A stretch of 51,189 bases of DNA from a virus. The notes beneath the pieces are model-generated. The model searched no databases. It saw only the letters and a program-made list of their open reading frames with translations, and was not told where the DNA came from. A program made the translations under genes and the position numbers. Location of the stretch: positions 1 to 51,189 of the IMG/VR virus record IMGVR_UViG_3300028043_000003; one strand, written 5' to 3'. Of this stretch, positions 1 through 51,189 are shown piece by piece. Within the stretch, counting starts at the first letter, position 1, and every line of letters starts with the position of its first letter.

Positions 1-2
1 CT

Positions 3-2609
3 TATTACGGTACTGACAAGCCTTGGATGGCATATCCGGGTTCTCTTGTTCAGCAAAACTTCGGCGAAGGAGAGCAAAAGGGATATCTTATTTGGAACAT
101 CCGTGGAAAAAATGACTGGGATGTTTCCTTTAAAGAACTGATGAATTTCCAACCATTTATAACTTTCAAATGGGAGGGAGATCAAAAGAAGACATTAGAT
201 AAGCTGTTGGAGGTCAGGGGAAATATTCTTCTACCGGGTTCTAGATATAGAATTTCGAGTGTTCAAAATATTTCAGACATAGAACAGAGACAGTTCGTTG
301 AACGCCTAAAGACCGAGTTCCAGGCGGAGGAAGTTGTTTTTAAAATTGATGTTTCTAACAACATAGAGGATATCCAAACAGATACAATCAAGGTACAAAA
401 AACCTCTCTGAGGAATAACCCGGATATCCTTGCCCAGCTTTATAACGAATACATCATCAACAATCAGGAGTCTCATCCTCTTTCAGAGGAACAAATAAAG
501 ATAGCAAATCAAGCCGTCTATGACTATTTGGCGAAACTAAACGCCTCTGAGCCTGATGTAACGGCTAGGGATGTCTCCTGGTCGCTTAAGTCCATGGACT
601 TTGACAACATTTTCAGGTATGGAGAAGGAAACTCTATAGATTTTGCAAAGCTAAATGGCATTGTGGGAATCTTCGGTAGGAACCGCGTAGGAAAAAGTAG
701 CATTGTTGGAACCATGATGTATGCTCTTTTTAATGCAACGGACAGAGGACCCGTTAAAACCGCTCACATTATCAATAAAAACAAGACAGCGTGCCGAGTG
801 AGGGCGCACGTCAATATCAGTGGTAATGACTACGTTTTGGAAAGAACCTCGCAAAAAGATGAGCCAAAACGAAAAAGAAAGAAAGAGATAGACGACGAAA
901 AAACCTCTACGTCTTTGTCTGTCACACAGGTAAACTCTGATGGTACAACCATCCCTAGGACTGGAATTTCTAGAGATGAGACAGACAAGGAGCTTCGTAG
1001 GCTTATTGGAACTTCCGAGGACTTCCTTCTTACGTCCTTTGCCTCCCAGGGTGACATGGATAGATTTATTAAGGAAGGCGCTACAGAACGCAAGGCGGTT
1101 CTTTCGAGATTCCTTGATTTGGATATCTTCAAAAAACTTTGCGACTATGCCAAGGACGATTGCACAACCTTGAACAGCAGAACAAAAAGATATTCTGATG
1201 TGCAGTGGGAACAAATAATTGAGGACTCTAAAAAGGAAATTCAAAATCTAGAAGCCTCAAAGCTTGTCTTGGAGTCAAGGATACTGGAAAAACGAAATAC
1301 CTCCGAGGAGCTTAAACTTTGGATCCTTCAAAAGGAAAAAGAAGTTGACATGGCAACAATTCTTCAGCTTGAGTCGGAGTTGGAGACAAAGGAAAAACAA
1401 ATTGAAAATGCAAACAAATTGTTTTCTGAGTTGTCTGCCGTTATCAAGGTAAAACACTCGGAGTTACTGCAGACCGATATTCAGTTGCAAGAAATTAAGG
1501 TGGACGAGTTAGAAGGAAGGCAAGAAGAAATGCACTCCTTGAAGGAAAAACTTGGACTGCTAGAGTCTTCTTTTAAGATCGAAACTGCCGCTCTCGAACA
1601 CCAAGAAAAGTCAATAAGAAAACTTGAACTGGTCCCGTGCGAAGACAAGTTTCCGGGGTGTCACTTCATTAAAGACTCACACGAGAACAAAAAAACAATA
1701 GAAGGTCAGAGAAAGCTTGTATTGGACCTCAGAACGCAGTATGACGAACTCAAAAAAAATCTTGAGTTCCTGATACAGGAGAAGATTTCTGAGAAAATAC
1801 GCGAACACAGAATTCTATTTGAGAAAAAGACAAAGCTCGAAACAACCCTCAGAGACCTAAAGTCGCGTCAAAAGAACATTGACACCATGAGGCTTCTATC
1901 CGAAAGAGAACAACTGAAGGAGAAGCTTGAAAAAATAAGGCTTAGTCTTGACGAGGCAGAGGAGCAGGAAATCCAAAACAAAAAACAGGAACTCCAGGAG
2001 CTTAAGCAAGAGCTTACCGAGTTAGACTCTCAAAAAAATGACATATTTCTTCGTCTTGGTTCCAACAAGCAAAAGCTGGATCAATTTCTTCGTGAAAAAG
2101 ATGAATGTACCGACATTTTGCAGCAGTTGCAGGTGTTTGAATCCGTTTACAGGGCATTTAGCAAAAATGGCATTCCTGCCATGATTCTGAAGAGTCAGCT
2201 TCCGGCTATTAATGCCGAACTTGAGAAAATATTGTCAAACATTTTTGACTTTAAGATTTTTCTAGAAACCGACACCTCGTCCAATGTCATGGACGTGTTT
2301 ATTGAGGACAACGGAGGCAAGAGAGTCATTGAGATGGCATCAGGAGCAGAGAAGATGATTGCTTCTCTGGCCTTAAGAGTTGCCCTTACCAATTTGTCAA
2401 GTCTTCCCAAGTCTGACATTTTCATTCTAGATGAAGGTTTTGGACCTTTGGACGACACTTCAATTTACCAGTGTCTACAGATTATGTCCCTTCTCAAGAA
2501 TTATTTTAGACTGATTCTTGTTATCACCCACATTCCTCCAATTAAGGAAATTGCTGATAAAATAATAGAGATCAGAGACGACGGACTCGTCTCTTTTGTT
2601 CAGGTTTAA
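3..2609 (+). CDS. Mre11/Rad50-type (gp47/gp46-like) recombination nuclease, 5' partial
   Basis: The reading frame is open from base 3, so the gene is cut by the window edge; the first internal ATG is at 27. The first ~110 residues match the end of an Mre11/SbcD phosphoesterase plus its capping domain (YPGS..QQNFGEGEQKGYLIWNI). The rest is a Rad50/SbcC ATPase: Walker A GRNRVGKSS near residue 217, long coiled coils, a zinc-hook-like Cys pair near 538 and 545 (C-x6-C rather than CxxC), signature SGAEK, Walker B ILDEGFGPLD near 800 and an H-loop ITH. Nuclease and ATPase subunits therefore appear fused in one polypeptide, whereas T4 has separate gp47 and gp46. Expected role is end resection for recombination-dependent replication. 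Family is sure; the fusion depends on sequence upstream of the window. Confidence 0.9.
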   Translation, partial: YYGTDKPWMAYPGSLVQQNFGEGEQKGYLIWNIRGKNDWDVSFKELMNFQPFITFKWEGDQKKTLDKLLEVRGNILLPGSRYRISSVQNISDIEQRQFVERLKTEFQAEEVVFKIDVSNNIEDIQTDTIKVQKTSLRNNPDILAQLYNEYIINNQESHPLSEEQIKIANQAVYDYLAKLNASEPDVTARDVSWSLKSMDFDNIFRYGEGNSIDFAKLNGIVGIFGRNRVGKSSIVGTMMYALFNATDRGPVKTAHIINKNKTACRVRAHVNISGNDYVLERTSQKDEPKRKRKKEIDDEKTSTSLSVTQVNSDGTTIPRTGISRDETDKELRRLIGTSEDFLLTSFASQGDMDRFIKEGATERKAVLSRFLDLDIFKKLCDYAKDDCTTLNSRTKRYSDVQWEQIIEDSKKEIQNLEASKLVLESRILEKRNTSEELKLWILQKEKEVDMATILQLESELETKEKQIENANKLFSELSAVIKVKHSELLQTDIQLQEIKVDELEGRQEEMHSLKEKLGLLESSFKIETAALEHQEKSIRKLELVPCEDKFPGCHFIKDSHENKKTIEGQRKLVLDLRTQYDELKKNLEFLIQEKISEKIREHRILFEKKTKLETTLRDLKSRQKNIDTMRLLSEREQLKEKLEKIRLSLDEAEEQEIQNKKQELQELKQELTELDSQKNDIFLRLGSNKQKLDQFLREKDECTDILQQLQVFESVYRAFSKNGIPAMILKSQLPAINAELEKILSNIFDFKIFLETDTSSNVMDVFIEDNGGKRVIEMASGAEKMIASLALRVALTNLSSLPKSDIFILDEGFGPLDDTSIYQCLQIMSLLKNYFRLILVITHIPPIKEIADKIIEIRDDGLVSFVQV

Positions 2610-2641
2610 AGAGATTTTTTCTCTAGTAGAATGTAGTTCCA

Positions 2642-2938
2642 ATGGAAAACAACAACAACAACAAAAAAAGACACAAAAAAAGCCTTAATTTAAAAAGAAA
2701 AGCAAACGAGGAATCCTACGTGGTATCCCAGATAGATTTTTTTGGGCACACCATATCTGAAGGATTTTCTGATCACTCCTGGACGAATGCTGCTAGGATA
2801 TTTAATTCCCTACAAGGGCACCTACTCCAGTCAGATAGAGAAAAATTGGCAGAAATATGGAGAGATGCTTTTGCCGGGTCAAGTAAGGAGCAAATTTTAA
2901 CAGAAATCGAACTAATTAAGGAGCACATTAGGAGCTAG
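2642..2938 (+). CDS. hypothetical protein, basic Asn/Lys-rich N terminus
   Basis: A 98-residue protein I do not recognise. The first ~25 residues are Asn/Lys rich and strongly basic, possibly nucleic-acid binding; the rest looks like a small helical domain. It starts 32 bases after the recombination nuclease and ends 6 bases before the next gene, so it belongs to the same rightward operon. No signal peptide or membrane segment. Function unknown. Confidence 0.65.
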   Translation: MENNNNNKKRHKKSLNLKRKANEESYVVSQIDFFGHTISEGFSDHSWTNAARIFNSLQGHLLQSDREKLAEIWRDAFAGSSKEQILTEIELIKEHIRS

Positions 2939-2944
2939 TCTTAA

Positions 2945-3157
2945 ATGTCAGAAACTCGTTGCCCTGCTTGCAATTCAACCCCGTGTTATATCTCTTTTTT
3001 TGGTAAAATAGAATGTGGTAGTCTGAAGTGTCAGCATTATTCCAAAGAATTATATCCTCAGCAAGAACCCGTAGAAAATAAGTCGAAACAAGATGATGAG
3101 GACCCGCAGAAGGTTATGTTTTTTTGGTCAACGTACCACACAGATTGTGGTGACTGA
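2945..3157 (+). CDS. small zinc-ribbon-like protein
   Basis: A 70-residue protein. Two Cys pairs are visible, CPAC near residue 6 and a second pair around residues 24-29 (CGSLKC), a plausible single zinc-binding knuckle. The tail is acidic and Gln/Asp rich. It follows the preceding gene by 6 bases. The fold is inferred from Cys spacing only; partner and function are unknown. Confidence 0.6.
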   Translation: MSETRCPACNSTPCYISFFGKIECGSLKCQHYSKELYPQQEPVENKSKQDDEDPQKVMFFWSTYHTDCGD

Positions 3158-3194
3158 GTTATCCAAAACATAATTCGGAATAGACATTCTATGT

Positions 3195-3491
3195 ATGTCC
3201 TATTCTAGAACAAAAATGTTGGATAACGGCAATATATTGTTAATATTTTCATCCGAAACAGACATAATTGTTCCAATTTTTTGTTCAATTTGTTCATTTC
3301 AGATGAAAACCCTGGAAGATGCCATCGCATTCCGTGCAAGTGGGTGTTGCAACTTGTGCGAGATGCACTGGACTAGGACGAAGTTCGGTAAATGGGAAAA
3401 TGGATGGCGACCCTCAAAGGAAACTGAGGGCTGGGACGACTATCTTAAATACCGAAAAGCCACAGGACAGGGCCTACTTATGCTAAAGTAG
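3195..3491 (+). CDS. hypothetical Cys-rich protein
   Basis: A 98-residue protein with CSIC and CCNLC motifs around residues 31-55 that could bind one zinc ion, followed by a Trp-rich basic tail. Start chosen at the ATG at 3195, two codons after an alternative ATG in another frame. It is co-oriented with its neighbours upstream of the terminase. I do not recognise a family. Confidence 0.6.
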   Translation: MSYSRTKMLDNGNILLIFSSETDIIVPIFCSICSFQMKTLEDAIAFRASGCCNLCEMHWTRTKFGKWENGWRPSKETEGWDDYLKYRKATGQGLLMLK

Positions 3492-3502
3492 AGGTATTTT
3501 CT

Positions 3503-3898
3503 GTGACCGTAAAAGACTATCAAAAATATTTGGCGCTTTCTAGGGTTTTTAATAAGACTTATGGCGCCCCTTCCACAATGAAGTCATCTTCAGAGACAGT
3601 TACCCTAAGACTGGTGGACGACGAGATGATTTCGGCTATGTTTTTAATTCATGTCAATTTTTCCTCAGAAGGAATGTGGAGAGAATTAAGAAAAAGGTGG
3701 CTTGAAGAAGGCGTAGAAAAAATTCAGAAAACGCTCAAAAAGGCAGCCGAAGAATATGAGACTATTACCGGCTCAACTGTAAAGTTTGAAATAAAAGAGG
3801 CATCCATTAGTGACAGCTTGGAATTTATCAGCTACAATCTTTACAATCCAAAAAAGGCAGCCTACTTCAGAGTCTTTTTAAATGCTTCTGTTTCCTAG
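3503..3898 (+). CDS. hypothetical protein upstream of terminase
   Basis: A 131-residue protein read from a GTG start with AGAGG 8 bases upstream. Soluble alpha/beta composition, with no motif I can name. It ends 10 bases before the large terminase subunit, a position often held by a small terminase or neck gene, but the sequence shows no helix-turn-helix typical of a small terminase. Function left open. Confidence 0.65.
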   Translation: MTVKDYQKYLALSRVFNKTYGAPSTMKSSSETVTLRLVDDEMISAMFLIHVNFSSEGMWRELRKRWLEEGVEKIQKTLKKAAEEYETITGSTVKFEIKEASISDSLEFISYNLYNPKKAAYFRVFLNASVS

Positions 3899-3908
3899 TT
3901 ATTATTAA

Positions 3909-5564
3909 ATGGCCAAGTCAAAAAAAATAGAGAGAAAAGCCGAACAATTTGAAGAGATAAAAAAATGCGGCGCTGATCCTGTCTATTTCATTAAAAAATA
4001 CATCAAAATCTCTCATCCGGTCAGGGGTCCAATAAACTTCGATACGTACCCCTTTCAAGAAGAGTGCATAAATCTATTTCTGACACACAGAATGATAATT
4101 TGTAACAAGTCCAGGCAGCTAGGCTTGTCTACGGTTTCTGCCGCCTATTGTATGTGGCTTGCTATTTTTAGACGAAATAAAAATATCGTTATTCTTGCAA
4201 CAAGACTAGAAACCGCAAAGCTCTTTCTAGAAAAAATCAAAATGATGTTTGACTCTCTTCCAGAGTGGCTTGTCATGCCAACGATAACCACTCTTTCTGT
4301 AAAAGAGATGAAGTTTTCCAATAAGTCAATCATCAAAGCCCTTCCATGTACAGAAAACGCTGCTAGAGGTGAGGCTGTTTCTTTGTTGGTCGTGGACGAG
4401 GCTGCACACATCGAAAATTTTGATGAGATTTGGATGAGTCTTTCGCCAACGTTTAATACCGGTGGTGATGTTATTCTTATTTCTTCCCCGAAGGGCGTTG
4501 GAAATCAATTTTATAACATTTGGCAAAAGGCTATTGACAAGAAACCAGGGGAACCAGGATCAAATGGATTCCTTGCAATAAATCTTCCCTGGGATGTTCA
4601 CCCGGAACATGATCAAAAGTGGTTTGAGGAACAATGTTCTACTCTTCTAAATAGCCCAAGAGCTATTGCCCAGGAGCTTTTGTGCTCCTTTGAAGCCTCA
4701 GGGTTTTCCTTTCTTGATACAGATTCTTTGGGGTGGCTTTCGTCCAATATAGAAAGTCCTCTGTCAAGGTATGGGGAGAATCTTGACATGCTTATTTGGA
4801 AATATCCAGAACCAGGTCACAAATATATAATTTCTGGTGACGTGGCCAGGGGAGACGCAGAAGACTATTCTGCAATGTACGTAATTGATGCAACTTGCGA
4901 TGAGATAGTGGCAGAGTACAAGGGAAGAATACAGCCAGATCGTTTTGCAGAGTTTCTCGTGGATGTTGCACAAAAATATAATAATGGATTTATTGTACAC
5001 GAAATTAATAGCGCAGGAATTGTTACCTCCTACAAACTGAAAGACCTCAAGTATAAAAACGTGTACTATGAAAAACTCTTTAACGGAAATCTTGAACCGT
5101 TTTATAGGCCAGAAGAAATAGAGGAGCTTATCCCCGGGTTCACAACTACCGTAAAAACTAGACCCGTTATTCTGGGTAAACTTGAGGCTGCAATAAGAAA
5201 TAAAAAACTTAAGTCCAGGTCAGAACGACTTGTGAGCGAGTTCAAGACGTTTATAGTGGATAACGGTAAGCCTAAGGCACAAAAGAATTGCCACGACGAT
5301 CTTGTCATGGCCTTGGCTATAGGCATTAATTTTATTGAGTTCTCTCAGAAAACTAATGCATCATCTGACGCTTATACCCTCGCAATGCTTACTGCCATGT
5401 CAAGGGAGTCTAAGGACTTAAACAGTCTAAGAAACCCAGGCTGGGGGGTTCAGGGCAAGGATCTTCCTATGCGTGCCGGGTGGCAAACACAGTCTCAGGG
5501 AAGCAAAAAAACTCCGCAGGAGAACGCAGAATTTTACAAATCATTTGACTGGTTATTAAAGTAA
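3909..5564 (+). CDS. terminase large subunit (gp17-like)
   Basis: A 551-residue DNA-packaging motor ATPase/nuclease. The N-terminal ATPase carries NKSRQLGLST (residues ~66-75) in the Walker A position, Walker B LLVVDEAAH (~159-167) and a coupling motif ISSPKG (~191-196). The C-terminal RNase H-like nuclease begins at SGDVARGDAEDYSA (~308) with a late HDDL acid cluster (~462). The usual GK[S/T] lysine is replaced by leucine; the lysine in NKSRQ may take its place, as in other deviant terminase Walker A motifs. It should cut and pump concatemeric DNA through the portal encoded at 39701. Length is normal for T4-type TerL. Confidence 0.95.
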   Translation: MAKSKKIERKAEQFEEIKKCGADPVYFIKKYIKISHPVRGPINFDTYPFQEECINLFLTHRMIICNKSRQLGLSTVSAAYCMWLAIFRRNKNIVILATRLETAKLFLEKIKMMFDSLPEWLVMPTITTLSVKEMKFSNKSIIKALPCTENAARGEAVSLLVVDEAAHIENFDEIWMSLSPTFNTGGDVILISSPKGVGNQFYNIWQKAIDKKPGEPGSNGFLAINLPWDVHPEHDQKWFEEQCSTLLNSPRAIAQELLCSFEASGFSFLDTDSLGWLSSNIESPLSRYGENLDMLIWKYPEPGHKYIISGDVARGDAEDYSAMYVIDATCDEIVAEYKGRIQPDRFAEFLVDVAQKYNNGFIVHEINSAGIVTSYKLKDLKYKNVYYEKLFNGNLEPFYRPEEIEELIPGFTTTVKTRPVILGKLEAAIRNKKLKSRSERLVSEFKTFIVDNGKPKAQKNCHDDLVMALAIGINFIEFSQKTNASSDAYTLAMLTAMSRESKDLNSLRNPGWGVQGKDLPMRAGWQTQSQGSKKTPQENAEFYKSFDWLLK

Positions 5565-5851
5565 TTTTTGTTAGCCGGCTTAAGCTTCTCGGACATTACC
5601 CAGACTTTTATATGAACGCCATGTTCATTTGTGGCTAGAACTTTTGAGAACGAAACCCAAAACCCCATAAATTTGCTTCCCCTTTTTTCTAAAATTGTTA
5701 CGAATGGCGTTGACAGCTTGATAATCTTGATTTTTTTATGATAGGGTTTTGCATGTTCGTTGAACGGCAGGGATTGATATCCCATCCAAGTATTTTCGTG
5801 TCTCTTTTTAAAGGTACACAACATCCCAACTTTTATTTTTTTAGGCAACAT
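5534..5851 (-). CDS. hypothetical protein on the opposite strand
   Basis: A 105-residue basic protein filling the gap between the terminase and the deaminase. On the minus strand AGGAG lies 7 bases before the ATG at 5851, which supports it as real. Its 3' end overlaps the terminase end tail-to-tail by 31 bases, and its start faces the deaminase gene, so the ~65-base spacer must hold divergent promoters. Composition (Lys, Phe, Trp, Val) looks like a folded soluble protein; no family recognised. Confidence 0.6.
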   Translation of the reverse strand: MLPKKIKVGMLCTFKKRHENTWMGYQSLPFNEHAKPYHKKIKIIKLSTPFVTILEKRGSKFMGFWVSFSKVLATNEHGVHIKVWVMSEKLKPANKNYFNNQSNDL

Positions 5852-5916
5852 GCAACTTCTCCTATGTATAGCACTCCGTTCTTGAAAGACAACGCCAAGT
5901 ATGCTACTGTGTCAGT

Positions 5917-6378
5917 ATGAACAAATTTTTTAGAATCGCCCTGCAAAATGCCATGGAGCATGACTATGGACACCTGGAGTATCACCTGTGCTCCATCATA
6001 GTGCGTGGTGGGTCTGTTATTTCCGTTGGATACAACAAAAAGAGTACGAATGCTTTTGTTGAGCACTACACCGACATAGCCAAGGGGCAGAGAGATTGGT
6101 GTATGTCTACCCACGCGGAAATGGACGCAGTTTTGGGGGCAAGGGCAAAAACAGACCTCAGGGGTTCTAAAATATATGTTATTCGGAAGTTGCAGGACAT
6201 TAAGAAGCGTGGCACGTTTGCTTTGGCCAAGCCCTGTGAAATTTGTCAGCACGTTCTTTATAATTACGGAATTCGTAGGGCGTATTATACGATTGATGAC
6301 AATAATCATGGTATAATGAAAATAGTAAATCCTGCTTTAAATTTTAGAAACAATGAAGAAAAAAAAGAACAAAAATGA
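5917..6378 (+). CDS. zinc-dependent cytidine/dCMP deaminase-like protein
   Basis: A 153-residue protein of the cytidine deaminase superfamily. The zinc site is visible as HAE (in THAEMDAV) and PCEIC. T4-like phages use a dCMP deaminase to make dUMP for dTMP synthesis; the long, basic region between the two zinc motifs leaves room for a different nucleobase or RNA substrate. It overlaps the next gene by an ATGA junction, indicating translational coupling. Family is clear, exact substrate is not. Confidence 0.8.
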   Translation: MNKFFRIALQNAMEHDYGHLEYHLCSIIVRGGSVISVGYNKKSTNAFVEHYTDIAKGQRDWCMSTHAEMDAVLGARAKTDLRGSKIYVIRKLQDIKKRGTFALAKPCEICQHVLYNYGIRRAYYTIDDNNHGIMKIVNPALNFRNNEEKKEQK

Positions 6379-6896
6379 CCAAAAGAATCTATCCGGCGAA
6401 CTCTCCAGAAATAAAAGAGGGGATCAAAATTTTGTGGGAAAGTGGAAGATATGACGGACCCTTGTCTGGCGTCCTGGAATACAATGGAGATAAGTGCTAT
6501 TTTGATATTAAAAGAGAATATTATTCCAAAGAGTATGGTTATAATCCCGGTAGAACATATTGGATTTATAAACTAACAGAAGAACAGTGGAAAGAAATTT
6601 CTTACTGGCATGAGGAATTTAGGCTTCATGTAGGCACTCACTGCGATTATGGTTGGAGTGAGAAATATCAAGAATACGAAAGAAACGAAGGAAACTTGAT
6701 CGAAATAACAGATATCGCAGATCACGAATATTCAAAGGAAATGTATTATGCTAGAGTCAAAATACATAATGAAAAAAATGGAGACATTATAGATTCCATA
6801 AACAAGAAAACTCAAACTATTGGATGGTGTTCCTGGCGTGTTTTGGTTGGCAAGCCTTGGAAAGAGTGGAGAAAAACTCGTCGTGTCAACGTGTAG
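6375..6896 (+). CDS. hypothetical protein
   Basis: A 173-residue acidic protein rich in Tyr, Trp and Glu, without signal peptide or membrane segment. The ATG overlaps the stop of the deaminase gene (ATGA), and its own 3' end overlaps the start of the HNH gene. I do not recognise the fold. Confidence 0.65.
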   Translation: MTKRIYPANSPEIKEGIKILWESGRYDGPLSGVLEYNGDKCYFDIKREYYSKEYGYNPGRTYWIYKLTEEQWKEISYWHEEFRLHVGTHCDYGWSEKYQEYERNEGNLIEITDIADHEYSKEMYYARVKIHNEKNGDIIDSINKKTQTIGWCSWRVLVGKPWKEWRKTRRVNV

Positions 6897-7269
6897 GGTA
6901 TGTCACTTGCCTTTTTTGCTTGTAGAGGAAACTAGAAGAAAACACTCGTTTTTTTGGTTTGCCTGCAAAAGTTGTGTCAAAAAGGCAAGAACTAAGGCCA
7001 AGTGGCATAAACGCAGAAAAGGAAACATTGGCAAATTTTCCCCAACGGATTGGCTCATCACCTTGCTTGAAAATGAGTTTAAGTGTGCTGTATGCAAGCA
7101 ACGCAAGCCCTGCCTTACCCTTGACCATGTAAATTCCATTGGAGCAGGAGGGCTTAACTCCTACGAGAATATGCAGCCTTTGTGTGAGGATTGTCACACA
7201 ATAAAAGCCAGAGAAGAAAACATAATACGTGACCAAAGAAAAAAACTAGAAAGGAAGCTTAGCCCATGA
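6883..7269 (+). CDS. HNH endonuclease
   Basis: An HNH nuclease of 128 residues if started at GTG 6883, with TGGAG 11 bases upstream; an ATG at 6820 in the same frame would give 149 residues but has no ribosome binding site. An N-terminal CxxC pair (CRVC) and a central CKSC are followed by the nuclease core: CAVCKQRK, then LDHVNS, then NMQPLCEDCH. It overlaps the preceding gene by 14 bases and the following ATP-grasp gene by 4. Unlike the later HNH genes it is not inside a tRNA. Probably a free-standing homing endonuclease. Confidence 0.8.
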   Translation: MSTCRVCHLPFLLVEETRRKHSFFWFACKSCVKKARTKAKWHKRRKGNIGKFSPTDWLITLLENEFKCAVCKQRKPCLTLDHVNSIGAGGLNSYENMQPLCEDCHTIKAREENIIRDQRKKLERKLSP

Positions 7270-8078
7270 AACCTGTAATTTTGATGCGTCCATCTCTAGC
7301 CGAAGAAAATGAATTTTCCATTGCTTCTAAACACCTACCAACCTTCAGGAAAAGATCCGATATTCCTCCTGGCAGTCTTGTGGTCGGCAGATATTCTGTG
7401 GTTCCATTTTATCTAGAACTTGAGGAAGACCTAGCTGCTTCTGGCTCCAAGCTTATAAATTCCTATAGAGAACACAGATGGATTGCAGACCTGAGGGAGT
7501 GGTATGAGGATTTTAAGGGAATTACCCCTAAAACCTGGTTTGATCTCGTCAGTCTCCCAGAAAACGGGGGTCCCTTTGTCCTCAAAGGGGAAACAAACTC
7601 AAGGAAATTCCACTGGAATACCCATATGTTCGCCAAAAATAAAAGAGAGGCAATGGAGGTCTACAGTAGGCTTTCCCAGGATTCCCTCATAGGGCAGCAA
7701 AATATATATATCCGGGAGTACGTCCCCCTTAGGAAGCTGGCAGAGGGCTTAAACGGCCTACAGGTGTCAGAGGAGTACAGGTTCTTTTTTCTTGACCGTA
7801 AGATAGTTTCTGGTGCGTTTTATTGGTCCTCCCACGTAGATGACTTGACAGAGGTTCCGAAGGCTGCTAACGTGCCCTTGGAGTTCCTGGAGGAGGTTAA
7901 AAATAGACTAGGTTGCAATGCTAGGTTCTGCGTGGTAGACATAGCTAGGAAGGCAGACGGAGACTGGACCGTAATCGAGGTAAACGACGGGCAGCAATCC
8001 GGCCTTTCCGAAAATAATCCAGAAGAATTATATTTAAATTTGAAGAAAGTTTTGTCCTTTTCTGAGGATTCGACATAA
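7266..8078 (+). CDS. ATP-grasp domain protein (DUF4343-like)
   Basis: A 270-residue protein with the layout of a small ATP-grasp ligase: a lysine strand (GPFVLKGETNSRK, ~105-117), a central REYVPL and EYRFFF pair, and a C-terminal metal/ATP site VIEVNDGQQSGL. The pattern resembles DUF4343-type ATP-grasp proteins of phages. Substrate unknown. A second, divergent ATP-grasp protein lies in the NAD operon at 22697. Start overlaps the HNH stop by an ATGA. It is the last protein gene before the long RNA island. Confidence 0.75.
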   Translation: MKPVILMRPSLAEENEFSIASKHLPTFRKRSDIPPGSLVVGRYSVVPFYLELEEDLAASGSKLINSYREHRWIADLREWYEDFKGITPKTWFDLVSLPENGGPFVLKGETNSRKFHWNTHMFAKNKREAMEVYSRLSQDSLIGQQNIYIREYVPLRKLAEGLNGLQVSEEYRFFFLDRKIVSGAFYWSSHVDDLTEVPKAANVPLEFLEEVKNRLGCNARFCVVDIARKADGDWTVIEVNDGQQSGLSENNPEELYLNLKKVLSFSEDST

Positions 8079-8079
8079 A

Positions 8080-8348
8080 TAATAGATAGCAGGGAGCTTG
8101 TTTGAGGTTTCCCTTTGGTACGTCCCCAGGTGGGTAGGTACCGTGAAAACTGAATAGGAAATAAGTTTTTTGTGTCGTTGGCAGCTAGCACGGGGCTGCA
8201 CAAAGTTTAGACCTGTGGTTGCTCGCAGGTTATTGACGTTAACCGGCTTAACGCACGGCACTCTTCGGAAATTGGCCATTTATGGCTTAGATGAGAGGGA
8301 AGGTACGGCAAAGCCATTTTTCCGTTCCCCGCCAAATTTCCACACTAT
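8080..8348 (+). ncRNA. unidentified structured RNA segment upstream of tmRNA
   Basis: No convincing gene. Instead the segment is a chain of hairpins: GGTAC/GTACC around 8120-8144, TTGTG/CACAA with GCAGC/GCTGC inside around 8170-8206, ACCTG/CAGGT around 8211-8231, GTTAA/TTAAC near 8238-8253, and a long GGAAATTGGC/GCCAAATTTCC arm (~8268-8342). It could be a separate RNA or the processed leader of the tmRNA. Family unknown. Confidence 0.4.
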
Positions 8349-8721
8349 GGGGACGCACTGGTCTCGATAAGGGTACAGATGGAAATTGTCGTTAAGGGAC
8401 TTCTCCAAGAAGTCAGCGCAAAATATCTTGGAAAAAATAGATGCAGATGATGCACCTTTTGCTCTTGCTGCCTGATTCAGGTTAGATTTGTAGAGCCATG
8501 AATTCCTAGCGGATTGCGGCTAGGAAGGAGTGTTATAAACAGCAGTCAAATGCTAGAGGCTTAATGGTTTTCGAACCCCTGGCATAAATAAGAAAACTAG
8601 AGAACAGAGAATTTTGGGTCACTTTGAGATATGCCTGTTCTGACACCAAAAAAGTGAATAGTTAACGTAAACAAATTTCTTGAAAGACTTTTACACAAGG
8701 GTTCGACTCCCTTCGTCTCCA
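8349..8721 (+). ncRNA. ssrA: transfer-messenger RNA (tmRNA)
   Basis: A 373-base RNA with tRNA-like ends: GGGGACG (8349-8355) pairs with CGTCTCC (8714-8720), and a canonical T arm AAGGG-TTCGACT-CCCTT precedes the 3' strand. The 5' part has the usual tmRNA GGTCTCGATA-type D-arm region. Inside, a reading frame from a GCG resume codon at 8416 encodes AQNILEKIDADDAPFALAA then TGA, ending in the classical ALAA degradation signal. It would rescue stalled ribosomes and tag nascent chains, using the host SmpB since none is seen here. Confidence 0.88.
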
Positions 8722-9057
8722 ATTTAGATTTGTGGCGATGTTAGTAAAGAGATTACTTTTTAATTTCAGACTGGCATTTTTGCTACATGTAGGCTGAATG
8801 AAAAGTGTCCTTGACGCTTAAGATATCCTGTCCAAAAGATAGGAGAACCCAGCGAAACCAGCAAGGCACTAAACCAGGATTGAGTTGTTATGGAAATCTT
8901 ACTTACGTTTCTTATCTATAATAGCGAACCTTTCCTTTCTCTAGCCTACAATGTTTTCGGTCGCATAACGTTGTTTCTCCCTACTCTCCTTCCAACGTAA
9001 GGCACATGCGACCTCCCCTGACAGTGACAAACTGTTGTTGTCTCTTCTTTTTTCTGT
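8722..9057 (+). ncRNA. unidentified structured non-coding segment
   Basis: About 335 bases without a supportable gene. Strong hairpins are present, for example ATCCTGTC/GATAGGAG near 8825-8846 and a long arm GGTCGCATAACGTTG with CAACGTAAGGCACATGCGACC (~8958-9013). GTGGCGA at 8730 could pair with TCGCCAC at 9233, beyond the following tRNA and Y RNA. Probably one or more stable RNAs, family unknown. Confidence 0.35.
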
Positions 9058-9128
9058 TGCGGATTGGAGGAAAAGTACCTCGTTAGGCTCATAACCTAAA
9101 GGAAAACGTGCGATTCGTTTATCCGCTA
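9058..9128 (+). tRNA. tRNA-Met/Ile2 (CAT)
   Basis: Cloverleaf: acceptor GCGGAT/ATCCGC with a T-T opposition at position 1-72, D stem GAGG/CCTC, anticodon stem TTAGG/CCTAA with loop CTCATAA, T stem AAACG/CGTTT. The T loop is TGCGATT instead of TTCRANN, and the D loop lacks GG. It ends directly at the first base of a Y RNA. CAT may be Met or, after modification, Ile. Confidence 0.6.
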
Positions 9129-9241
9129 TTTGGCGAATGCAGTAAGGAATACATGGTAATGAATGTGAAAACATTTAGCGGAGTTCGAAGACCGCAATTT
9201 ATCCCAAAGGTAAAACTTTCTTTACATTTTTGTCGCCACTA
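9129..9241 (+). ncRNA. Y RNA (YrlA-like), copy 1
   Basis: Ends pair as TGGCGA (9131-9136) with TCGCCA (9233-9238). The 5' strand then reads AATGC and GTAAGGAA, which pairs with TTCTTTAC on the 3' strand, followed by TACAT. This is the same order found in the two RNAs upstream of the Ro60 gene, and it resembles the Ro-binding stem of Y RNAs (CGAA..G..AG.TTA on one strand, ACTTG on the other). The interior has a hairpin AATGT/ACATT and a T-arm-like GCGG..TTCGAA..CCGC, i.e. a tRNA-like module. Confidence 0.6.
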
Positions 9242-9258
9242 AACTTCAGGCACAATAT

Positions 9259-9329
9259 AGGTCGGTGATGTAACGGTAGCATGGAAGTCTCCAAAACTTC
9301 TTGTAGGGGTTCAAATCCTCTCCGGCCTG
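9259..9329 (+). tRNA. tRNA-Trp (CCA)
   Basis: Acceptor AGGTCGG/CCGGCCT, D stem ATGT/GCAT, anticodon stem GAAGT/ACTTC with loop CTCCAAA, T arm AGGGG-TTCAAAT-CCTCT. All arms are intact. Confidence 0.85.
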
Positions 9330-9343
9330 TGTATGATAGGGGA

Positions 9344-9478
9344 ATGGTTACCAAGTCAGAAAAAATGATCGTAAAACTTCCCGCCGTGATTAAAGTTAGC
9401 GACTATCACGAGTTTCATCAAGCTGAGTATTTCTTTTCTCAAATTGGTACTAGTTTCCTCTTCGTAATGGGGCTATAG
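9344..9478 (+). CDS. possible 44-residue small protein between tRNAs
   Basis: An open frame of 44 residues from ATG 9344, ending in a TAG inside tRNA-Ala. Composition is ordinary (Phe, Val, Lys, His) with no motif. Only AGGGG very close to the ATG could serve as a ribosome binding site, so it may simply be spacer. Confidence 0.25.
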   Translation: MVTKSEKMIVKLPAVIKVSDYHEFHQAEYFFSQIGTSFLFVMGL

Positions 9479-9541
9479 CTCAATTGGGAGAGCATCTGGC
9501 TGGCAGTCAGAGGGTTAGCGGTTCAAGTCCGCTTAGCTCCA
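9469..9541 (+). tRNA. tRNA-Ala (GGC)
   Basis: Acceptor GGGGCTA/TAGCTCC, D stem GCTC/GAGC, anticodon stem TCTGG/TCAGA with loop CTGGCAG, T arm AGCGG-TTCAAGT-CCGCT. Intact cloverleaf. Confidence 0.88.
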
Positions 9542-9561
9542 CTTAATACAAATACCCGTTC

Positions 9562-9634
9562 GGGGCTATAGCTCAATTGGGAGAGCGGCGGCTTTGCAAG
9601 CCGTAGGTTAAGGGTTCAAATCCCTTTAGCTCCA
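9562..9634 (+). tRNA. tRNA-Ala (TGC)
   Basis: Acceptor GGGGCTA/TAGCTCC, D stem GCTC/GAGC, anticodon stem GCGGC/GCCGT with loop TTTGCAA, T arm AAGGG-TTCAAAT-CCCTT. Its first 25 bases are nearly identical to the preceding tRNA-Ala, so the two arose by duplication. Confidence 0.88.
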
Positions 9635-9713
9635 TCTAAAATCTCTAGACTACTGGCAATGGTGCCGGTAACAAAGGGAAGAAAGAAATCTAAATACAAA
9701 GGATACATGTATC

Positions 9714-9872
9714 ATGGAAAACATTACTTTTATTAGAAAGTGCCTGTTTCGTGAGCAACCTAGAAAAGATAATACCAGTCTTTTCCAGCATAATTCCTTT
9801 GGTATGAATTCTATTTTTTCTCTTTTTGTTAACGCCGGTAGTGTGTCCAATTCTGTTCTCGATTCCTATTGA
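9714..9872 (+). CDS. possible 52-residue small protein
   Basis: A short frame from ATG 9714 with AAAGGA 11 bases upstream, Ser/Asn/Phe rich, filling most of the 285-base gap between tRNA-Ala and tRNA-Tyr. A 25-residue basic frame (9659-9736) overlaps its start. A minus-strand frame also crosses the gap, so none is certain. No family recognised. Confidence 0.3.
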   Translation: MENITFIRKCLFREQPRKDNTSLFQHNSFGMNSIFSLFVNAGSVSNSVLDSY

Positions 9873-9919
9873 TGCACATATTTTTTGTGCTATTGTACGT
9901 GGAAGTTGAGAGTAGATTT

Positions 9920-10002
9920 GGATACGAGGCAGCATCGGTAGCTGTGGGCGGCTGTAACCCGCCTGCCTTAGGGCATTGTAGGTTCAAACCCTGCCGTATC
10001 CA
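9920..10002 (+). tRNA. tRNA-Tyr (GTA), type II
   Basis: Acceptor GGATACG/CGTATCC, anticodon stem GGCGG/CCGCC with loop CTGTAAC, long variable arm TGCC..GGCA expected for bacterial Tyr tRNA, T arm GTAGG-TTCAAAC-CCTGC. A second tRNA-Tyr with an internal insertion lies at 12036. Confidence 0.85.
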
Positions 10003-10036
10003 TTAACAGAAGAGAAAAGAAAGAAATAAAGTTCCC

Positions 10037-10064
10037 TTGACAGGCGTCTCTTGCCTGCTAGGAT
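10037..10064 (+). promoter_or_regulatory. sigma70-type promoter for infA
   Basis: TTGACA (10037-10042), 16-base spacer, TAGGAT (10059-10064). It lies just upstream of the IF-1 start codon at 10074, so the leader would be extremely short, or this drives the following RNAs. Confidence 0.45.
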
Positions 10065-10073
10065 ATCCAAACA

Positions 10074-10292
10074 ATGAACGACAGAGATGACAAGATTGGA
10101 ATGACGGGTGTTGTGGTAGAAAGCAACACGGGATTGTTTCGGGTTAGACTGGACGGAACAGACAGCATTGTAACCTGTCTGCCTTCTGGTAAGATCCGAA
10201 AGAATAAAATCAATATAGTTCTTGGGGATAAGGTAAAGGTAGAAATGTCCCCATATGACCTAACAAAAGGCAGGATAATGTTCCGCCTTTGA
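10074..10292 (+). CDS. infA: translation initiation factor IF-1
   Basis: A 72-residue protein of exactly the usual IF-1 length and a full match to the OB-fold pattern: GVVVESNTGLFRVRLD, then the conserved block SGKIRKNKINIVLGDKVKVEMSPYDLTKGRI. IF-1 binds the 30S A site with IF-2 and IF-3 during initiation. A phage copy would bias or maintain initiation during host shutdown. It sits between tRNA-Tyr and a large structured RNA, behind its own promoter-like sequence. Confidence 0.93.
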   Translation: MNDRDDKIGMTGVVVESNTGLFRVRLDGTDSIVTCLPSGKIRKNKINIVLGDKVKVEMSPYDLTKGRIMFRL

Positions 10293-10326
10293 AAACTAAA
10301 TAAAAAATATTTTTCTTCGCACTTAG

Positions 10327-10632
10327 AAGCCGGTTCTTGGTTGGTGGCTGATTAGTACCGTCACGGGTACAAGGCACAAACTAAGAGAGTCGTGGGTGGT
10401 CTGAGTAGGATTTGGAAATGTAAGGTTGCCTGGAAGCCGTGAAGTCGCGAGACTTATCTGAGCGGTAGGGCGAAGGGTCAAGCAGGACATCAGTGATGCA
10501 GCCCTTGGGAGTAAAATCTCCCCGACTTGTTGAGAGGGAAGTAGCTAGCCCTTGAGAGTTGTGACCGAATAACATGACTAAAATCTAAAAGGTGAAGGGA
10601 GTGATGCCCCTTCCCGCCAAGAATCGGCTTGT
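10327..10632 (+). ncRNA. unidentified ~306-nt structured RNA closed by a 14-bp helix
   Basis: The ends AAGCCGGTTCTTGG and CCAAGAATCGGCTT pair over 14 bp with a single G-T wobble. Just inside is a D-arm-like GGTG/TACC hairpin at the 5' side and GAAGGG/CCCTTC at the 3' side. Further internal helices include GAAGTCGCGAGACTT and GGGAGTAAAATCTCCC. No protein frame fits. The architecture recalls tmRNA-like or RNase P-like long-range closure, but neither set of conserved blocks is present. Family unknown. Confidence 0.5.
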
Positions 10633-10651
10633 GAGTGTGAAGAAAGTATTT

Positions 10652-10675
10652 TGGAGGAAAGGCAAAGTTGAACTT
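10652..10675 (+). pseudogene. 5' remnant of a split tRNA (acceptor TGGAGGA)
   Basis: TGGAGGA at 10652-10658 pairs perfectly with TCCTCCA at 11141-11147, the acceptor end of the tRNA-Asn-like RNA after the HNH gene. It is followed by a D-stem-like GGCA. The HNH gene 10715-11056 separates the two parts. Confidence 0.4.
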
Positions 10676-10690
10676 AAATTTATAAGTTTC

Positions 10691-10712
10691 GGTTAACTCT
10701 ACATAGTTAACC
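10691..10712 (+). promoter_or_regulatory. hairpin directly upstream of HNH start codon
   Basis: GGTTAACT (10691-10698) and AGTTAACC (10705-10712) form a perfect 8-bp stem with a 6-base loop, ending 2 bases before the ATG at 10715. It occupies the ribosome-binding position, so it may repress translation of the endonuclease from long transcripts. Confidence 0.5.
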
Positions 10713-10714
10713 AT

Positions 10715-11056
10715 ATGTGTACTAAACACCCAGAAAGTAAAACATATCTCGAAAAAACGAGATTAGGCAAACAAATAGAACGATGTTCTAAGTGCAGATC
10801 CGAAAGAGTTGCAAAATCCAGAGTTAAACAAATTCAGAAGTTGAAAAATTATTTTGGTGGTAAATGTATAAATTGTGGATATAATAAATACCTTCAGGCT
10901 TTAGATTTTCATCATAAAGATCCTACTCAAAAAAAATTTGGTCTATCTGATAATAGAAGTGGCCGAAGTCTTAAAAAAATGATAGAAGAAGCTCAAAAGT
11001 GTATTCTTGTTTGTTGTAGATGTCATCGAGAAATTCATATTGAAATGGAAAAATAA
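10715..11056 (+). CDS. HNH homing endonuclease within a split tRNA
   Basis: A 113-residue HNH nuclease. An N-terminal basic linker with CSKC is followed by the zinc/nuclease core CINCGYNKYLQALDFHHKDP and CCRCHREIH. Closely related in layout to the HNH genes at 11662 and 13154 (GGKC..CGY...ALxFHHKxP), so the three are paralogues. No Shine-Dalgarno is visible; a hairpin sits there instead. Acceptor halves TGGAGGA and TCCTCCA flank it, with a tRNA-Asn-like sequence immediately downstream. Confidence 0.85.
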   Translation: MCTKHPESKTYLEKTRLGKQIERCSKCRSERVAKSRVKQIQKLKNYFGGKCINCGYNKYLQALDFHHKDPTQKKFGLSDNRSGRSLKKMIEEAQKCILVCCRCHREIHIEMEK

Positions 11057-11059
11057 TTT

Positions 11060-11148
11060 TGGCAGGAAGGTACTGCTGGTTTGTGCCGCTTGGCTGTTAA
11101 CCGTGGGTCCGAAAGGTTCGTTTGTAGGTTCGACACCTACTCCTCCAG
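11060..11148 (+). tRNA. tRNA-Asn-like (GTT), irregular
   Basis: D arm GTAC/GTGC with GG in the loop, anticodon loop CTGTTAA on a weak stem CTTGG/CCGTG, T arm GTAGG-TTCGACA-CCTAC, 3' acceptor TCCTCCA. The 5' acceptor TGGCAGGA pairs only with a bulged C, while an exact partner TGGAGGA lies before the HNH gene. An extra ~18 bases sit in the variable region, unusual for Asn. Confidence 0.5.
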
Positions 11149-11155
11149 TGAATTT

Positions 11156-11228
11156 GAGTCCGTAGCACAATTGGCAGTGCAACTCCCTCTTAAGGAGAAG
11201 GTTGCGGGATCGTTGCCCGCCGGTCTCA
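11156..11228 (+). tRNA. tRNA-Lys (CTT)
   Basis: Acceptor GAGTCCG/CGGTCTC with one T-T mismatch, D stem GCAC/GTGC, anticodon arm CTCC/GGAG with loop CTCTTAA, T stem GCGGG/CCCGC with non-canonical loop ATCGTTG (A54..T58 instead of T54..A58). Confidence 0.7.
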
Positions 11229-11231
11229 CTC

Positions 11232-11440
11232 TAACTCCGTAGATATGGGTTCGATTCCCATCCAAGAAAAACAAGTACCGTAAGGGAAGACATAACCAGA
11301 ATAGAAGTAATCCTAGCGATGAACCGAATAGTAGGTCTGAGTTTACAGGTGTGTACCGGCCGGGAAACCCATCCTGAAAATGTGTACCGAAACCAAAAAA
11401 TGCTGGTCTTGGTAGTTTAACGGAAAAACGACGGACATAT
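11232..11440 (+). other. candidate permuted or scrambled tRNA fragments
   Basis: A 3' half comes first: TCCGT, T arm ATGGG-TTCGATT-CCCAT and acceptor CCAAGA (11262-11267). A 5' half follows 140 bases later: TCTTGG, TA, D arm GTTT-AACGGAA-AAAC and ACGGA. Acceptor (6 bp) and anticodon stem (5 bp) both match, so the halves belong together in reversed order. The ~140-base spacer contains a Y-RNA-like GTAAGG..ACAT stretch. It could be a permuted tRNA or a degraded Y RNA module. Confidence 0.35.
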
Positions 11441-11599
11441 TTTGGTTTTGACGGTTTTACTTAAGAAACCGTTGGGTTAGTGGGACACCGTTTACTTGTC
11501 GTAAAACCACGTGTTGCAGAACCGGTTGTCTAGGCCAGACGACTAGTAGTGTATAAAGCACAACGGAATTGGTATCCGGGGGAGTTAATCTGCAAACAT
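11441..11599 (+). other. non-coding stretch with hairpins
   Basis: No gene supported. ACGGTTT/AAACCGT forms a perfect hairpin near 11460-11482; further tRNA-like scraps follow but no complete cloverleaf can be drawn. Confidence 0.3.
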
Positions 11600-11625
11600 T
11601 CCACTCTAGCACTCATGGTGAGGAG
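11600..11625 (+). pseudogene. 5' remnant of a split tRNA (acceptor TCCACTC)
   Basis: TCCACTC (11600-11606) followed by TA and a D-arm-like stretch pairs with GGGTGGA (12189-12195), the end of a T-arm fragment located beyond the HNH gene and tRNA-Tyr. The anticodon region is absent from both fragments. Confidence 0.45.
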
Positions 11626-11647
11626 TTAACAAAAAATGTACTATCAA

Positions 11648-11665
11648 CCATATTTAGGAATATGG
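11648..11665 (+). promoter_or_regulatory. hairpin enclosing HNH start codon
   Basis: CCATATT (11648-11654), loop TAGG, AATATGG (11659-11665). The ATG at 11662 is inside the 3' strand, so the start codon itself is paired. Confidence 0.5.
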
Positions 11666-12030
11666 AAAAAATAGCAAAAAAATGCGTTCATCATGGTGTA
11701 TGTGAACATTATTACTACTCTGATAAACGCGGTCGATTAAAAACTAAGTGTTGTAAATGTAACACGATAGCGGTACAAAAACGAAGAGACAAACTAAAGG
11801 AGTTGGCGGTTGCTCATTTGGGAGGAAAATGTATCGAATGTGGATATTGTAAATCTATTGCTGCTTTAGAATTTCATCATAAAGATCCCAATGAAAAGGA
11901 TTTTGGAATATCGGCTAAGGGCCATACAAGAAGTTGGGAACGAGTTAAAGTAGAATTAGATAAATGCGTACTTCTCTGTGCAAATTGTCACAGAGAAGTA
12001 CATGCAGGAGAAAGATTACCAACTTGGTAA
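11662..12030 (+). CDS. HNH homing endonuclease within a split tRNA
   Basis: About 122 residues from the ATG at 11662; the frame is open upstream to 11569, but that part covers tRNA remnants. An N-terminal zinc knuckle (CCKC) is followed by the HNH core CIECGYCKSIAALEFHHKDP and CANCHREVH. Paralogue of the HNH genes at 10715 and 13154. An intact tRNA-Tyr follows 6 bases after the stop, and both lie between tRNA fragments TCCACTC and GGGTGGA. Confidence 0.85.
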   Translation: MEKIAKKCVHHGVCEHYYYSDKRGRLKTKCCKCNTIAVQKRRDKLKELAVAHLGGKCIECGYCKSIAALEFHHKDPNEKDFGISAKGHTRSWERVKVELDKCVLLCANCHREVHAGERLPTW

Positions 12031-12035
12031 TCTGT

Positions 12036-12156
12036 TCCAAGGTAGCTCAATTGGTAGAGCGTCCGGCTGTAGGAAATTCGGATTTATGTCCGTGCTTCAA
12101 AAGTAAAATTTCCGCGAGTAACCGGGTGGTTGTAGGATCGTGCCCTACCCTTGGAG
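12036..12156 (+). tRNA. tRNA-Tyr (GTA) with 48-base insertion in the anticodon loop
   Basis: Acceptor TCCAAGG/CCTTGGA, D stem GCTC/GAGC, anticodon stem TCCGG/CCGGG, T stem GTAGG/CCTAC with loop ATCGTGC. The loop reads CTGTA, then 48 extra bases (12072-12119), then AA. The insertion lies just 3' of the anticodon, the place of archaeal and eukaryotic tRNA introns, and has its own stem GGAAATT/AATTTCC with an inner CGGA/TCCG hairpin. It lacks the long variable arm of the tRNA-Tyr at 9920. Confidence 0.6.
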
Positions 12157-12160
12157 TTTA

Positions 12161-12196
12161 ACCGAAATCAGCCTGGTTCGATCCCAGGGGGTGGAG
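12161..12196 (+). pseudogene. 3' remnant of a split tRNA
   Basis: T arm CCTGG-TTCGATC-CCAGG and acceptor strand GGGTGGA pair with the 5' remnant TCCACTC at 11600. It follows the inner tRNA-Tyr by about 5 bases. Confidence 0.45.
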
Positions 12197-12267
12197 TCTC
12201 ATAATATCCACATTTTTATACATTTGTTCAAAATAAAACAATAATATATTTATTCTAGAGAGGTTTT

Positions 12268-12510
12268 ATGAAAAAGATGATGGTTTTAAAGGTTCCGACA
12301 GGTACGAACCCAAGGGTATCGAAAAAGATTGCAAAGCAGACTAAGAAACTGCATGAAAAGCTCTGCGGTAAGGGCTCCTGTGAGGTTGTTGTCCTGGAAG
12401 AGGGCATGGAGCTTTATATTGTGAGCGAAGAAGGTGGCAACGACTGGGCGGGGTGGTCAACCCTTAGAAATGGACCTGTAAATCCTGGTAGTGCCACAAA
12501 CGGAGTCTAA
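12268..12510 (+). CDS. hypothetical protein
   Basis: An 80-residue protein with a good ribosome binding site (GAGAGG 7 bases upstream) after an AT-rich promoter-like leader. The N-terminal half is Lys rich; the C-terminal half is acidic, then Gly/Asn rich. It stands alone between tRNA remnants. No family recognised. Confidence 0.6.
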   Translation: MKKMMVLKVPTGTNPRVSKKIAKQTKKLHEKLCGKGSCEVVVLEEGMELYIVSEEGGNDWAGWSTLRNGPVNPGSATNGV

Positions 12511-12524
12511 ACCAAAAAAATTTT

Positions 12525-12608
12525 GTCGGACTAGTAGAAGTAGAACGCGGGATTGCGCTGGGGCACCGGCAAGAACCCGAAATGTTGGTTCATACCCAAC
12601 GTCCGGCG
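12525..12608 (+). other. tRNA-like RNA without a clear anticodon arm
   Basis: Acceptor GTCGGAC (12525-12531) pairs with GTCCGGC (12601-12607); the T arm GTTGG-TTCATAC-CCAAC is clear and a variable-arm-like GGG..CCC precedes it. D and anticodon arms cannot be drawn convincingly, so the identity is open. About 95 further structured bases follow before the Y RNA. Confidence 0.4.
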
Positions 12609-12703
12609 TTGTGCGAGGGTGGGAAGTTTGTTGCCTGCGATTAGGCCCGTGGTAAAAGATGGAAAATCGAACCTGTCGAATAACAAAAACAAACCGCACA
12701 CAA

Positions 12704-12848
12704 TTTTCTGACAAATGCCCTGAGAGGATTACATCCATTATAAGGACGATGTTCTGGTGCGAATCCAGATTCCGCAATTCTTGATGCGGAATAGCTTAAG
12801 AGCAGAGCGCGTAAAAAAATATCTTTTCGCCTACTTGTTGTCAGAATT
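12704..12848 (+). ncRNA. Y RNA (YrlA-type with tRNA-like module), copy 2
   Basis: Lower stem TTCTGACA/TGTCAGAA (12706-12713, 12839-12846), upper stem GAGAGGAT/ATCTTTTC, the conserved AATGCC and TTACATC on the 5' strand and ACTTG on the 3' strand. The module between them follows the YrlA order: T arm TCTGG-TGCGAAT-CCAGA, acceptor-like hairpin TTCCGCA-8 bases-TGCGGAA, then a D arm GCTT..GAGC. This is the known tRNA-mimic topology of bacterial Y RNAs, and the best of the four copies for that feature. Confidence 0.7.
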
Positions 12849-12849
12849 T

Positions 12850-12921
12850 CCCTTGGTAGCTCAGTTGTAGAGCGCATCCCTGAAGAGGATGAGGTAGTGA
12901 GGTCGATACTCACCCAAGGGA
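12850..12921 (+). tRNA. tRNA-Phe (GAA)
   Basis: Acceptor CCCTTGG/CCAAGGG, D stem GCTC/GAGC, anticodon stem CATCC/GGATG with loop CTGAAGA, T stem GTGAG/CTCAC with unusual loop GTCGATA. It starts 2 bases after the Y RNA. Confidence 0.8.
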
Positions 12922-13012
12922 CTTGCACTTCGTCGGAAGTGTGTTAGAGTTAACCTGTTGGAATGCTGTTTGTTAATTAATTTTAAATATGAGAACAGAT
13001 AAGCGCCAATAT

Positions 13013-13040
13013 AGTGCTATAGCTCAATTGGTTAGAGCGC
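13013..13040 (+). pseudogene. 5' remnant of a split tRNA (acceptor AGTGCTA)
   Basis: AGTGCTA, TA, D arm GCTC-AATTGGTTA-GAGC. Its partner TAGCACT lies at 13769-13775, after an Ile-like RNA and an HNH gene. AGTGCTA is repeated at 13724, just before the 3' fragment. Confidence 0.5.
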
Positions 13041-13117
13041 CGGAGCGTATACCCTCATCCTGATAAGGTGTAGAAAGGTTAATCGGTTTCATGTGAGTTC
13101 AATTCTCATCGCTCCGA
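13041..13117 (+). tRNA. tRNA-Ile-like (GAT) lacking a D arm
   Basis: Acceptor CGGAGCG/CGCTCCG pairs fully and the T arm GTGAG-TTCAATT-CTCAT is canonical. An anticodon arm CATC-CTGATAA-GGTG gives GAT. Only ~8 bases lie where the D arm should be, while the variable region forms a GAAA/TTTC hairpin. It lies inside another tRNA's halves. Function uncertain. Confidence 0.45.
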
Positions 13118-13145
13118 TAAGTATATTTTCGAACCAATGGACTAT

Positions 13146-13164
13146 TTATCTTCATGGAAGATAA
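13146..13164 (+). promoter_or_regulatory. hairpin with HNH start codon in its loop
   Basis: TTATCTTC (13146-13153) and GAAGATAA (13157-13164) form a perfect 8-bp stem whose 3-base loop is the ATG start codon at 13154. Confidence 0.55.
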
Positions 13165-13726
13165 TGTAATAGTTAAAAGTACGAAAGAAAAAGTAATAGA
13201 ATTACGATTGCAGGGCAAAACATACAAAGAAATCAAACAACAACTCAAAATTAGTAAAGCAACAATAAGTTATCATCTTAATAGTGTAAATTTAGGTACT
13301 GAGATTAAAGCGATGACAAATGATAAAATAGTATCCTTAAACGAATATTATAAAAAACATACCACAAAAGAGTGCGCGAATAAATTTAGTATAAGCGAAT
13401 TTACGGTAAAAAAATATGTGATGCCAAAAAGAGTTATTTTGACTGACGAACAGCGTAAAATTCTCAATTATCAACGAGTAAAAAAGTATAGACAGACAGT
13501 TAAAGAAAAACTGGTTGAATACAAAGGTGGTAAATGTGAAAAATGTAGCTATAAAAGGTGTATCGCAGCTTTAGATTTCCATCACAAAATTCCAGGAGAG
13601 AAAGATTTTGGAATTTCACAATTCAGAAATTTAAAATGGAAAACCCTTCTTGAAGAAGTTGATAAATGTATGTTGGTATGTTCAAATTGTCATAGAGAAA
13701 TCCATAATGGATTTCTTGAAATCTAG
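13154..13726 (+). CDS. HNH homing endonuclease with N-terminal helix-turn-helix repeats
   Basis: A 190-residue protein. Residues ~10-90 hold two helix-turn-helix-like units (LRLQGKTYKEIKQQLKIS and a second around KECANKFSISEFTVKKY), which should bind DNA. The C-terminal nuclease has CEKCSYKRCIAALDFHHKIP and CSNCHREIH. The modular build (DNA-binding repeats plus HNH) is typical of phage homing endonucleases. The stop codon overlaps the duplicated tRNA acceptor AGTGCTA at 13724. Confidence 0.88.
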   Translation: MEDNVIVKSTKEKVIELRLQGKTYKEIKQQLKISKATISYHLNSVNLGTEIKAMTNDKIVSLNEYYKKHTTKECANKFSISEFTVKKYVMPKRVILTDEQRKILNYQRVKKYRQTVKEKLVEYKGGKCEKCSYKRCIAALDFHHKIPGEKDFGISQFRNLKWKTLLEEVDKCMLVCSNCHREIHNGFLEI

Positions 13727-13776
13727 TGCTATCCTAATGGCGGTGGATGTTGCTGGTTCAAGCCCAGCTAGCACTA
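13724..13776 (+). pseudogene. 3' tRNA remnant, anticodon arm missing
   Basis: AGTGCTA, a D-arm-like ATCC..GGAT, T arm GCTGG-TTCAAGC-CCAGC and TAGCACT fold into an acceptor/D/T structure with no anticodon arm. It pairs equally with its own 5' copy and with the 5' remnant at 13013. Confidence 0.45.
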
Positions 13777-13777
13777 T

Positions 13778-13822
13778 TCCTCTTTGGAAAGAGGCGATCT
13801 CGCTATGAAAGAGGTCGCTAAT
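13778..13822 (+). terminator. possible hairpin terminator or processing site
   Basis: CCTCTTTGGAAAGAGG forms a compact hairpin, followed by a second arm GCGATCTC/GAGGTCGC. No strong T run follows, so it may be an RNA-processing element instead. Confidence 0.3.
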
Positions 13823-14057
13823 GGGCTCATAGCATAATGGTAGTGCGCCAGCTTAGCTGGAGGATTAGGCTCGAAACCTAATGTTCTCATAATGGTTTGT
13901 CCGCAATGTCATTCGCAGATAACATATCCAAAATTCAATGGAGCCGTGGTCTAATGGTTAGGACACTTGCTTGTCAAGCAAGTCGGTGAGGGTTCGAGTC
14001 CCTTCGGTTCCGTAAAAGTCAAGCTGTAGGGTGGGGATTCAACTTCCCCTGGGCTCG
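13823..14057 (+). pseudogene. split tRNA (Asp-like) enclosing an intact tRNA-Asp
   Basis: The 5' half GGGCTCA, TA, D arm GCAT-AATGGTA-GTGC and CCAGCTT (13823-13854) matches a 3' half at 14018-14056: GTCAA, GCTGT, T arm GGGGA-TTCAACT-TCCCC, acceptor TGGGCTC. Joined, the anticodon loop would read TTGTCAA, the same as the intact tRNA-Asp lying between the halves. A weaker alternative closes the 5' half with TGTTCTC at 13882. No endonuclease gene is present here. Confidence 0.4.
13940..14012 (+). tRNA. tRNA-Asp (GTC)
   Basis: Acceptor GGAGCCG/CGGTTCC, D stem GTCT/GGAC, anticodon stem CTTGC/GCAAG with loop TTGTCAA, T arm GAGGG-TTCGAGT-CCCTT. Fully canonical. Confidence 0.9.
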
Positions 14058-14061
14058 TAAA

Positions 14062-14325
14062 ATGAAAATTGGTTCTTTAGTAAAAAGCAAAAATAAGAAT
14101 GCTTGTGTGTCCTTGTTTAAAGATAAGAAACAGTTTGATGATTGCTTCTGGCAAGGAAGCACTCCGTTCAATGAAGCCGGATGGCAAGTGCTAAATCCAG
14201 AAGATTATTCCTTGGTCCTAGAATTAGGAATTAATTGGGATGGAACGGAAATGATGAAAGTGTTTTCTTTGAGAGATCAGAAAATCTTTTATTTGAGTAC
14301 TTTTGAAGTAAGTCAGGTTTCTTGA
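14062..14325 (+). CDS. hypothetical protein
   Basis: An 87-residue soluble protein starting 5 bases after the split tRNA end. Mixed alpha/beta composition with several Trp residues. No recognised motif. Confidence 0.6.
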   Translation: MKIGSLVKSKNKNACVSLFKDKKQFDDCFWQGSTPFNEAGWQVLNPEDYSLVLELGINWDGTEMMKVFSLRDQKIFYLSTFEVSQVS

Positions 14326-14327
14326 CA

Positions 14328-14515
14328 GAGTAGATTGTTGCCCTTTCAAAAAGGCAATGAATTAGTTGGACGAAGGATGCTTCCTTGATAGTTCGTTTCA
14401 AATAACGAAAAGAATGGGGGCACCATGGGCGGGAGCGTAACCCCAAAATAAGATTGTAAGTTAAAAGGTAATCTCAAACACTTTCATTGATTCTTACAGG
14501 TCTACTCTTTCAAGG
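14328..14515 (+). ncRNA. unidentified structured RNA
   Basis: AGAGTAGA (14328) pairs with TCTACTCT (~14505), enclosing perfect hairpins TTGCC/GGCAA, AAGGA/TCCTT, TTCGTT/AACGAA and AGATT/AATCT. No coding frame fits. It sits inside the tRNA array like the stable RNAs of T4, but no family can be assigned. Confidence 0.4.
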
Positions 14516-14520
14516 TACAT

Positions 14521-14591
14521 TCGGGAATCGTCTAATGGCAGGACGGGAGACTCTGACTCTCCTAATGAAGGTTCGACCCCTTCTTCCCGAT
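14521..14591 (+). tRNA. tRNA-Gln (CTG)
   Basis: Acceptor TCGGGAA/TTCCCGA, D stem GTCT/GGAC, anticodon stem GGAGA/TCTCC with loop CTCTGAC, T arm GAAGG-TTCGACC-CCTTC. Confidence 0.85.
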
Positions 14592-14594
14592 TAT

Positions 14595-14671
14595 GCGCCA
14601 GTGACCCGAATGGCTAAGGGCTCCGTCTGCAAAACGGATAGAAAGTGCAAGTTCGACTCTTGCCTGGCGCT
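14595..14671 (+). tRNA. tRNA-Cys (GCA)
   Basis: Acceptor GCGCCAG/CTGGCGC, anticodon stem TCCGT/ACGGA with loop CTGCAAA, T arm GCAAG-TTCGACT-CTTGC. Canonical. Confidence 0.87.
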
Positions 14672-14696
14672 GTGACGTATACTTAAAGAAAAGTAT

Positions 14697-14993
14697 ATGA
14701 CGCCGGCTGCTCTTACCATATTTTTCTGGGTACTCAGCATTTTTGCTGCTTGTGTGTCCTTTACAAATCACTGGTTCTTATCCAAGGGGAAACTTAATAT
14801 TTCCTATCCCCTGATAATCGTAGCCTGTACCTGTTACATTATCGTAGAGACTATCCTAGCTCTTAGGGATCCGGTTCAGCTTGGCATCCTGGTATTTAAC
14901 CTAACAAATCTGTGGGCCATAATAATGGCTACAAAGGGACTTATGAGGCTCCGTAAGGAGGAGGAAGAAAATGGAAGAAATAACCCAAAATAA
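14697..14993 (+). CDS. small membrane protein
   Basis: A 98-residue protein with three hydrophobic segments (~3-22, ~35-54, ~63-82) and a charged C-terminal tail, probably spanning the inner membrane three times. It overlaps the start of the thioredoxin gene by 23 bases, so the two are co-translated. No family recognised. Confidence 0.65.
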   Translation: MTPAALTIFFWVLSIFAACVSFTNHWFLSKGKLNISYPLIIVACTCYIIVETILALRDPVQLGILVFNLTNLWAIIMATKGLMRLRKEEEENGRNNPK

Positions 14994-15276
14994 TTTTCAC
15001 ACCAAAATCAAAAACGGTATAACTCTTTTGGATTTTTATGCCTCGTGGTGTGCTCCATGTAAACTGCAAAAGCCTATCCTTGAAAAATTTGAAGCCGAGA
15101 ACAAGGACGTAAATGTCTATTGTGTAGACATTGACGACAATCAGGAACTTTGCTATAGTCTAAAGATAAAATCTGTACCTACTCTTATTTGGTTTAAAAA
15201 TGGGGAAATGGTACAGGTAGATATAGGACTTAAAAAAGAATCCCAAATCCTTGAAACTCTAGAAAAATTAAAATAA
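14971..15276 (+). CDS. thioredoxin
   Basis: A 101-residue thioredoxin-fold protein with the redox motif WCAPC (~27-31), the cis-proline context SVPTLIWFKNG, and normal family length. It would supply reducing power for ribonucleotide reductase or act as a protein disulfide reductase. AGGAGG lies 10 bases before the ATG. Confidence 0.92.
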   Translation: MEEITQNNFHTKIKNGITLLDFYASWCAPCKLQKPILEKFEAENKDVNVYCVDIDDNQELCYSLKIKSVPTLIWFKNGEMVQVDIGLKKESQILETLEKLK

Positions 15277-15285
15277 CACCTCTTT

Positions 15286-15372
15286 GCCCAGGTGGCGGAA
15301 CCGGCGATACGCGCTGGCCTCAGAAGCCAGTGGGAGTAAAATCCCGTGCAAGTTCGAATCTTGTCCTGGGCA
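15286..15372 (+). tRNA. tRNA-Leu (CAG)
   Basis: Acceptor GCCCAGG/CCTGGGC, anticodon stem CTGGC/GCCAG with loop CTCAGAA, long variable arm, T arm GCAAG-TTCGAAT-CTTGT. Type II as expected for Leu. Confidence 0.87.
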
Positions 15373-15415
15373 TATATTTATACAAATATATGTGTGCCTT
15401 GAGGAGAAGAGTGGG

Positions 15416-15760
15416 ATGGGTAAAAAAATAATAGGACTTTTGTTCATAGGTTCAATATTCTTGTCTGGTTGCGCCCCAATTACGGCGGCAGAGGCAGCAG
15501 AACAAGGTTTGTATACCAACCCGGACGACGAAGATAGGGAAGAAACCGTTATAATTCCAGGGACTTTTCCTACCTTGGACTCAAGTCTATACGGGGAAAA
15601 CATTCTTACATCCCCCATCGAAAGCCCTCCATGCGAGTGCCATTTTGAGGTTCTAGAGGAAAATGGGCTTATTTGCCTGCAGATGACTTGCTCAGAAAGT
15701 TGCCCTCCAAGGACCAGAGAATGTGCCTCGACCATAGGCGGCTGCACACTTTCTAGGTAA
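15416..15760 (+). CDS. small lipoprotein
   Basis: A 114-residue protein from ATG 15416 with GAGGAG upstream. The N terminus has a Lys-Lys start, a hydrophobic core and lipobox LSGC, so it should be a lipid-anchored envelope protein after signal peptidase II cleavage. The mature part is acidic and has Cys pairs (CECH, CSESC). It may act at the cell surface, for example in superinfection exclusion, but that is a guess. Confidence 0.75.
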   Translation: MGKKIIGLLFIGSIFLSGCAPITAAEAAEQGLYTNPDDEDREETVIIPGTFPTLDSSLYGENILTSPIESPPCECHFEVLEENGLICLQMTCSESCPPRTRECASTIGGCTLSR

Positions 15761-15789
15761 TAATTTTTGCGCTAAATAAATAATCACCT

Positions 15790-15870
15790 GTCCAGGTGGT
15801 GGAAAGGCATACACACAGGTCTAAGGAGCCTGTACCGAAAGGTTTGAGGGTTCAAGTCCCTCCCTGGACA
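15790..15870 (+). tRNA. tRNA-Leu (AAG)
   Basis: Acceptor GTCCAGG/CCTGGAC, anticodon stem CAGGT/GCCTG with loop CTAAGGA, long variable arm ACC..GGT, T arm GAGGG-TTCAAGT-CCCTC. A34 is uncommon for bacterial Leu. Confidence 0.78.
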
Positions 15871-15877
15871 TTTTTTT

Positions 15878-15919
15878 GGGTCCTTGGTGCAAAGGAAGCA
15901 TACTTCCCTACGAAGGAAA
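15878..15919 (+). pseudogene. 5' half of split tRNA-Arg (ACG)
   Basis: Acceptor GGGTCCT, D arm GTGC-AAAGGAA-GCAT and anticodon arm CTTCC-CTACGAA-GGAAA (one mismatch). The matching T arm and acceptor strand AGGACCT lie at 16417-16440, beyond an HNH gene and a complete tRNA-Arg(ACG). Confidence 0.6.
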
Positions 15920-15934
15920 TTCTATATTCGTAGA

Positions 15935-15948
15935 CGCTATTTATAGCG
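15935..15948 (+). promoter_or_regulatory. hairpin abutting HNH start codon
   Basis: CGCTAT-TT-ATAGCG (15935-15948) is a perfect 6-bp stem ending one base before the ATG at 15949, occupying the ribosome-binding position. Confidence 0.5.
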
Positions 15949-16350
15949 ATGAAGAAATGTTCAAGATGTCAAGTTGAAAAATCAACTTCTGAGTTTAGAA
16001 AAAATTCTAGTCGAAAAGATGGTTTGCAAAGCGCCTGTAGTGAATGTCATAACAAGTATACGCAATCTCATTATAAAAACAATAAAGCTTATTATGTAAA
16101 CAAGGCATCACAAAATACCGAAAAATATAAACAAATTATTCGAGAGTTGAAAGAAAAAACTCCTTGTACGGATTGTGGTAAAAAATATCCGTATTATATA
16201 ATGGATTTTGATCATGTAAAAAATAAAGAATTTAGTATTGCGACATTAATGTCTGCGGGCCGTTTGAAAGTAGCTTTGGAAGAGATAAAAAAATGTGAAA
16301 TAGTATGTTCTAACTGCCATAGAGCAAGAACACATGCCCGCATGGCCTAA
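15949..16350 (+). CDS. HNH homing endonuclease within split tRNA-Arg
   Basis: A 133-residue protein with an N-terminal zinc-finger-like unit (KCSRCQVEKS..F...CSECH, ~3-35) and a C-terminal HNH core (CTDCGKKYPYYIMDFDHV and CSNCHRARTH). It differs in sequence from the three paralogues at 10.7-13.7 kb. Its last codons overlap the first bases of tRNA-Arg at 16336, so gene and tRNA move as one unit. Confidence 0.85.
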   Translation: MKKCSRCQVEKSTSEFRKNSSRKDGLQSACSECHNKYTQSHYKNNKAYYVNKASQNTEKYKQIIRELKEKTPCTDCGKKYPYYIMDFDHVKNKEFSIATLMSAGRLKVALEEIKKCEIVCSNCHRARTHARMA

Positions 16351-16409
16351 CGGAAAGGCACCGGTCTACGAAGCCGGATTTTATGTAGGTTCGAATCCTA
16401 CTGCGGGTG
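16336..16409 (+). tRNA. tRNA-Arg (ACG), inner copy
   Basis: Acceptor GCCCGCA/TGCGGGT, D stem GCCT/AGGC, anticodon stem CCGGT/GCCGG with loop CTACGAA, T arm GTAGG-TTCGAAT-CCTAC. Complete, with the same anticodon as the split tRNA that surrounds it. Confidence 0.87.
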
Positions 16410-16410
16410 T

Positions 16411-16441
16411 TTTGAGAGAAGTTCGAATCTTCTAGGACCTG
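16411..16441 (+). pseudogene. 3' half of split tRNA-Arg
   Basis: T arm AGAAG-TTCGAAT-CTTCT and acceptor AGGACCT, which pairs over 7 positions with GGGTCCT at 15878. It starts 1-2 bases after the inner tRNA. Confidence 0.6.
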
Positions 16442-16476
16442 CTTTAGCAACATACTTATTGTGGGGTGCCTTATTT

Positions 16477-16782
16477 ATGTCAACGTTTAGAGAGAGAAAA
16501 GAAAAGCCTACAATAGACATGTGCTTCCATAAGGAAGCGGGTTCTGGTAATCTTTGCAAACACAAACCAACCTGGAAGCTAAAAGGAGAAAAACACAAAT
16601 TTAAAGTTTGTGATGAACACCTTGCCTGGGGTATTAGGATTTGTGGTTTGCCCGCAATGGTTGACAAATACGATCCTAATCCCGAAAAAAGTCATTTCGA
16701 GGAGTTTAATCCCCCCGAGGTTGCCCACAAGGATTACTCTGGAAATCCAACGATCGTGGGAAAGAAAATCAAGTCCACGTAG
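16477..16782 (+). CDS. hypothetical zinc-binding-like protein
   Basis: About 101 residues from ATG 16477 (a longer frame starts at 16459). Cys/His residues in CFHKEAG..LCKHKP and VCDEHLAWG suggest one zinc site. The stop codon lies inside tRNA-Arg(CCG). No family recognised. Confidence 0.6.
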   Translation: MSTFRERKEKPTIDMCFHKEAGSGNLCKHKPTWKLKGEKHKFKVCDEHLAWGIRICGLPAMVDKYDPNPEKSHFEEFNPPEVAHKDYSGNPTIVGKKIKST

Positions 16783-16844
16783 TTCAGTGGAAGAATGCAA
16801 TCCTCCGAAGATTGTGGTCGAGAGTTCAAGTCTCTCCGTGGACG
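16773..16844 (+). tRNA. tRNA-Arg (CCG)
   Basis: Acceptor GTCCACG/CGTGGAC, D stem GTTC/GAAT, anticodon stem CAATC/GATTG with loop CTCCGAA, T arm GAGAG-TTCAAGT-CTCTC. Overlaps the 3' end of the preceding gene. Confidence 0.87.
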
Positions 16845-16857
16845 TTACAAGTTTTTT

Positions 16858-16929
16858 GGCACCGACCACAGGGTTTGGGGCAACGTTTCATAAGCGTTTT
16901 GCAGAAGGTTTCGATTACCTTCGGTGCCA
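16858..16929 (+). tRNA. tRNA-Met (CAT)
   Basis: Acceptor GGCACCG/CGGTGCC, anticodon stem AACGT/GCGTT with loop TTCATAA, T arm AAGGT-TTCGATT-ACCTT. The D stem is reduced to CCA/TGG. Confidence 0.75.
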
Positions 16930-16930
16930 C

Positions 16931-16959
16931 TTGACATTCTTTTCGGAGTAGTGTATAAT
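16931..16959 (+). promoter_or_regulatory. perfect-consensus sigma70 promoter
   Basis: TTGACA (16931-16936), 17-base spacer, TATAAT (16954-16959). Both hexamers match the consensus exactly at optimal spacing. It should drive the Pro tRNAs, EF-Ts and following genes from host RNA polymerase early in infection. Confidence 0.85.
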
Positions 16960-16978
16960 AAGAGTATCAGTAAAATAT

Positions 16979-17050
16979 CAGGGTGTGGGCCAAAGGCGGG
17001 TCACTCGGTCTGGAGCCGAGACTATGTGGTTTCAAAATCCACCACCCTGA
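16979..17050 (+). tRNA. tRNA-Pro (TGG)
   Basis: Acceptor CAGGGTG/CACCCTG, anticodon stem CTCGG/CCGAG with loop TCTGGAG (C at position 33 instead of the near-universal T), T loop TTCAAAA with a mismatched top pair. A second, canonical Pro(TGG) follows. Confidence 0.7.
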
Positions 17051-17067
17051 CTAAGTGAATAGAAAAA

Positions 17068-17141
17068 CAGGGTATAGCTTAATCTGGTAAAGCGTCGCGT
17101 TTGGGTCGCGAAAAGTGGGAGTTCAAATCTCTCTACCCTGA
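17068..17141 (+). tRNA. tRNA-Pro (TGG), second copy
   Basis: Acceptor CAGGGTA/TACCCTG, D stem GCTT/AAGC, anticodon stem TCGCG/CGCGA with loop TTTGGGT, T arm GGGAG-TTCAAAT-CTCTC. Confidence 0.85.
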
Positions 17142-17168
17142 TTTAATGTTGCTGCGAAATAAAAACAT

Positions 17169-17242
17169 CTGGACGTAGGGTAATGGTAGCCCGCCTGTTT
17201 CGGATACAGGAGATTGTGGAGGTTCAAGTCCTCCCGTTCAGA
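17169..17242 (+). tRNA. tRNA-Pro (CGG)
   Basis: Acceptor CTGGACG/CGTTCAG, D stem GGGT/GCCC, anticodon stem CCTGT/ACAGG with loop TTCGGAT, T arm GGAGG-TTCAAGT-CCTCC. Confidence 0.86.
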
Positions 17243-17275
17243 CTATAGAATACTCTTATCAAGAAAGAGGATATC

Positions 17276-17722
17276 ATGTCAGTTAAAAACCTTAGAAAAA
17301 TGACCGGAATGCCCATTGCAATGTGTGCCTCTGCCTGGAAAGCCTCCGGGGAGAACCTTGACAAGGCTGTGGAAATTCTTAAGTCCAAGGGAGCGGCAAA
17401 GGCAGAAAAATTGAAAGACAGGGATGCCAAGGCGGGATATTTTGCCGTGTACCGGCATCACGATGGCAAGAACGTAGCTGCTGTCGCCCTTGCCTGTGAG
17501 ACTGACTTTGTTAGCAAAACTGCTGAGTTTAGGGCCCTGGCTGATGAACTTGCCATGCACCTGGCTGCATCTGATGGCTTTACGCTCAAGGATGATTTTC
17601 TTGAGTCCGAGCTAATATCCAGGCAGGATAGGTCTACTTCCGTTAGGGAGGTTATCAATGAACTTTCTGCCAAATCTGGAGAAAAAATCGACATTCATAT
17701 CTGGTGGTCGGGTTCGATCTGA
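17276..17722 (+). CDS. tsf: elongation factor Ts, short form
   Basis: A 148-residue protein matching the N-terminal half of EF-Ts. A UBA-type helix bundle (VKNLRKMTGMPIAMCASAWKASGENLDKAVEIL) is followed by KAEKLKDRDAKAG and the nucleotide-exchange core VALACETDFVSKTAEFRALADELAMHLAAS. Bacterial EF-Ts is about 280 residues, so the C-terminal subdomains and coiled coil are missing or reduced, as in short mitochondrial or chloroplast-type forms. It should reload EF-Tu with GTP. AGAGGA precedes the ATG. It lies under the consensus promoter at 16931. Confidence 0.92.
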   Translation: MSVKNLRKMTGMPIAMCASAWKASGENLDKAVEILKSKGAAKAEKLKDRDAKAGYFAVYRHHDGKNVAAVALACETDFVSKTAEFRALADELAMHLAASDGFTLKDDFLESELISRQDRSTSVREVINELSAKSGEKIDIHIWWSGSI

Positions 17723-17737
17723 GTATTTAGTCTTTAG

Positions 17738-17977
17738 GTGACCAACCAAATAAAAGAAACATTCCTAAAAATAGTAAGAAATCCGGTTTTAAACCTCGGA
17801 ATAAACGTTTTTATGTTTCTTTTGAATGGCGGTGCCTGTATTACTCAGTACTTGACAGGCAACCTGATCCTTGCTAATATACTCCTCATGTCAACGGTGT
17901 CTTGTGTCACGGCAGTCCTTTATTGGGCTTTTGTCGTCTGGGACAAGAAAAACCTAAAATTGAACCATGAAACATAA
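17738..17977 (+). CDS. small membrane protein
   Basis: A 79-residue protein from a GTG codon with two hydrophobic helices (~20-37 and ~43-66) and a Lys-rich end. It overlaps the next small gene by 11 bases. No family recognised; the start is uncertain because no good ribosome binding site precedes the GTG. Confidence 0.6.
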   Translation: MTNQIKETFLKIVRNPVLNLGINVFMFLLNGGACITQYLTGNLILANILLMSTVSCVTAVLYWAFVVWDKKNLKLNHET

Positions 17978-18134
17978 AAAACACTGGTATAAGCAGACGG
18001 TTGATCTTTGCCCGGTTTGTGGTAGACTTTCTGTCTATAGGGAAAGAATTTACGGCAAAAAGCCAAAGAGTCACTCCAAGAAATATCTTACGAGAGAAAC
18101 TTATGACTACTGCATTGAACGAGGATATTCCTAA
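17967..18134 (+). CDS. 55-residue zinc-knuckle protein
   Basis: A basic 55-residue protein with CPVCG near residue 15 and a lone Cys near 49 in YDYCIERGY. The CPVCG..RER..G arrangement resembles small phage zinc proteins. It starts inside the end of the membrane protein gene and stops 20 bases before the RNase P RNA. Confidence 0.6.
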   Translation: MKHKKHWYKQTVDLCPVCGRLSVYRERIYGKKPKSHSKKYLTRETYDYCIERGYS

Positions 18135-18154
18135 GAAAGAGCAAATTGCATAAT

Positions 18155-18378
18155 ACGGTTGATGGTGCCGAGCACACGCGGCACGGTAAATGGGTCGAGG
18201 AACTTCAGGACGGCATTGCTTTCAAGGTAGGAGACCTTCAAAAAGAGGTTATTTGAACTACCGAGGTCGCAAGTACAAATAAGCCATAGCCGGTGAGCAA
18301 GGCAATGATTGGCGGGTAGTACGCTTAGACTAATGTGTGTTTAGAAACAAAATCCTGGGTATGAGCATCATCAACTGT
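18155..18378 (+). ncRNA. rnpB: RNase P RNA
   Basis: About 224 bases with the bacterial RNase P core. P1: GTTGATGGTGC (18158) pairs with GCATCATCAAC (18365). A P3-like hairpin GTGCCG/CGGCAC follows. GAGGAACTTCAGGAC (18197) stands where bacteria have GAGGAAAGTCCGGGC, and ACAAAATCCTGGGTAT (18347) where they have ACAGAACCCGGCTTAT; TCAGGA and TCCTGG pair as P4, so the changes compensate. The block CTTAGACTAATGTGTG matches the conserved AGATGAATG region. CATTGC/GCAATG closes P5. It would process 5' ends of the phage tRNAs with the host protein subunit. Shorter than the usual 350-400 bases. Confidence 0.78.
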
Positions 18379-18388
18379 AATATCACAC

Positions 18389-18426
18389 GCACGATTAACT
18401 CAGCGGCTAGAGTACCTCGTTTACCA
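18389..18426 (+). pseudogene. 5' part of split tRNA-Val (TAC)
   Basis: GCACGAT, TA, D arm ACTC-AGCGGCTA-GAGT, then CCTCG and TTTAC, which would be anticodon stem and TAC loop. The sequence then breaks off. The complementary acceptor ATCGTGC is at 19147-19153. Confidence 0.5.
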
Positions 18427-18436
18427 TAACAAATAT

Positions 18437-18508
18437 GGATGTTTAGCTCAAAGGTAGAGCAGCGTCTTTACACGGCGTTGGTTGCTGGTTCAAGTCCAGC
18501 AACATCCA
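18437..18508 (+). tRNA. tRNA-Val (TAC)
   Basis: Acceptor GGATGTT/AACATCC, D stem GCTC/GAGC, anticodon stem GCGTC/GGCGT with loop TTTACAC, T arm GCTGG-TTCAAGT-CCAGC. Complete. It lies inside the broken tRNA-Val that has the same anticodon. Confidence 0.87.
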
Positions 18509-19112
18509 TTTTTATTGATAAAATATTTTTAACGTATTGAAGATATTTTCCAGCATTTATTTCTTTGAAATATTTCATTGAACTAGTATCAATAATGCAA
18601 AGCTCAATTTCATTTTCAAGACATGCTTGAAATTTTCTGTTATCGTTATTTTGAATTTGACTTAGTTTTTCTGGTCCAAATATAGGTTCATAGTGGAAAA
18701 TTCCGTTAAGTTCAAAGGCAAGTTTCAACGAAGGAATATAAATATCAAGTTCTGAGTTTATGGCATCTTTTCTGTTGAAGTGAAACTCAAGATGTGGATA
18801 AGTTTTTTGGAGTTTTGTGGCAAGCCATTTTTCGAGTTTTGAAACCTTTATTCCTTGGGTTTTGTGCGAGTTGTTATATTTGGCAGCACAAGACTTGGAA
18901 CAGAAAAAATTTCCAGATTTATTTTTCTTTTTTTCAACTTTCCTTTTACGGATAGTTTTCTTGCATTGTTTACATTTACTTTCAAAAGTACCAATTTTTG
19001 TTTTGTGTTTTGATACGCACAATGTTGAGCAGGCAACAAATGTAAATTGTTTTTTTCGTTTTATTTGAGGTCTTTTAAAATTTTTATTACAAACTGCACA
19101 AACATATTCCAT
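18468..19112 (-). CDS. Vsr-like (EDxHD-type) homing endonuclease with zinc fingers
   Basis: About 214 residues from the ATG at 19112; the frame extends upstream to 19148, but that part is tRNA. Three CxxC-type zinc knuckles (CAVC, CKQC, CSKSC) fill the N-terminal half. The C-terminal half has the EDxHD/Vsr-fold signature: ELDIYIPSLKLAFELNGIFHYEP, then QIQNNDNRKFQACLENEIELCIIDTSSMKYF. It is the only endonuclease of the island on the minus strand. Its stop codon lies inside tRNA-Val, antisense, so endonuclease and tRNA are interlocked. Confidence 0.85.
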   Translation of the reverse strand: MEYVCAVCNKNFKRPQIKRKKQFTFVACSTLCVSKHKTKIGTFESKCKQCKKTIRKRKVEKKKNKSGNFFCSKSCAAKYNNSHKTQGIKVSKLEKWLATKLQKTYPHLEFHFNRKDAINSELDIYIPSLKLAFELNGIFHYEPIFGPEKLSQIQNNDNRKFQACLENEIELCIIDTSSMKYFKEINAGKYLQYVKNILSIKMDVAGLEPATNAV

Positions 19113-19138
19113 ATTTAATAAATATATTTCATATTTCA

Positions 19139-19154
19139 AATCCCTCATCGTGCA
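19139..19154 (+). pseudogene. 3' end of split tRNA-Val
   Basis: TTCAAAT-CCCTC-ATCGTGC-A is a T loop, the 3' T-stem strand and the acceptor strand. ATCGTGC pairs perfectly with GCACGAT at 18389. The 5' T-stem strand and 3' anticodon strand are missing, so this outer tRNA cannot be restored by splicing. Confidence 0.5.
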
Positions 19155-19181
19155 TTCTTTTCTGTCCCATACTTACTGGTA

Positions 19182-19541
19182 ATGACTATAAAAATAGATA
19201 AACCTTGGGGTTGGTATCAGGTAATATATTCAAGCGATCAATATATTATTAAAATCTTGAGAATAAAGGCTGGTAAAAGAATCAGTCTTCAGAGTCATAA
19301 ACATAGAGATGAGTTTTGGACAGTAGTCATGGGTTCTGGGATTTATGAGAACTCTGGTCTTGGAATTAGCAACAAGTATCGTTTGAAGGCCGGGTCTATG
19401 GTTGGCGTCTACAAAAATGAAAAACATAGACTGACTGCTTCTGAGGATTCAGACATAGAAATTGTTGAAGTTCAAAAAGGAGACTATCTATCCGAAGATG
19501 ATATCACAAGATATCAGGATGATTTTGGTCGTATAACATGA
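19182..19541 (+). CDS. cupin, type II phosphomannose isomerase-like
   Basis: A 119-residue single cupin domain with the mannose-6-phosphate isomerase/GDP-mannose pyrophosphorylase signature: KPWGWYQV at the N terminus, ISLQSHKHRDEFWTVVMGSG (metal His pair), EKHRL and VEVQKGDYLSEDDITRYQDDFGR at the end. The usual nucleotidyltransferase partner is absent. It may alter sugar nucleotides for surface or virion glycans. Overlaps the next gene by ATGA. Confidence 0.85.
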   Translation: MTIKIDKPWGWYQVIYSSDQYIIKILRIKAGKRISLQSHKHRDEFWTVVMGSGIYENSGLGISNKYRLKAGSMVGVYKNEKHRLTASEDSDIEIVEVQKGDYLSEDDITRYQDDFGRIT

Positions 19542-19999
19542 AAAGAACAATAGAAAACAGGAAAGTAAAAGGGACTTTGGTTAATACCGTAGAGGTACCG
19601 AGAAATGATGGTGCCGACTTGTTACCAACCTCTTATGTTCCGACTAGTAGAAATAGATTTTTATTTCAAATGGAAGGAATTGATTCCTATGTTGTTCTTT
19701 CCGTCAAGGTACCGCAAATAAGATATGCTCAAAACAAACTTGTACCAGATGGAAGACTTGAATTAAGAATTCACGACTCCGATGATGAAAATGGGGCAGC
19801 GAAGATTCTAAATATCCTAACAGGGGGTTCTAAAAAACCGGCAACTCTAAAACTTCTGAGTCAAGTCGGTATGGTTCTAAAATCATTTAGAATGAACCTT
19901 ACCCCATATAACGTAAACTTTGGGGAATATAATTACAATTCCTCTTCTTTCGTAGATATTTTAATACAGTTTGATGTTGACTCTATCGCCCTTGTGTGA
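19538..19999 (+). CDS. hypothetical protein
   Basis: A 153-residue beta-rich protein (many Val, Leu, Asn, Ser; segments such as YVVLSVKVPQIRYAQ) whose ATG overlaps the stop of the cupin gene. The composition resembles small virion or tail-tube-type proteins, but no family is recognised. Confidence 0.65.
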   Translation: MKRTIENRKVKGTLVNTVEVPRNDGADLLPTSYVPTSRNRFLFQMEGIDSYVVLSVKVPQIRYAQNKLVPDGRLELRIHDSDDENGAAKILNILTGGSKKPATLKLLSQVGMVLKSFRMNLTPYNVNFGEYNYNSSSFVDILIQFDVDSIALV

Positions 20000-20017
20000 T
20001 AGATTTCTTTCTATGTG

Positions 20018-20091
20018 GTGGCTATGATGTAATGGTTTAGCATAAATGGCTGTGACCCATTTTGTGTCAGGTTCAAGTCCTACTAGCCACA
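20018..20091 (+). tRNA. tRNA-His (GTG)
   Basis: Acceptor GTGGCTA/TAGCCAC, D stem ATGT/GCAT, anticodon stem AATGG/CCATT with loop CTGTGAC, T loop TTCAAGT. Only three T-stem pairs form. Confidence 0.82.
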
Positions 20092-20121
20092 TTAGACAAA
20101 AAAATAACAAAACATAAACAC

Positions 20122-20193
20122 TTCCGAGTAGACTAACGGTAGGTCCCCTGACTTTGATTCAGGTTTGTGTTGGTTCGAATCCAGCCTCGGAAA
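20122..20193 (+). tRNA. tRNA-Gln (TTG)
   Basis: Acceptor TTCCGAG/CTCGGAA, D stem GACT/GGTC, anticodon stem CCTGA/TCAGG with loop CTTTGAT, T arm GTTGG-TTCGAAT-CCAGC. Confidence 0.86.
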
Positions 20194-20197
20194 TAAA

Positions 20198-20527
20198 ATG
20201 GCAAGAAAAAAATCAAAAAAAATAGATAAACTTGACTTTCAATCAAGATTGAAGGAACTTGATAATAACTCTCTTGTTTCAAAAGAGGCGACCGTCCTTG
20301 TCACGGATCTTATAAAAGAGCTACAGTTTGTCGATTATAACAAAAAGAATATTCAAGACAGATTGAACGAGGTTATGTCTAACCCTCACATTGTACAGTT
20401 TTTTAAAATAGAAGAAATATCTCAAAAACTTGATCGGGTGGTCTCCGACCTAGAAAGACTCGAAAGAAAAATAGAAAATATTGAGTCTGATAGAAGCTAT
20501 AGCGGGTACTATAGCGAATATCATTGA
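20198..20527 (+). CDS. hypothetical coiled-coil protein
   Basis: A 109-residue protein from ATG 20198, 4 bases after tRNA-Gln. A basic N terminus (RKKSKKIDK) is followed by a long predicted coiled coil (IEEISQKLDRVVSDLERLERKIENIES) and a Tyr/Ser-rich tail. No family recognised. Confidence 0.65.
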   Translation: MARKKSKKIDKLDFQSRLKELDNNSLVSKEATVLVTDLIKELQFVDYNKKNIQDRLNEVMSNPHIVQFFKIEEISQKLDRVVSDLERLERKIENIESDRSYSGYYSEYH

Positions 20528-20540
20528 CATAACACTGAAT

Positions 20541-20614
20541 GGCTCTATCGTCTAATGGTTTAGGATACAAGATTTTCAATCTTGCTGATGCGGGTTCGAA
20601 TCCCGCTAGAGTCA
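20541..20614 (+). tRNA. tRNA-Glu (TTC)
   Basis: Acceptor GGCTCTA/TAGAGTC, D stem GTCT/GGAT, anticodon stem CAAGA/TCTTG with loop TTTTCAA, T arm GCGGG-TTCGAAT-CCCGC. Confidence 0.87.
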
Positions 20615-20622
20615 CTTAAAAA

Positions 20623-20907
20623 ATGATAGAAAATTTCAAAACACGAGAAGAATATTTTAAGCATCTCGATGAAATGAAAACTAGGGAATTTATAGAAGTC
20701 CTACAGGATGCCCTAACGGAAGACGCTACAGATTTTCTTGCCTATTTTATGAAGGCAACTAAGGGAAGATATAGTCCAGAGGAAATTACAGAATTTCTTG
20801 ATGAACAGGGAATTCCATCTTTCTTTAGGAATAGGGAATTCCGTACAAGACCTTTCCTGCCTACGTTAGAAGATGTAACGGTTTTTAAAACAAAGACAGA
20901 AAAATAA
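20623..20907 (+). CDS. hypothetical protein
   Basis: A 94-residue acidic helical protein, starting 8 bases after tRNA-Glu. Sequence such as ALTEDATDFLAYFMKATKGRYSPEEITEFLDEQG suggests a small helical bundle. No family recognised. Confidence 0.62.
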   Translation: MIENFKTREEYFKHLDEMKTREFIEVLQDALTEDATDFLAYFMKATKGRYSPEEITEFLDEQGIPSFFRNREFRTRPFLPTLEDVTVFKTKTEK

Positions 20908-20930
20908 AATTTATCTCTATATATGTGCCT

Positions 20931-21083
20931 CTTGACAAGGTACTTTGGTGTGCTAAAGTCTAAGTGGCTCTAATAGAGAAAATAGTAGTAGGTGGCCAAA
21001 ATTCTGTGCTGAAACCAAACCGCACGGAGCCTGCTCCTAAAGATAGAGACAAAAATCTACCAATTAAGGAGTAAACAATAATC
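20931..21083 (+). promoter_or_regulatory. promoter and structured leader of the NAD operon
   Basis: TTGACA (20931-20936), 16-base spacer, TAAAGT as a -10. The ~125-base leader contains TCTGTGC/GCACGGA (7 bp) flanked by GGC/GCC, then AAGGAG 8 bases before the Nampt ATG. The leader is long enough for a metabolite-sensing element, but I cannot match it to a known NAD riboswitch. Confidence 0.5.
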
Positions 21084-22700
21084 ATGGCTACCAATAAAAT
21101 TCTACCTACTTTTCGTCGTCATCACATGGTTCCGAGGCCCATTTGGTCGGACGCATATACAATCAACGGCTACAAACTTGAAAGTGTTGAGGCTACCGAA
21201 AATTCGGTCTACTACGGCACCTATCGCAAGTTCCCCCTAAAGGCCGAACCTGCTGTTTATGAGCAGCATGATCTTCGTATTTTGTTTGCCGGATTGCAGT
21301 CTGTGTGTGACATGCTCTTTTACGAGCCCTACACTCACAAGGAAATTGATGACTCTGTAGAGTTTCTCAAGGGTCGCAAGGCGACGGCTTTTGGCTTCAA
21401 GGACTGGGAATTCCCGGAAGCCTTGTGGCGACGAGTGGTGGATGAGTGTGACGGTTACCTTCCCTTGAAGGTTGAGGGCATTCCAGAGGGCGGAGTTGTT
21501 TACCCCGGGGAGCCATGTATCCGTGTCTCTGCCACGAAGCCTGGATTTGGTCCTCTTGTTCCTTGGTTCGAGAGCACCCTCCTTCATGTGTGGTCGGCTT
21601 CTGAGCGCCTTACTGCTGCTCGCCACTTCCTTAAGTGGGCATACAACGAAATCCGCGAACTTGAAATGCCAAGCGTTTCGGATGAGCAGTGCATGTTTTG
21701 GGCTCGGTTGATGGTCCATGACTTCGGCGACCGTGCAGCAGCATGTCCTCAGGAGTCTGAATTTGTAGCCAAAGTTCATAACTACGTGTGGTTTGGTACC
21801 GACACTTTCCGTGGTGCTTACCAAAACTGGAAGAATGGCGCAAATCCTGCAATGGGTTCCTCGGTAAATGCTCTTGCCCATCGACTTGTTCAGGGTTTCG
21901 AAAATGAATTCGACTGCTACCGCCAGATGTACGAGGTTGCTGAGAATGGCGAATTCTTGTCGATGGTTGCAGATTGCTACGACTATTGGAACGCTGTTGA
22001 GAAGTGTCTGATTCCTCTAGCCCTGGATGCAAAAGCCAAGGGCAATGGAAAAATTGTCGTGGCTCGTCCTGATTCCGGCGATAGCGTTGAAATGGTTGTC
22101 GGAACGCTCAATCGTGCAAAGGCTGCTGGACTTATGAAGCCGGTGGAGACGAGGATTAATCGTCCAATGTACGAAAGTACCAATCTTCGATTCATTGTTG
22201 GAAACGGTGAAACGTTCGACACGATTCGTGCAATTATTCGTGCGTGCATTAATGAAGGCTTTGTTCCTTGGCGCTGTGGTATTTTCGGCGTTGGCGGACA
22301 CCTTCGTAACAACATTAACCGTGACCACATGAGCACGAAGTTTGCTTTGTGCGCCGTTGGCAAAGATAATCGTCCGGTTATCAAGCTTTCGGAAGAAAAG
22401 GGCAAGGGTACTCTTCCCTTGGTTAAGGTTTGTCGCAATGAACTTGCCCGCAAGAGCGGCATTACAGTTGCTCTACCTGGAGAGCCCTATGGTCAGGATG
22501 CTCTTGTAACCTACTATGACGGCTCTGCGGAGGCTCCTTTTGGTCCTGGCTTCCTGGACGACTTTAACACCTGTGAGGCAAGGGTCATAAAGGGCTTTGA
22601 TGAAATGCCAAAGGTAGCCGGTCATACGACTACGGCCGTGGATAATCTGGTGAAAGAAATAACCCAGAGGTATCGCAGCACAGTCCGCGAGCGCGTATGA
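21084..22700 (+). CDS. nadV: nicotinamide phosphoribosyltransferase (Nampt/NadV)
   Basis: A 538-residue type II phosphoribosyltransferase-fold enzyme that makes NMN from nicotinamide and PRPP. Visible motifs: ENSVYYGTYRKFP and QHDLRILFAGLQ near the N terminus, VHDFGDRAAACPQESE (the HDFG nicotinamide-pocket region), VVARPDSGD (PRPP site) and FGVGGHLRNNINRDHMSTKFALCAV. Length is normal for the family. The gene is more GC rich than its neighbours, with more C/G-ending codons, consistent with acquisition or strong expression. First gene of a five-gene operon. Confidence 0.95.
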   Translation: MATNKILPTFRRHHMVPRPIWSDAYTINGYKLESVEATENSVYYGTYRKFPLKAEPAVYEQHDLRILFAGLQSVCDMLFYEPYTHKEIDDSVEFLKGRKATAFGFKDWEFPEALWRRVVDECDGYLPLKVEGIPEGGVVYPGEPCIRVSATKPGFGPLVPWFESTLLHVWSASERLTAARHFLKWAYNEIRELEMPSVSDEQCMFWARLMVHDFGDRAAACPQESEFVAKVHNYVWFGTDTFRGAYQNWKNGANPAMGSSVNALAHRLVQGFENEFDCYRQMYEVAENGEFLSMVADCYDYWNAVEKCLIPLALDAKAKGNGKIVVARPDSGDSVEMVVGTLNRAKAAGLMKPVETRINRPMYESTNLRFIVGNGETFDTIRAIIRACINEGFVPWRCGIFGVGGHLRNNINRDHMSTKFALCAVGKDNRPVIKLSEEKGKGTLPLVKVCRNELARKSGITVALPGEPYGQDALVTYYDGSAEAPFGPGFLDDFNTCEARVIKGFDEMPKVAGHTTTAVDNLVKEITQRYRSTVRERV

Positions 22701-23434
22701 AGGTTTTCGTACAACGAAATCAGTTTAATACCGATTGGTTAGATATTAATTGTTTCTCGGCAGCTTCCTGGTTTCATCAAATGGGCTGGGAAGTTGTCCC
22801 TTTCGCCAACATCGAAGAAATTCGAAACAACATAACAAAAGAAACTCCTGTCGTTGGCGGGATTGGATATGTCAGGAAGGCAATTGAAATTCTTGGGTGC
22901 AAGCCGCCAGAACCAATTGATATTCCAGATTGTCTAGCCGTTTTTACTCATAGGAAAATATGGACGACTACCTTAGGAGATATTCACCTTAATGAGGATA
23001 AGTGGCCAGTTTTCATTAAGCCTAAGGTTGACCACAAGATTTTCACAGGGCACGTTGTTAAAAGTTTCTTAGAACTTCTGAAAACGTCCCATCTTCCAAA
23101 GGACATGCCAATCTTGGCGAGTGAAGTAGTTTTCTGGAAAAGCGAATACAGATGTTTCGTTCTAGACGGAGAACTCCTTGACGTAAGGCGTTATGCCGGC
23201 TCTGTGGAGTGGTACCCGAGAATTGAACAAGTTCAAAAAATGATTAAGATAGCGACCCCTGTGATGCCGGTAGCCTATTCAGTGGATGTCGGTGCCATGC
23301 TTGACTCCCGAGAGAGAATGTGGGATACTGCTCTCATAGAAGTAAATGATGGATTTTCTCTTGGAACCTATGGACTTCGTTCTCCTTTACAAGTTAAAAT
23401 GTTACTTGCCCGCTGGAAAGAAATGGTAAAATGA
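22697..23434 (+). CDS. ATP-grasp protein in NAD operon (DUF4343-like)
   Basis: A 245-residue ATP-grasp-type protein: WPVFIKPKVDHKIFTG (nucleotide lysine), EVVFWKSEYRCFVLDGELLDVRRY and a final ALIEVNDGFSLGTYGL metal site. Its start overlaps the Nampt stop by ATGA and its stop overlaps the next gene the same way, so it is translationally coupled. A role in ligating or modifying a nicotinamide-pathway product is inferred from context only. Confidence 0.78.
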   Translation: MKVFVQRNQFNTDWLDINCFSAASWFHQMGWEVVPFANIEEIRNNITKETPVVGGIGYVRKAIEILGCKPPEPIDIPDCLAVFTHRKIWTTTLGDIHLNEDKWPVFIKPKVDHKIFTGHVVKSFLELLKTSHLPKDMPILASEVVFWKSEYRCFVLDGELLDVRRYAGSVEWYPRIEQVQKMIKIATPVMPVAYSVDVGAMLDSRERMWDTALIEVNDGFSLGTYGLRSPLQVKMLLARWKEMVK

Positions 23435-24018
23435 CCGAATACGAAAAATTTCTTGCAAGGTTTGTACAACAGTACGAAAATCAAAAAAAGATTGTTGCCG
23501 TTATTTGTGGCGGAGGCGTGAGTTTTTCTAGGATTGCAATGACCCCAGGGTCAAGCAAAATCTTGGACGCAATCTGGATGCCTTACAGCGAGGAAGAAAC
23601 CATTTCCTGGCTTGAGAATCGCAACATGGAGTCTACTGCATTTCAAAATGCGGCAGTTGGAGGCTGGGCCGCAAAGGAATTGTGGGATGCTTTAGATTAT
23701 ATCCACAAAGAGAAATCTCTCAAACTTAGCATTACTGCTGCTCTCACAACAAATCGTCCACGAAAAGGAGATAACAGAGCATATATTGGAGTCGAGAGGG
23801 AATTTAATACAGGCGCAATTTATAAATTGTCCTTCGACAAACTTCCAGAAGAAATATATACCGACTCTATTGTTCCCTGGGCAGAACAAAAGATTTTTAA
23901 CAAGAGAAAACAAGAAGACGAAATGGTCGCGATGGTCGCCGTTAAGCTTTTAACGGGATTTGAAAAAGAAACACTACAGGAACTTTACGACAATGGACAA
24001 CTTGAAAAAGTGCTATGA
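23431..24018 (+). CDS. CinA/PncC-like domain protein
   Basis: A 195-residue protein resembling the CinA C-terminal (nicotinamide-nucleotide amidase) domain: KKIVAVICGGGVSFSRIAMTPGSSKI, then AVGGWAAKELWDAL and LSITAALTTNRPRKGDNRAYIGVE. The bacterial ESCTGG motif that holds the catalytic Ser is degenerate (VICGGG), so amidase activity is doubtful. Plants and some eukaryotes fuse just such a degenerate CinA-like domain to a nucleotidyltransferase like the product of the next gene, in the same order, which supports a joint role. Confidence 0.75.
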   Translation: MTEYEKFLARFVQQYENQKKIVAVICGGGVSFSRIAMTPGSSKILDAIWMPYSEEETISWLENRNMESTAFQNAAVGGWAAKELWDALDYIHKEKSLKLSITAALTTNRPRKGDNRAYIGVEREFNTGAIYKLSFDKLPEEIYTDSIVPWAEQKIFNKRKQEDEMVAMVAVKLLTGFEKETLQELYDNGQLEKVL

Positions 24019-24622
24019 ACAGTTAGTTGAAAATCCGTATGAAATTTTTATGATTCGTTCCGATGGGCAGATTGCCGAAAAGGAACAGCTTTTAAATATG
24101 GCAAATGAGGATCTGGGCGAGAAATTCCCTTCGCAAGAACTTCATATTTTTCCAGGATCTTTTAACCCTCTGCACTTTGGTCACAGAATTATCTTTAACC
24201 AAATTTTTTCCTTCAAAAAGGTGTTTGAAATTTCCTTGTCTAGGATTGGAAAGCCTAACCTCTCCCTTGAGGAACTAAAACAAAGACTGGACCAGTTTAC
24301 GTGGTATGCCCCGGTTGTTGTTACAGATGCCCCTAGATTTATTGAAAAATGTTCTGTGTTTCTAAACTCTGGTATAAAAAATTTCACCTTTCACATTGGT
24401 GTTGACACAATTCAAAGAATGAGGGATGACTATGGAGAGGTTGGAATTAGAGGACTCCCAGCCCGGTTCTCTGTATATGACAGAGACATGGGAAACGGTA
24501 TTCTAAAGTATCCAACCTCCGAGTTTAGGCATAAAATTTCAAACGTCAGCAGAAATCCATCTCAACCACCGGATGAATTTCTTGGATACTCTAGCACAAA
24601 AATAAGAAACTCCAAAAAATGA
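23993..24622 (+). CDS. NMNAT-like nucleotidyltransferase
   Basis: About 209 residues from ATG 23993 (AGGA 11 bases upstream); a TTG at 23960 is an alternative. The nucleotidyltransferase signature GSFNPLHFGH (HxGH) is followed by IGKPNLSLEELKQRLDQF, FHIGVDTIQRM and a final SSTKIRNS, as in adenylyltransferases that join NMN or NaMN to ATP. With Nampt it would complete nicotinamide to NAD, a two-enzyme route known to let phages withstand NAD-depleting defences. It overlaps the CinA-like gene by 26 bases. Confidence 0.86.
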   Translation: MDNLKKCYEQLVENPYEIFMIRSDGQIAEKEQLLNMANEDLGEKFPSQELHIFPGSFNPLHFGHRIIFNQIFSFKKVFEISLSRIGKPNLSLEELKQRLDQFTWYAPVVVTDAPRFIEKCSVFLNSGIKNFTFHIGVDTIQRMRDDYGEVGIRGLPARFSVYDRDMGNGILKYPTSEFRHKISNVSRNPSQPPDEFLGYSSTKIRNSKK

Positions 24623-24837
24623 CCAACGAATATATACAATTTTCTCTATCGAAGGAAGAGTCAGCAAAAGCTGTTATATGGGTAAAAAATCACGACTGTA
24701 TAAAGCGCGGTAAGCCCACCGGGGCGATTGGCGGAGGAATCACGTATGAATTAACCCCAACTTCCATTGGACTTATTTGTGTTGTAAAGTGTTGGTGTGG
24801 ACAAAAGATAGACATAACAGAATATGAAACCTGGTAG
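24619..24837 (+). CDS. hypothetical small protein, last gene of NAD operon
   Basis: A 72-residue protein whose ATG overlaps the NMNAT-like stop (ATGA). The centre is Gly rich (GAIGGGITYELTPTSIG), ending in VVKCWCGQKIDITEYE. No family recognised; coupling suggests a pathway-related or regulatory role. Confidence 0.65.
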   Translation: MTNEYIQFSLSKEESAKAVIWVKNHDCIKRGKPTGAIGGGITYELTPTSIGLICVVKCWCGQKIDITEYETW

Positions 24838-24853
24838 CAAAAGGAAATAATTT

Positions 24854-24926
24854 GGCCCATTAGATTAATCGGCAAGATCAGAAGATTCTCAATCTTCAGG
24901 AAAGAGTTCAAAACTCTTATGGGTCA
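24854..24926 (+). tRNA. tRNA-Glu (CTC)
   Basis: Acceptor GGCCCAT/ATGGGTC, D stem GATT/GATC, anticodon stem GAAGA/TCTTC with loop TTCTCAA, T arm AAGAG-TTCAAAA-CTCTT. Confidence 0.84.
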
Positions 24927-24929
24927 TGT

Positions 24930-25016
24930 GGAAGAGTAACCGTATAGGCATGACGGCGACGCCTCGAAAGCGTATGGGTGGTGAAAACCACTGGGGATCG
25001 AGACCTCACTTTTCCG
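24930..25016 (+). tRNA. tRNA-Ser (CGA)
   Basis: Acceptor GGAAGAG/CTTTTCC, anticodon stem ACGC/GCGT with loop CTCGAAA, long variable arm GTGGT/ACCAC, T stem TGGGG/CCTCA with loop ATCGAGA (A at position 54). Confidence 0.8.
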
Positions 25017-25019
25017 TAT

Positions 25020-25190
25020 ATGAAAATAGTTCAAGGTAAAACTTTTGGGCTTTGGCGCAACAAACTAAGAGAAGAGGTTGTTGAATATCTAAAGGATATT
25101 GAAAATAGAAAACCTGTGTTCAATAGAATAAAGACGATGGTAAAAGGAGCAGTTGTTCTATTTTTAACCAGAAAAAACTTAAGAAAATAA
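25020..25190 (+). CDS. hypothetical basic protein
   Basis: A 56-residue Lys/Arg-rich protein from ATG 25020; the frame is open further upstream, but only across tRNA-Ser. A short hydrophobic stretch (VKGAVVLFLT) near the end. No family recognised. Confidence 0.5.
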   Translation: MKIVQGKTFGLWRNKLREEVVEYLKDIENRKPVFNRIKTMVKGAVVLFLTRKNLRK

Positions 25191-25195
25191 TAAAT

Positions 25196-25281
25196 GGTGA
25201 GTAAACCGGCCGGGGTGTCGGGCTATCCTGGAAAGTTAGTCGTAGGGGCAACTCTATCTGGATCGAGACCAGTGCTCACCG
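25196..25281 (+). tRNA. tRNA-Ser (GGA)
   Basis: Acceptor GGTGAGT/GCTCACC, anticodon arm CTATC-CTGGAAA-GTTAG with one mismatch, variable arm, T stem CTGG/CCAG with the same unusual loop ATCGAGA as tRNA-Ser(CGA). Confidence 0.75.
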
Positions 25282-25293
25282 TCAAGGACACAA

Positions 25294-25488
25294 ATGAAAA
25301 ACAATAAGAAATCTTTTAACGTTTTCAAATTAATTGGAATGAAAGAAAAAAGCGCAATTAATCTTGCTAAGAAAAATGGATTTATTGTTATCCTTCCTGG
25401 AATGGTGGTTTCTTCCGTTTTTGTACCAAACAGACTTTCCTTCAAAGTGGATAAAAATGGAATTGTCTCTGAAGTAAATATCGGATAA
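25294..25488 (+). CDS. small peptidase inhibitor I78/potato-inhibitor-I-like protein
   Basis: A 64-residue protein whose core LIGMKEKSAINLAKKNGFIVILPG..VPNRLSFKVDKNGIVSEVNIG follows the I78/potato inhibitor I pattern (LxGMxxxxAxxxAxxxG...PxRLxxxVdxxGxVxxVxIG). Members are small serine-protease inhibitors. No signal peptide, so it would act on host cytoplasmic proteases. The similarity is by eye. Confidence 0.55.
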   Translation: MKNNKKSFNVFKLIGMKEKSAINLAKKNGFIVILPGMVVSSVFVPNRLSFKVDKNGIVSEVNIG

Positions 25489-25494
25489 TATCTT

Positions 25495-25587
25495 GGAAGA
25501 TAATCTCGTCTCTTGGTGACGAGCCTTGTTTGCTAAACAAGTGGTGCCTCTGTAAAGGGGTATGGGGTTCGAGCCCTCTGTCTTCCG
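25495..25587 (+). tRNA. tRNA-Ser (GCT)
   Basis: Acceptor GGAAGAT/GTCTTCC, anticodon stem CTTGT/ACAAG with loop TTGCTAA, long variable arm, T arm TGGGG-TTCGAGC-CCTCT. Confidence 0.83.
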
Positions 25588-25605
25588 TAATAAAAACAAA
25601 TACAT

Positions 25606-25707
25606 ATGACACTCGGAATTTTAATGGTACTTATTTTAGGATTAGTCTTTTGGCTTGACTGCCTAAGGAATGATGTTAAGTTAGTGTTGTCGAAGAGAGG
25701 CAAATAA
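25606..25707 (+). CDS. 33-residue single-pass membrane peptide
   Basis: A short frame encoding one hydrophobic helix (LGILMVLILGLVFWL) and a basic tail ending in SKRGK, the shape of a small inner-membrane peptide with cytoplasmic C terminus. No strong ribosome binding site is visible. Confidence 0.4.
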   Translation: MTLGILMVLILGLVFWLDCLRNDVKLVLSKRGK

Positions 25708-25715
25708 TTAAGACC

Positions 25716-25952
25716 ATGAAACGCTTTCATGTAGTTCGTAAACAGGATATTTCTGGCATCTCTGGAAACGGTTATGTCGCAGAAGGTTGTAAGTTTACAG
25801 ACGGCAGTGTTGTGGTAAGATGGAGAGTCCCTAACAAGCCCTCAAGTATGGAATTTCACGATACCATTGCAAGCTTTCTTGAAATTCATGGTCACTCTGG
25901 TGCGACAGATGTAGAGTGGGTTGATAATTACGACGAGAAAGACGAAAAATAA
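25716..25952 (+). CDS. hypothetical protein
   Basis: A 78-residue protein. The pattern VVRKQDISGISGNGYVAEGCKFTDGSVVVRW..HGHSGATDVEWVD resembles a small conserved phage protein family of unknown function. Starts 8 bases after the membrane peptide. Confidence 0.65.
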   Translation: MKRFHVVRKQDISGISGNGYVAEGCKFTDGSVVVRWRVPNKPSSMEFHDTIASFLEIHGHSGATDVEWVDNYDEKDEK

Positions 25953-25961
25953 AGTTCCTTT

Positions 25962-26041
25962 GCTTCCGTAGACGAGGCAGCCTTCTAAGCTGTTATCCGT
26001 AAAAGGATCTGAAAATGTTGGTTCGACTCCAACCGGAAGTG
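25962..26041 (+). tRNA. tRNA-Arg (TCT), reduced D arm
   Basis: Acceptor GCTTCCG/CGGAAGT, anticodon stem GCAGC/GCTGT with loop CTTCTAA, T arm GTTGG-TTCGACT-CCAAC. Only ~8 bases replace the D arm, while the variable region forms ATCC/GGAT. The same architecture appears in the Ile-like RNA at 13041. Confidence 0.65.
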
Positions 26042-26060
26042 CTACAAAAAAAAGAACTTT

Positions 26061-26133
26061 GGGCTCATGGTGAAAGGGAAAATCACGGAAATCTCCTAAG
26101 TTTCAATTCCAGGTTCGAATCCTGGTGGGCCTG
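26061..26133 (+). tRNA. tRNA-Arg (CCT)
   Basis: Acceptor GGGCTCA/TGGGCCT, D stem GTGA/TCAC, anticodon stem GAAAT/GTTTC with loop CTCCTAA, T arm CCAGG-TTCGAAT-CCTGG. Confidence 0.84.
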
Positions 26134-26143
26134 TTAAATAATT

Positions 26144-26168
26144 GCAAGTTCGAGTCTTGCTAGGGACG
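26144..26168 (+). pseudogene. orphan 3' tRNA fragment
   Basis: T arm GCAAG-TTCGAGT-CTTGC and acceptor strand TAGGGAC-G, with no convincing 5' half (GTCCCTA) nearby outside coding sequence. A tRNA relic. Confidence 0.45.
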
Positions 26169-26176
26169 TAAAGATA

Positions 26177-26392
26177 ATGTGGCAATGTTCTAAATGTGAT
26201 GCCTGCCAGGCAGATCCCAAGGCAAATGCTGAGCATATTGAAAAATGTAAGGCAAAATCTAAGCCATCTATAGTCGGGTGGCAGGGACTAAGTTTAGACG
26301 GGATTCCTGTTTCCAAGGCTGCGAAAGTTCCTCTTTCTGAGCTTTATGAGAAGTGGAAAAATATCCAAAACTCTGCCGATAACACAAAATAA
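26177..26392 (+). CDS. small zinc-finger-like protein
   Basis: A 71-residue protein. C-x2-C...H-x3-C (CSKCDACQADPKANAEHIEKC) near the N terminus looks like one C2HC-type zinc finger; the rest is a short helical tail. AGGGA lies 10 bases upstream of the ATG. Confidence 0.6.
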   Translation: MWQCSKCDACQADPKANAEHIEKCKAKSKPSIVGWQGLSLDGIPVSKAAKVPLSELYEKWKNIQNSADNTK

Positions 26393-26399
26393 TAGTATT

Positions 26400-26471
<72 letters not shown>

Positions 26472-26482
26472 TAGAAACAAAT

Positions 26483-26760
26483 ATGCGCTTTTATCCAACA
26501 TACAACTATATCTTAGTAGCCAAGGAAATCCCTGTCCAAAATGACTCTGGAATAATAAGGCCGGAGTCCTCGGAACAAAAATTATTTGTGGCCTGGTTAT
26601 TGAAATGGGGCCAAGTGTTTGGGCTGGTGGAAAAATATGCGTAGGAGATAAAGTCGTTTTTCAAAAAATGTTTGGTATTCCAATCAAGTGCAACAACTCA
26701 AGCGCAGAAGAACACTTTATAATTCAAAAGGAACACGTCCTTGGTAAAATGATAGAATAA
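26483..26760 (+). pseudogene. GroES-like co-chaperonin with a -1 frameshift
   Basis: The first frame starts at ATG 26483 with RFYPTYNYILVAKEIPVQNDSGIIRPESSEQK and hits TAG at 26642. In the -1 frame, from the AAAAA run near 26578, the GroES pattern continues: IICGLVIEMGPSVWAGGKICVGDKVVFQKMFG, then HFIIQKEHVLGKMIE to TAA 26760. The two parts give a normal ~92-residue GroES. It may be programmed slippage on AAAAA, a sequencing error or a decayed gene. A phage GroEL at 34780 would be its partner. Confidence 0.7.
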
Positions 26761-26766
26761 CACAAC

Positions 26767-26839
26767 GCCACCATCGTCTAATGGTTTAAGACACGCCCTC
26801 GGTAAGGGTGTGATTCCAGTTCAACTCTGGATGGTGGCT
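26767..26839 (+). tRNA. tRNA-Thr (GGT)
   Basis: Acceptor GCCACCA/TGGTGGC, D stem GTCT/AGAC, anticodon stem CGCCC/GGGTG with loop TCGGTAA (C at position 33), T arm TCCAG-TTCAACT-CTGGA. Confidence 0.8.
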
Positions 26840-26858
26840 TTTGGATAAAGACAAGAAT

Positions 26859-27128
26859 ATGGACGAACGACTTAAAAGCCTAAGTGACAGGGGAGCGGAT
26901 ATAACAATAAAACTCCGCAAGCAAAATGCCTTTGTGCAAATTAGGTATGAAAAAGAAACCTATAAGGCTTCTGGTGGAACCTTTGAAAAGGCAGTTGACA
27001 GGGTTCTTGAGTCCATTAAAACCGACTCCAAGAACATAAAGGCCAAAAGAAGAGAAAAAGAACATCTTCGTCAGGAAATCATGGAACAGATGGCAGATGA
27101 AGAATATGTTAACAGTAATGACTTCTGA
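26859..27128 (+). CDS. hypothetical charged protein
   Basis: An 89-residue protein from ATG 26859 (a TTG at 26841 is possible). An N-terminal beta-type region (ADITIKLRKQNAFVQIRYEKETYKASGGTFEKAVDRVLESI) resembles a small nucleic-acid-binding fold; the tail is a charged helix. It overlaps the next gene. Confidence 0.62.
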   Translation: MDERLKSLSDRGADITIKLRKQNAFVQIRYEKETYKASGGTFEKAVDRVLESIKTDSKNIKAKRREKEHLRQEIMEQMADEEYVNSNDF

Positions 27129-28008
27129 CATTATCCAAAGAATATTTGGTGCCACTGTAGAACCGCTGGATTCTGACTACCTCGACTATTTCCCTTTACA
27201 GGATGGCGATATACCGATTTCCTCTACCAAGACTACCAGACTTTCTCAGTTATCTGGAGGAAGGGCCAGGTATTTCCAGCTTGGAGAGGATTACAAAAGT
27301 TTCTTAATCAACAAAATAATGGTAAAGAATGCCCTTCCGCAGGGAGAATGGTACAAAAATAAGCTGACAGACAAGCAGATGAAACCCATTCTTGATTTCC
27401 TTGCAAAGGAAATCCCTATAGACGGCTTAAAAACGTCCGTGGATGACTTTGATACCTTCGCCTCCTCCGTGGTAGAAGATTTTGCTGTGATTACCAGGGA
27501 CCCGGCAACGGGCAAGGATGAGGCGACTCTCCTTCATCTGTGTGCTCCCTCTGACTGGAACGTAGATTGGGCGTTTGAAAAATCTTTTGACTATATTCAT
27601 AAAAATGTCAAGAGAGGCAATGGAAATCTCGTTATCCAAAGACCCGACAAGATGGTTGAGGGTCTAATAAAGCTGTCTGAACCTGTCCAAAGAGTTGGAA
27701 GCGTTTCCTTTAGGCCAAATAACTTTGTAAATAGAAATCTGAAATATGTTTCCGAAGACACTTGGACATGGACAGATGAGCAGAAGGCATTTATTAGATT
27801 TGAACGCCAGGTTGTCGTTCCCTTCCCGGAAATAAACTCCTTCATGTTGATTGTTAGGAGCTACTACAATAATCTGTTGGATTCAAGAAGGCTTCCTTTC
27901 GCCCTAAAGGCACTTGACAACATAAGTCCAGACGTGTATCATAAAGTGTTCCTTGGTAAGGAATCCAATAATCTTAGAAATTTTCTTCTCCTTAAAGCGC
28001 GGGTGTAA
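27097..28008 (+). CDS. DUF3445-like (heme-dependent oxidative N-demethylase-like) protein
   Basis: About 303 residues; starts at 27106 or 27118 are also possible. The order of motifs follows DUF3445: VEDFAVITRD, HLCAPSDWNVDWAFEKSFDYIHKNV, RVGSVSFRPNNFV, WTWTDEQKAFIRFERQVVVPFPEINSFMLIVRSYYNNL. Characterised relatives are heme-dependent oxidative N-demethylases. The substrate here is unknown. The stop codon lies inside the outer tRNA-Gly at 27999. An oxidative heme protein is rare in phages. Confidence 0.68.
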   Translation: MKNMLTVMTSDIIQRIFGATVEPLDSDYLDYFPLQDGDIPISSTKTTRLSQLSGGRARYFQLGEDYKSFLINKIMVKNALPQGEWYKNKLTDKQMKPILDFLAKEIPIDGLKTSVDDFDTFASSVVEDFAVITRDPATGKDEATLLHLCAPSDWNVDWAFEKSFDYIHKNVKRGNGNLVIQRPDKMVEGLIKLSEPVQRVGSVSFRPNNFVNRNLKYVSEDTWTWTDEQKAFIRFERQVVVPFPEINSFMLIVRSYYNNLLDSRRLPFALKALDNISPDVYHKVFLGKESNNLRNFLLLKARV

Positions 28009-28023
28009 TTCAGTGGTAGAATG
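27999..28023 (+). pseudogene. 5' part of split tRNA-Gly-like
   Basis: GCGGGTG, TA, D arm ATTC-AGTGGTA-GAAT. The perfect partner CACCCGC is at 28698-28704. After the D arm the sequence runs into a hairpin and the HNH start, so the anticodon arm is absent. Acceptor and D arm look like Gly tRNAs. Confidence 0.55.
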
Positions 28024-28044
28024 GTAAGAATATATTTACTACCA
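28022..28044 (+). promoter_or_regulatory. hairpin touching HNH start codon
   Basis: TGGTA (28022-28026) pairs with TACCA (28040-28044), whose last base is the A of the ATG. It occupies the ribosome-binding position, as at the other HNH genes. Confidence 0.4.
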
Positions 28045-28676
28045 TGAGCAATCAAATAAGCGAGGTTGGTATAGAGGTTTGTGCTTCGGGTTTCCATCCC
28101 GACAACAGCGGTTCGAATCCGCTACCTCGCTCTAAAGATAGAAGAATAGGAAAAATAGAGTCCTGTGAAGGCTGCAAGAAAGAATTCTCATCTTACAAAC
28201 AACATGGGAAGTGGACTCGTTTCTGTACGAAAAAGTGTCGTTTTATTAATAAAACAACAGCCGAGAAAAAAATTCAGATTCGGAAACCTAGAGCTTATTG
28301 CCAATGTGGAGTGCCGCTAATTGGGTATAAAAATTTTTCTTGTCGTGCATGTCTAAATTTTGCTCTGCAAAAACAAGTGCTTCAGAAAATGCAAATCACC
28401 ACTTTAAAAGATATATTGGCGCAATCCGTTAAGTGGAGTTCGAGACATGCATACCAACCAGTTAGAAACTATGCCAAGAAAATGATGAAATATTCTGGCG
28501 CAAAAAGAGAGTGTGCGGTTTGTAAATATTCAAACCATGTTGAAGTTTGTCACAAGATAGGAATTGCAAATTTTCCTTTAACTGCAACGCTGGCCGAAAT
28601 AAACGTGTTCACCAATTTGGTCTTTTTGTGTCCAAACCACCATTACGAATTGGACAATGGGCTATTAAAACTTTAA
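28044..28676 (+). CDS. HNH endonuclease within split tRNA-Gly
   Basis: Up to 210 residues from ATG 28044. The first ~30 codons run through an intact tRNA-Gly on the same strand, so either the protein really overlaps the tRNA or a non-ATG start after 28131 is used; no in-frame ATG, GTG or TTG is close. Zinc knuckles (CEGC..C, CQCG, CRAC) precede an HNH core CAVCKYSNHVEVCHKIG and NLVFLCPNHHYELDNG. Confidence 0.75.
   Translation: MSNQISEVGIEVCASGFHPDNSGSNPLPRSKDRRIGKIESCEGCKKEFSSYKQHGKWTRFCTKKCRFINKTTAEKKIQIRKPRAYCQCGVPLIGYKNFSCRACLNFALQKQVLQKMQITTLKDILAQSVKWSSRHAYQPVRNYAKKMMKYSGAKRECAVCKYSNHVEVCHKIGIANFPLTATLAEINVFTNLVFLCPNHHYELDNGLLKL
28060..28131 (+). tRNA. tRNA-Gly (TCC), inner copy
   Basis: Acceptor GCGAGGT/ACCTCGC, D stem GTAT/GTGC, anticodon stem TCGGG/CCCGA with loop TTTCCAT, T arm AGCGG-TTCGAAT-CCGCT. 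Complete, and lying between the outer tRNA's 5' half and the HNH core. Confidence 0.85.
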
Positions 28677-28680
28677 CGTC

Positions 28681-28705
28681 ATGGGTTCGAATCCCATCAC
28701 CCGCT
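28681..28705 (+). pseudogene. 3' part of split tRNA-Gly-like
   Basis: T arm ATGGG-TTCGAAT-CCCAT and acceptor CACCCGC, pairing over all 7 bases with GCGGGTG at 27999. It begins 4 bases after the HNH stop. Confidence 0.55.
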
Positions 28706-28708
28706 TTT

Positions 28709-28921
28709 ATGAAAAAACTTATTTTTCTATTCAGCTTGCTGTTGTTTGTTTTGCCCGCTGGATGTGCCGACTGGAACATTATTGTTGGCAGTTATAATTT
28801 TACACAGGCGCAAAGAGTTCTTGCCCCCGCTAGAAGTTCTGTTACAGATAGAGCATTCCCGCCAGAGTTAACCAACTGTTCTTCTGAGTTTAGGCCCTGG
28901 CATTGTCCTTCTGGAAGATAA
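28709..28921 (+). CDS. small lipoprotein
   Basis: A 70-residue protein from ATG 28709 with a Lys-Lys start, hydrophobic core and lipobox LPAGC, hence a lipid-anchored envelope protein. The mature part is ~50 residues with two further Cys. The stop directly abuts the RNA ligase ATG. Confidence 0.65.
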   Translation: MKKLIFLFSLLLFVLPAGCADWNIIVGSYNFTQAQRVLAPARSSVTDRAFPPELTNCSSEFRPWHCPSGR

Positions 28922-29536
28922 ATGAAGCACTATCCCACAATTTCTAGTCAAATACAAAGAGATATCGACGTGTATGTCTTTGAGAAACTTGACGGCTCTA
29001 ATATCAGGGCAGAGTGGTCCGCAAAGAGAGGGTTCTATAAGTTCGGCACCAGGAAACGTCTTCTCGGGGAAGACGACCCTATGTTTGGCGAGGCCATTAG
29101 TCTGATTAGGAATCAGGAGGCTGTTCTCTCTAGGATTTTCAAGGAAAATAATTTTGAAAGCATTACAGCTTATTTTGAGTTCCTTGGGCAAAATTCCTTT
29201 GCTGGCCTCCACGAGAAAGAGACGCATAGGGTTGTTCTTATTGACGTAGATGTCTTTAAAAATGGGTTTTTAACTCCAAGCCAATTCCTAAAGGCATTTT
29301 ATGAAAGAGTGGAAATCCCCAAGTTTATTTACTATGGGAAAATAAACTACGAAATAGAAAATCAAATAAGATCCGGGACATTCGCAGGGGCTTCTTTCGA
29401 GGGAGTTGTTTGCAAGTCTGCCCCACCCAAGAAGTGGTCCCTGCCTATTTTATTCAAGGTTAAGAATCAAGCGTGGATTGATAAGGTCAAAGAACGTTAC
29501 GGCCATAGAAATGACCTTTTAGAAGATTTGTTGTAA
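28922..29536 (+). CDS. RNA ligase, Rnl2/DRB-type nucleotidyltransferase domain
   Basis: A 204-residue protein consisting of one covalent nucleotidyltransferase domain. Motif I EKLDGSN (~18-24, Lys is the AMP acceptor), motif III-like AYFEFLG, motif IV FEGVVCK and motif V LFKVKNQAW. Length and lack of an OB domain point to a small RNA rather than DNA ligase. It would seal nicks in RNA, for example tRNAs cut by host anticodon nucleases, and sits among split tRNA genes. Confidence 0.85.
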   Translation: MKHYPTISSQIQRDIDVYVFEKLDGSNIRAEWSAKRGFYKFGTRKRLLGEDDPMFGEAISLIRNQEAVLSRIFKENNFESITAYFEFLGQNSFAGLHEKETHRVVLIDVDVFKNGFLTPSQFLKAFYERVEIPKFIYYGKINYEIENQIRSGTFAGASFEGVVCKSAPPKKWSLPILFKVKNQAWIDKVKERYGHRNDLLEDLL

Positions 29537-29612
29537 TCGGCTGTACAAGCTAAAATATAAATTGTAGGATAAGTAGCATGATACATTTTTGGTAGATTTT
29601 TTCTCGCGGTCC

Positions 29613-29680
29613 TCCTCTACTAACGATAGTTTTAGGCAATAATTCGTTAGAAATAGTTCGTTTTAGTACAAAGAGGAGAA
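29613..29680 (+). promoter_or_regulatory. possible ribosome-binding-site sequestering structure
   Basis: CTCCTCT near 29614 is complementary to AGAGGAG near 29671, the ribosome binding site of the next gene, with a perfect CTAACGA/TCGTTAG hairpin between them. The structure would block translation unless opened. Confidence 0.35.
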
Positions 29681-29687
29681 AATAAAT

Positions 29688-30119
29688 ATGTTTAGACCGC
29701 AATCGAAAAAAAATCTACGTCCGCTTAAGGCCATAATCAAGGGATGCGCGGAAGAGTCTGCATTGCTCACAAAAAATGCAAGAAAGCTTGTCAAGGAAAA
29801 AAAGCAAGCTGTCCACCAGGAGAAAATCCGCCTTGGAATTTATACAAGACACTATAATCTTGTCTATGGATTTCTAAGAGGTATGGACTATAAACAAATC
29901 GAGAAAAATAGTAAGTCGAAGGCTATAGATTATTTTGGTAAAATTCCATGGGGTGTTGAGTATATTAGCATTGGAGCCTTGCACGATTTAATATTGATTT
30001 ACCAATATAATTCTGTTGGAAAATTCATAACTAAGGAAAATCTAAAAGAATGGATAGTGGATGGAAAAAGATTTTTCCTTACCAAGGATGAGAACAAAAG
30101 GAGCGTAAAACAACTATGA
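29688..30119 (+). CDS. hypothetical basic protein
   Basis: A 143-residue Lys/Arg-rich protein with GAGGAG 10 bases upstream. The composition suggests nucleic-acid binding; no motif recognised. It overlaps the Pth2-like gene by ATGA, so the two are coupled. Confidence 0.65.
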   Translation: MFRPQSKKNLRPLKAIIKGCAEESALLTKNARKLVKEKKQAVHQEKIRLGIYTRHYNLVYGFLRGMDYKQIEKNSKSKAIDYFGKIPWGVEYISIGALHDLILIYQYNSVGKFITKENLKEWIVDGKRFFLTKDENKRSVKQL

Positions 30120-30448
30120 AATTATATGTTGTTGTTAGGGAAGACCTTTCCCCGGGTTCTCAAATGGCCCAAAGTCTCCATGCTTTTAGGGAATTCGTCG
30201 AATATCACCCTGAAATTGAAAAAGAGTGGTATAAGACGAGTAACACGATTGTCATACTTGGGTGCAAAAATGAGAGTGAGCTTGTGCAACTTAGACTAGA
30301 TGCTATAGCAAGGAACATCAAGTTCTCTATTTTTAAGGAACCTTACCTTGAAGACTCCATAACGTCCATTGCATTTGAGCCCGGATTAAAGACCTCGGAG
30401 TTTTTATCCAGCTTAAAATTGGCAGGGCAATTTACCGGTAAAGGGTAA
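30116..30448 (+). CDS. peptidyl-tRNA hydrolase Pth2-like
   Basis: A 110-residue protein matching the Pth2 fold: KLYVVVREDLSPGSQMAQSLHAF at the N terminus, then SNTIVILGCKNESELVQLRLDAIARNIKFSIFKEP and TSIAFEPG. Pth2 enzymes (archaea, eukaryotes, some bacteria and phages) free tRNA from stalled peptidyl-tRNA. The second half of the catalytic region (D..RTQI) is replaced by LEDSITS, so activity is not certain. Fits the translation theme of the island. Confidence 0.75.
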   Translation: MKLYVVVREDLSPGSQMAQSLHAFREFVEYHPEIEKEWYKTSNTIVILGCKNESELVQLRLDAIARNIKFSIFKEPYLEDSITSIAFEPGLKTSEFLSSLKLAGQFTGKG

Positions 30449-30454
30449 TTGTTC

Positions 30455-30526
30455 GTTCCCATAGGCTAGTGGTGAGCCAACGGCTTCTAAAACCGGATTA
30501 GGAGGGTTCGATTCCCTCTGGGAACT
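30455..30526 (+). tRNA. tRNA-Arg (TCT) or suppressor-like (CTA)
   Basis: Acceptor GTTCCCA/TGGGAAC, D stem GGCT/AGCC and T arm GAGGG-TTCGATT-CCCTC are intact. The anticodon stem has only CGG/CCG, closing a 9-base loop CTTCTAAAA. Depending on register the anticodon is TCT (Arg) or CTA (amber). Related phage tRNA-Arg genes favour TCT. Confidence 0.6.
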
Positions 30527-30581
30527 AAAAAACATTAAAAGAGTGGTGTACAACTATTTAACCAGGCACTATAGTAAGAAT

Positions 30582-30646
30582 GTCCCGAATGCTATAGGGT
30601 TTACATCATATTACGGATAAAAAAACTCTATAATTCTTGTCGGGGC
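30582..30646 (+). ncRNA. Y RNA, copy 3 (upstream of Ro60)
   Basis: Lower stem CCCGA/TCGGG, conserved ATGC, upper stem TATAGGGT/ACTCTATA, then TTACATC on the 5' side and TTCTTG on the 3' side. It shares CGAATGC and TTACATC with copy 4, 60 bases downstream, while the paired bases differ in a compensating way. Confidence 0.65.
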
Positions 30647-30705
30647 GCTACCAAAAATAAATACTAAAGGGAAATTCGGATTAAGGGAGACGAATTTAAA
30701 ATAAA

Positions 30706-30770
30706 TTTCGGCGAATGCCGCAAGGATTACATCTAGCAAAAAAAATCTTTGCAAACTTTGTCGCCACCAA
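30706..30770 (+). ncRNA. Y RNA, copy 4 (upstream of Ro60)
   Basis: Lower stem GGCGA/TCGCC (30710, 30761), conserved ATGCC, upper stem GCAAGGAT/ATCTTTGC, TTACATC on the 5' strand and ACTTTG on the 3' strand, matching the Ro-binding part of animal and bacterial Y RNAs. It is short and lacks a tRNA-like module. Ends ~35 bases before the Ro60 ATG. Confidence 0.68.
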
Positions 30771-30804
30771 TTTTACATAAAGTCAAAAGGAGACGAAATA
30801 CATC

Positions 30805-32442
30805 ATGGCAAACAAAAACATTTTTAAGTCCGCTGGCACGACTCTTCCTGCTGCAGACACCACGAACTTGGCTGGAGGAAAAGCCTACAGCATGACAGAC
30901 AAACATGCTCTTGCACAGTTTGCCTGCACCGGTATGTTCGGAAATACCTTCTATTCGGATGCTGTTAAGCAGCTTGAGGAAATTAAAAGCCTTGTCAACA
31001 AGGTTGACACGGCCTTTATTTCGAGCCTTGCTGTGTACTCTAGAAATTCTGCCTTTATGAAGGATATGCCGGCATTTCTTCTGGCTACACTAGCCGCTAG
31101 GGACATCGACATGTTCAAGATTACCTTCCCAAAGGTAATGGATAACGGAAAGATGGTCCGCAACTTTGTTCAGATTATGCGTTCGGGTGTAACCGGTCGT
31201 AAATCTCTTGGAACTGCTCCAAAGCGCATGATTGAGAAGTGGCTGGAAACCAGAAGCGACAATCAGATTTTTAACGACTCGGTTGGTAATGACCCGTCTC
31301 TGTCGGACATTATCAAGATGGTTCACCCACGTCCAGAGACAAAGACGAGGGAAGCTCTATATGCCTACATTATGGACAAGAAGCACGATGCTTCTGTTCT
31401 TCCTGGCATCGTTCAGGAGTTTGAGGCATTTAAGGCTGCTATGGCCAACAAGAACCGTAATTTTGGAGAAGCCAAGATTCCAAATGTCAATTTCCAGATG
31501 CTTACGGCACTTCCTCTAGCTACGGCAGAGTGGGAGTCTATTGCCAGAAATGCAAAGTGGCAGATGACGAGAATGAATCTTAATACCTTCGCTCGCCACG
31601 GGGTTTTCAAGAATTCTGAAATTGCTAAGCTTGTAGCTGACAGGCTTCGTGACAAGTCTCTCGTTGAGAAGGCCAAGGCTTTCCCATATCAGCTTTTCAC
31701 GGCATACCTTAACACTGAACAATCTACAGACATTCCGCAGAGCGTAATAAATGCCCTGCAGGATGCTATGGAGCACTCTATTGAAAACGTACCAACGTTT
31801 TCTGGTAAAATCTTTGTCGGCGTAGATATCTCCGGTTCCATGGATTCTTCCGTGTCCGGTTATCGTGGTTCTGCCACCTCTAAAACCTCCTGTCGTCAGG
31901 TGGCTGCTCTTATTGCTTCCGCAATAAAGCGTAAGAATGAGGAAACTGAAGTATTTACTTTCGACACACAAGCTAAGCCTGTTAATCTAAATGGTCGTGA
32001 TTCCGTTATGACCAATGCTAGAAAAATTGCTACGCCTGGCGGTGGTACTGATTGCTCCTCCTTTGTTAGACTGCTTAACGAAAACTCCCGTAAGGGCGAT
32101 CTCGTGATTGTTGTCTCCGACAATGAGTCTTGGTATGATCGTGGTAACTATCATGGTCCGGCCACGACTCTTATGAGCGAGTGGCAGAAGTTCAAGAATC
32201 GCAATCCTAAAGCAAAGCTGGTTTGCATTGACCTTACGCCAAATACAACAGTTCAGGCCCCGGATGCAAAAGAACGCCTTAATGTAGGTGGATTCAGCGA
32301 TGCTGTATTCACCGTAATTGATGAGTTCGTTAAGGGAACTGGCGAACCTGAATATTGGGTTAAGAAAATAACAGAGTTTGATGGTGCTTCTCGGTCGGTA
32401 GCGTCTACGACGGAAACAGACGACGGCAACAAGCTAGAATAA
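30805..32442 (+). CDS. Ro60/Rsr-like TROVE protein
   Basis: A 545-residue Ro60 orthologue. The N-terminal TROVE HEAT-repeat ring (about 30-330) includes AGGKAYSMTDKHALAQFACTG and the helix LATLAARDIDMFK. The C-terminal von Willebrand A domain has an intact MIDAS (VGVDISGSMDSS, a Thr in GGGTDCSS, and VIVVSDNES). Ro60 binds Y RNAs outside the ring and misfolded RNA ends inside, feeding RNA to nucleases. AGGAG precedes the ATG. Two Y RNAs lie immediately upstream and two more elsewhere in the island. Full length and apparently functional. Confidence 0.95.
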   Translation: MANKNIFKSAGTTLPAADTTNLAGGKAYSMTDKHALAQFACTGMFGNTFYSDAVKQLEEIKSLVNKVDTAFISSLAVYSRNSAFMKDMPAFLLATLAARDIDMFKITFPKVMDNGKMVRNFVQIMRSGVTGRKSLGTAPKRMIEKWLETRSDNQIFNDSVGNDPSLSDIIKMVHPRPETKTREALYAYIMDKKHDASVLPGIVQEFEAFKAAMANKNRNFGEAKIPNVNFQMLTALPLATAEWESIARNAKWQMTRMNLNTFARHGVFKNSEIAKLVADRLRDKSLVEKAKAFPYQLFTAYLNTEQSTDIPQSVINALQDAMEHSIENVPTFSGKIFVGVDISGSMDSSVSGYRGSATSKTSCRQVAALIASAIKRKNEETEVFTFDTQAKPVNLNGRDSVMTNARKIATPGGGTDCSSFVRLLNENSRKGDLVIVVSDNESWYDRGNYHGPATTLMSEWQKFKNRNPKAKLVCIDLTPNTTVQAPDAKERLNVGGFSDAVFTVIDEFVKGTGEPEYWVKKITEFDGASRSVASTTETDDGNKLE

Positions 32443-32488
32443 TTTGCACCATTAAAATGTCCTGCTATACTACTTAGTGGGACATACT
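32443..32488 (+). promoter_or_regulatory. possible promoter/hairpin downstream of Ro60
   Basis: ATGTCC/GGGACAT forms a hairpin without a T run. TTGCAC with TATACT at 16-base spacing overlaps it and could start transcription of tRNA-Thr. Confidence 0.3.
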
Positions 32489-32489
32489 T

Positions 32490-32562
32490 GCTCCTTTCGT
32501 ACAACGGCCAAGTACACTGCTCTCGTACAGCAGAAATTTGGGTTCAAATCCCAATGGGAGCT
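32490..32562 (+). tRNA. tRNA-Thr (CGT)
   Basis: Acceptor GCTCCT/GGGAGC (7th pair T-T), D stem GTAC/GTAC, anticodon stem CTGCT/AGCAG with loop CTCGTAC, T arm TTGGG-TTCAAAT-CCCAA. Confidence 0.82.
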
Positions 32563-32566
32563 TTAA

Positions 32567-33037
32567 ATGATACCTTCTAATACTTTAGCAGATTGTAGCC
32601 CCGTAGAAAATGCCTACATGGCTAAGAAGTCGGAAGAATTCCTGGAGATATTCCTAGAGATATCCAAGTTGCTTTCCACTAGAAAGATGGTGAAGCTCAA
32701 GATATCGAAGGAACAGGAAAATAATTCCATTTGGCTTGATCCCTCCATCCGTACAGAATATTTCAAGCTAATGGACGCCAAGATGCCCGTTCAAGAAATC
32801 TTTTCTGTCTATGAAAGATGGTTTAACCAGCTTTACAATCTAGCAATTATAAACGAGCAAAGATTGCACAAAAAGAAAATTGCTGCCCACATGGCAGAAA
32901 TATTAATCATCTGTGCTTCTTTTGAAAAGGTATTGTCCCAGGCGGCTAATGGTAAGCCCGTCGCGCCACCATCCCAAAAAAATGATGGCGGTGGTGACGA
33001 TGGCGGTGGTGACGATGGCGGTGTAGACCAACAGTAA
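32567..33037 (+). CDS. hypothetical protein with Gly/Asp-rich tail
   Basis: A 156-residue mostly helical protein whose last 20 residues repeat DGGGDD. It starts 4 bases after tRNA-Thr. Possibly an assembly or packaging accessory; no family recognised. Confidence 0.65.
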   Translation: MIPSNTLADCSPVENAYMAKKSEEFLEIFLEISKLLSTRKMVKLKISKEQENNSIWLDPSIRTEYFKLMDAKMPVQEIFSVYERWFNQLYNLAIINEQRLHKKKIAAHMAEILIICASFEKVLSQAANGKPVAPPSQKNDGGGDDGGGDDGGVDQQ

Positions 33038-33042
33038 GCCGT

Positions 33043-33489
33043 TCAACCCAATCCGCTGCCGACTCCCGGATCTCCTGGTTTTCCGTAACCAAACAAAGAA
33101 CCGGTGACATTTGCCCCGTAGATTGCAGAGGCGGTAAGAACAGGGAAAGACTTATTTTCTATCATGGTAAGGCCAACGCACATGGACATAGCCACAGTTC
33201 CAACGTCTGATCTTATATACACTTCTTTGCACCTAATGTCAAAATTTACCCATGAGCCCCCGCCCTTCACAAGGGCATAGTTGCTTCCATTTACTCCGTT
33301 TAGACTGAATCCTAGGCGGACTCCATCTGTTGACCCGGTGCCTCCATAAATGCTTATGTGGTTGGTAACATAAGGAAATTCTACCTTAAAGGGAGTTGCC
33401 GTTAAAACTGAACTGGTAACCCAGGGCAATCCAGATGCCTGATATTCGCCAACGTTATTTGCTCCTGAGCGGGAATTGCCGTATGTCAT
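33043..33489 (-). CDS. virion structural-type protein (decoration/neck-like)
   Basis: A 148-residue beta-rich protein, Gly/Ser/Val rich. The N-terminal VGEYQASGLPWVTSS and PFKVEFPYVTNHISIY pattern is common in small structural proteins of T4-like marine phages. Leftward, convergent with the preceding gene (5-base gap) and divergent from the Dps-like gene. Confidence 0.65.
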   Translation of the reverse strand: MTYGNSRSGANNVGEYQASGLPWVTSSVLTATPFKVEFPYVTNHISIYGGTGSTDGVRLGFSLNGVNGSNYALVKGGGSWVNFDIRCKEVYIRSDVGTVAMSMCVGLTMIENKSFPVLTASAIYGANVTGSLFGYGKPGDPGVGSGLG

Positions 33490-33505
33490 GTATTTGCCTT
33501 CTTAT

Positions 33506-33535
33506 GTATTAAGTATGTTTTAGTAAATATACTTA
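33506..33535. promoter_or_regulatory. inverted repeat between divergent genes
   Basis: TTAAGTAT and ATACTTAA form an 8-base inverted repeat with a 12-base spacer, centred between the two divergent start codons. It could be an operator or paired promoters. Confidence 0.35.
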
Positions 33536-33554
33536 AGTAAATACAGAGGTTTAA

Positions 33555-34082
33555 ATGCTTCCATTACAAAAACCTGAATTATCTGAGAATATTGCAGTTG
33601 CAAGACTGCTTGAAAGTGGTTTGGCCATGTTTCCTGGAGAAAAATATGCGGAACTGGCAGTTGTTATAGGCTCCCTTAGAGGTCTGGCAATTCTTCACCA
33701 GGTCCATCACTGGCAGGCTTCTGGACCTACATTTTATGCCGACCATCTTCTTTTCGAAAGAGTGTATGGCGTAGCCAATGAAGACATAGATGGACTTGCG
33801 GAAAAAATGGTAGGGCTTGGGATTGGCAGTTTGGCCAACTTTTCAAAGCATGTAATAAATCTTAGCTCTTTTCTTAAAGCCGTAAAAGAGCATTCCACGA
33901 GTGAGGACTTTGCCAGAAAGTCTCTAGAGGCTGAGCAGTTATTTATACAGCTTATTGAGGCAGTCATGGACAAACTTGAAGCCCAGGGTCTCCTTACCAG
34001 AGGACTTGAAAACCTTCTTGGTGGCATTGCCGACAAACATGAGGGAAATGTTTATCTCTTGAAGAGAAGGGTTGTTGGATAG
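33555..34082 (+). CDS. Dps/ferritin-like protein
   Basis: A 175-residue four-helix protein with the Dps signature LRGLAILHQVHHWQASGPTFYADHLLFERVYGVANEDIDGLAEKMVGL, which holds the ferroxidase His, Asp and Glu residues. Dps proteins store iron and shield DNA from oxidative damage. The extra ~20 residues at each end suggest a phage-specific form. AGAGG precedes the ATG. Confidence 0.8.
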   Translation: MLPLQKPELSENIAVARLLESGLAMFPGEKYAELAVVIGSLRGLAILHQVHHWQASGPTFYADHLLFERVYGVANEDIDGLAEKMVGLGIGSLANFSKHVINLSSFLKAVKEHSTSEDFARKSLEAEQLFIQLIEAVMDKLEAQGLLTRGLENLLGGIADKHEGNVYLLKRRVVG

Positions 34083-34085
34083 TTT

Positions 34086-34412
34086 TTATTCTTCTAGGTC
34101 TTTTAGATCCCCGAAGAAATATCCAAAGGAATTTACCTCAATTATAAGTGACTTTTTTACTCGCTCCGTAAGTGAGAAAAAATCTAACTTCATCAAGGAA
34201 TTTTTATCTTTTCTTTCTACCCAGTCAATCTCATCAGGCTGATTGTTTCCTTGTATCATTTGCCAGCCCCATTCCAGAATTCCCTTTTTCTTAGGATTTC
34301 CGTAGGAAACTTTAAGCAATAATATCGTTCCATAGGAACACTCGTAAAGGTTTCCTACCTTTGGAACAATATCCGAGTAGACTCCCGGCGGCAAATAATC
34401 AGAAGAAGACAT
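34086..34412 (-). CDS. hypothetical protein
   Basis: A 108-residue protein, last gene of the leftward GroEL operon, meeting the Dps-like gene tail-to-tail with 3 bases between. Trp/Lys-rich alpha/beta composition. No family recognised. Confidence 0.65.
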   Translation of the reverse strand: MSSSDYLPPGVYSDIVPKVGNLYECSYGTILLLKVSYGNPKKKGILEWGWQMIQGNNQPDEIDWVERKDKNSLMKLDFFSLTERVKKSLIIEVNSFGYFFGDLKDLEE

Positions 34413-34425
34413 CGAATCTTCTTTT

Positions 34426-34776
34426 TCAGGAAATCTGCTTTATTGCATCACCTGGAAGAAAACCAATTCCAGAGTAGTGGTCAAACTGAACAGGATAAAT
34501 GTCAACCAGGTCTACACCCATGGCTGCCGGAACGTCTTTGTACTCGATCAGGCAGCGTCTCGGTACCTTGATGGACGGACCTACGATGACGCCGGTAGAA
34601 CCAGCCTTAACGCCCCCTGCGCGCTCTACGAGGGCGCCACCAGTGGTATCTTGGATCATCTTTCCAGAGGAGTCCTGCATGAGCTTGTACACAAGCACCA
34701 TGTCCTCCTTGGTTGACGTATTAAAAACAGTACCGGAACCTACCGGTTTTGCCATTATTCTGTGTCCTACTGCCAT
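34426..34776 (-). CDS. hypothetical protein next to groEL
   Basis: A 116-residue beta-rich protein. Segments like KAGSTGVIVGPSIKVPRRCLIEYKDVP suggest a small barrel; it might substitute for a co-chaperonin, but no GroES mobile loop is seen. It begins 3 bases after the GroEL stop, so the two are co-translated. Confidence 0.65.
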   Translation of the reverse strand: MAVGHRIMAKPVGSGTVFNTSTKEDMVLVYKLMQDSSGKMIQDTTGGALVERAGGVKAGSTGVIVGPSIKVPRRCLIEYKDVPAAMGVDLVDIYPVQFDHYSGIGFLPGDAIKQIS

Positions 34777-34779
34777 ATT

Positions 34780-36534
34780 TCATTCCTCTTCTTGGTTAAT
34801 TATAACTGCACTGCAGGTTAATACCAGCCCAATAACAGAACATGCGTGTTCAAGGGCATATCTTGTTACCTTTACCGGGTCAATAATGCCCTTACCAAGT
34901 AAGTCTCCATATTCGTGATTTGCGGCATCATACCCTAGTATTTCCTTGAAAACCATGGATGGCAATAGTGGATTATCCCACTCTATAATATTTTTGTGGC
35001 CTATATCCATTTTTCTTTTCTTTTTGAGACTAAGGTTATTTGTTGCCACAAAATCTTTTAGTTTGGCCACTACTATTTCCGATGTAGTGCCGGTATTTTC
35101 TACTATGGTCCTAAGGGGAAGTTCACAGGTATTTGCTACAACCTGAATGCCGGCGGCAACGTCCTCTGGAAGAGTTTTCCAAACTTCATCCTCTACCAGC
35201 ATTTTTCTAAGATGTAGTGCCGCATAAAAAAGAGCACTACCCCCACCAGGAACGATTCCCTCTTGAGTGGCAGCAATCGTGGCGTTAAGGGCATCCTCTA
35301 CTCTGTCTTTTTTTTCAAGGATTTCTACTTCGGTAGACCCACCTACCTTGATAACAGCTACGCCACCAGATAGTTTTGCAAGACGCTTCCTAAATCTATT
35401 TGTGTGAAGATCGTCCAAGGTGCCATCAGAAAGGGTATTTCTGAGCATTTGCATTCTTCCGGCTATGGCTTCTTTTGTTTTTGAATCCGAGGAACCAATT
35501 ATTGTTGTGGCTGTCCTACTGACAATTACTTTTTTGCAAGTTCCAAAGTGAGCAAGTTGAATATTTTTTAGCTGAGTCTCGGAGGACAGGTCAATTATTT
35601 TGCCGCCAATAACACAATTTATATCCTGTAAAATATCGGTTCTATTTTCCCCGTAGGAAGGAGCCTTGATTGCGCACACGCTTATTTTTTCCTTCATCTT
35701 GTTTACAATAAGAGTATGCAGTGCTTCTCCTTCGATTTCGTCTGCAACGATAAGGAGCGGTTTTCCTGCGCGGTAAACGGTTTCTAGAACTGGCACTATG
35801 TCATCCAGTGATGATATTCTCCTGTTGGTAAGAAGAATATATGGTTCACGGAGTTCACAAACCAGCTTTTCACCATTTGTTACAAAGTATGGTGACAGGT
35901 ATCCGCTTTCAATCTGAAGTCCCTCAACTACCTCTAGTTGAGTATTCACGCTTTTTGCCGGCTCTACGGTTATAATACCATCTGCCCCAACTTTATTGAT
36001 GGCATCTGATAAAAGTTCTCCAATTTTTTGGTCACCGTTGGCCGAGATTGTCCCAATTGCAACTATATCTTTTTCGCTGCTAACTGGAACGCAGTTTTCC
36101 TTTAGAAAGTCTATTACTTCCTTGCACCCTAGGTCAATGCCTTTTTTCAGGCCGATGGCAGACCTTCCGGTGGCAATCATTTTTATTCCCTGAGCCAGAA
36201 GCCCATGTCCAAGAACGGTAGCGGTAGTAGTTCCATCTCCAGATAATTCGTTTGTTTTAGAAGCAATTTCTTTTAGAAGCTCTGCTCCGATATTTTGCAT
36301 TTTATCTTTTAGGTTTATGGACTTTGCAACCGTTACACCGTCTTTTGTAATAAGGGGTGCCTTGTTTTTGTAGTCAATGATAACTCCATGACCACTAGGT
36401 CCCATTGTTGACCTAACTGCCTTTGCTAAAATGGTAGCACCCTTAAGGATTTCCTCGTGTGCCTTTTCCTCAAAAACTACTTCTTGCTTTTGAGACGAAT
36501 TAGTTGTCTGTTGGTGCTGGGGAATATTTGTCAT
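34780..36534 (-). CDS. groL: chaperonin GroEL
   Basis: A 584-residue group I chaperonin. ATP-site motifs [23 protein letters not shown] and [14 protein letters not shown]; apical domain [12 protein letters not shown]; equatorial [27 protein letters not shown]; family tail [16 protein letters not shown]. The C-terminal GGM repeat is absent and replaced by NQEEE, and the N terminus is extended by ~20 Gln-rich residues. It would fold phage proteins such as the capsid. Its possible GroES partner is the frameshifted gene at 26483. Confidence 0.95.
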
Positions 36535-36546
36535 ACTATAAACACA

Positions 36547-37161
36547 TCAAGATAGAGTCATTTTTGGTTTTGGCATTCTAACACGAATTCTTTCCCCATT
36601 TGGCCCCTGAATGAAAGTTTCACCCTCGCCAGACTCCAAATCTTCTTCTGGAGATGGAATGGCAAGAGACGTTAGATGGCTTTTTAGTGCCCTTTTGGGA
36701 TCTGCCGACATAGCTGTGGCATCCGGGGTAAACTTAGGGGAAGGAGGACCGTTTTCGATGGTAGATAATAAAATATCTGGGTCTATTCTGTCGTCAACAC
36801 TAGGAGGGCTTGGTACGGTCATTTGAGACTGCTGCTGCCTTTCCCTGTCTGCTATTTCTTTACCATACCACTTTTCAACACGTTCCTGCGCCTCTAAAGA
36901 AATTTTATCAATATATTCGTTTAGGCGTTTAGTCATTATGGCTCTCACTTCATCGAGAGAGCCATACACTTCTCCCTTTATTTTAGCAGAGTCAAATAGT
37001 TTGGCTTTGTCTCCATGGCCTACTTTTATTTTCCAGGAAACACTATTTCCTGTAAGTTTTCTAATGACCACTTCCTCTGCAACAATTCCTGGAAGAATTG
37101 TTTGAGCCTGCTCAGACAAAATATAGACAACTTGTCCAATTTCAAAATTTTTGGTTTCCAT
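36547..37161 (-). CDS. hypothetical protein
   Basis: A 204-residue protein. The N-terminal ~75 residues look like a small beta-barrel (FEIGQVVYILSEQAQTILPGIVAEEVVIRK...VSWKIKVGHGDKAKLFD), followed by a helix and a Pro/Ser-rich tail. It is directly upstream of groEL in the same operon. No family recognised. Confidence 0.65.
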   Translation of the reverse strand: METKNFEIGQVVYILSEQAQTILPGIVAEEVVIRKLTGNSVSWKIKVGHGDKAKLFDSAKIKGEVYGSLDEVRAIMTKRLNEYIDKISLEAQERVEKWYGKEIADRERQQQSQMTVPSPPSVDDRIDPDILLSTIENGPPSPKFTPDATAMSADPKRALKSHLTSLAIPSPEEDLESGEGETFIQGPNGERIRVRMPKPKMTLS

Positions 37162-37196
37162 TTATCTATACTCCACCAAGTATTGTACTTGGATTT

Positions 37197-37400
37197 TCAA
37201 GCCTTTTTCTTACCTTCTAGCTCGCGGATATAGTCATCCGTAAGAACCAGAATAACCTCGCCCGTATTTTGCTCTTTTCTTTCATACGGAGTAAGGTCTA
37301 CTTCATTAAACTTGGCACGAAGTTTGTGCTCATGTTCATAACCCCCATATGTCTGGCAAAGGTAAACTAATTTATCAATAACACTTTTATGTAATCTCAT
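37197..37400 (-). CDS. hypothetical small protein
   Basis: A 67-residue soluble protein with a Lys-rich tail, 5 bases downstream of the next upstream gene in the leftward operon. No motif recognised. Confidence 0.6.
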   Translation of the reverse strand: MRLHKSVIDKLVYLCQTYGGYEHEHKLRAKFNEVDLTPYERKEQNTGEVILVLTDDYIRELEGKKKA

Positions 37401-37405
37401 ATTTT

Positions 37406-37837
37406 TCAGTCCTTCTTTTTCTTTTTGGTGTCAGCAATTTTTTGCTCAACATTCTGATGTACTTTATCAAGAATAACCTGACCCTCTTTCTGGGCTTCTT
37501 TTAGTGGCTTCATTCCAACTAAAGTTCTAACCATGTCATTCAAGTGAGGTGGAAGTTTTTCCTTTAGAAATTCCATGTCCAAGAACTTATGTGGCAACTG
37601 ATCAATTATTTCTATAGGATTCCCATTAGGGCCTGGTTCAAACTCACCTGTTTGTTTATATTCAAAGATAAATAAAACAGGTGGCATTTTTCCATCTTTT
37701 GGAACGTCAATATAGGGAATTGGATTTGGTGGTTCCCCGGGCCTTGGTTCCTCGTATAGAATTGTGGGAATTTCGTACTTGTCATTATTTTTGGTTTGCG
37801 CCATAGTTTCCTTTAGGAGGTTGGATCCTCTAAACAT
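37406..37837 (-). CDS. hypothetical Pro-rich protein
   Basis: A 143-residue protein with a Pro-rich N-terminal half (YEEPRPGEPPNPIPYIDVPKDG) and a Lys-rich coiled-coil C terminus ending in KKKKKD. Its start may be the internal ATG at 37803; the annotated start overlaps the upstream gene by 25 bases. Confidence 0.62.
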   Translation of the reverse strand: MFRGSNLLKETMAQTKNNDKYEIPTILYEEPRPGEPPNPIPYIDVPKDGKMPPVLFIFEYKQTGEFEPGPNGNPIEIIDQLPHKFLDMEFLKEKLPPHLNDMVRTLVGMKPLKEAQKEGQVILDKVHQNVEQKIADTKKKKKD

Positions 37838-38076
37838 TCTAGAATGCTATCAAAAGCAAACCTATGACTCACTTTTTGTTGTATTTTGTGAACTCTAAGA
37901 GCGGCTTTTAATTCCTTAATGTCCACCTTCTGAGAGAACTCCTCAAAAAGTTCTTTTTTGTCATTAGTTAAGGTTTCTATTTCATGCTCTATTTGTGAGA
38001 GTCTTTGAACGAATTCCTTAATAATGGGCTTTAGGTCTGTTAGTGAATTTGGCTGTAAGTCTGCACCGTCTGTCAT
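37813..38076 (-). CDS. hypothetical coiled-coil protein
   Basis: An 87-residue protein with a strong coiled coil in the first half (IKEFVQRLSQIEHEIETLTNDKKELFEEFSQKV). Part of the leftward operon. No family recognised. Confidence 0.62.
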   Translation of the reverse strand: MTDGADLQPNSLTDLKPIIKEFVQRLSQIEHEIETLTNDKKELFEEFSQKVDIKELKAALRVHKIQQKVSHRFAFDSILECLEDPTS

Positions 38077-38138
38077 AAAGAATACTACTCCATGTCTAAC
38101 AAGTACAGCTTAATTTGTTAAAACCAGAGTGTATATTC

Positions 38139-39281
38139 TTATTTAACTGCGGCCTTTAACTTTGCAGCGGCGGCATTTACCTCAGGCTTGGCTCCTGGAT
38201 TGTCTTTCGTCATACCTGAAAGCCACTTAACATACTGATCTACATAAGCAAGTTTAACCTTCTTGATAAATTCTCCCGCCACCTGTTGTTTGGTTTGGGG
38301 GTTTGCCTTTTGGAACTCGGGATTTTTGTTTAATTCTGCCTTTGCTTTTTCAATAGCAGCGGGATCTATAAAGCCCTTCATTTGTTCAAGGTTTTGGGCC
38401 TTTAGAAATCTTAAAACTGGAGCCATCATAATGTCAACTGATGCCTTTTGCATATCTTGGAAAATAGGCGAGGAAGCAATGGCCTGTTGAACTTCTGGCT
38501 GCTTAATGAGGGCCATTATTTCTTGTTCTACGCCTCCTGCTTGCTGAGCGGCTTGAGGCTGCTGCGGCGGTTGCTGTTGCTGCTGCTGTGGCGGAACAGG
38601 ATTTTGTTCTAGGAGATTGTTTCCTCTCTTGCGACTTTCTCCAAATCCTCCCATGCCTCCATCATCATAACCCATTCCTCCCCCGCCGCCAGATGGAGGA
38701 GTTGCCGGAGGGGTTGTTCTTGGGGTGTAGGCAGCCGAGGAGGCGAGTCTTTGTCTAAGACTGGTGATAGAATCCATGCCGCCAGTTATCGTCTCAAGAA
38801 GATGGAGAACGGCTAGAGGGCTTCTCTTGATTGCCGAAAAACCAAGCATGGCCTGTGGGTTAGCAAGAAACAAGAAACCGAATACATCGGGATCTTTTAG
38901 GGCTTCCCAGTTTCTTCCGAGAACATCCTTGTATTTACCTTTAATTTCTGCCATTCTGGCATTTTCATCTTTTCTGAAGAGTTCATAGTTGAACTCCAGA
39001 CCTGGAATTAAAATAGTAGGAATAATATAGCTGAGTCCTTTTACCAGTCCTATTGCAGCCCCGGCTACTTTTTCAGCAGCATACCCGGCTGTTTTAAAGG
39101 TGTCACTGACGGCTCCGCCTATGGCCCTGAGAAGTCCAGGTGGTGTTCCGCCGCCGCCATAGGCACCAATATCAAACCCATAACCGCCGTAGTCTCCTCC
39201 GCCACCATCGTCTTCGGAAAGAAGACGAATTTCTTTTTCCACGAGCAGGGCAATATATTCTTTTAAGTCATTTTTTTGCAT
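38139..39281 (-). CDS. virion or internal-head-type protein, low complexity
   Basis: About 380 residues if started at ATG 39281, which overlaps the preceding gene's stop by 14 bases; the frame also reads from 39374. Gly-rich N-terminal part, hydrophobic helices (~60-100), then a low-complexity Pro/Gln section and an Ala-rich helical end. No enzymatic motif. The composition suggests a structural or scaffold-associated protein. Confidence 0.65.
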   Translation of the reverse strand: MQKNDLKEYIALLVEKEIRLLSEDDGGGGDYGGYGFDIGAYGGGGTPPGLLRAIGGAVSDTFKTAGYAAEKVAGAAIGLVKGLSYIIPTILIPGLEFNYELFRKDENARMAEIKGKYKDVLGRNWEALKDPDVFGFLFLANPQAMLGFSAIKRSPLAVLHLLETITGGMDSITSLRQRLASSAAYTPRTTPPATPPSGGGGGMGYDDGGMGGFGESRKRGNNLLEQNPVPPQQQQQQPPQQPQAAQQAGGVEQEIMALIKQPEVQQAIASSPIFQDMQKASVDIMMAPVLRFLKAQNLEQMKGFIDPAAIEKAKAELNKNPEFQKANPQTKQQVAGEFIKKVKLAYVDQYVKWLSGMTKDNPGAKPEVNAAAAKLKAAVK

Positions 39282-39609
39282 TTTTCTTTGCTGCCTGTCT
39301 CTTTTTGTTATATTCCATGAGTCCCCAGTATCTTGGTGGACGTTCATCAGAGGATTTATGGAGTCTTGAGTCATCCACTTGTAACTGGATCCCCGTTATT
39401 TCTTTCCAGGACTTAATTAGTTCAAGTTCAAGGTCATTTATAAAGTGTTTTTTGCTCGTTTTATGTCTTTTTGAAAGAAAAGACCTGGCTTTAGGAGGAA
39501 GTACGCATAAAAGTTCTCTTTTTACACGGAACCAGTCTGTGGTTTGGTCTCCAATATATCTTGCCACATAGTACAATTTATCAAGAATTATTTGTCTTGT
39601 GGTTGTCAT
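39268..39609 (-). CDS. hypothetical basic protein
   Basis: A 113-residue very basic protein, the first gene of the leftward operon, divergent from the portal gene. Ends in a Lys/Ala-rich helix. It could bind DNA or capsid interior; no family recognised. Confidence 0.65.
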   Translation of the reverse strand: MTTTRQIILDKLYYVARYIGDQTTDWFRVKRELLCVLPPKARSFLSKRHKTSKKHFINDLELELIKSWKEITGIQLQVDDSRLHKSSDERPPRYWGLMEYNKKRQAAKKNAKK

Positions 39610-39700
39610 GGATTTCTTTCCTAATTATACCTCAAGAAACAGATGACAAAATAACAACATTTAGACTTTTTGGTAATCTGATTATAAAGTAGAGCATAGA

Positions 39701-41827
39701 ATGGCAAATGATAATTTCTTTCAACGTCTCACGAGACTTTTTAGAAGCGGGCCAGCAATTCAAAGACGTGTAAAAGGTTATGACTACAAAGCCTTTTACG
39801 ATAAGTCTATAGTCCAGAATAATCTTGGGTACAGGGGTCCTGCGCCCTTCGGCAAAGAATCTTCTCCGTTCAGCATTCTAGGCGGCTACGGCATATTGGA
39901 CCGCATAAGTCGTTATGCTGAGTTTGCCGAAATGGAGCAAACTGCAGAAATTGGTGCTGCTCTTGACATTTATGCAGATGAAAGTTGTTCAAGTGACGAA
40001 AAGGGTAAGTGCTTTCACATTTACTCAGAAAATCCAGAAATTAAAAAATCCTTAGAGGAACTTTTTTACGACACCATAAATTCGGAGTTTAATCTCAGGC
40101 CATGGGTTCGCAATCTTTGTAAGCATGGAGATTTTCTTCTGTATAACGAGGTTGTGCCAAATGTTGGAGTTATAAATTGCGTGCCAATTCCCGTTAACGA
40201 AATTGAACGCGAGGAAGGATTTGACCCAGAGGACCCATATGCCATAAGATTTAAGTGGCTTACAAGGGGCAATAAAATTCTGGAAAACTGGCAAGTATCT
40301 CACTTTAGAATTCTTGGAAACGACTTGTTCCTTCCATACGGCACAAGTATCCTTGAGCCCGCAAGAAGAATTTGGCGACAGTTAATAATGATGGAAGACG
40401 CCATGCTCGTGTATAGAGTTGTGCGCTCACCAGAGCGCAGAGTTTTCTATATCGACGTTGGAAATACTGCACCAAATGACATTCCATCCTTCATGGAAAA
40501 AGCAAAGGCTTCCCTTCGGTCAAATACGCTGGTAGATAAAGTAAACGGAAGAATGGACTACAGATACAATCCTGTGGCCGTAGATGAGGACTACTTTATT
40601 CCAGTTAGAGGAGAAGCTGGAGGAACGAAGATTGAAACTCTTGCTGGTGGTCAGCATGTCTCTGCCACAGAAGACGTGGAATACCTTCAAAAGAAGTTGT
40701 TCTCTGCTCTTAAAATTCCAAGAGCTTATCTTGGATTTGATGAGTCCTTAAGCTCCAAGGCAACTCTTGCACAAGAGGACATAAGATTCTCTAGAACTAT
40801 CAATATTATTCAGAAAATTATCATTGCAGAAATGAACAAGCTAGCGATGATTCATCTCTATGCCAAGGGATTTGACGGAGAAGATTTGATTAATTTTGAA
40901 TTGTTCTTGTCAAATCCATCCTCTGTGGCAGTCCAGCAAAAGCTTGCCTTGTGGAATGACAGAATTGACATAGCCTCTAAGTTCAAGGAGTCCGTCCTTG
41001 TTTCCGAGGAGTGGATACAGGGAGAAATTCTTGGATTCACCCCAGAGGACATAGCCAAGGCAAAACAAAACAGAAAGGAAGATATTCTTTATCAGAAAGA
41101 ACTTGAGGCAATAGCAGTCTCGGAAGAAAATCAGGAACGTCAGGCAGTTGTGGATCCTTTTGACCAATCCAACTATCAAGTTCCTGGAGCCGACGTGGAA
41201 AAGGAGCCGACAGGCCAGGGCAACACCGCCGGAGTTTCCGACCAGGAACTTATGCAAGGAATTGCAAAACTAGATTCATCTGGGGGGCTTATAAAGGCAG
41301 AAACCATTCCGGGGCAGACTCCAATTAAAGTAACCCCGTATGCCACCAGAAGACGCAGAAATGACAAAAGAAGAGTTGGAATGGGCGGTGCTGCAAATCT
41401 TGCAATGCCCCAGTTCAGCAAAATGCTGGATTATTCAGGGAAACACCAATTTAATACCGATCATTTTGATATGAATTTCTTCAAAAGCCAACGAGAACAG
41501 AGGGAATTAGAAAATATCCTCAAAAAACCACCACAAATATCCAAAGAAATAAAAAATATGTTTGAGAAAATGGACGACTTCTTTGGAACAACAAAGCCAA
41601 AGATGATTGTAGAAAACCTTGAGGAGCGCCTTGAAAAAGAACTAAATTTGAACAGTTCTACCGCCTCTTCTTCCTCGCCTGATGACCTATCCTTAATTTT
41701 GGAAGCCGAAATGAAGGGAGAAGGTAAAATAGATATTGGCGGGGATGATAATGAGGAAATTGATTTTGACTTTGAAGAAAATCAAGAATTGAGTCAAAAA
41801 CAAAATAAAATAAAGACAGAAGAGTGA
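39701..41827 (+). CDS. portal protein (gp20-like)
   Basis: A 708-residue T4-type portal. Recognisable stretches: ILDRISRYAEFAEMEQTAEIGAALDIYADESCSSD (clip/wing start), RNLCKHGDFLLYNEV, LPYGTSILEPARRIWRQLIMMEDAMLVYRVVRSPERRVFYIDVGN (stem) and KKLFSALKIPRAYLGFDE..SKATLAQEDIRFSRTI (crown region). The ~150 residues after 560 are an acidic extension. Twelve copies form the DNA channel and dock the terminase encoded at 3909. It opens the rightward head cluster. Confidence 0.94.
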   Translation: MANDNFFQRLTRLFRSGPAIQRRVKGYDYKAFYDKSIVQNNLGYRGPAPFGKESSPFSILGGYGILDRISRYAEFAEMEQTAEIGAALDIYADESCSSDEKGKCFHIYSENPEIKKSLEELFYDTINSEFNLRPWVRNLCKHGDFLLYNEVVPNVGVINCVPIPVNEIEREEGFDPEDPYAIRFKWLTRGNKILENWQVSHFRILGNDLFLPYGTSILEPARRIWRQLIMMEDAMLVYRVVRSPERRVFYIDVGNTAPNDIPSFMEKAKASLRSNTLVDKVNGRMDYRYNPVAVDEDYFIPVRGEAGGTKIETLAGGQHVSATEDVEYLQKKLFSALKIPRAYLGFDESLSSKATLAQEDIRFSRTINIIQKIIIAEMNKLAMIHLYAKGFDGEDLINFELFLSNPSSVAVQQKLALWNDRIDIASKFKESVLVSEEWIQGEILGFTPEDIAKAKQNRKEDILYQKELEAIAVSEENQERQAVVDPFDQSNYQVPGADVEKEPTGQGNTAGVSDQELMQGIAKLDSSGGLIKAETIPGQTPIKVTPYATRRRRNDKRRVGMGGAANLAMPQFSKMLDYSGKHQFNTDHFDMNFFKSQREQRELENILKKPPQISKEIKNMFEKMDDFFGTTKPKMIVENLEERLEKELNLNSSTASSSSPDDLSLILEAEMKGEGKIDIGGDDNEEIDFDFEENQELSQKQNKIKTEE

Positions 41828-41906
41828 AAATAGATTTTTTTATGGTCTATTTATAGATTGCCATCTGGTACTAAGGTAAAAATCTTTGGGCATTGAGGTT
41901 CTGTAG

Positions 41907-42809
41907 ATGTTATATCACAACAAAAAAAGAAACGTTGGTCTTTTGAATGATTTTTTTGCCAAGTATATTGCAAATGCTTTGGTTGAACAAAAGCATTCCG
42001 CAATAGAAAAGGCTACCGCTCTTTACAAAAAGCATTTTCTCGGCTCAGCCGCGATTGCGCAAGAGTGGAAACTCTTCAAGGCTCTTTACGAAACTAACGT
42101 TTCCTCAAAAGAGGCAGCGGCGAAACTGGTAGAAAGAGTTAGAACCCTTGCAGAGACAACCCTCGACTCTAAGGTACTAGAACTAGAGAAAACCAAGTTA
42201 ATCCACGAGATAAACAACTCGCTTGGAGATAAAAACTTTTTTGCCCGTGAGGTTTCGGACTACAAACTACAGGCAAGCATCCAGGTTCTCCTAAACAACT
42301 GGAGAGACAAGAGACTTGTGGAGTCCTTAACAGAAATGGCAAATTTGGAGGATACTCTCCTTGAGCACCTCTGCAGGAAGAAAGATGCCATCTCTGGGGT
42401 GTCTACCTATCTCGAAATGGATAACTCCCAGATCGACAAAGAAATTGACGGCCTGGTTGTGTCTATAATGTCAGAGAAGTTCAACTCCAAATTTGGCAAG
42501 GAACTTTTCGAGGAACAAAAAAACATAGTTTCTAACTACGTTTTTTCAAAAACAAGTGATCAGTCCAAGAATAATCTTAAAAATACCCTTGAGAACATTA
42601 GGGAAACAACCCTAAAACTCGTAGATGGTGCCCTTACAACAAAGAAGCTAGGGTCTGAAGTTTTGTCAGAACACCTGTCAAAGAAGTTTATGGGCATAAA
42701 GAATTTACTTCTTAGTGAGTACAGGGACACCTCTAAATTCAATGACGAAACTATAATGTTTTACATGACTCTTGTAAAGCTACAAAAGGAATTAAGTCAA
42801 AATGACTGA
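41907..42809 (+). CDS. hypothetical helical head-cluster protein
   Basis: A 300-residue almost entirely helical protein between portal and prohead protease, overlapping the protease start by 8 bases. The position corresponds to T4 core genes (gp67/68/22 region), so a prohead-core role is likely. No motif recognised. Confidence 0.7.
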   Translation: MLYHNKKRNVGLLNDFFAKYIANALVEQKHSAIEKATALYKKHFLGSAAIAQEWKLFKALYETNVSSKEAAAKLVERVRTLAETTLDSKVLELEKTKLIHEINNSLGDKNFFAREVSDYKLQASIQVLLNNWRDKRLVESLTEMANLEDTLLEHLCRKKDAISGVSTYLEMDNSQIDKEIDGLVVSIMSEKFNSKFGKELFEEQKNIVSNYVFSKTSDQSKNNLKNTLENIRETTLKLVDGALTTKKLGSEVLSEHLSKKFMGIKNLLLSEYRDTSKFNDETIMFYMTLVKLQKELSQND

Positions 42810-43449
42810 AGAAACTAACGATAAAAAACTTTATCTCCTAAGGGAATTTGCTGAGTTTGACTACACAAAAGAGTTGGACGACGCAGGTTCTCCAAAGAAG
42901 TCCAAGTACGGAAATATGATGGTTAAGGGAATTCTCCAGAGAGCAAATACCCTTAATCAAAACGGAAGAGTTTATCCAAAAGATATTTTGGAAAGAGAAA
43001 TTAACAACTACATGAAGCTGGTAAAAGAACGAAGGGCAACCGGAGAACTAGACCACGCAGATGAACCTGTGGTTAACCTTAAGACAGTCTCTCATGTTAT
43101 TACGGATGTTTGGTGGGAGGGAGATATAGTCTGGGGGCGTGTGGAAATTTTGGAAGACATGGATCAGGGGCGTCAGCTTAAGACTCTGTTCAATAACGGC
43201 ATTAAAGTTGGTATTTCTTCCAGAGCCGTTGGTTCTGTAAAGCAGCAGCAAAATACGGCTGTGGTACAGGATGATCTTCAGCTTATTTGCTGGGACTTCG
43301 TAAGTGAACCCTCTACGCCTGGTGCCTTTATGATGAGGGAAGCAAGAGAATTAACAAGAGAACAAAAGAAGGAAGTAGACAATTTTCTTAAAAAGTCTGA
43401 CAGAATTGATAGAATTGTAAATGAAATTTTGGGTATACGAAAACTATGA
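42802..43449 (+). CDS. prohead core protease (gp21-like)
   Basis: A 215-residue serine protease of the herpesvirus-assemblin-like fold used by T4-like phages. The catalytic His lies in RRATGELDHADEP and the Ser in VGISSRAVGSV; NMMVKGILQRANTLNQNGRVYPKDIL is the family N terminus. It matures the scaffold and head proteins. Overlaps the next gene by ATGA. Confidence 0.9.
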   Translation: MTEETNDKKLYLLREFAEFDYTKELDDAGSPKKSKYGNMMVKGILQRANTLNQNGRVYPKDILEREINNYMKLVKERRATGELDHADEPVVNLKTVSHVITDVWWEGDIVWGRVEILEDMDQGRQLKTLFNNGIKVGISSRAVGSVKQQQNTAVVQDDLQLICWDFVSEPSTPGAFMMREARELTREQKKEVDNFLKKSDRIDRIVNEILGIRKL

Positions 43450-43931
43450 AAATGTCAAGGTCACAATTTAAAACCCTTATGAAGGAGTGCCTGTCGGAAC
43501 TCATAAATGAAGGAGCTTTTGACAAAAAGCTAGAAAAAATTGCGGAGAGCAAGTTCAGCAAACCTGCACAGATAGTAGAAGCTAAGTCTCCCTCTCTTCT
43601 TTATGGGTATGGTCAACAAAATAGTACTCCTTCCGAAAGCTTGCCTAATGTGAATCCTAAGCTTTTGGAAGCTGTTAAAAATGTTACTTCTGCACAGCCA
43701 AAAGAACGCAAAGGTCTTTTCGAGGAGATAATGCTTGACACGGCTATGACTACTCTTCAGAGGCAACTTAGCAATGGTGATGCCTTCGGTAATGCTGGGG
43801 CTCTATATAATGAAGCTCCTGTTTCTGGGGAAATAGCCGCCTTGGATGAGGCTCAGCTTAAGGCTATGTCTGGTGGAAATGTGTCACGGTGGGCATTAGC
43901 AGCCTTTGGTGGAAATAAGAGAAAAAGGTAA
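43446..43931 (+). CDS. hypothetical head-cluster protein
   Basis: A 161-residue protein. The N-terminal helix RSQFKTLMKECLSELINEGAF resembles the short helical tags found on several core proteins of T4-like phages, perhaps a scaffold-targeting sequence. The C terminus is basic (GGNKRKR). Probably a core or internal protein cleaved by the protease. Confidence 0.65.
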   Translation: MKMSRSQFKTLMKECLSELINEGAFDKKLEKIAESKFSKPAQIVEAKSPSLLYGYGQQNSTPSESLPNVNPKLLEAVKNVTSAQPKERKGLFEEIMLDTAMTTLQRQLSNGDAFGNAGALYNEAPVSGEIAALDEAQLKAMSGGNVSRWALAAFGGNKRKR

Positions 43932-43977
43932 AATTCACTACTGTTGCGTATTTATAGAAAAGGAATTTATTTAAAGT

Positions 43978-44460
43978 ATGCCTACACATAAGCAGATAAA
44001 AGTTGAAGCTCCTATAAGAACCTTTGGTCTTGGTTCTTCTTCTACGGCTGACCTTAGTATTATTTATTCTGGGTCTCCTGTAAACGATGGCACCTTAAAC
44101 GATAGAATTGTTGAGGAATTCTTCCAGACGCTTAATCAGGCTCCTGTTATTTCTGACGGTGGACATACTTTCGGTACTATTAACAGAGACTATCAGGATT
44201 CTCCAAATCTCGCCGAGGTTGTAGTTGGCGGCGGTGGTTTGCCGGGATCTCCATTTGGTCCAAATATTGCAGTAGCTCCTACTGACCCACACAACCCAAG
44301 CGGAATTCCTGAGGCTGGTGTTGAGGCTACAGAAAATTCCAAGGGCGGCGGCGGCGCTTTCATAGGTAACGGTCTTGAAAGCCCACACAGAACATCTGCC
44401 AAAATTGGCGCTAGACGTATTGGGGATTTAATTTTCGGTAGATCAAGCAGAGAACCGTAA
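43978..44460 (+). CDS. hypothetical head-cluster protein
   Basis: A 160-residue Gly/Pro/Ser-rich protein with little predicted helix, ending in a basic stretch. Lies between the protease and scaffold. Likely a minor virion protein; no family recognised. Confidence 0.62.
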   Translation: MPTHKQIKVEAPIRTFGLGSSSTADLSIIYSGSPVNDGTLNDRIVEEFFQTLNQAPVISDGGHTFGTINRDYQDSPNLAEVVVGGGGLPGSPFGPNIAVAPTDPHNPSGIPEAGVEATENSKGGGGAFIGNGLESPHRTSAKIGARRIGDLIFGRSSREP

Positions 44461-44497
44461 TTTTGCTTAGTAATTACTGCTTTGAGGCAAATCTATT

Positions 44498-46843
44498 ATG
44501 AGTGAACTTTACAAAGAAGCCATTGCGGAAGCAAAAAAGCTGAGAGAAGTTGCTGAGCTTGATGCCCGCAACAAAATAATCGAGGCTGTTACTCCGTATA
44601 TCAAAAAAATTATAGCCTCGGAGGCTACAAGTACCAGTTCTTTCTTATTTGGGGAAGAGGACACTCCTTCTGATGATCCGATGTCAGGAATGGAGCCTGT
44701 TTCTCCTGGAGAAATGCCTCCGGGTTCTGCACCGGTTCCACCAGTCGAGGAACCAGCAGTAACTCCTGGTGACTCACCAAATGCTGCACCAATTTCCCCA
44801 GCCGGCGGATTGGTCGGAATGCCAATGCCAGATGACGAAGGCAAAATAACCGTAGATTTTCAGCAGTTATTTACAATGGGCGGGGGAGATGCTCTTGCAA
44901 GTCCCCCAGAAGGAGACTTGGGAAATGCAACAGCAGCATTGGGAATGGTTACGCCGCCTGGCGGTGAAGTTGCTCCAGGCGGGCCAATGGGCGGTCCTCA
45001 AATGCCAGGTGCCTCTCAAGTGGCTCCTGCAGCACCTATACAGCCTGGAGTTGCGCCTGCGCCAGCCGCAGCCACGCCTCCAGAAGCCGGTGCCGCAGCA
45101 GTTCCGCCAGAAGAAGAACTCCCAACTCCAGTAGTTGCAGGAGAGTCCAAAATTATTAAATTTCAAGACGACGTAAGAGTTGTTGCTGAAAAAATAGATT
45201 ATCTCTATTTTAGAGGAAGTGTACCTCTATTGGTAAAAGAATCGCTTAAATCGAGACTATTTACTCTTTGTGAAAATCTAGATGAACTTGTTAATGAGGA
45301 CATTATTTCATCTAAAAAAGCACGCCTTGCAGAAAACAAGCTTGAATTTTTATTTATGAAGCTGAATGAAGCTGAACAACAGAATAGTTACAAAGAGATA
45401 AAAGGAGTACAGATGACCACTCTTAGAGAATTTGCAGCAAAGCTTTTTGAGGAAGATGCCCTCGGACCAGCTACCGCTGATAAGGCAACCGCCCATGCAG
45501 AAAAAGTTTCGGGCGTTCAGCCCGGAGTTGACCTCTTCAAAGAGGGAGAAGCCCCAAAGACCGATCAGGTAAAAGGTGCAGCAGCTTCCACTGAAGAGAA
45601 AAATGAAGGCGAAGGCGATCTCAAGGAAATGACAGAAGCCCTCCTCGGGGAAGATGCTCCTGCCTCTAGCGCCTTCGGTGATGGAAAGATGGAAGGCAAC
45701 GCAGAGAATAAGTCTCCTAAGGTTCACAACCCAGATGCTCTTGCCAAGGAAAAGGGCGCAGGAATTGTAGAGTCCGCCCCAGCTTCCAGTGCCTTCGGTG
45801 ATGGCGAGAAAGCAAAAGGCGCAGAAAACGCATCCCCAGATGTTCACAAGGGAGCAGCCCTTGCTGATGAAAAGGGTGCAAATACCATTTTGGAGTTTGA
45901 TGAGAAGGAACTCCGTGAGGCTGTTTCAAAGCTCCGCAAGGAAAATCTTGCACGTAAGCTTGCAGCCGTAAAGAAAGAAGCTGCTCTTAAGGGAACTGAC
46001 AAAGACGGTCACCTTAAGCCTCCTTCGGTTCCAGAAGGAGATCAGGGTTCTGCAAAACCTGAGGGTGGCAAGGATCCATCGCAGGAAAAGCTTGAGGAGT
46101 GTGGTCTGCCAGAGATGGACATGGCCGGTGGTGCTCCTAGTGTCGAGTCCATGGAAGCCGGTCATGGCGGTGGTGGAGAAGACCAGGTAGAGCTTACTTT
46201 CCAGATTGACGTAGATGACCTTGAGGCACTACTTTCTGGAGCCACAGAGGATTTTGTAGCTGAGCCAGAAGGCGAAGTCTCTGGTGGCGGAGATATCGAA
46301 CTTGTCGATGACGACGAGGGCGAGGAAATGCTCCTTGACACAGAAGAAGAAGGTGAGCCTTCGGGAGAAGAAGAGGAAGAGGAAGTAGCTCTTGAGTCCA
46401 AAAGGCCAGCAGTCACCAAAGAAAATAAAACTGGTAGCAAAAAGCCTGTTCTTGCAGAGTCGGTAGTTGTCGCCAAGGCAGCCGCAGCCGTGAAATCTCT
46501 CAAGGCCCAGCTTGCAGAAAGCAAGCTTCTTACAGCAAAGTCACTATATGTTTCCAAGTTTGCAGTCCGTGAGGACCTTACCACAAAACAGAAGCAAAAA
46601 ATTGCTGAGTATTTTGATAAGGCAAAAAATCTCGCAGAGGCAAAGGACACCTATAATAAAATTAAGAAAATCCTAGCAGAAAGTGCATCTTCCACCAAAT
46701 TGTCGGGTTCGGCCTCTAAGCCTACCTCCACAGGAAGCGCAAAACTAACGGAGTCCGCTCAGACAGGAGCAAATTCTGGTGGTGTAGATCAAATTGATCA
46801 AGCTCGTTGGATGCTTCTCGCAGGAATTAAGTCTAAGAAGTAA
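44498..46843 (+). CDS. prohead scaffold/core protein
   Basis: A 781-residue acidic protein with low-complexity Pro/Ala/Gly stretches (~60-215), helical segments and long acidic runs, the profile of a gp22-type scaffold. A ~40-residue unit beginning with APASSAFGDG is present twice in tandem (about 45657-45895). The last ~150 residues form a Lys/Ala/Glu helix. It lies between protease and capsid gene. Much larger than T4 gp22 (269 residues). Confidence 0.7.
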   Translation: MSELYKEAIAEAKKLREVAELDARNKIIEAVTPYIKKIIASEATSTSSFLFGEEDTPSDDPMSGMEPVSPGEMPPGSAPVPPVEEPAVTPGDSPNAAPISPAGGLVGMPMPDDEGKITVDFQQLFTMGGGDALASPPEGDLGNATAALGMVTPPGGEVAPGGPMGGPQMPGASQVAPAAPIQPGVAPAPAAATPPEAGAAAVPPEEELPTPVVAGESKIIKFQDDVRVVAEKIDYLYFRGSVPLLVKESLKSRLFTLCENLDELVNEDIISSKKARLAENKLEFLFMKLNEAEQQNSYKEIKGVQMTTLREFAAKLFEEDALGPATADKATAHAEKVSGVQPGVDLFKEGEAPKTDQVKGAAASTEEKNEGEGDLKEMTEALLGEDAPASSAFGDGKMEGNAENKSPKVHNPDALAKEKGAGIVESAPASSAFGDGEKAKGAENASPDVHKGAALADEKGANTILEFDEKELREAVSKLRKENLARKLAAVKKEAALKGTDKDGHLKPPSVPEGDQGSAKPEGGKDPSQEKLEECGLPEMDMAGGAPSVESMEAGHGGGGEDQVELTFQIDVDDLEALLSGATEDFVAEPEGEVSGGGDIELVDDDEGEEMLLDTEEEGEPSGEEEEEEVALESKRPAVTKENKTGSKKPVLAESVVVAKAAAAVKSLKAQLAESKLLTAKSLYVSKFAVREDLTTKQKQKIAEYFDKAKNLAEAKDTYNKIKKILAESASSTKLSGSASKPTSTGSAKLTESAQTGANSGGVDQIDQARWMLLAGIKSKK

Positions 46844-46885
46844 TATTTACACAATAGTAACCTGATATAAAAGGAAAAAACAAAT

Positions 46886-48811
46886 ATGTCGTCTCTTAAA
46901 TCATTTTCGCTAGCACAGCTTGCAGAAGGCGTTTCGAGAAAGTCTCTCGGCGCTGACATGCCCCGTATCAACGATAAGTGGGGCAAGACCGGATTGCTTG
47001 AGGGTCTAAAAGGAGCAACCCGTGACTCTATGTCGCGTCTCCTTGAGAACCAGGCAGCCGAGCTTCTTCGTGAGTCCAATGCCCTTTCTACCGGTGGCGC
47101 AAATCTTGTGTCCTCTGGCCAGGTAGCTGGATTTACGAACGTTGCATTCCCAATCGTTCGTAGGGTTTTCGCAGGTCTTATTGCAAACGAGATCGTATCC
47201 GTTCAGCCAATGAGCCTTCCGTCTGGCCTTTTGTTCTATCTTGATTACATGTACGGCTCCAACGTGGGTGGCGATGCAGGCGTAAACCTCTCATCTTCCT
47301 CCGCTAACGAGACCTACACGAAGGGTGACTCCATCTACAATAACCCAGTTGGTGCTAGAATCCGTTCTGGCTCTTTTGCAACCGGTGGTCAGTATGACCT
47401 TGTGGGTTCTGGTTTTACCAAGGTTCACAAGCAGTCCCTTAACCTTGATGCCACAACCGACTCTGTTGGTTACTGGGCCTCGGGTTCTATCTGGACGACT
47501 GGTACGACCGCAACGGTAGGTACCTCCGCACAGTTCACCGGGTTTAATGCTAGATTTGCTCTCTTCGACAGCAAAATCGAGACTGACCTTGCGGACAACA
47601 GACTTGACTTCGTATTCCTCCACATGTCAGCTTCCGAGCTTACTTCCAAAATTGGTGGTGCAGACCTCCAGTCCCTTGAGCAGGTTACGGTAACTGGCTT
47701 CGGTTCGGCAGTCGGTTCTGCAACAGCCTGGGGAGACCAGTACCAGGGTGGTACCGGAGTTCTCAATCTCCGCAAGCTGAATAAGCGCGGTAACTGGGAT
47801 CCAACAACCGGTCTTTTCACCCCAGATCCAATCGGTGGTACCCACGTACAGTTTGTGGTTCGTCTTGCAAATGGTGGTACGGCCCCACAGCCTAACGCCA
47901 CGGCAACCACAAAGGTAACGGCTTCTGCTGCTATCTCGGATGCTCTTTCTGTTAACTCGGACGGCTCTACTCTTACGATCCCATCGTTCGAGTCTGACTT
48001 CGCAATCAACCCACCTTCGCCTGTCATCCCAGAGATTGACATCAAGATTGAGTCGGTTGCAGTCACCGCCACAACCCGTAAGTTGCGTGCAAGATGGTCG
48101 CCAGAAATGGCCCAGGATCTCACGGCCTTCTACAATATCGACGTAGAGGTAGAGCTTACAAACATCCTTAGCGAGCACATTACTCTCGATATCGACAGGG
48201 AAATCCTTAACGACCTCCTTACTCAGGCAAATGCTGCAAACCTCTTCTGGTCCAGAGCACCTGGTAAGATTGTCAATAAGCAGACAGGCGCAGAGGCTCT
48301 CCAGAGTTCTGCCCTTGCCCCAGGTCCAATGGCTTATGTCAATATTCAGGACTGGTACCAGACGCTCCTTGAGACGATCACGGACGCTGCAAATACCATC
48401 GCCAGAAAGACGCTTCGCGGAAGTGCAAACTTCATCGTAACGTCCCCAGACGTATGCACCATCCTTGAGCACCTTACCACCTACAAGTCCTCTTACAAGA
48501 TCGACACGGACGGCCAGGTAAGCGACAATATGACGATCGGCGCTGAGAGCGTTGGTACCCTTAACAACAGATACACTGTTTACAAGGATCCATACTTCCC
48601 ACAGAACCGTATCCTCATCGGTCTAAAGGGTAACACCTTCCTTGAGAGCGGCTATATCTATGCCCCATACGTGCCTCTAATCCTTACGCCTGTGATTTAT
48701 GCTCAGGAGGATTTCACTCCACGTAAGGGAATAATGACCCGTTACGGCAAAAAGATGGTTAGAGCTGATTTCTACGCCACTGTTACAGTGCTAGACATGA
48801 ACCTTATATAA
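46886..48811 (+). CDS. major capsid protein (gp23-like)
   Basis: A 641-residue HK97-fold capsid protein of the T4 branch. Typical stretches: VAFPIVRRVFAGLIANEIVSVQPMSLPSGLLFYLDYMYGS, VEVELTNILSEHITLDIDREILNDLL, GSANFIVTSPDVCTILEHL and APYVPLILTPVIYAQEDFTPRKGIMTRYGKKMVRADFYATV. The first ~60 residues are probably removed by the prohead protease. Codons are biased to C-ending forms relative to its neighbours, as expected for a very highly expressed gene. A terminator follows. Confidence 0.95.
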   Translation: MSSLKSFSLAQLAEGVSRKSLGADMPRINDKWGKTGLLEGLKGATRDSMSRLLENQAAELLRESNALSTGGANLVSSGQVAGFTNVAFPIVRRVFAGLIANEIVSVQPMSLPSGLLFYLDYMYGSNVGGDAGVNLSSSSANETYTKGDSIYNNPVGARIRSGSFATGGQYDLVGSGFTKVHKQSLNLDATTDSVGYWASGSIWTTGTTATVGTSAQFTGFNARFALFDSKIETDLADNRLDFVFLHMSASELTSKIGGADLQSLEQVTVTGFGSAVGSATAWGDQYQGGTGVLNLRKLNKRGNWDPTTGLFTPDPIGGTHVQFVVRLANGGTAPQPNATATTKVTASAAISDALSVNSDGSTLTIPSFESDFAINPPSPVIPEIDIKIESVAVTATTRKLRARWSPEMAQDLTAFYNIDVEVELTNILSEHITLDIDREILNDLLTQANAANLFWSRAPGKIVNKQTGAEALQSSALAPGPMAYVNIQDWYQTLLETITDAANTIARKTLRGSANFIVTSPDVCTILEHLTTYKSSYKIDTDGQVSDNMTIGAESVGTLNNRYTVYKDPYFPQNRILIGLKGNTFLESGYIYAPYVPLILTPVIYAQEDFTPRKGIMTRYGKKMVRADFYATVTVLDMNLI

Positions 48812-48854
48812 TTTCTGTTTGCTGCTGAAAAGCGGCTCGAACAAAATGACACTG

Positions 48855-48890
48855 AAAAGCCCGAGCCTAAAAACTTGGGCTTTTCTTTTT
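48855..48890 (+). terminator. rho-independent terminator after major capsid gene
   Basis: AAAAGCCC (48855) pairs with GGGCTTTT (48877) around a short loop, followed by CTTTTTG. It separates the capsid transcript from the downstream genes. Confidence 0.85.
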
Positions 48891-48950
48891 GTCTTTTATG
48901 TTTGATATCACCTTACATTTCCTCTATTTAGACATGAGGTATTCGCAATT

Positions 48951-50117
48951 ATGACCAAAAAGGTTTCCCTTGAATTGTTGGAAAAGGCAATTAAAAAAGT
49001 AGCAGAAAATGTAGCCATGGAAGAAGACCTTGGAGGTACTCTGAGAGATATCCATGCCAGACTACAGGTAGAAAAAGATCCCGCTAAAAGGCAAAAGCTG
49101 GAAAGAGAGAAACAAAAAGCCCTTAAACAGCTTGCCAGTGGTAGACCCCAGGGTATGGCTCCTCCAATTCCCCCTGGGGCGCTTGGGGCGATTGGGGAAG
49201 GGAAAGATAATCCGTTTTCGCTGGATGAGGCACTTTCCTCTTCGGAGATTGCCCAAAAACTTTCCCAGCTTCAAACTATGCTCGTAAGGGAGACGGATCC
49301 ACAAAAAAGGCAGAAAATTGCCATGGCCATTCAAAGAGGAAATCAGCAACTCGCTGGTGGGGTTGCTCCTCAACAAGAAGCCTATATGGAAAACATAAAA
49401 TATCTTGTTGGCAGGGTCGTTGAGGATACCATGCTAAATAGAAAAGGAAAAACCGCATCAAATAAGCCTAAGGTGGTTGTTCCTATGCCAAAAAATCCTA
49501 TTGTAAGCCCTCCAAAGGGAAACATGGGCACAAAGGAAATTGTGGACCTTCTCAATAGTATTGAGGAAATGATGGCCGCAGAGGATCTGTCTTCCGAAGA
49601 CGAATCTGCCATCAGGCGGGCAATGGAACTCATGTCTGGAGTAATAAAGTCTCGTGCTCACGCAAGCACCGGAGTCAGGGTAGAGGGCATGGTATATGAA
49701 AAGGCTCCACCAGATCCAGAAATTGAGAAGTGGATAAACGCAAATAAACAAAAGTTTATCAAGCAGTATGGCAAGGAGAAGGGCATGGAAGTTCTTTATG
49801 CGACTGCATGGAAGAAGCATGGCAGTAAAAATGAAGCCAAAACCCTTAGATATTCTGAAGAAGACCCGTCCATGACGACAAGGTTGTCTGACGTAACGCC
49901 AAATCCAACGAAGTTTCAAGACTTATATGCTTTTGATCCACAACAAAAGGCTGTAACGGCACAGTCGCCAGAGTTTTGGAAAATGTTGCAAGACATCACC
50001 GGATCAGAGAATCCGTCATTCGAGGATATTTCTGGTGCCCTTGAGGCAAAATGGGGATTGAGTCACGAGGATGCCGATCACTGGGCATTCCTTGCCGCAA
50101 AAGAATTTGATAGGTAA
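48951..50117 (+). CDS. head vertex/core-type structural protein
   Basis: A 388-residue protein with helical, charged repeats in the N-terminal half (KDPAKRQKLEREKQKAL and TDPQKRQKIAMAI are related) and a conserved-looking block EKWINANKQKFIKQYGKEKGMEVLYATAWKKHG around 255-290, a motif seen in core or virion proteins of T4-like phages. Follows the capsid terminator. Exact role unknown. Confidence 0.65.
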   Translation: MTKKVSLELLEKAIKKVAENVAMEEDLGGTLRDIHARLQVEKDPAKRQKLEREKQKALKQLASGRPQGMAPPIPPGALGAIGEGKDNPFSLDEALSSSEIAQKLSQLQTMLVRETDPQKRQKIAMAIQRGNQQLAGGVAPQQEAYMENIKYLVGRVVEDTMLNRKGKTASNKPKVVVPMPKNPIVSPPKGNMGTKEIVDLLNSIEEMMAAEDLSSEDESAIRRAMELMSGVIKSRAHASTGVRVEGMVYEKAPPDPEIEKWINANKQKFIKQYGKEKGMEVLYATAWKKHGSKNEAKTLRYSEEDPSMTTRLSDVTPNPTKFQDLYAFDPQQKAVTAQSPEFWKMLQDITGSENPSFEDISGALEAKWGLSHEDADHWAFLAAKEFDR

Positions 50118-50123
50118 AAGCAG

Positions 50124-50483
50124 ATGAAAAATACTTTACAGGCTTTGATTGAGGAAATCGTTTATGAGGCGATAGCAGGAAGAGATGTCCCTGTTGGCAT
50201 CCTGGAAGTTTTGCAAGAATTTATGCAGGAACATAATATTCCTGGCCGTCCTTCAGTTTTTTATACCCCAGAAGAATTAAGAATAACCATTCCAAATTGG
50301 AATAAAGATATTTCGGTATTGCAAAATGAGTTCCAGGATTCATTGATAGATTCGATAAGATCCGCCATGGATATTGAACCATATGTTATCGACGACTTTG
50401 GTACCTTCTTTGTCGATGGAGGAAATGCGGTTATAAAATATCTGCTAAGAGAATATGACCCTGCCGAAGATGCAGCATTTTGA
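50124..50483 (+). CDS. hypothetical protein
   Basis: A 119-residue acidic protein, 6 bases after the preceding stop. The start LQALIEEIVYEAI echoes the N terminus of the next gene (LHSLIEEITTKVI), which suggests a shared targeting helix like that of other head-cluster proteins. No family recognised. Confidence 0.65.
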   Translation: MKNTLQALIEEIVYEAIAGRDVPVGILEVLQEFMQEHNIPGRPSVFYTPEELRITIPNWNKDISVLQNEFQDSLIDSIRSAMDIEPYVIDDFGTFFVDGGNAVIKYLLREYDPAEDAAF

Positions 50484-50492
50484 GAAACATGA

Positions 50493-51189
50493 ATGATCTA
50501 CGGAGTTTTACATAGTTTGATTGAGGAAATTACCACTAAGGTAATTTCTGAGGAGGTTTCACAGGTTGTGGACGGAGACCCCAATCTAGAGAATCCCCTT
50601 GTCGGCACCCTGAGGAAGGCCAAAAGAAAACTCAAGGATGTTAACCAGGACCCAGAAATAACCGCCGCCCAGGAAAAACAAGTTGACGCCCTTATTGCAA
50701 AACTTCTCACCAGGAGAAAAGGCAGGGCAACTCTTTCCAGAAGTGACATGGAAAAGCTTGATTTCTGGACAAGGTGGATGAAATATATTCCATTTGGAAC
50801 TGCCTACAGAAGAGGTCTTGCGAAATATCTCCGCTCCAAGAAAGACGCGCCAAGGAAACCGGACCCATTCAGGGACTTTAGGAGATATTCCTATGGAGAC
50901 CCAGACATGTCCTCCCCTTATTTTTCTGAAAGCCTAGAGCAATTTGTTGATGACTCCCCAAAAGAAAAAGAAACACAAGAAAAGTACTATCATGGAACTA
51001 ATCTTGGTGACCTAAAACCCGGAAGTCTTGTTTTGCCACCTAGTAAAACCGGACGGGTGTCAGAAAAAGGTAGAAAGGTAAACCTGGACAAGGTATTTTT
51101 TACCAAGGACCCAAGGAGCGCCCTTATTTATGCTGGTAGGGCTGTGCAGTCCTTTGGCGGGGGAACTCCTACCGTATATAAGGGCGCTC
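50493..51189 (+). CDS. ADP-ribosyltransferase-like protein, 3' partial
   Basis: The frame is open from ATG 50493 to the window end (232 codons). Residues ~1-130 are helical and basic. From about residue 167 a YYHGTNLGDLKPGSLVLPP...VFFTKDPRSALIYAGRA...TVYKG stretch resembles small ADP-ribosyltransferases of the Arr/toxin type (HGT strand, Y/F-T-D and A..YA motifs). Encoded beside capsid genes, it could be a packaged, injected effector in the manner of T4 Alt. The catalytic C terminus lies outside the window, so the call is tentative. Confidence 0.5.
   Translation, partial: MIYGVLHSLIEEITTKVISEEVSQVVDGDPNLENPLVGTLRKAKRKLKDVNQDPEITAAQEKQVDALIAKLLTRRKGRATLSRSDMEKLDFWTRWMKYIPFGTAYRRGLAKYLRSKKDAPRKPDPFRDFRRYSYGDPDMSSPYFSESLEQFVDDSPKEKETQEKYYHGTNLGDLKPGSLVLPPSKTGRVSEKGRKVNLDKVFFTKDPRSALIYAGRAVQSFGGGTPTVYKGA

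Follow-up and report, generated by a model that had tools for sequence, protein, structure and literature searches.

A candidate NARP2-like operon for rebuilding NAD in a virus, with a probable non-canonical NMNAT and a CinA-like partner

Introduction

NARP2 is the name given to phage NAD+ reconstitution by Nampt and NMNAT. A stretch of giant-phage DNA of 51,189 nt (hereafter the window) carries a Nampt homologue and a nucleotidyltransferase (NT) in one operon, together with an ATP-grasp protein, a CinA-like protein and a small ORF, and thus raises the question of which of these genes belong to a common pathway and what a CinA-like protein contributes to it. The five consecutive ORFs at 21084-24837 are real and overlap by 4, 4, 26 and 4 bases (Table 1), as an earlier note on this DNA described. 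The overlaps alone are left out as evidence, since 4-8 nt overlaps also occur between several other genes of the window. The five ORFs are not a single conserved five-gene system; the conserved core consists of Nampt, the CinA-like protein and the NT. This core is rather likely to be a NARP2-like NAD-rebuilding module, in which a non-canonical NMNAT works with a non-deamidating, NMN-binding partner.

Table 1. Positions of the operon genes and of an upstream element in the window
Feature	Coordinates	Strand	Remark
Possible sigma-70-type promoter TTGACA-16-TAAAGT, upstream of operon	20932..20959	+	Consensus scan only, 10/12 matches; not evidence of function
Nampt (nicotinamide phosphoribosyltransferase homologue, P0001, 538 aa)	21084..22700	+	Core gene 1; Pfam, PHROG and NCBIfam matches
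R2K-clade ATP-grasp protein (245 aa)	22697..23434	+	Probably an accessory insertion outside the conserved core; PF18299
CinA-like pseudo-NMN-deamidase (P0003, 195 aa)	23431..24018	+	Core gene 2; homologue of the N-terminal domain in the bacterial CinA-NT fusions
Nucleotidyltransferase, probable NMNAT (P0004, 209 aa)	23993..24622	+	Core gene 3; homologue of the C-terminal domain in the CinA-NT fusions
Small ORF (72 aa)	24619..24837	+	Common to the nearest relative only

Conservation of the operon

The complete five-gene arrangement is present only in this phage and one near-identical contig. On the other hand, Nampt and the CinA-NT pair recur no more than 2 kb apart in eight distinct lineages of viruses, one of which has the order NUDIX, Nampt and fused CinA-NT with a 1-nt overlap. 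The co-occurrence search thus upholds one part of the five-gene proposal, the recurrence of Nampt, CinA-like protein and NT, and not the other, as neither the ATP-grasp gene nor the small ORF is co-conserved.

The CinA-like protein and the NT are split into overlapping genes in the window, rather than forming one fused chain. They are fused in the relatives L015, L016, L124, L125, L126, L128 and L130, and fused proteins also occur in Chloroflexota, Planctomycetota, SAR86 and other bacteria. Most of the bacterial homologues kept are single fusions with the domain order CinA then NT. Judged by homology, P0003 and P0004 correspond to the two parts of this fused protein family, here split, and the proposal that the two form one unit agrees with the single chain of bacteria and several phages. 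The plant CinA-nucleotidyltransferase protein also has the domain order CinA then NT. Both the plant fusion and yeast Pof1 resemble the CinA-NT family and may be homologous to it.

In six viral lineages the record shows the pair but no detected Nampt, some of these records being short fragments, which suggests that the pair needs no phage Nampt. The annotated phage genomes searched with P0003 and P0004 gave no match; relatives of the two came solely from IMG/VR, from bacterial genomes and, when fused proteins served as queries, from uncultured megaphages. In the gene neighbourhoods of the bacterial fusion, the recurring neighbours are lineage-specific and, judged by eye, not NAD-related.

Nampt and the nucleotidyltransferase

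P0001 matches the Nampt/NAPRTase family in Pfam (E 1.6e-12) and the nicotinamide phosphoribosyltransferase family in PHROG (E 5.9e-44), and its PDB sequence matches include bacterial NAMPT (E 2e-29) and human NAMPT (about 1e-21). It is a Nampt homologue with conserved catalytic residues, as is expected of a NARP2-type first enzyme, and D213, H266, R328, D330 and R413 are invariant across nine phage Nampts. NARP1 (Adps and Namat) is related in that Namat is homologous to Nampt. However, P0001 has GGHLRNNINRD in place of the Namat signature GSX..TRD, and searches of the window and of the 320-kb relative G014 revealed no gene of the PRPP-synthetase-like Adps family (PF13793). The identity with NARP1/Namat is rejected on these two grounds.

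P0004 matches CTP_transf_like at E 3.5e-4, just above the cut-off, and keeps the HxGH motif (GSFNPLHFGH) and the SxxxxR motif (SSTKIR; SSTxxR). It is thus a Nampt-linked HxGH nucleotidyltransferase with a C-terminal SxxxxR, as is expected of the second component of a NARP2-type system. The PHROGs give only weak, unrelated matches for the NT part and none for the CinA-like part. The AF2 model of P0004 (pLDDT 91.1) has the NaMNAT of P. falciparum as its best PDB fold match (5llt, E 2.4e-5), at a TM of only 0.56 and with PPATs close behind, so the fold leaves NMN unproven as the acceptor. P0004 is a nucleotidyltransferase outside the NadD, NadM and NadR families and a probable NMNAT.

The neighbours of the pair bear on the reaction. 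In L122 and L125, where a NadM-Nudix protein stands next to the pair, both ATP-binding motifs of its NadM are gone; they are intact in five phage NadM-Nudix proteins whose loci showed no pair. In this comparison of two cases with five, the missing NadM motifs beside the pair favour the view that it provides the usual NMN-to-NAD step. A product other than NAD, which the earlier note raised, is not supported. The L122 record also contains a Nudix hydrolase gene and a PRPP synthetase gene.

The CinA-like protein

P0003 is similar to the CinA/PncC NMN deamidases (PF02464) in its fold and phosphate-binding residues, and differs from them in lacking the catalytic Lys, in not conserving the Ser, and in being coupled to a nucleotidyltransferase rather than to COG1058. 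Its Pfam CinA match is below the curated cut-off (E 0.042, 13.9 bits vs 23.5), and some bacterial CinA-NT fusions pass this cut-off. The AlphaFold (AF2) model of P0003 has a pLDDT of 91.7, and the 21 best PDB hits in the fold search with this model are all CinA/PncC (E 2.2e-6 to 8.5e-5). The PDB match came from the fold search only, since the CinA-like profile found nothing among PDB sequences. Moreover, P0003 has a profile match to the bacterial fusions at E about 1e-16, and the profile comparison with true CinA gives a probability of 94.7% and E 5.6e-8.

The residue roles in AtCinA are taken from published work, in which S31A and K63A abolish activity (PMC5384747). The phosphate-binding G46, S48, Y58 and R145 of CinA are kept in P0003 as G40, S42, Y52 and R159. 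The equivalents of S48, Y58 and R145, which contact the phosphate in AtCinA, do not vary in 57/57 sequences, and the same holds in a second alignment for 14/14 viral and 12/12 bacterial members; L039, L079 and L091 were left out of the CinA alignment because their upstream part is not homologous. G27 and T102 are nearly invariant across phyla. The catalytic residues are degenerate, as the description of a degenerate CinA domain had implied: K63, the general base in AtCinA, is conserved in no member (T57 in P0003), the Ser31/Lys63 dyad is replaced by Cys/Thr, and the Glu30/Ser31 pair is Ile-Cys in P0003 and Ile-Ala in L006. Mutants of PncC at Ser29 or Lys61 retain NMN binding, at 37-125 uM (PMC8231969). 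P0003 most likely binds NMN without deamidating it and acts together with P0004 as its partner. Most bacterial members have Thr or Ser in the Ser31 column, and an altered catalysis is therefore conceivable, perhaps through K137 and E162, which are nearly invariant in the bacterial family, unlike in true CinA.

Proposed pathway and known systems

P0001 would join nicotinamide and PRPP to give NMN, and P0004 would adenylate NMN to NAD; the earlier proposal of a Nampt and NMNAT-type route accords with the presence of Nampt and an HxGH nucleotidyltransferase in one operon. P0003 is a likely partner of P0004 because many bacteria and several other phages have the two fused into a single chain, and they may act as a complex. 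P0003 would hold NMN or hand it over, or would gate P0004 by the NMN level, and would keep NMN in the amidated route to NAD. A further possibility, which we put forward tentatively, is that an NMN deamidase has lost its activity and become, as the CinA-like protein, an NMN-capturing subunit, shielding NMN from the host deamidase and passing it to a dedicated NMNAT. The most likely benefit would be recovery of the NAD that host NADase defences remove.

As in NARP2, one operon carries Nampt and, after it, an HxGH nucleotidyltransferase, and the predicted route runs from nicotinamide through NMN to NAD. In contrast to the NadM-Nudix or NadR type, the probable NMNAT is here the NT of the CinA-NT family, with a CinA-like partner. 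The NAD synthesis systems described in jumbo phages consist of NAPRTase with NadM-Nudix and/or NTase-kinase (PMC7824862); they share the first enzyme and the kind of second step, but the NTases named in the parts of that text consulted are only Nudix-fused or kinase-fused, and CinA is not mentioned in that paper. Yeast Pof1 is reported to be an NMNAT that carries T/HXXH and SXXXXR motifs (PMC13191266).

These results suggest a previously unnoticed version of the restoration of NAD by phages after immune attack. Phage NAD-restoration systems would gain a non-canonical NMNAT module that annotation tools miss, the CinA-NT fusion protein of several bacterial phyla a testable role, and phages without NadM or with a dead NadM a direct prediction. 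The re-use of a defunct NMN deamidase as an NMN-binding partner is also suggested. If NMN is indeed captured, jumbo phages and many environmental bacteria, perhaps also plants, would have in common a substrate-channelling NAD module, whose unexplored side would be a ready-made site for binding NMN.

Alternative explanations and accessory genes

P0003 could be a mere structural or dimerisation leftover of a fused ancestor, with P0004 alone a complete NMNAT, and a minority of bacterial and viral relatives have no detectable CinA part (L017, L018, L131, L053). This is unlikely, as an occupied ligand site fits the invariance of S42, Y52 and R159 across phyla and the near-invariance of G27 and T102 better than a scaffold does. 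It is decidedly unlikely that the pair serves the synthesis or repair of a nicotinamide nucleotide different from NAD, through new catalysis by Lys137 and Glu162 of the CinA-like domain. The near-invariance of these two residues in the bacterial family and the jumbo phages with the pair and no Nampt speak for it, but K137 is not kept in four viral members beside Nampt (L015, L122, L125, L126), E162 is lost in three of these, and the degenerate NadM beside the pair points to a plain NMNAT step. Very unlikely, in turn, is a P0003 that still acts as an NMN deamidase (PncC), converting NMN to NaMN, from which P0004 would make NaAD for the host NAD synthetase to finish. The CinA/PncC fold, the intact phosphate-binding residues and the NaMN adenylyltransferase as best fold match of P0004 are in line with it; the absence of Lys63 from all members, the unconserved Glu30/Ser31 and the inactive AtCinA mutants are against it. 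A non-deamidating, NMN-binding P0003 beside a probable NMNAT remains the preferred reading.

The last alternative is that all five genes act together, with the ATP-grasp protein attaching an amino acid or a peptide either to an NAD enzyme or to a nicotinamide nucleotide. This protein belongs to the R2K clade (R2K_2, PF18299; E 1e-40, 139.5 bits vs cut-off 26.2), and its gene has 4-nt overlaps on both sides in this phage. However, it adjoins Nampt in this lineage only, none of the other seven lineages has it in its Nampt-CinA-NT cluster, and the R2K genes of other jumbo phages have no annotated NAD neighbour. In addition, a second R2K gene lies in the window far from the operon, and the function of R2K proteins is predicted to be protein modification (PMC4431377). 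Joint action of all five is therefore highly improbable, and the ATP-grasp protein, which the earlier note had placed in the pathway, is rejected as a member by the cluster comparison and the R2K genes of other jumbo phages.

The R2K ATP-grasp gene is probably a passenger of the three-gene core, as is the small ORF. A role of the small ORF as a general component is not supported, since it is shared with the nearest relative only: L006 has a 40% identical ORF at the same place. It also matches phrog_26220 (E 6e-8), with a partial match in Sinorhizobium phages.

Organization and identity of the NAD operon genes

In the window, 51 kb of phage sequence encoding a T4-type terminase and portal, approximately 30 tRNAs, and a tmRNA, the coordinates confirm the five overlapping ORFs of the NAD operon described in the earlier note, and successive ORFs overlap by 4, 4, 26, and 4 bases. 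The nearest solved structures to the Nampt homologue P0001 are the NAMPTs of bacteria and humans. Its identification as a Namat of the NARP1 route (Adps plus Namat) is rejected because a motif check found no Namat signature in P0001, and neither the window nor its nearest relative, the 320-kb genome carrying locus L006, yielded an Adps (PRPP-synthetase-like) gene.

Outside the operon, the Ro60/TROVE-type protein and the RNA ligase resemble an RNA-repair set amid many tRNAs. The CUA tRNA is a good match (Rfam 52 bits) and a possible amber suppressor; TAG is the stop of only one of the 22 larger window genes checked, and no core gene requires its read-through.

Features of the window and of related viral loci (L-numbers)
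Feature	Position	Strand	Remark
Nampt (P0001)	21084-22700	+	ORF confirmed; family scan
R2K ATP-grasp	22697-23434	+	ORF confirmed; family scan
CinA-like (P0003)	23431-24018	+	ORF confirmed; CinA match sub-threshold in family scan
Nucleotidyltransferase, NT (P0004)	23993-24622	+	ORF confirmed; CTP_transf_like in family scan
Small protein	24619-24837	+	ORF confirmed; uncharacterized protein in family scan
Second R2K ATP-grasp (PF14243 R2K_3)	7266-8078	+	E 1.2e-22; far from NAD operon
tmRNA	8349-8721		
EF-Ts-like protein	17276-17722	+	phage-encoded
Haem-dependent oxidative N-demethylase alpha-like protein	27097-28008	+	odd in a phage; relative downstream of operon in L006/L008
RNA ligase	28922-29536	+	
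PTH2-type peptidyl-tRNA hydrolase	30116-30448	+	phage-encoded
tRNA	30455-30526	+	anticodon CUA
Ro60/TROVE-type protein	30805-32442	+	
Cpn60/GroEL-like chaperonin	34780-36534	-	phage gene; E 3e-59
A-type Fe-S carrier-like ORF	L006:9094-9426; L004:3437-3835		CGCG close to C-terminus, by eye; near NAD operon
NadM-Nudix	L122:6476-7363; L125:6533-7648		follows CinA-like/NT pair
Nampt operon, Rhizobium phage RHph_I1_18	L132:2558-4464		macrodomain (Appr-1-p processing) gene last, adjoining NadM-Nudix

Genes that travel together

The L006 cluster runs Nampt (79% identity), CinA-like (53%), NT (52%), and the small ORF (40%), and that of L004 runs Nampt (64%), an unrelated 86-aa ORF, CinA-like (32%), and NT (40%). 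At L015, NUDIX comes first, then Nampt, then a single fused CinA-NT protein, whose gene overlaps Nampt by 1 nt. Profile scanning of further viral loci from wider searches places Nampt within 2 kb of the CinA-like/NT pair in eight distinct lineages (the window with an identical contig, L006, L004/L005, L015, L122/L123, L125, L126, and L127). Nampt was not found in the records of six other pair-bearing lineages: L014 (423 kb), L016, L120/L121 (371 and 494 kb), L124 (only 28 kb), L128, and LR745208 (485 kb). Three records (L017, L018, and L131) contain the NT part alone. The pair, which recurs across viral lineages and is fused in L015 and in bacteria, is therefore a unit, as previously proposed, that accompanies Nampt often but not always.

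Of the five genes, only Nampt, CinA-like, and NT are co-conserved across these lineages. The ATP-grasp gene is missing from L006 and every other Nampt cluster (seven other lineages with Nampt and the pair), and its membership of the pathway is highly improbable. R2K ATP-grasp proteins are described as sporadic in jumbo phages and as predicted protein modifiers (PMC4431377, PMC7824862). The small ORF, common to the window and L006 and weakly similar in Sinorhizobium phages, is likewise not a general component.

The CinA-like protein

The predicted model of P0003 (pLDDT 91.7) has only CinA/PncC proteins among its 21 best PDB matches, the best being 2a9s (E 2.2e-6, TM 0.62/0.70). Compared by profile with true CinA, the family scores 94.7% probability (E 5.6e-8), and the fusions L047 and L060 pass the Pfam CinA cut-off. 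In Agrobacterium CinA, four residues (G46, S48, Y58, and R145) contact the NMN phosphate, and catalysis depends on S31 and K63: neither the S31A nor the K63A mutant is active (PMC5384747). The phosphate-site residues are kept in P0003 as G40, S42, Y52, and R159, and the Ser, Tyr, and Arg occur in all 57 sequences aligned; a second alignment, of 14 viral and 12 bacterial members, shows the same. Lys never occupies the K63 position, where Thr, Leu, Met, Ser, Phe, Ile, or Gln stands instead; the S31 position varies and is Cys in P0003. E. coli PncC inactivated at Ser29 or Lys61 retains NMN binding (37-125 uM; PMC8231969). The simplest reading of the site is retained NMN binding with deamidation lost. 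K137 and E162 are newly conserved in most members; both are absent from several viral ones, and thus any new catalytic role for them, although possible, is not general. On balance, P0003 is somewhat favored to be a non-deamidating NMN-binding partner.

The nucleotidyltransferase and its acceptor

P0004 has both NMNAT ATP-binding motifs (model pLDDT 91.1). Because its best fold match, Plasmodium NaMN adenylyltransferase 5llt (E 2.4e-5, TM 0.56), is closely trailed by PPATs, the assignment of NMN as acceptor draws on context. In the NadM-Nudix protein beside the pair in L122 and L125, the NadM part no longer has His at the end of HxGH and its (S/T)xxR motif is gone, with the Nudix domain still recognizable, whereas both motifs are intact in the NadM-Nudix of five phages without the pair at the examined loci (L132-L135 and L010). 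This pattern is expected if the pair has replaced NadM at the NMNAT step in L122 and L125, and it is the strongest context for NMN. P0004 is likely to be the NMNAT. The L122 record also contains a PRPP synthetase gene.

Proposed route

P0001 would convert nicotinamide freed by NADase attack and PRPP to NMN, P0004 would form NAD from NMN and ATP, and P0003 would bind NMN and support or gate this last step. By analogy with published phage NAD systems, the operon probably serves counter-defence. A jumbo-phage overview (PMC7824862) describes NadM-Nudix or kinase-fused NTases as the partners of Nampt and leaves CinA unmentioned, unlike the arrangement here. No CinA-NMNAT module in phages was found in the literature covered, which includes a minority of subscription papers and not the original NARP paper, so an earlier description may exist.

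Split and fused forms

Searching with a profile built from P0004 plus two phage relatives yielded 231 bacterial loci, and most of the best 80 of these encode a protein of ~370-410 aa in which PGSFNPLHxGH...SSTxxR comes after an N-terminal CinA-like part. Phage CinA-like proteins match the N-terminal parts of these fusions with E down to about 1e-16, and P0003 and P0004 correspond to the two halves of the fusion protein. The bacterial fusion occurs in about four of 149 sampled Planctomycetota genomes and is therefore sparse; the CinA-NT family is presumably linked to plant and yeast proteins. In an NT-domain tree with moderate support and many long branches, the viral sequences do not form one clade and most split forms group together, while the split L122 pairs with the fused L125, which suggests that fission happened more than once.
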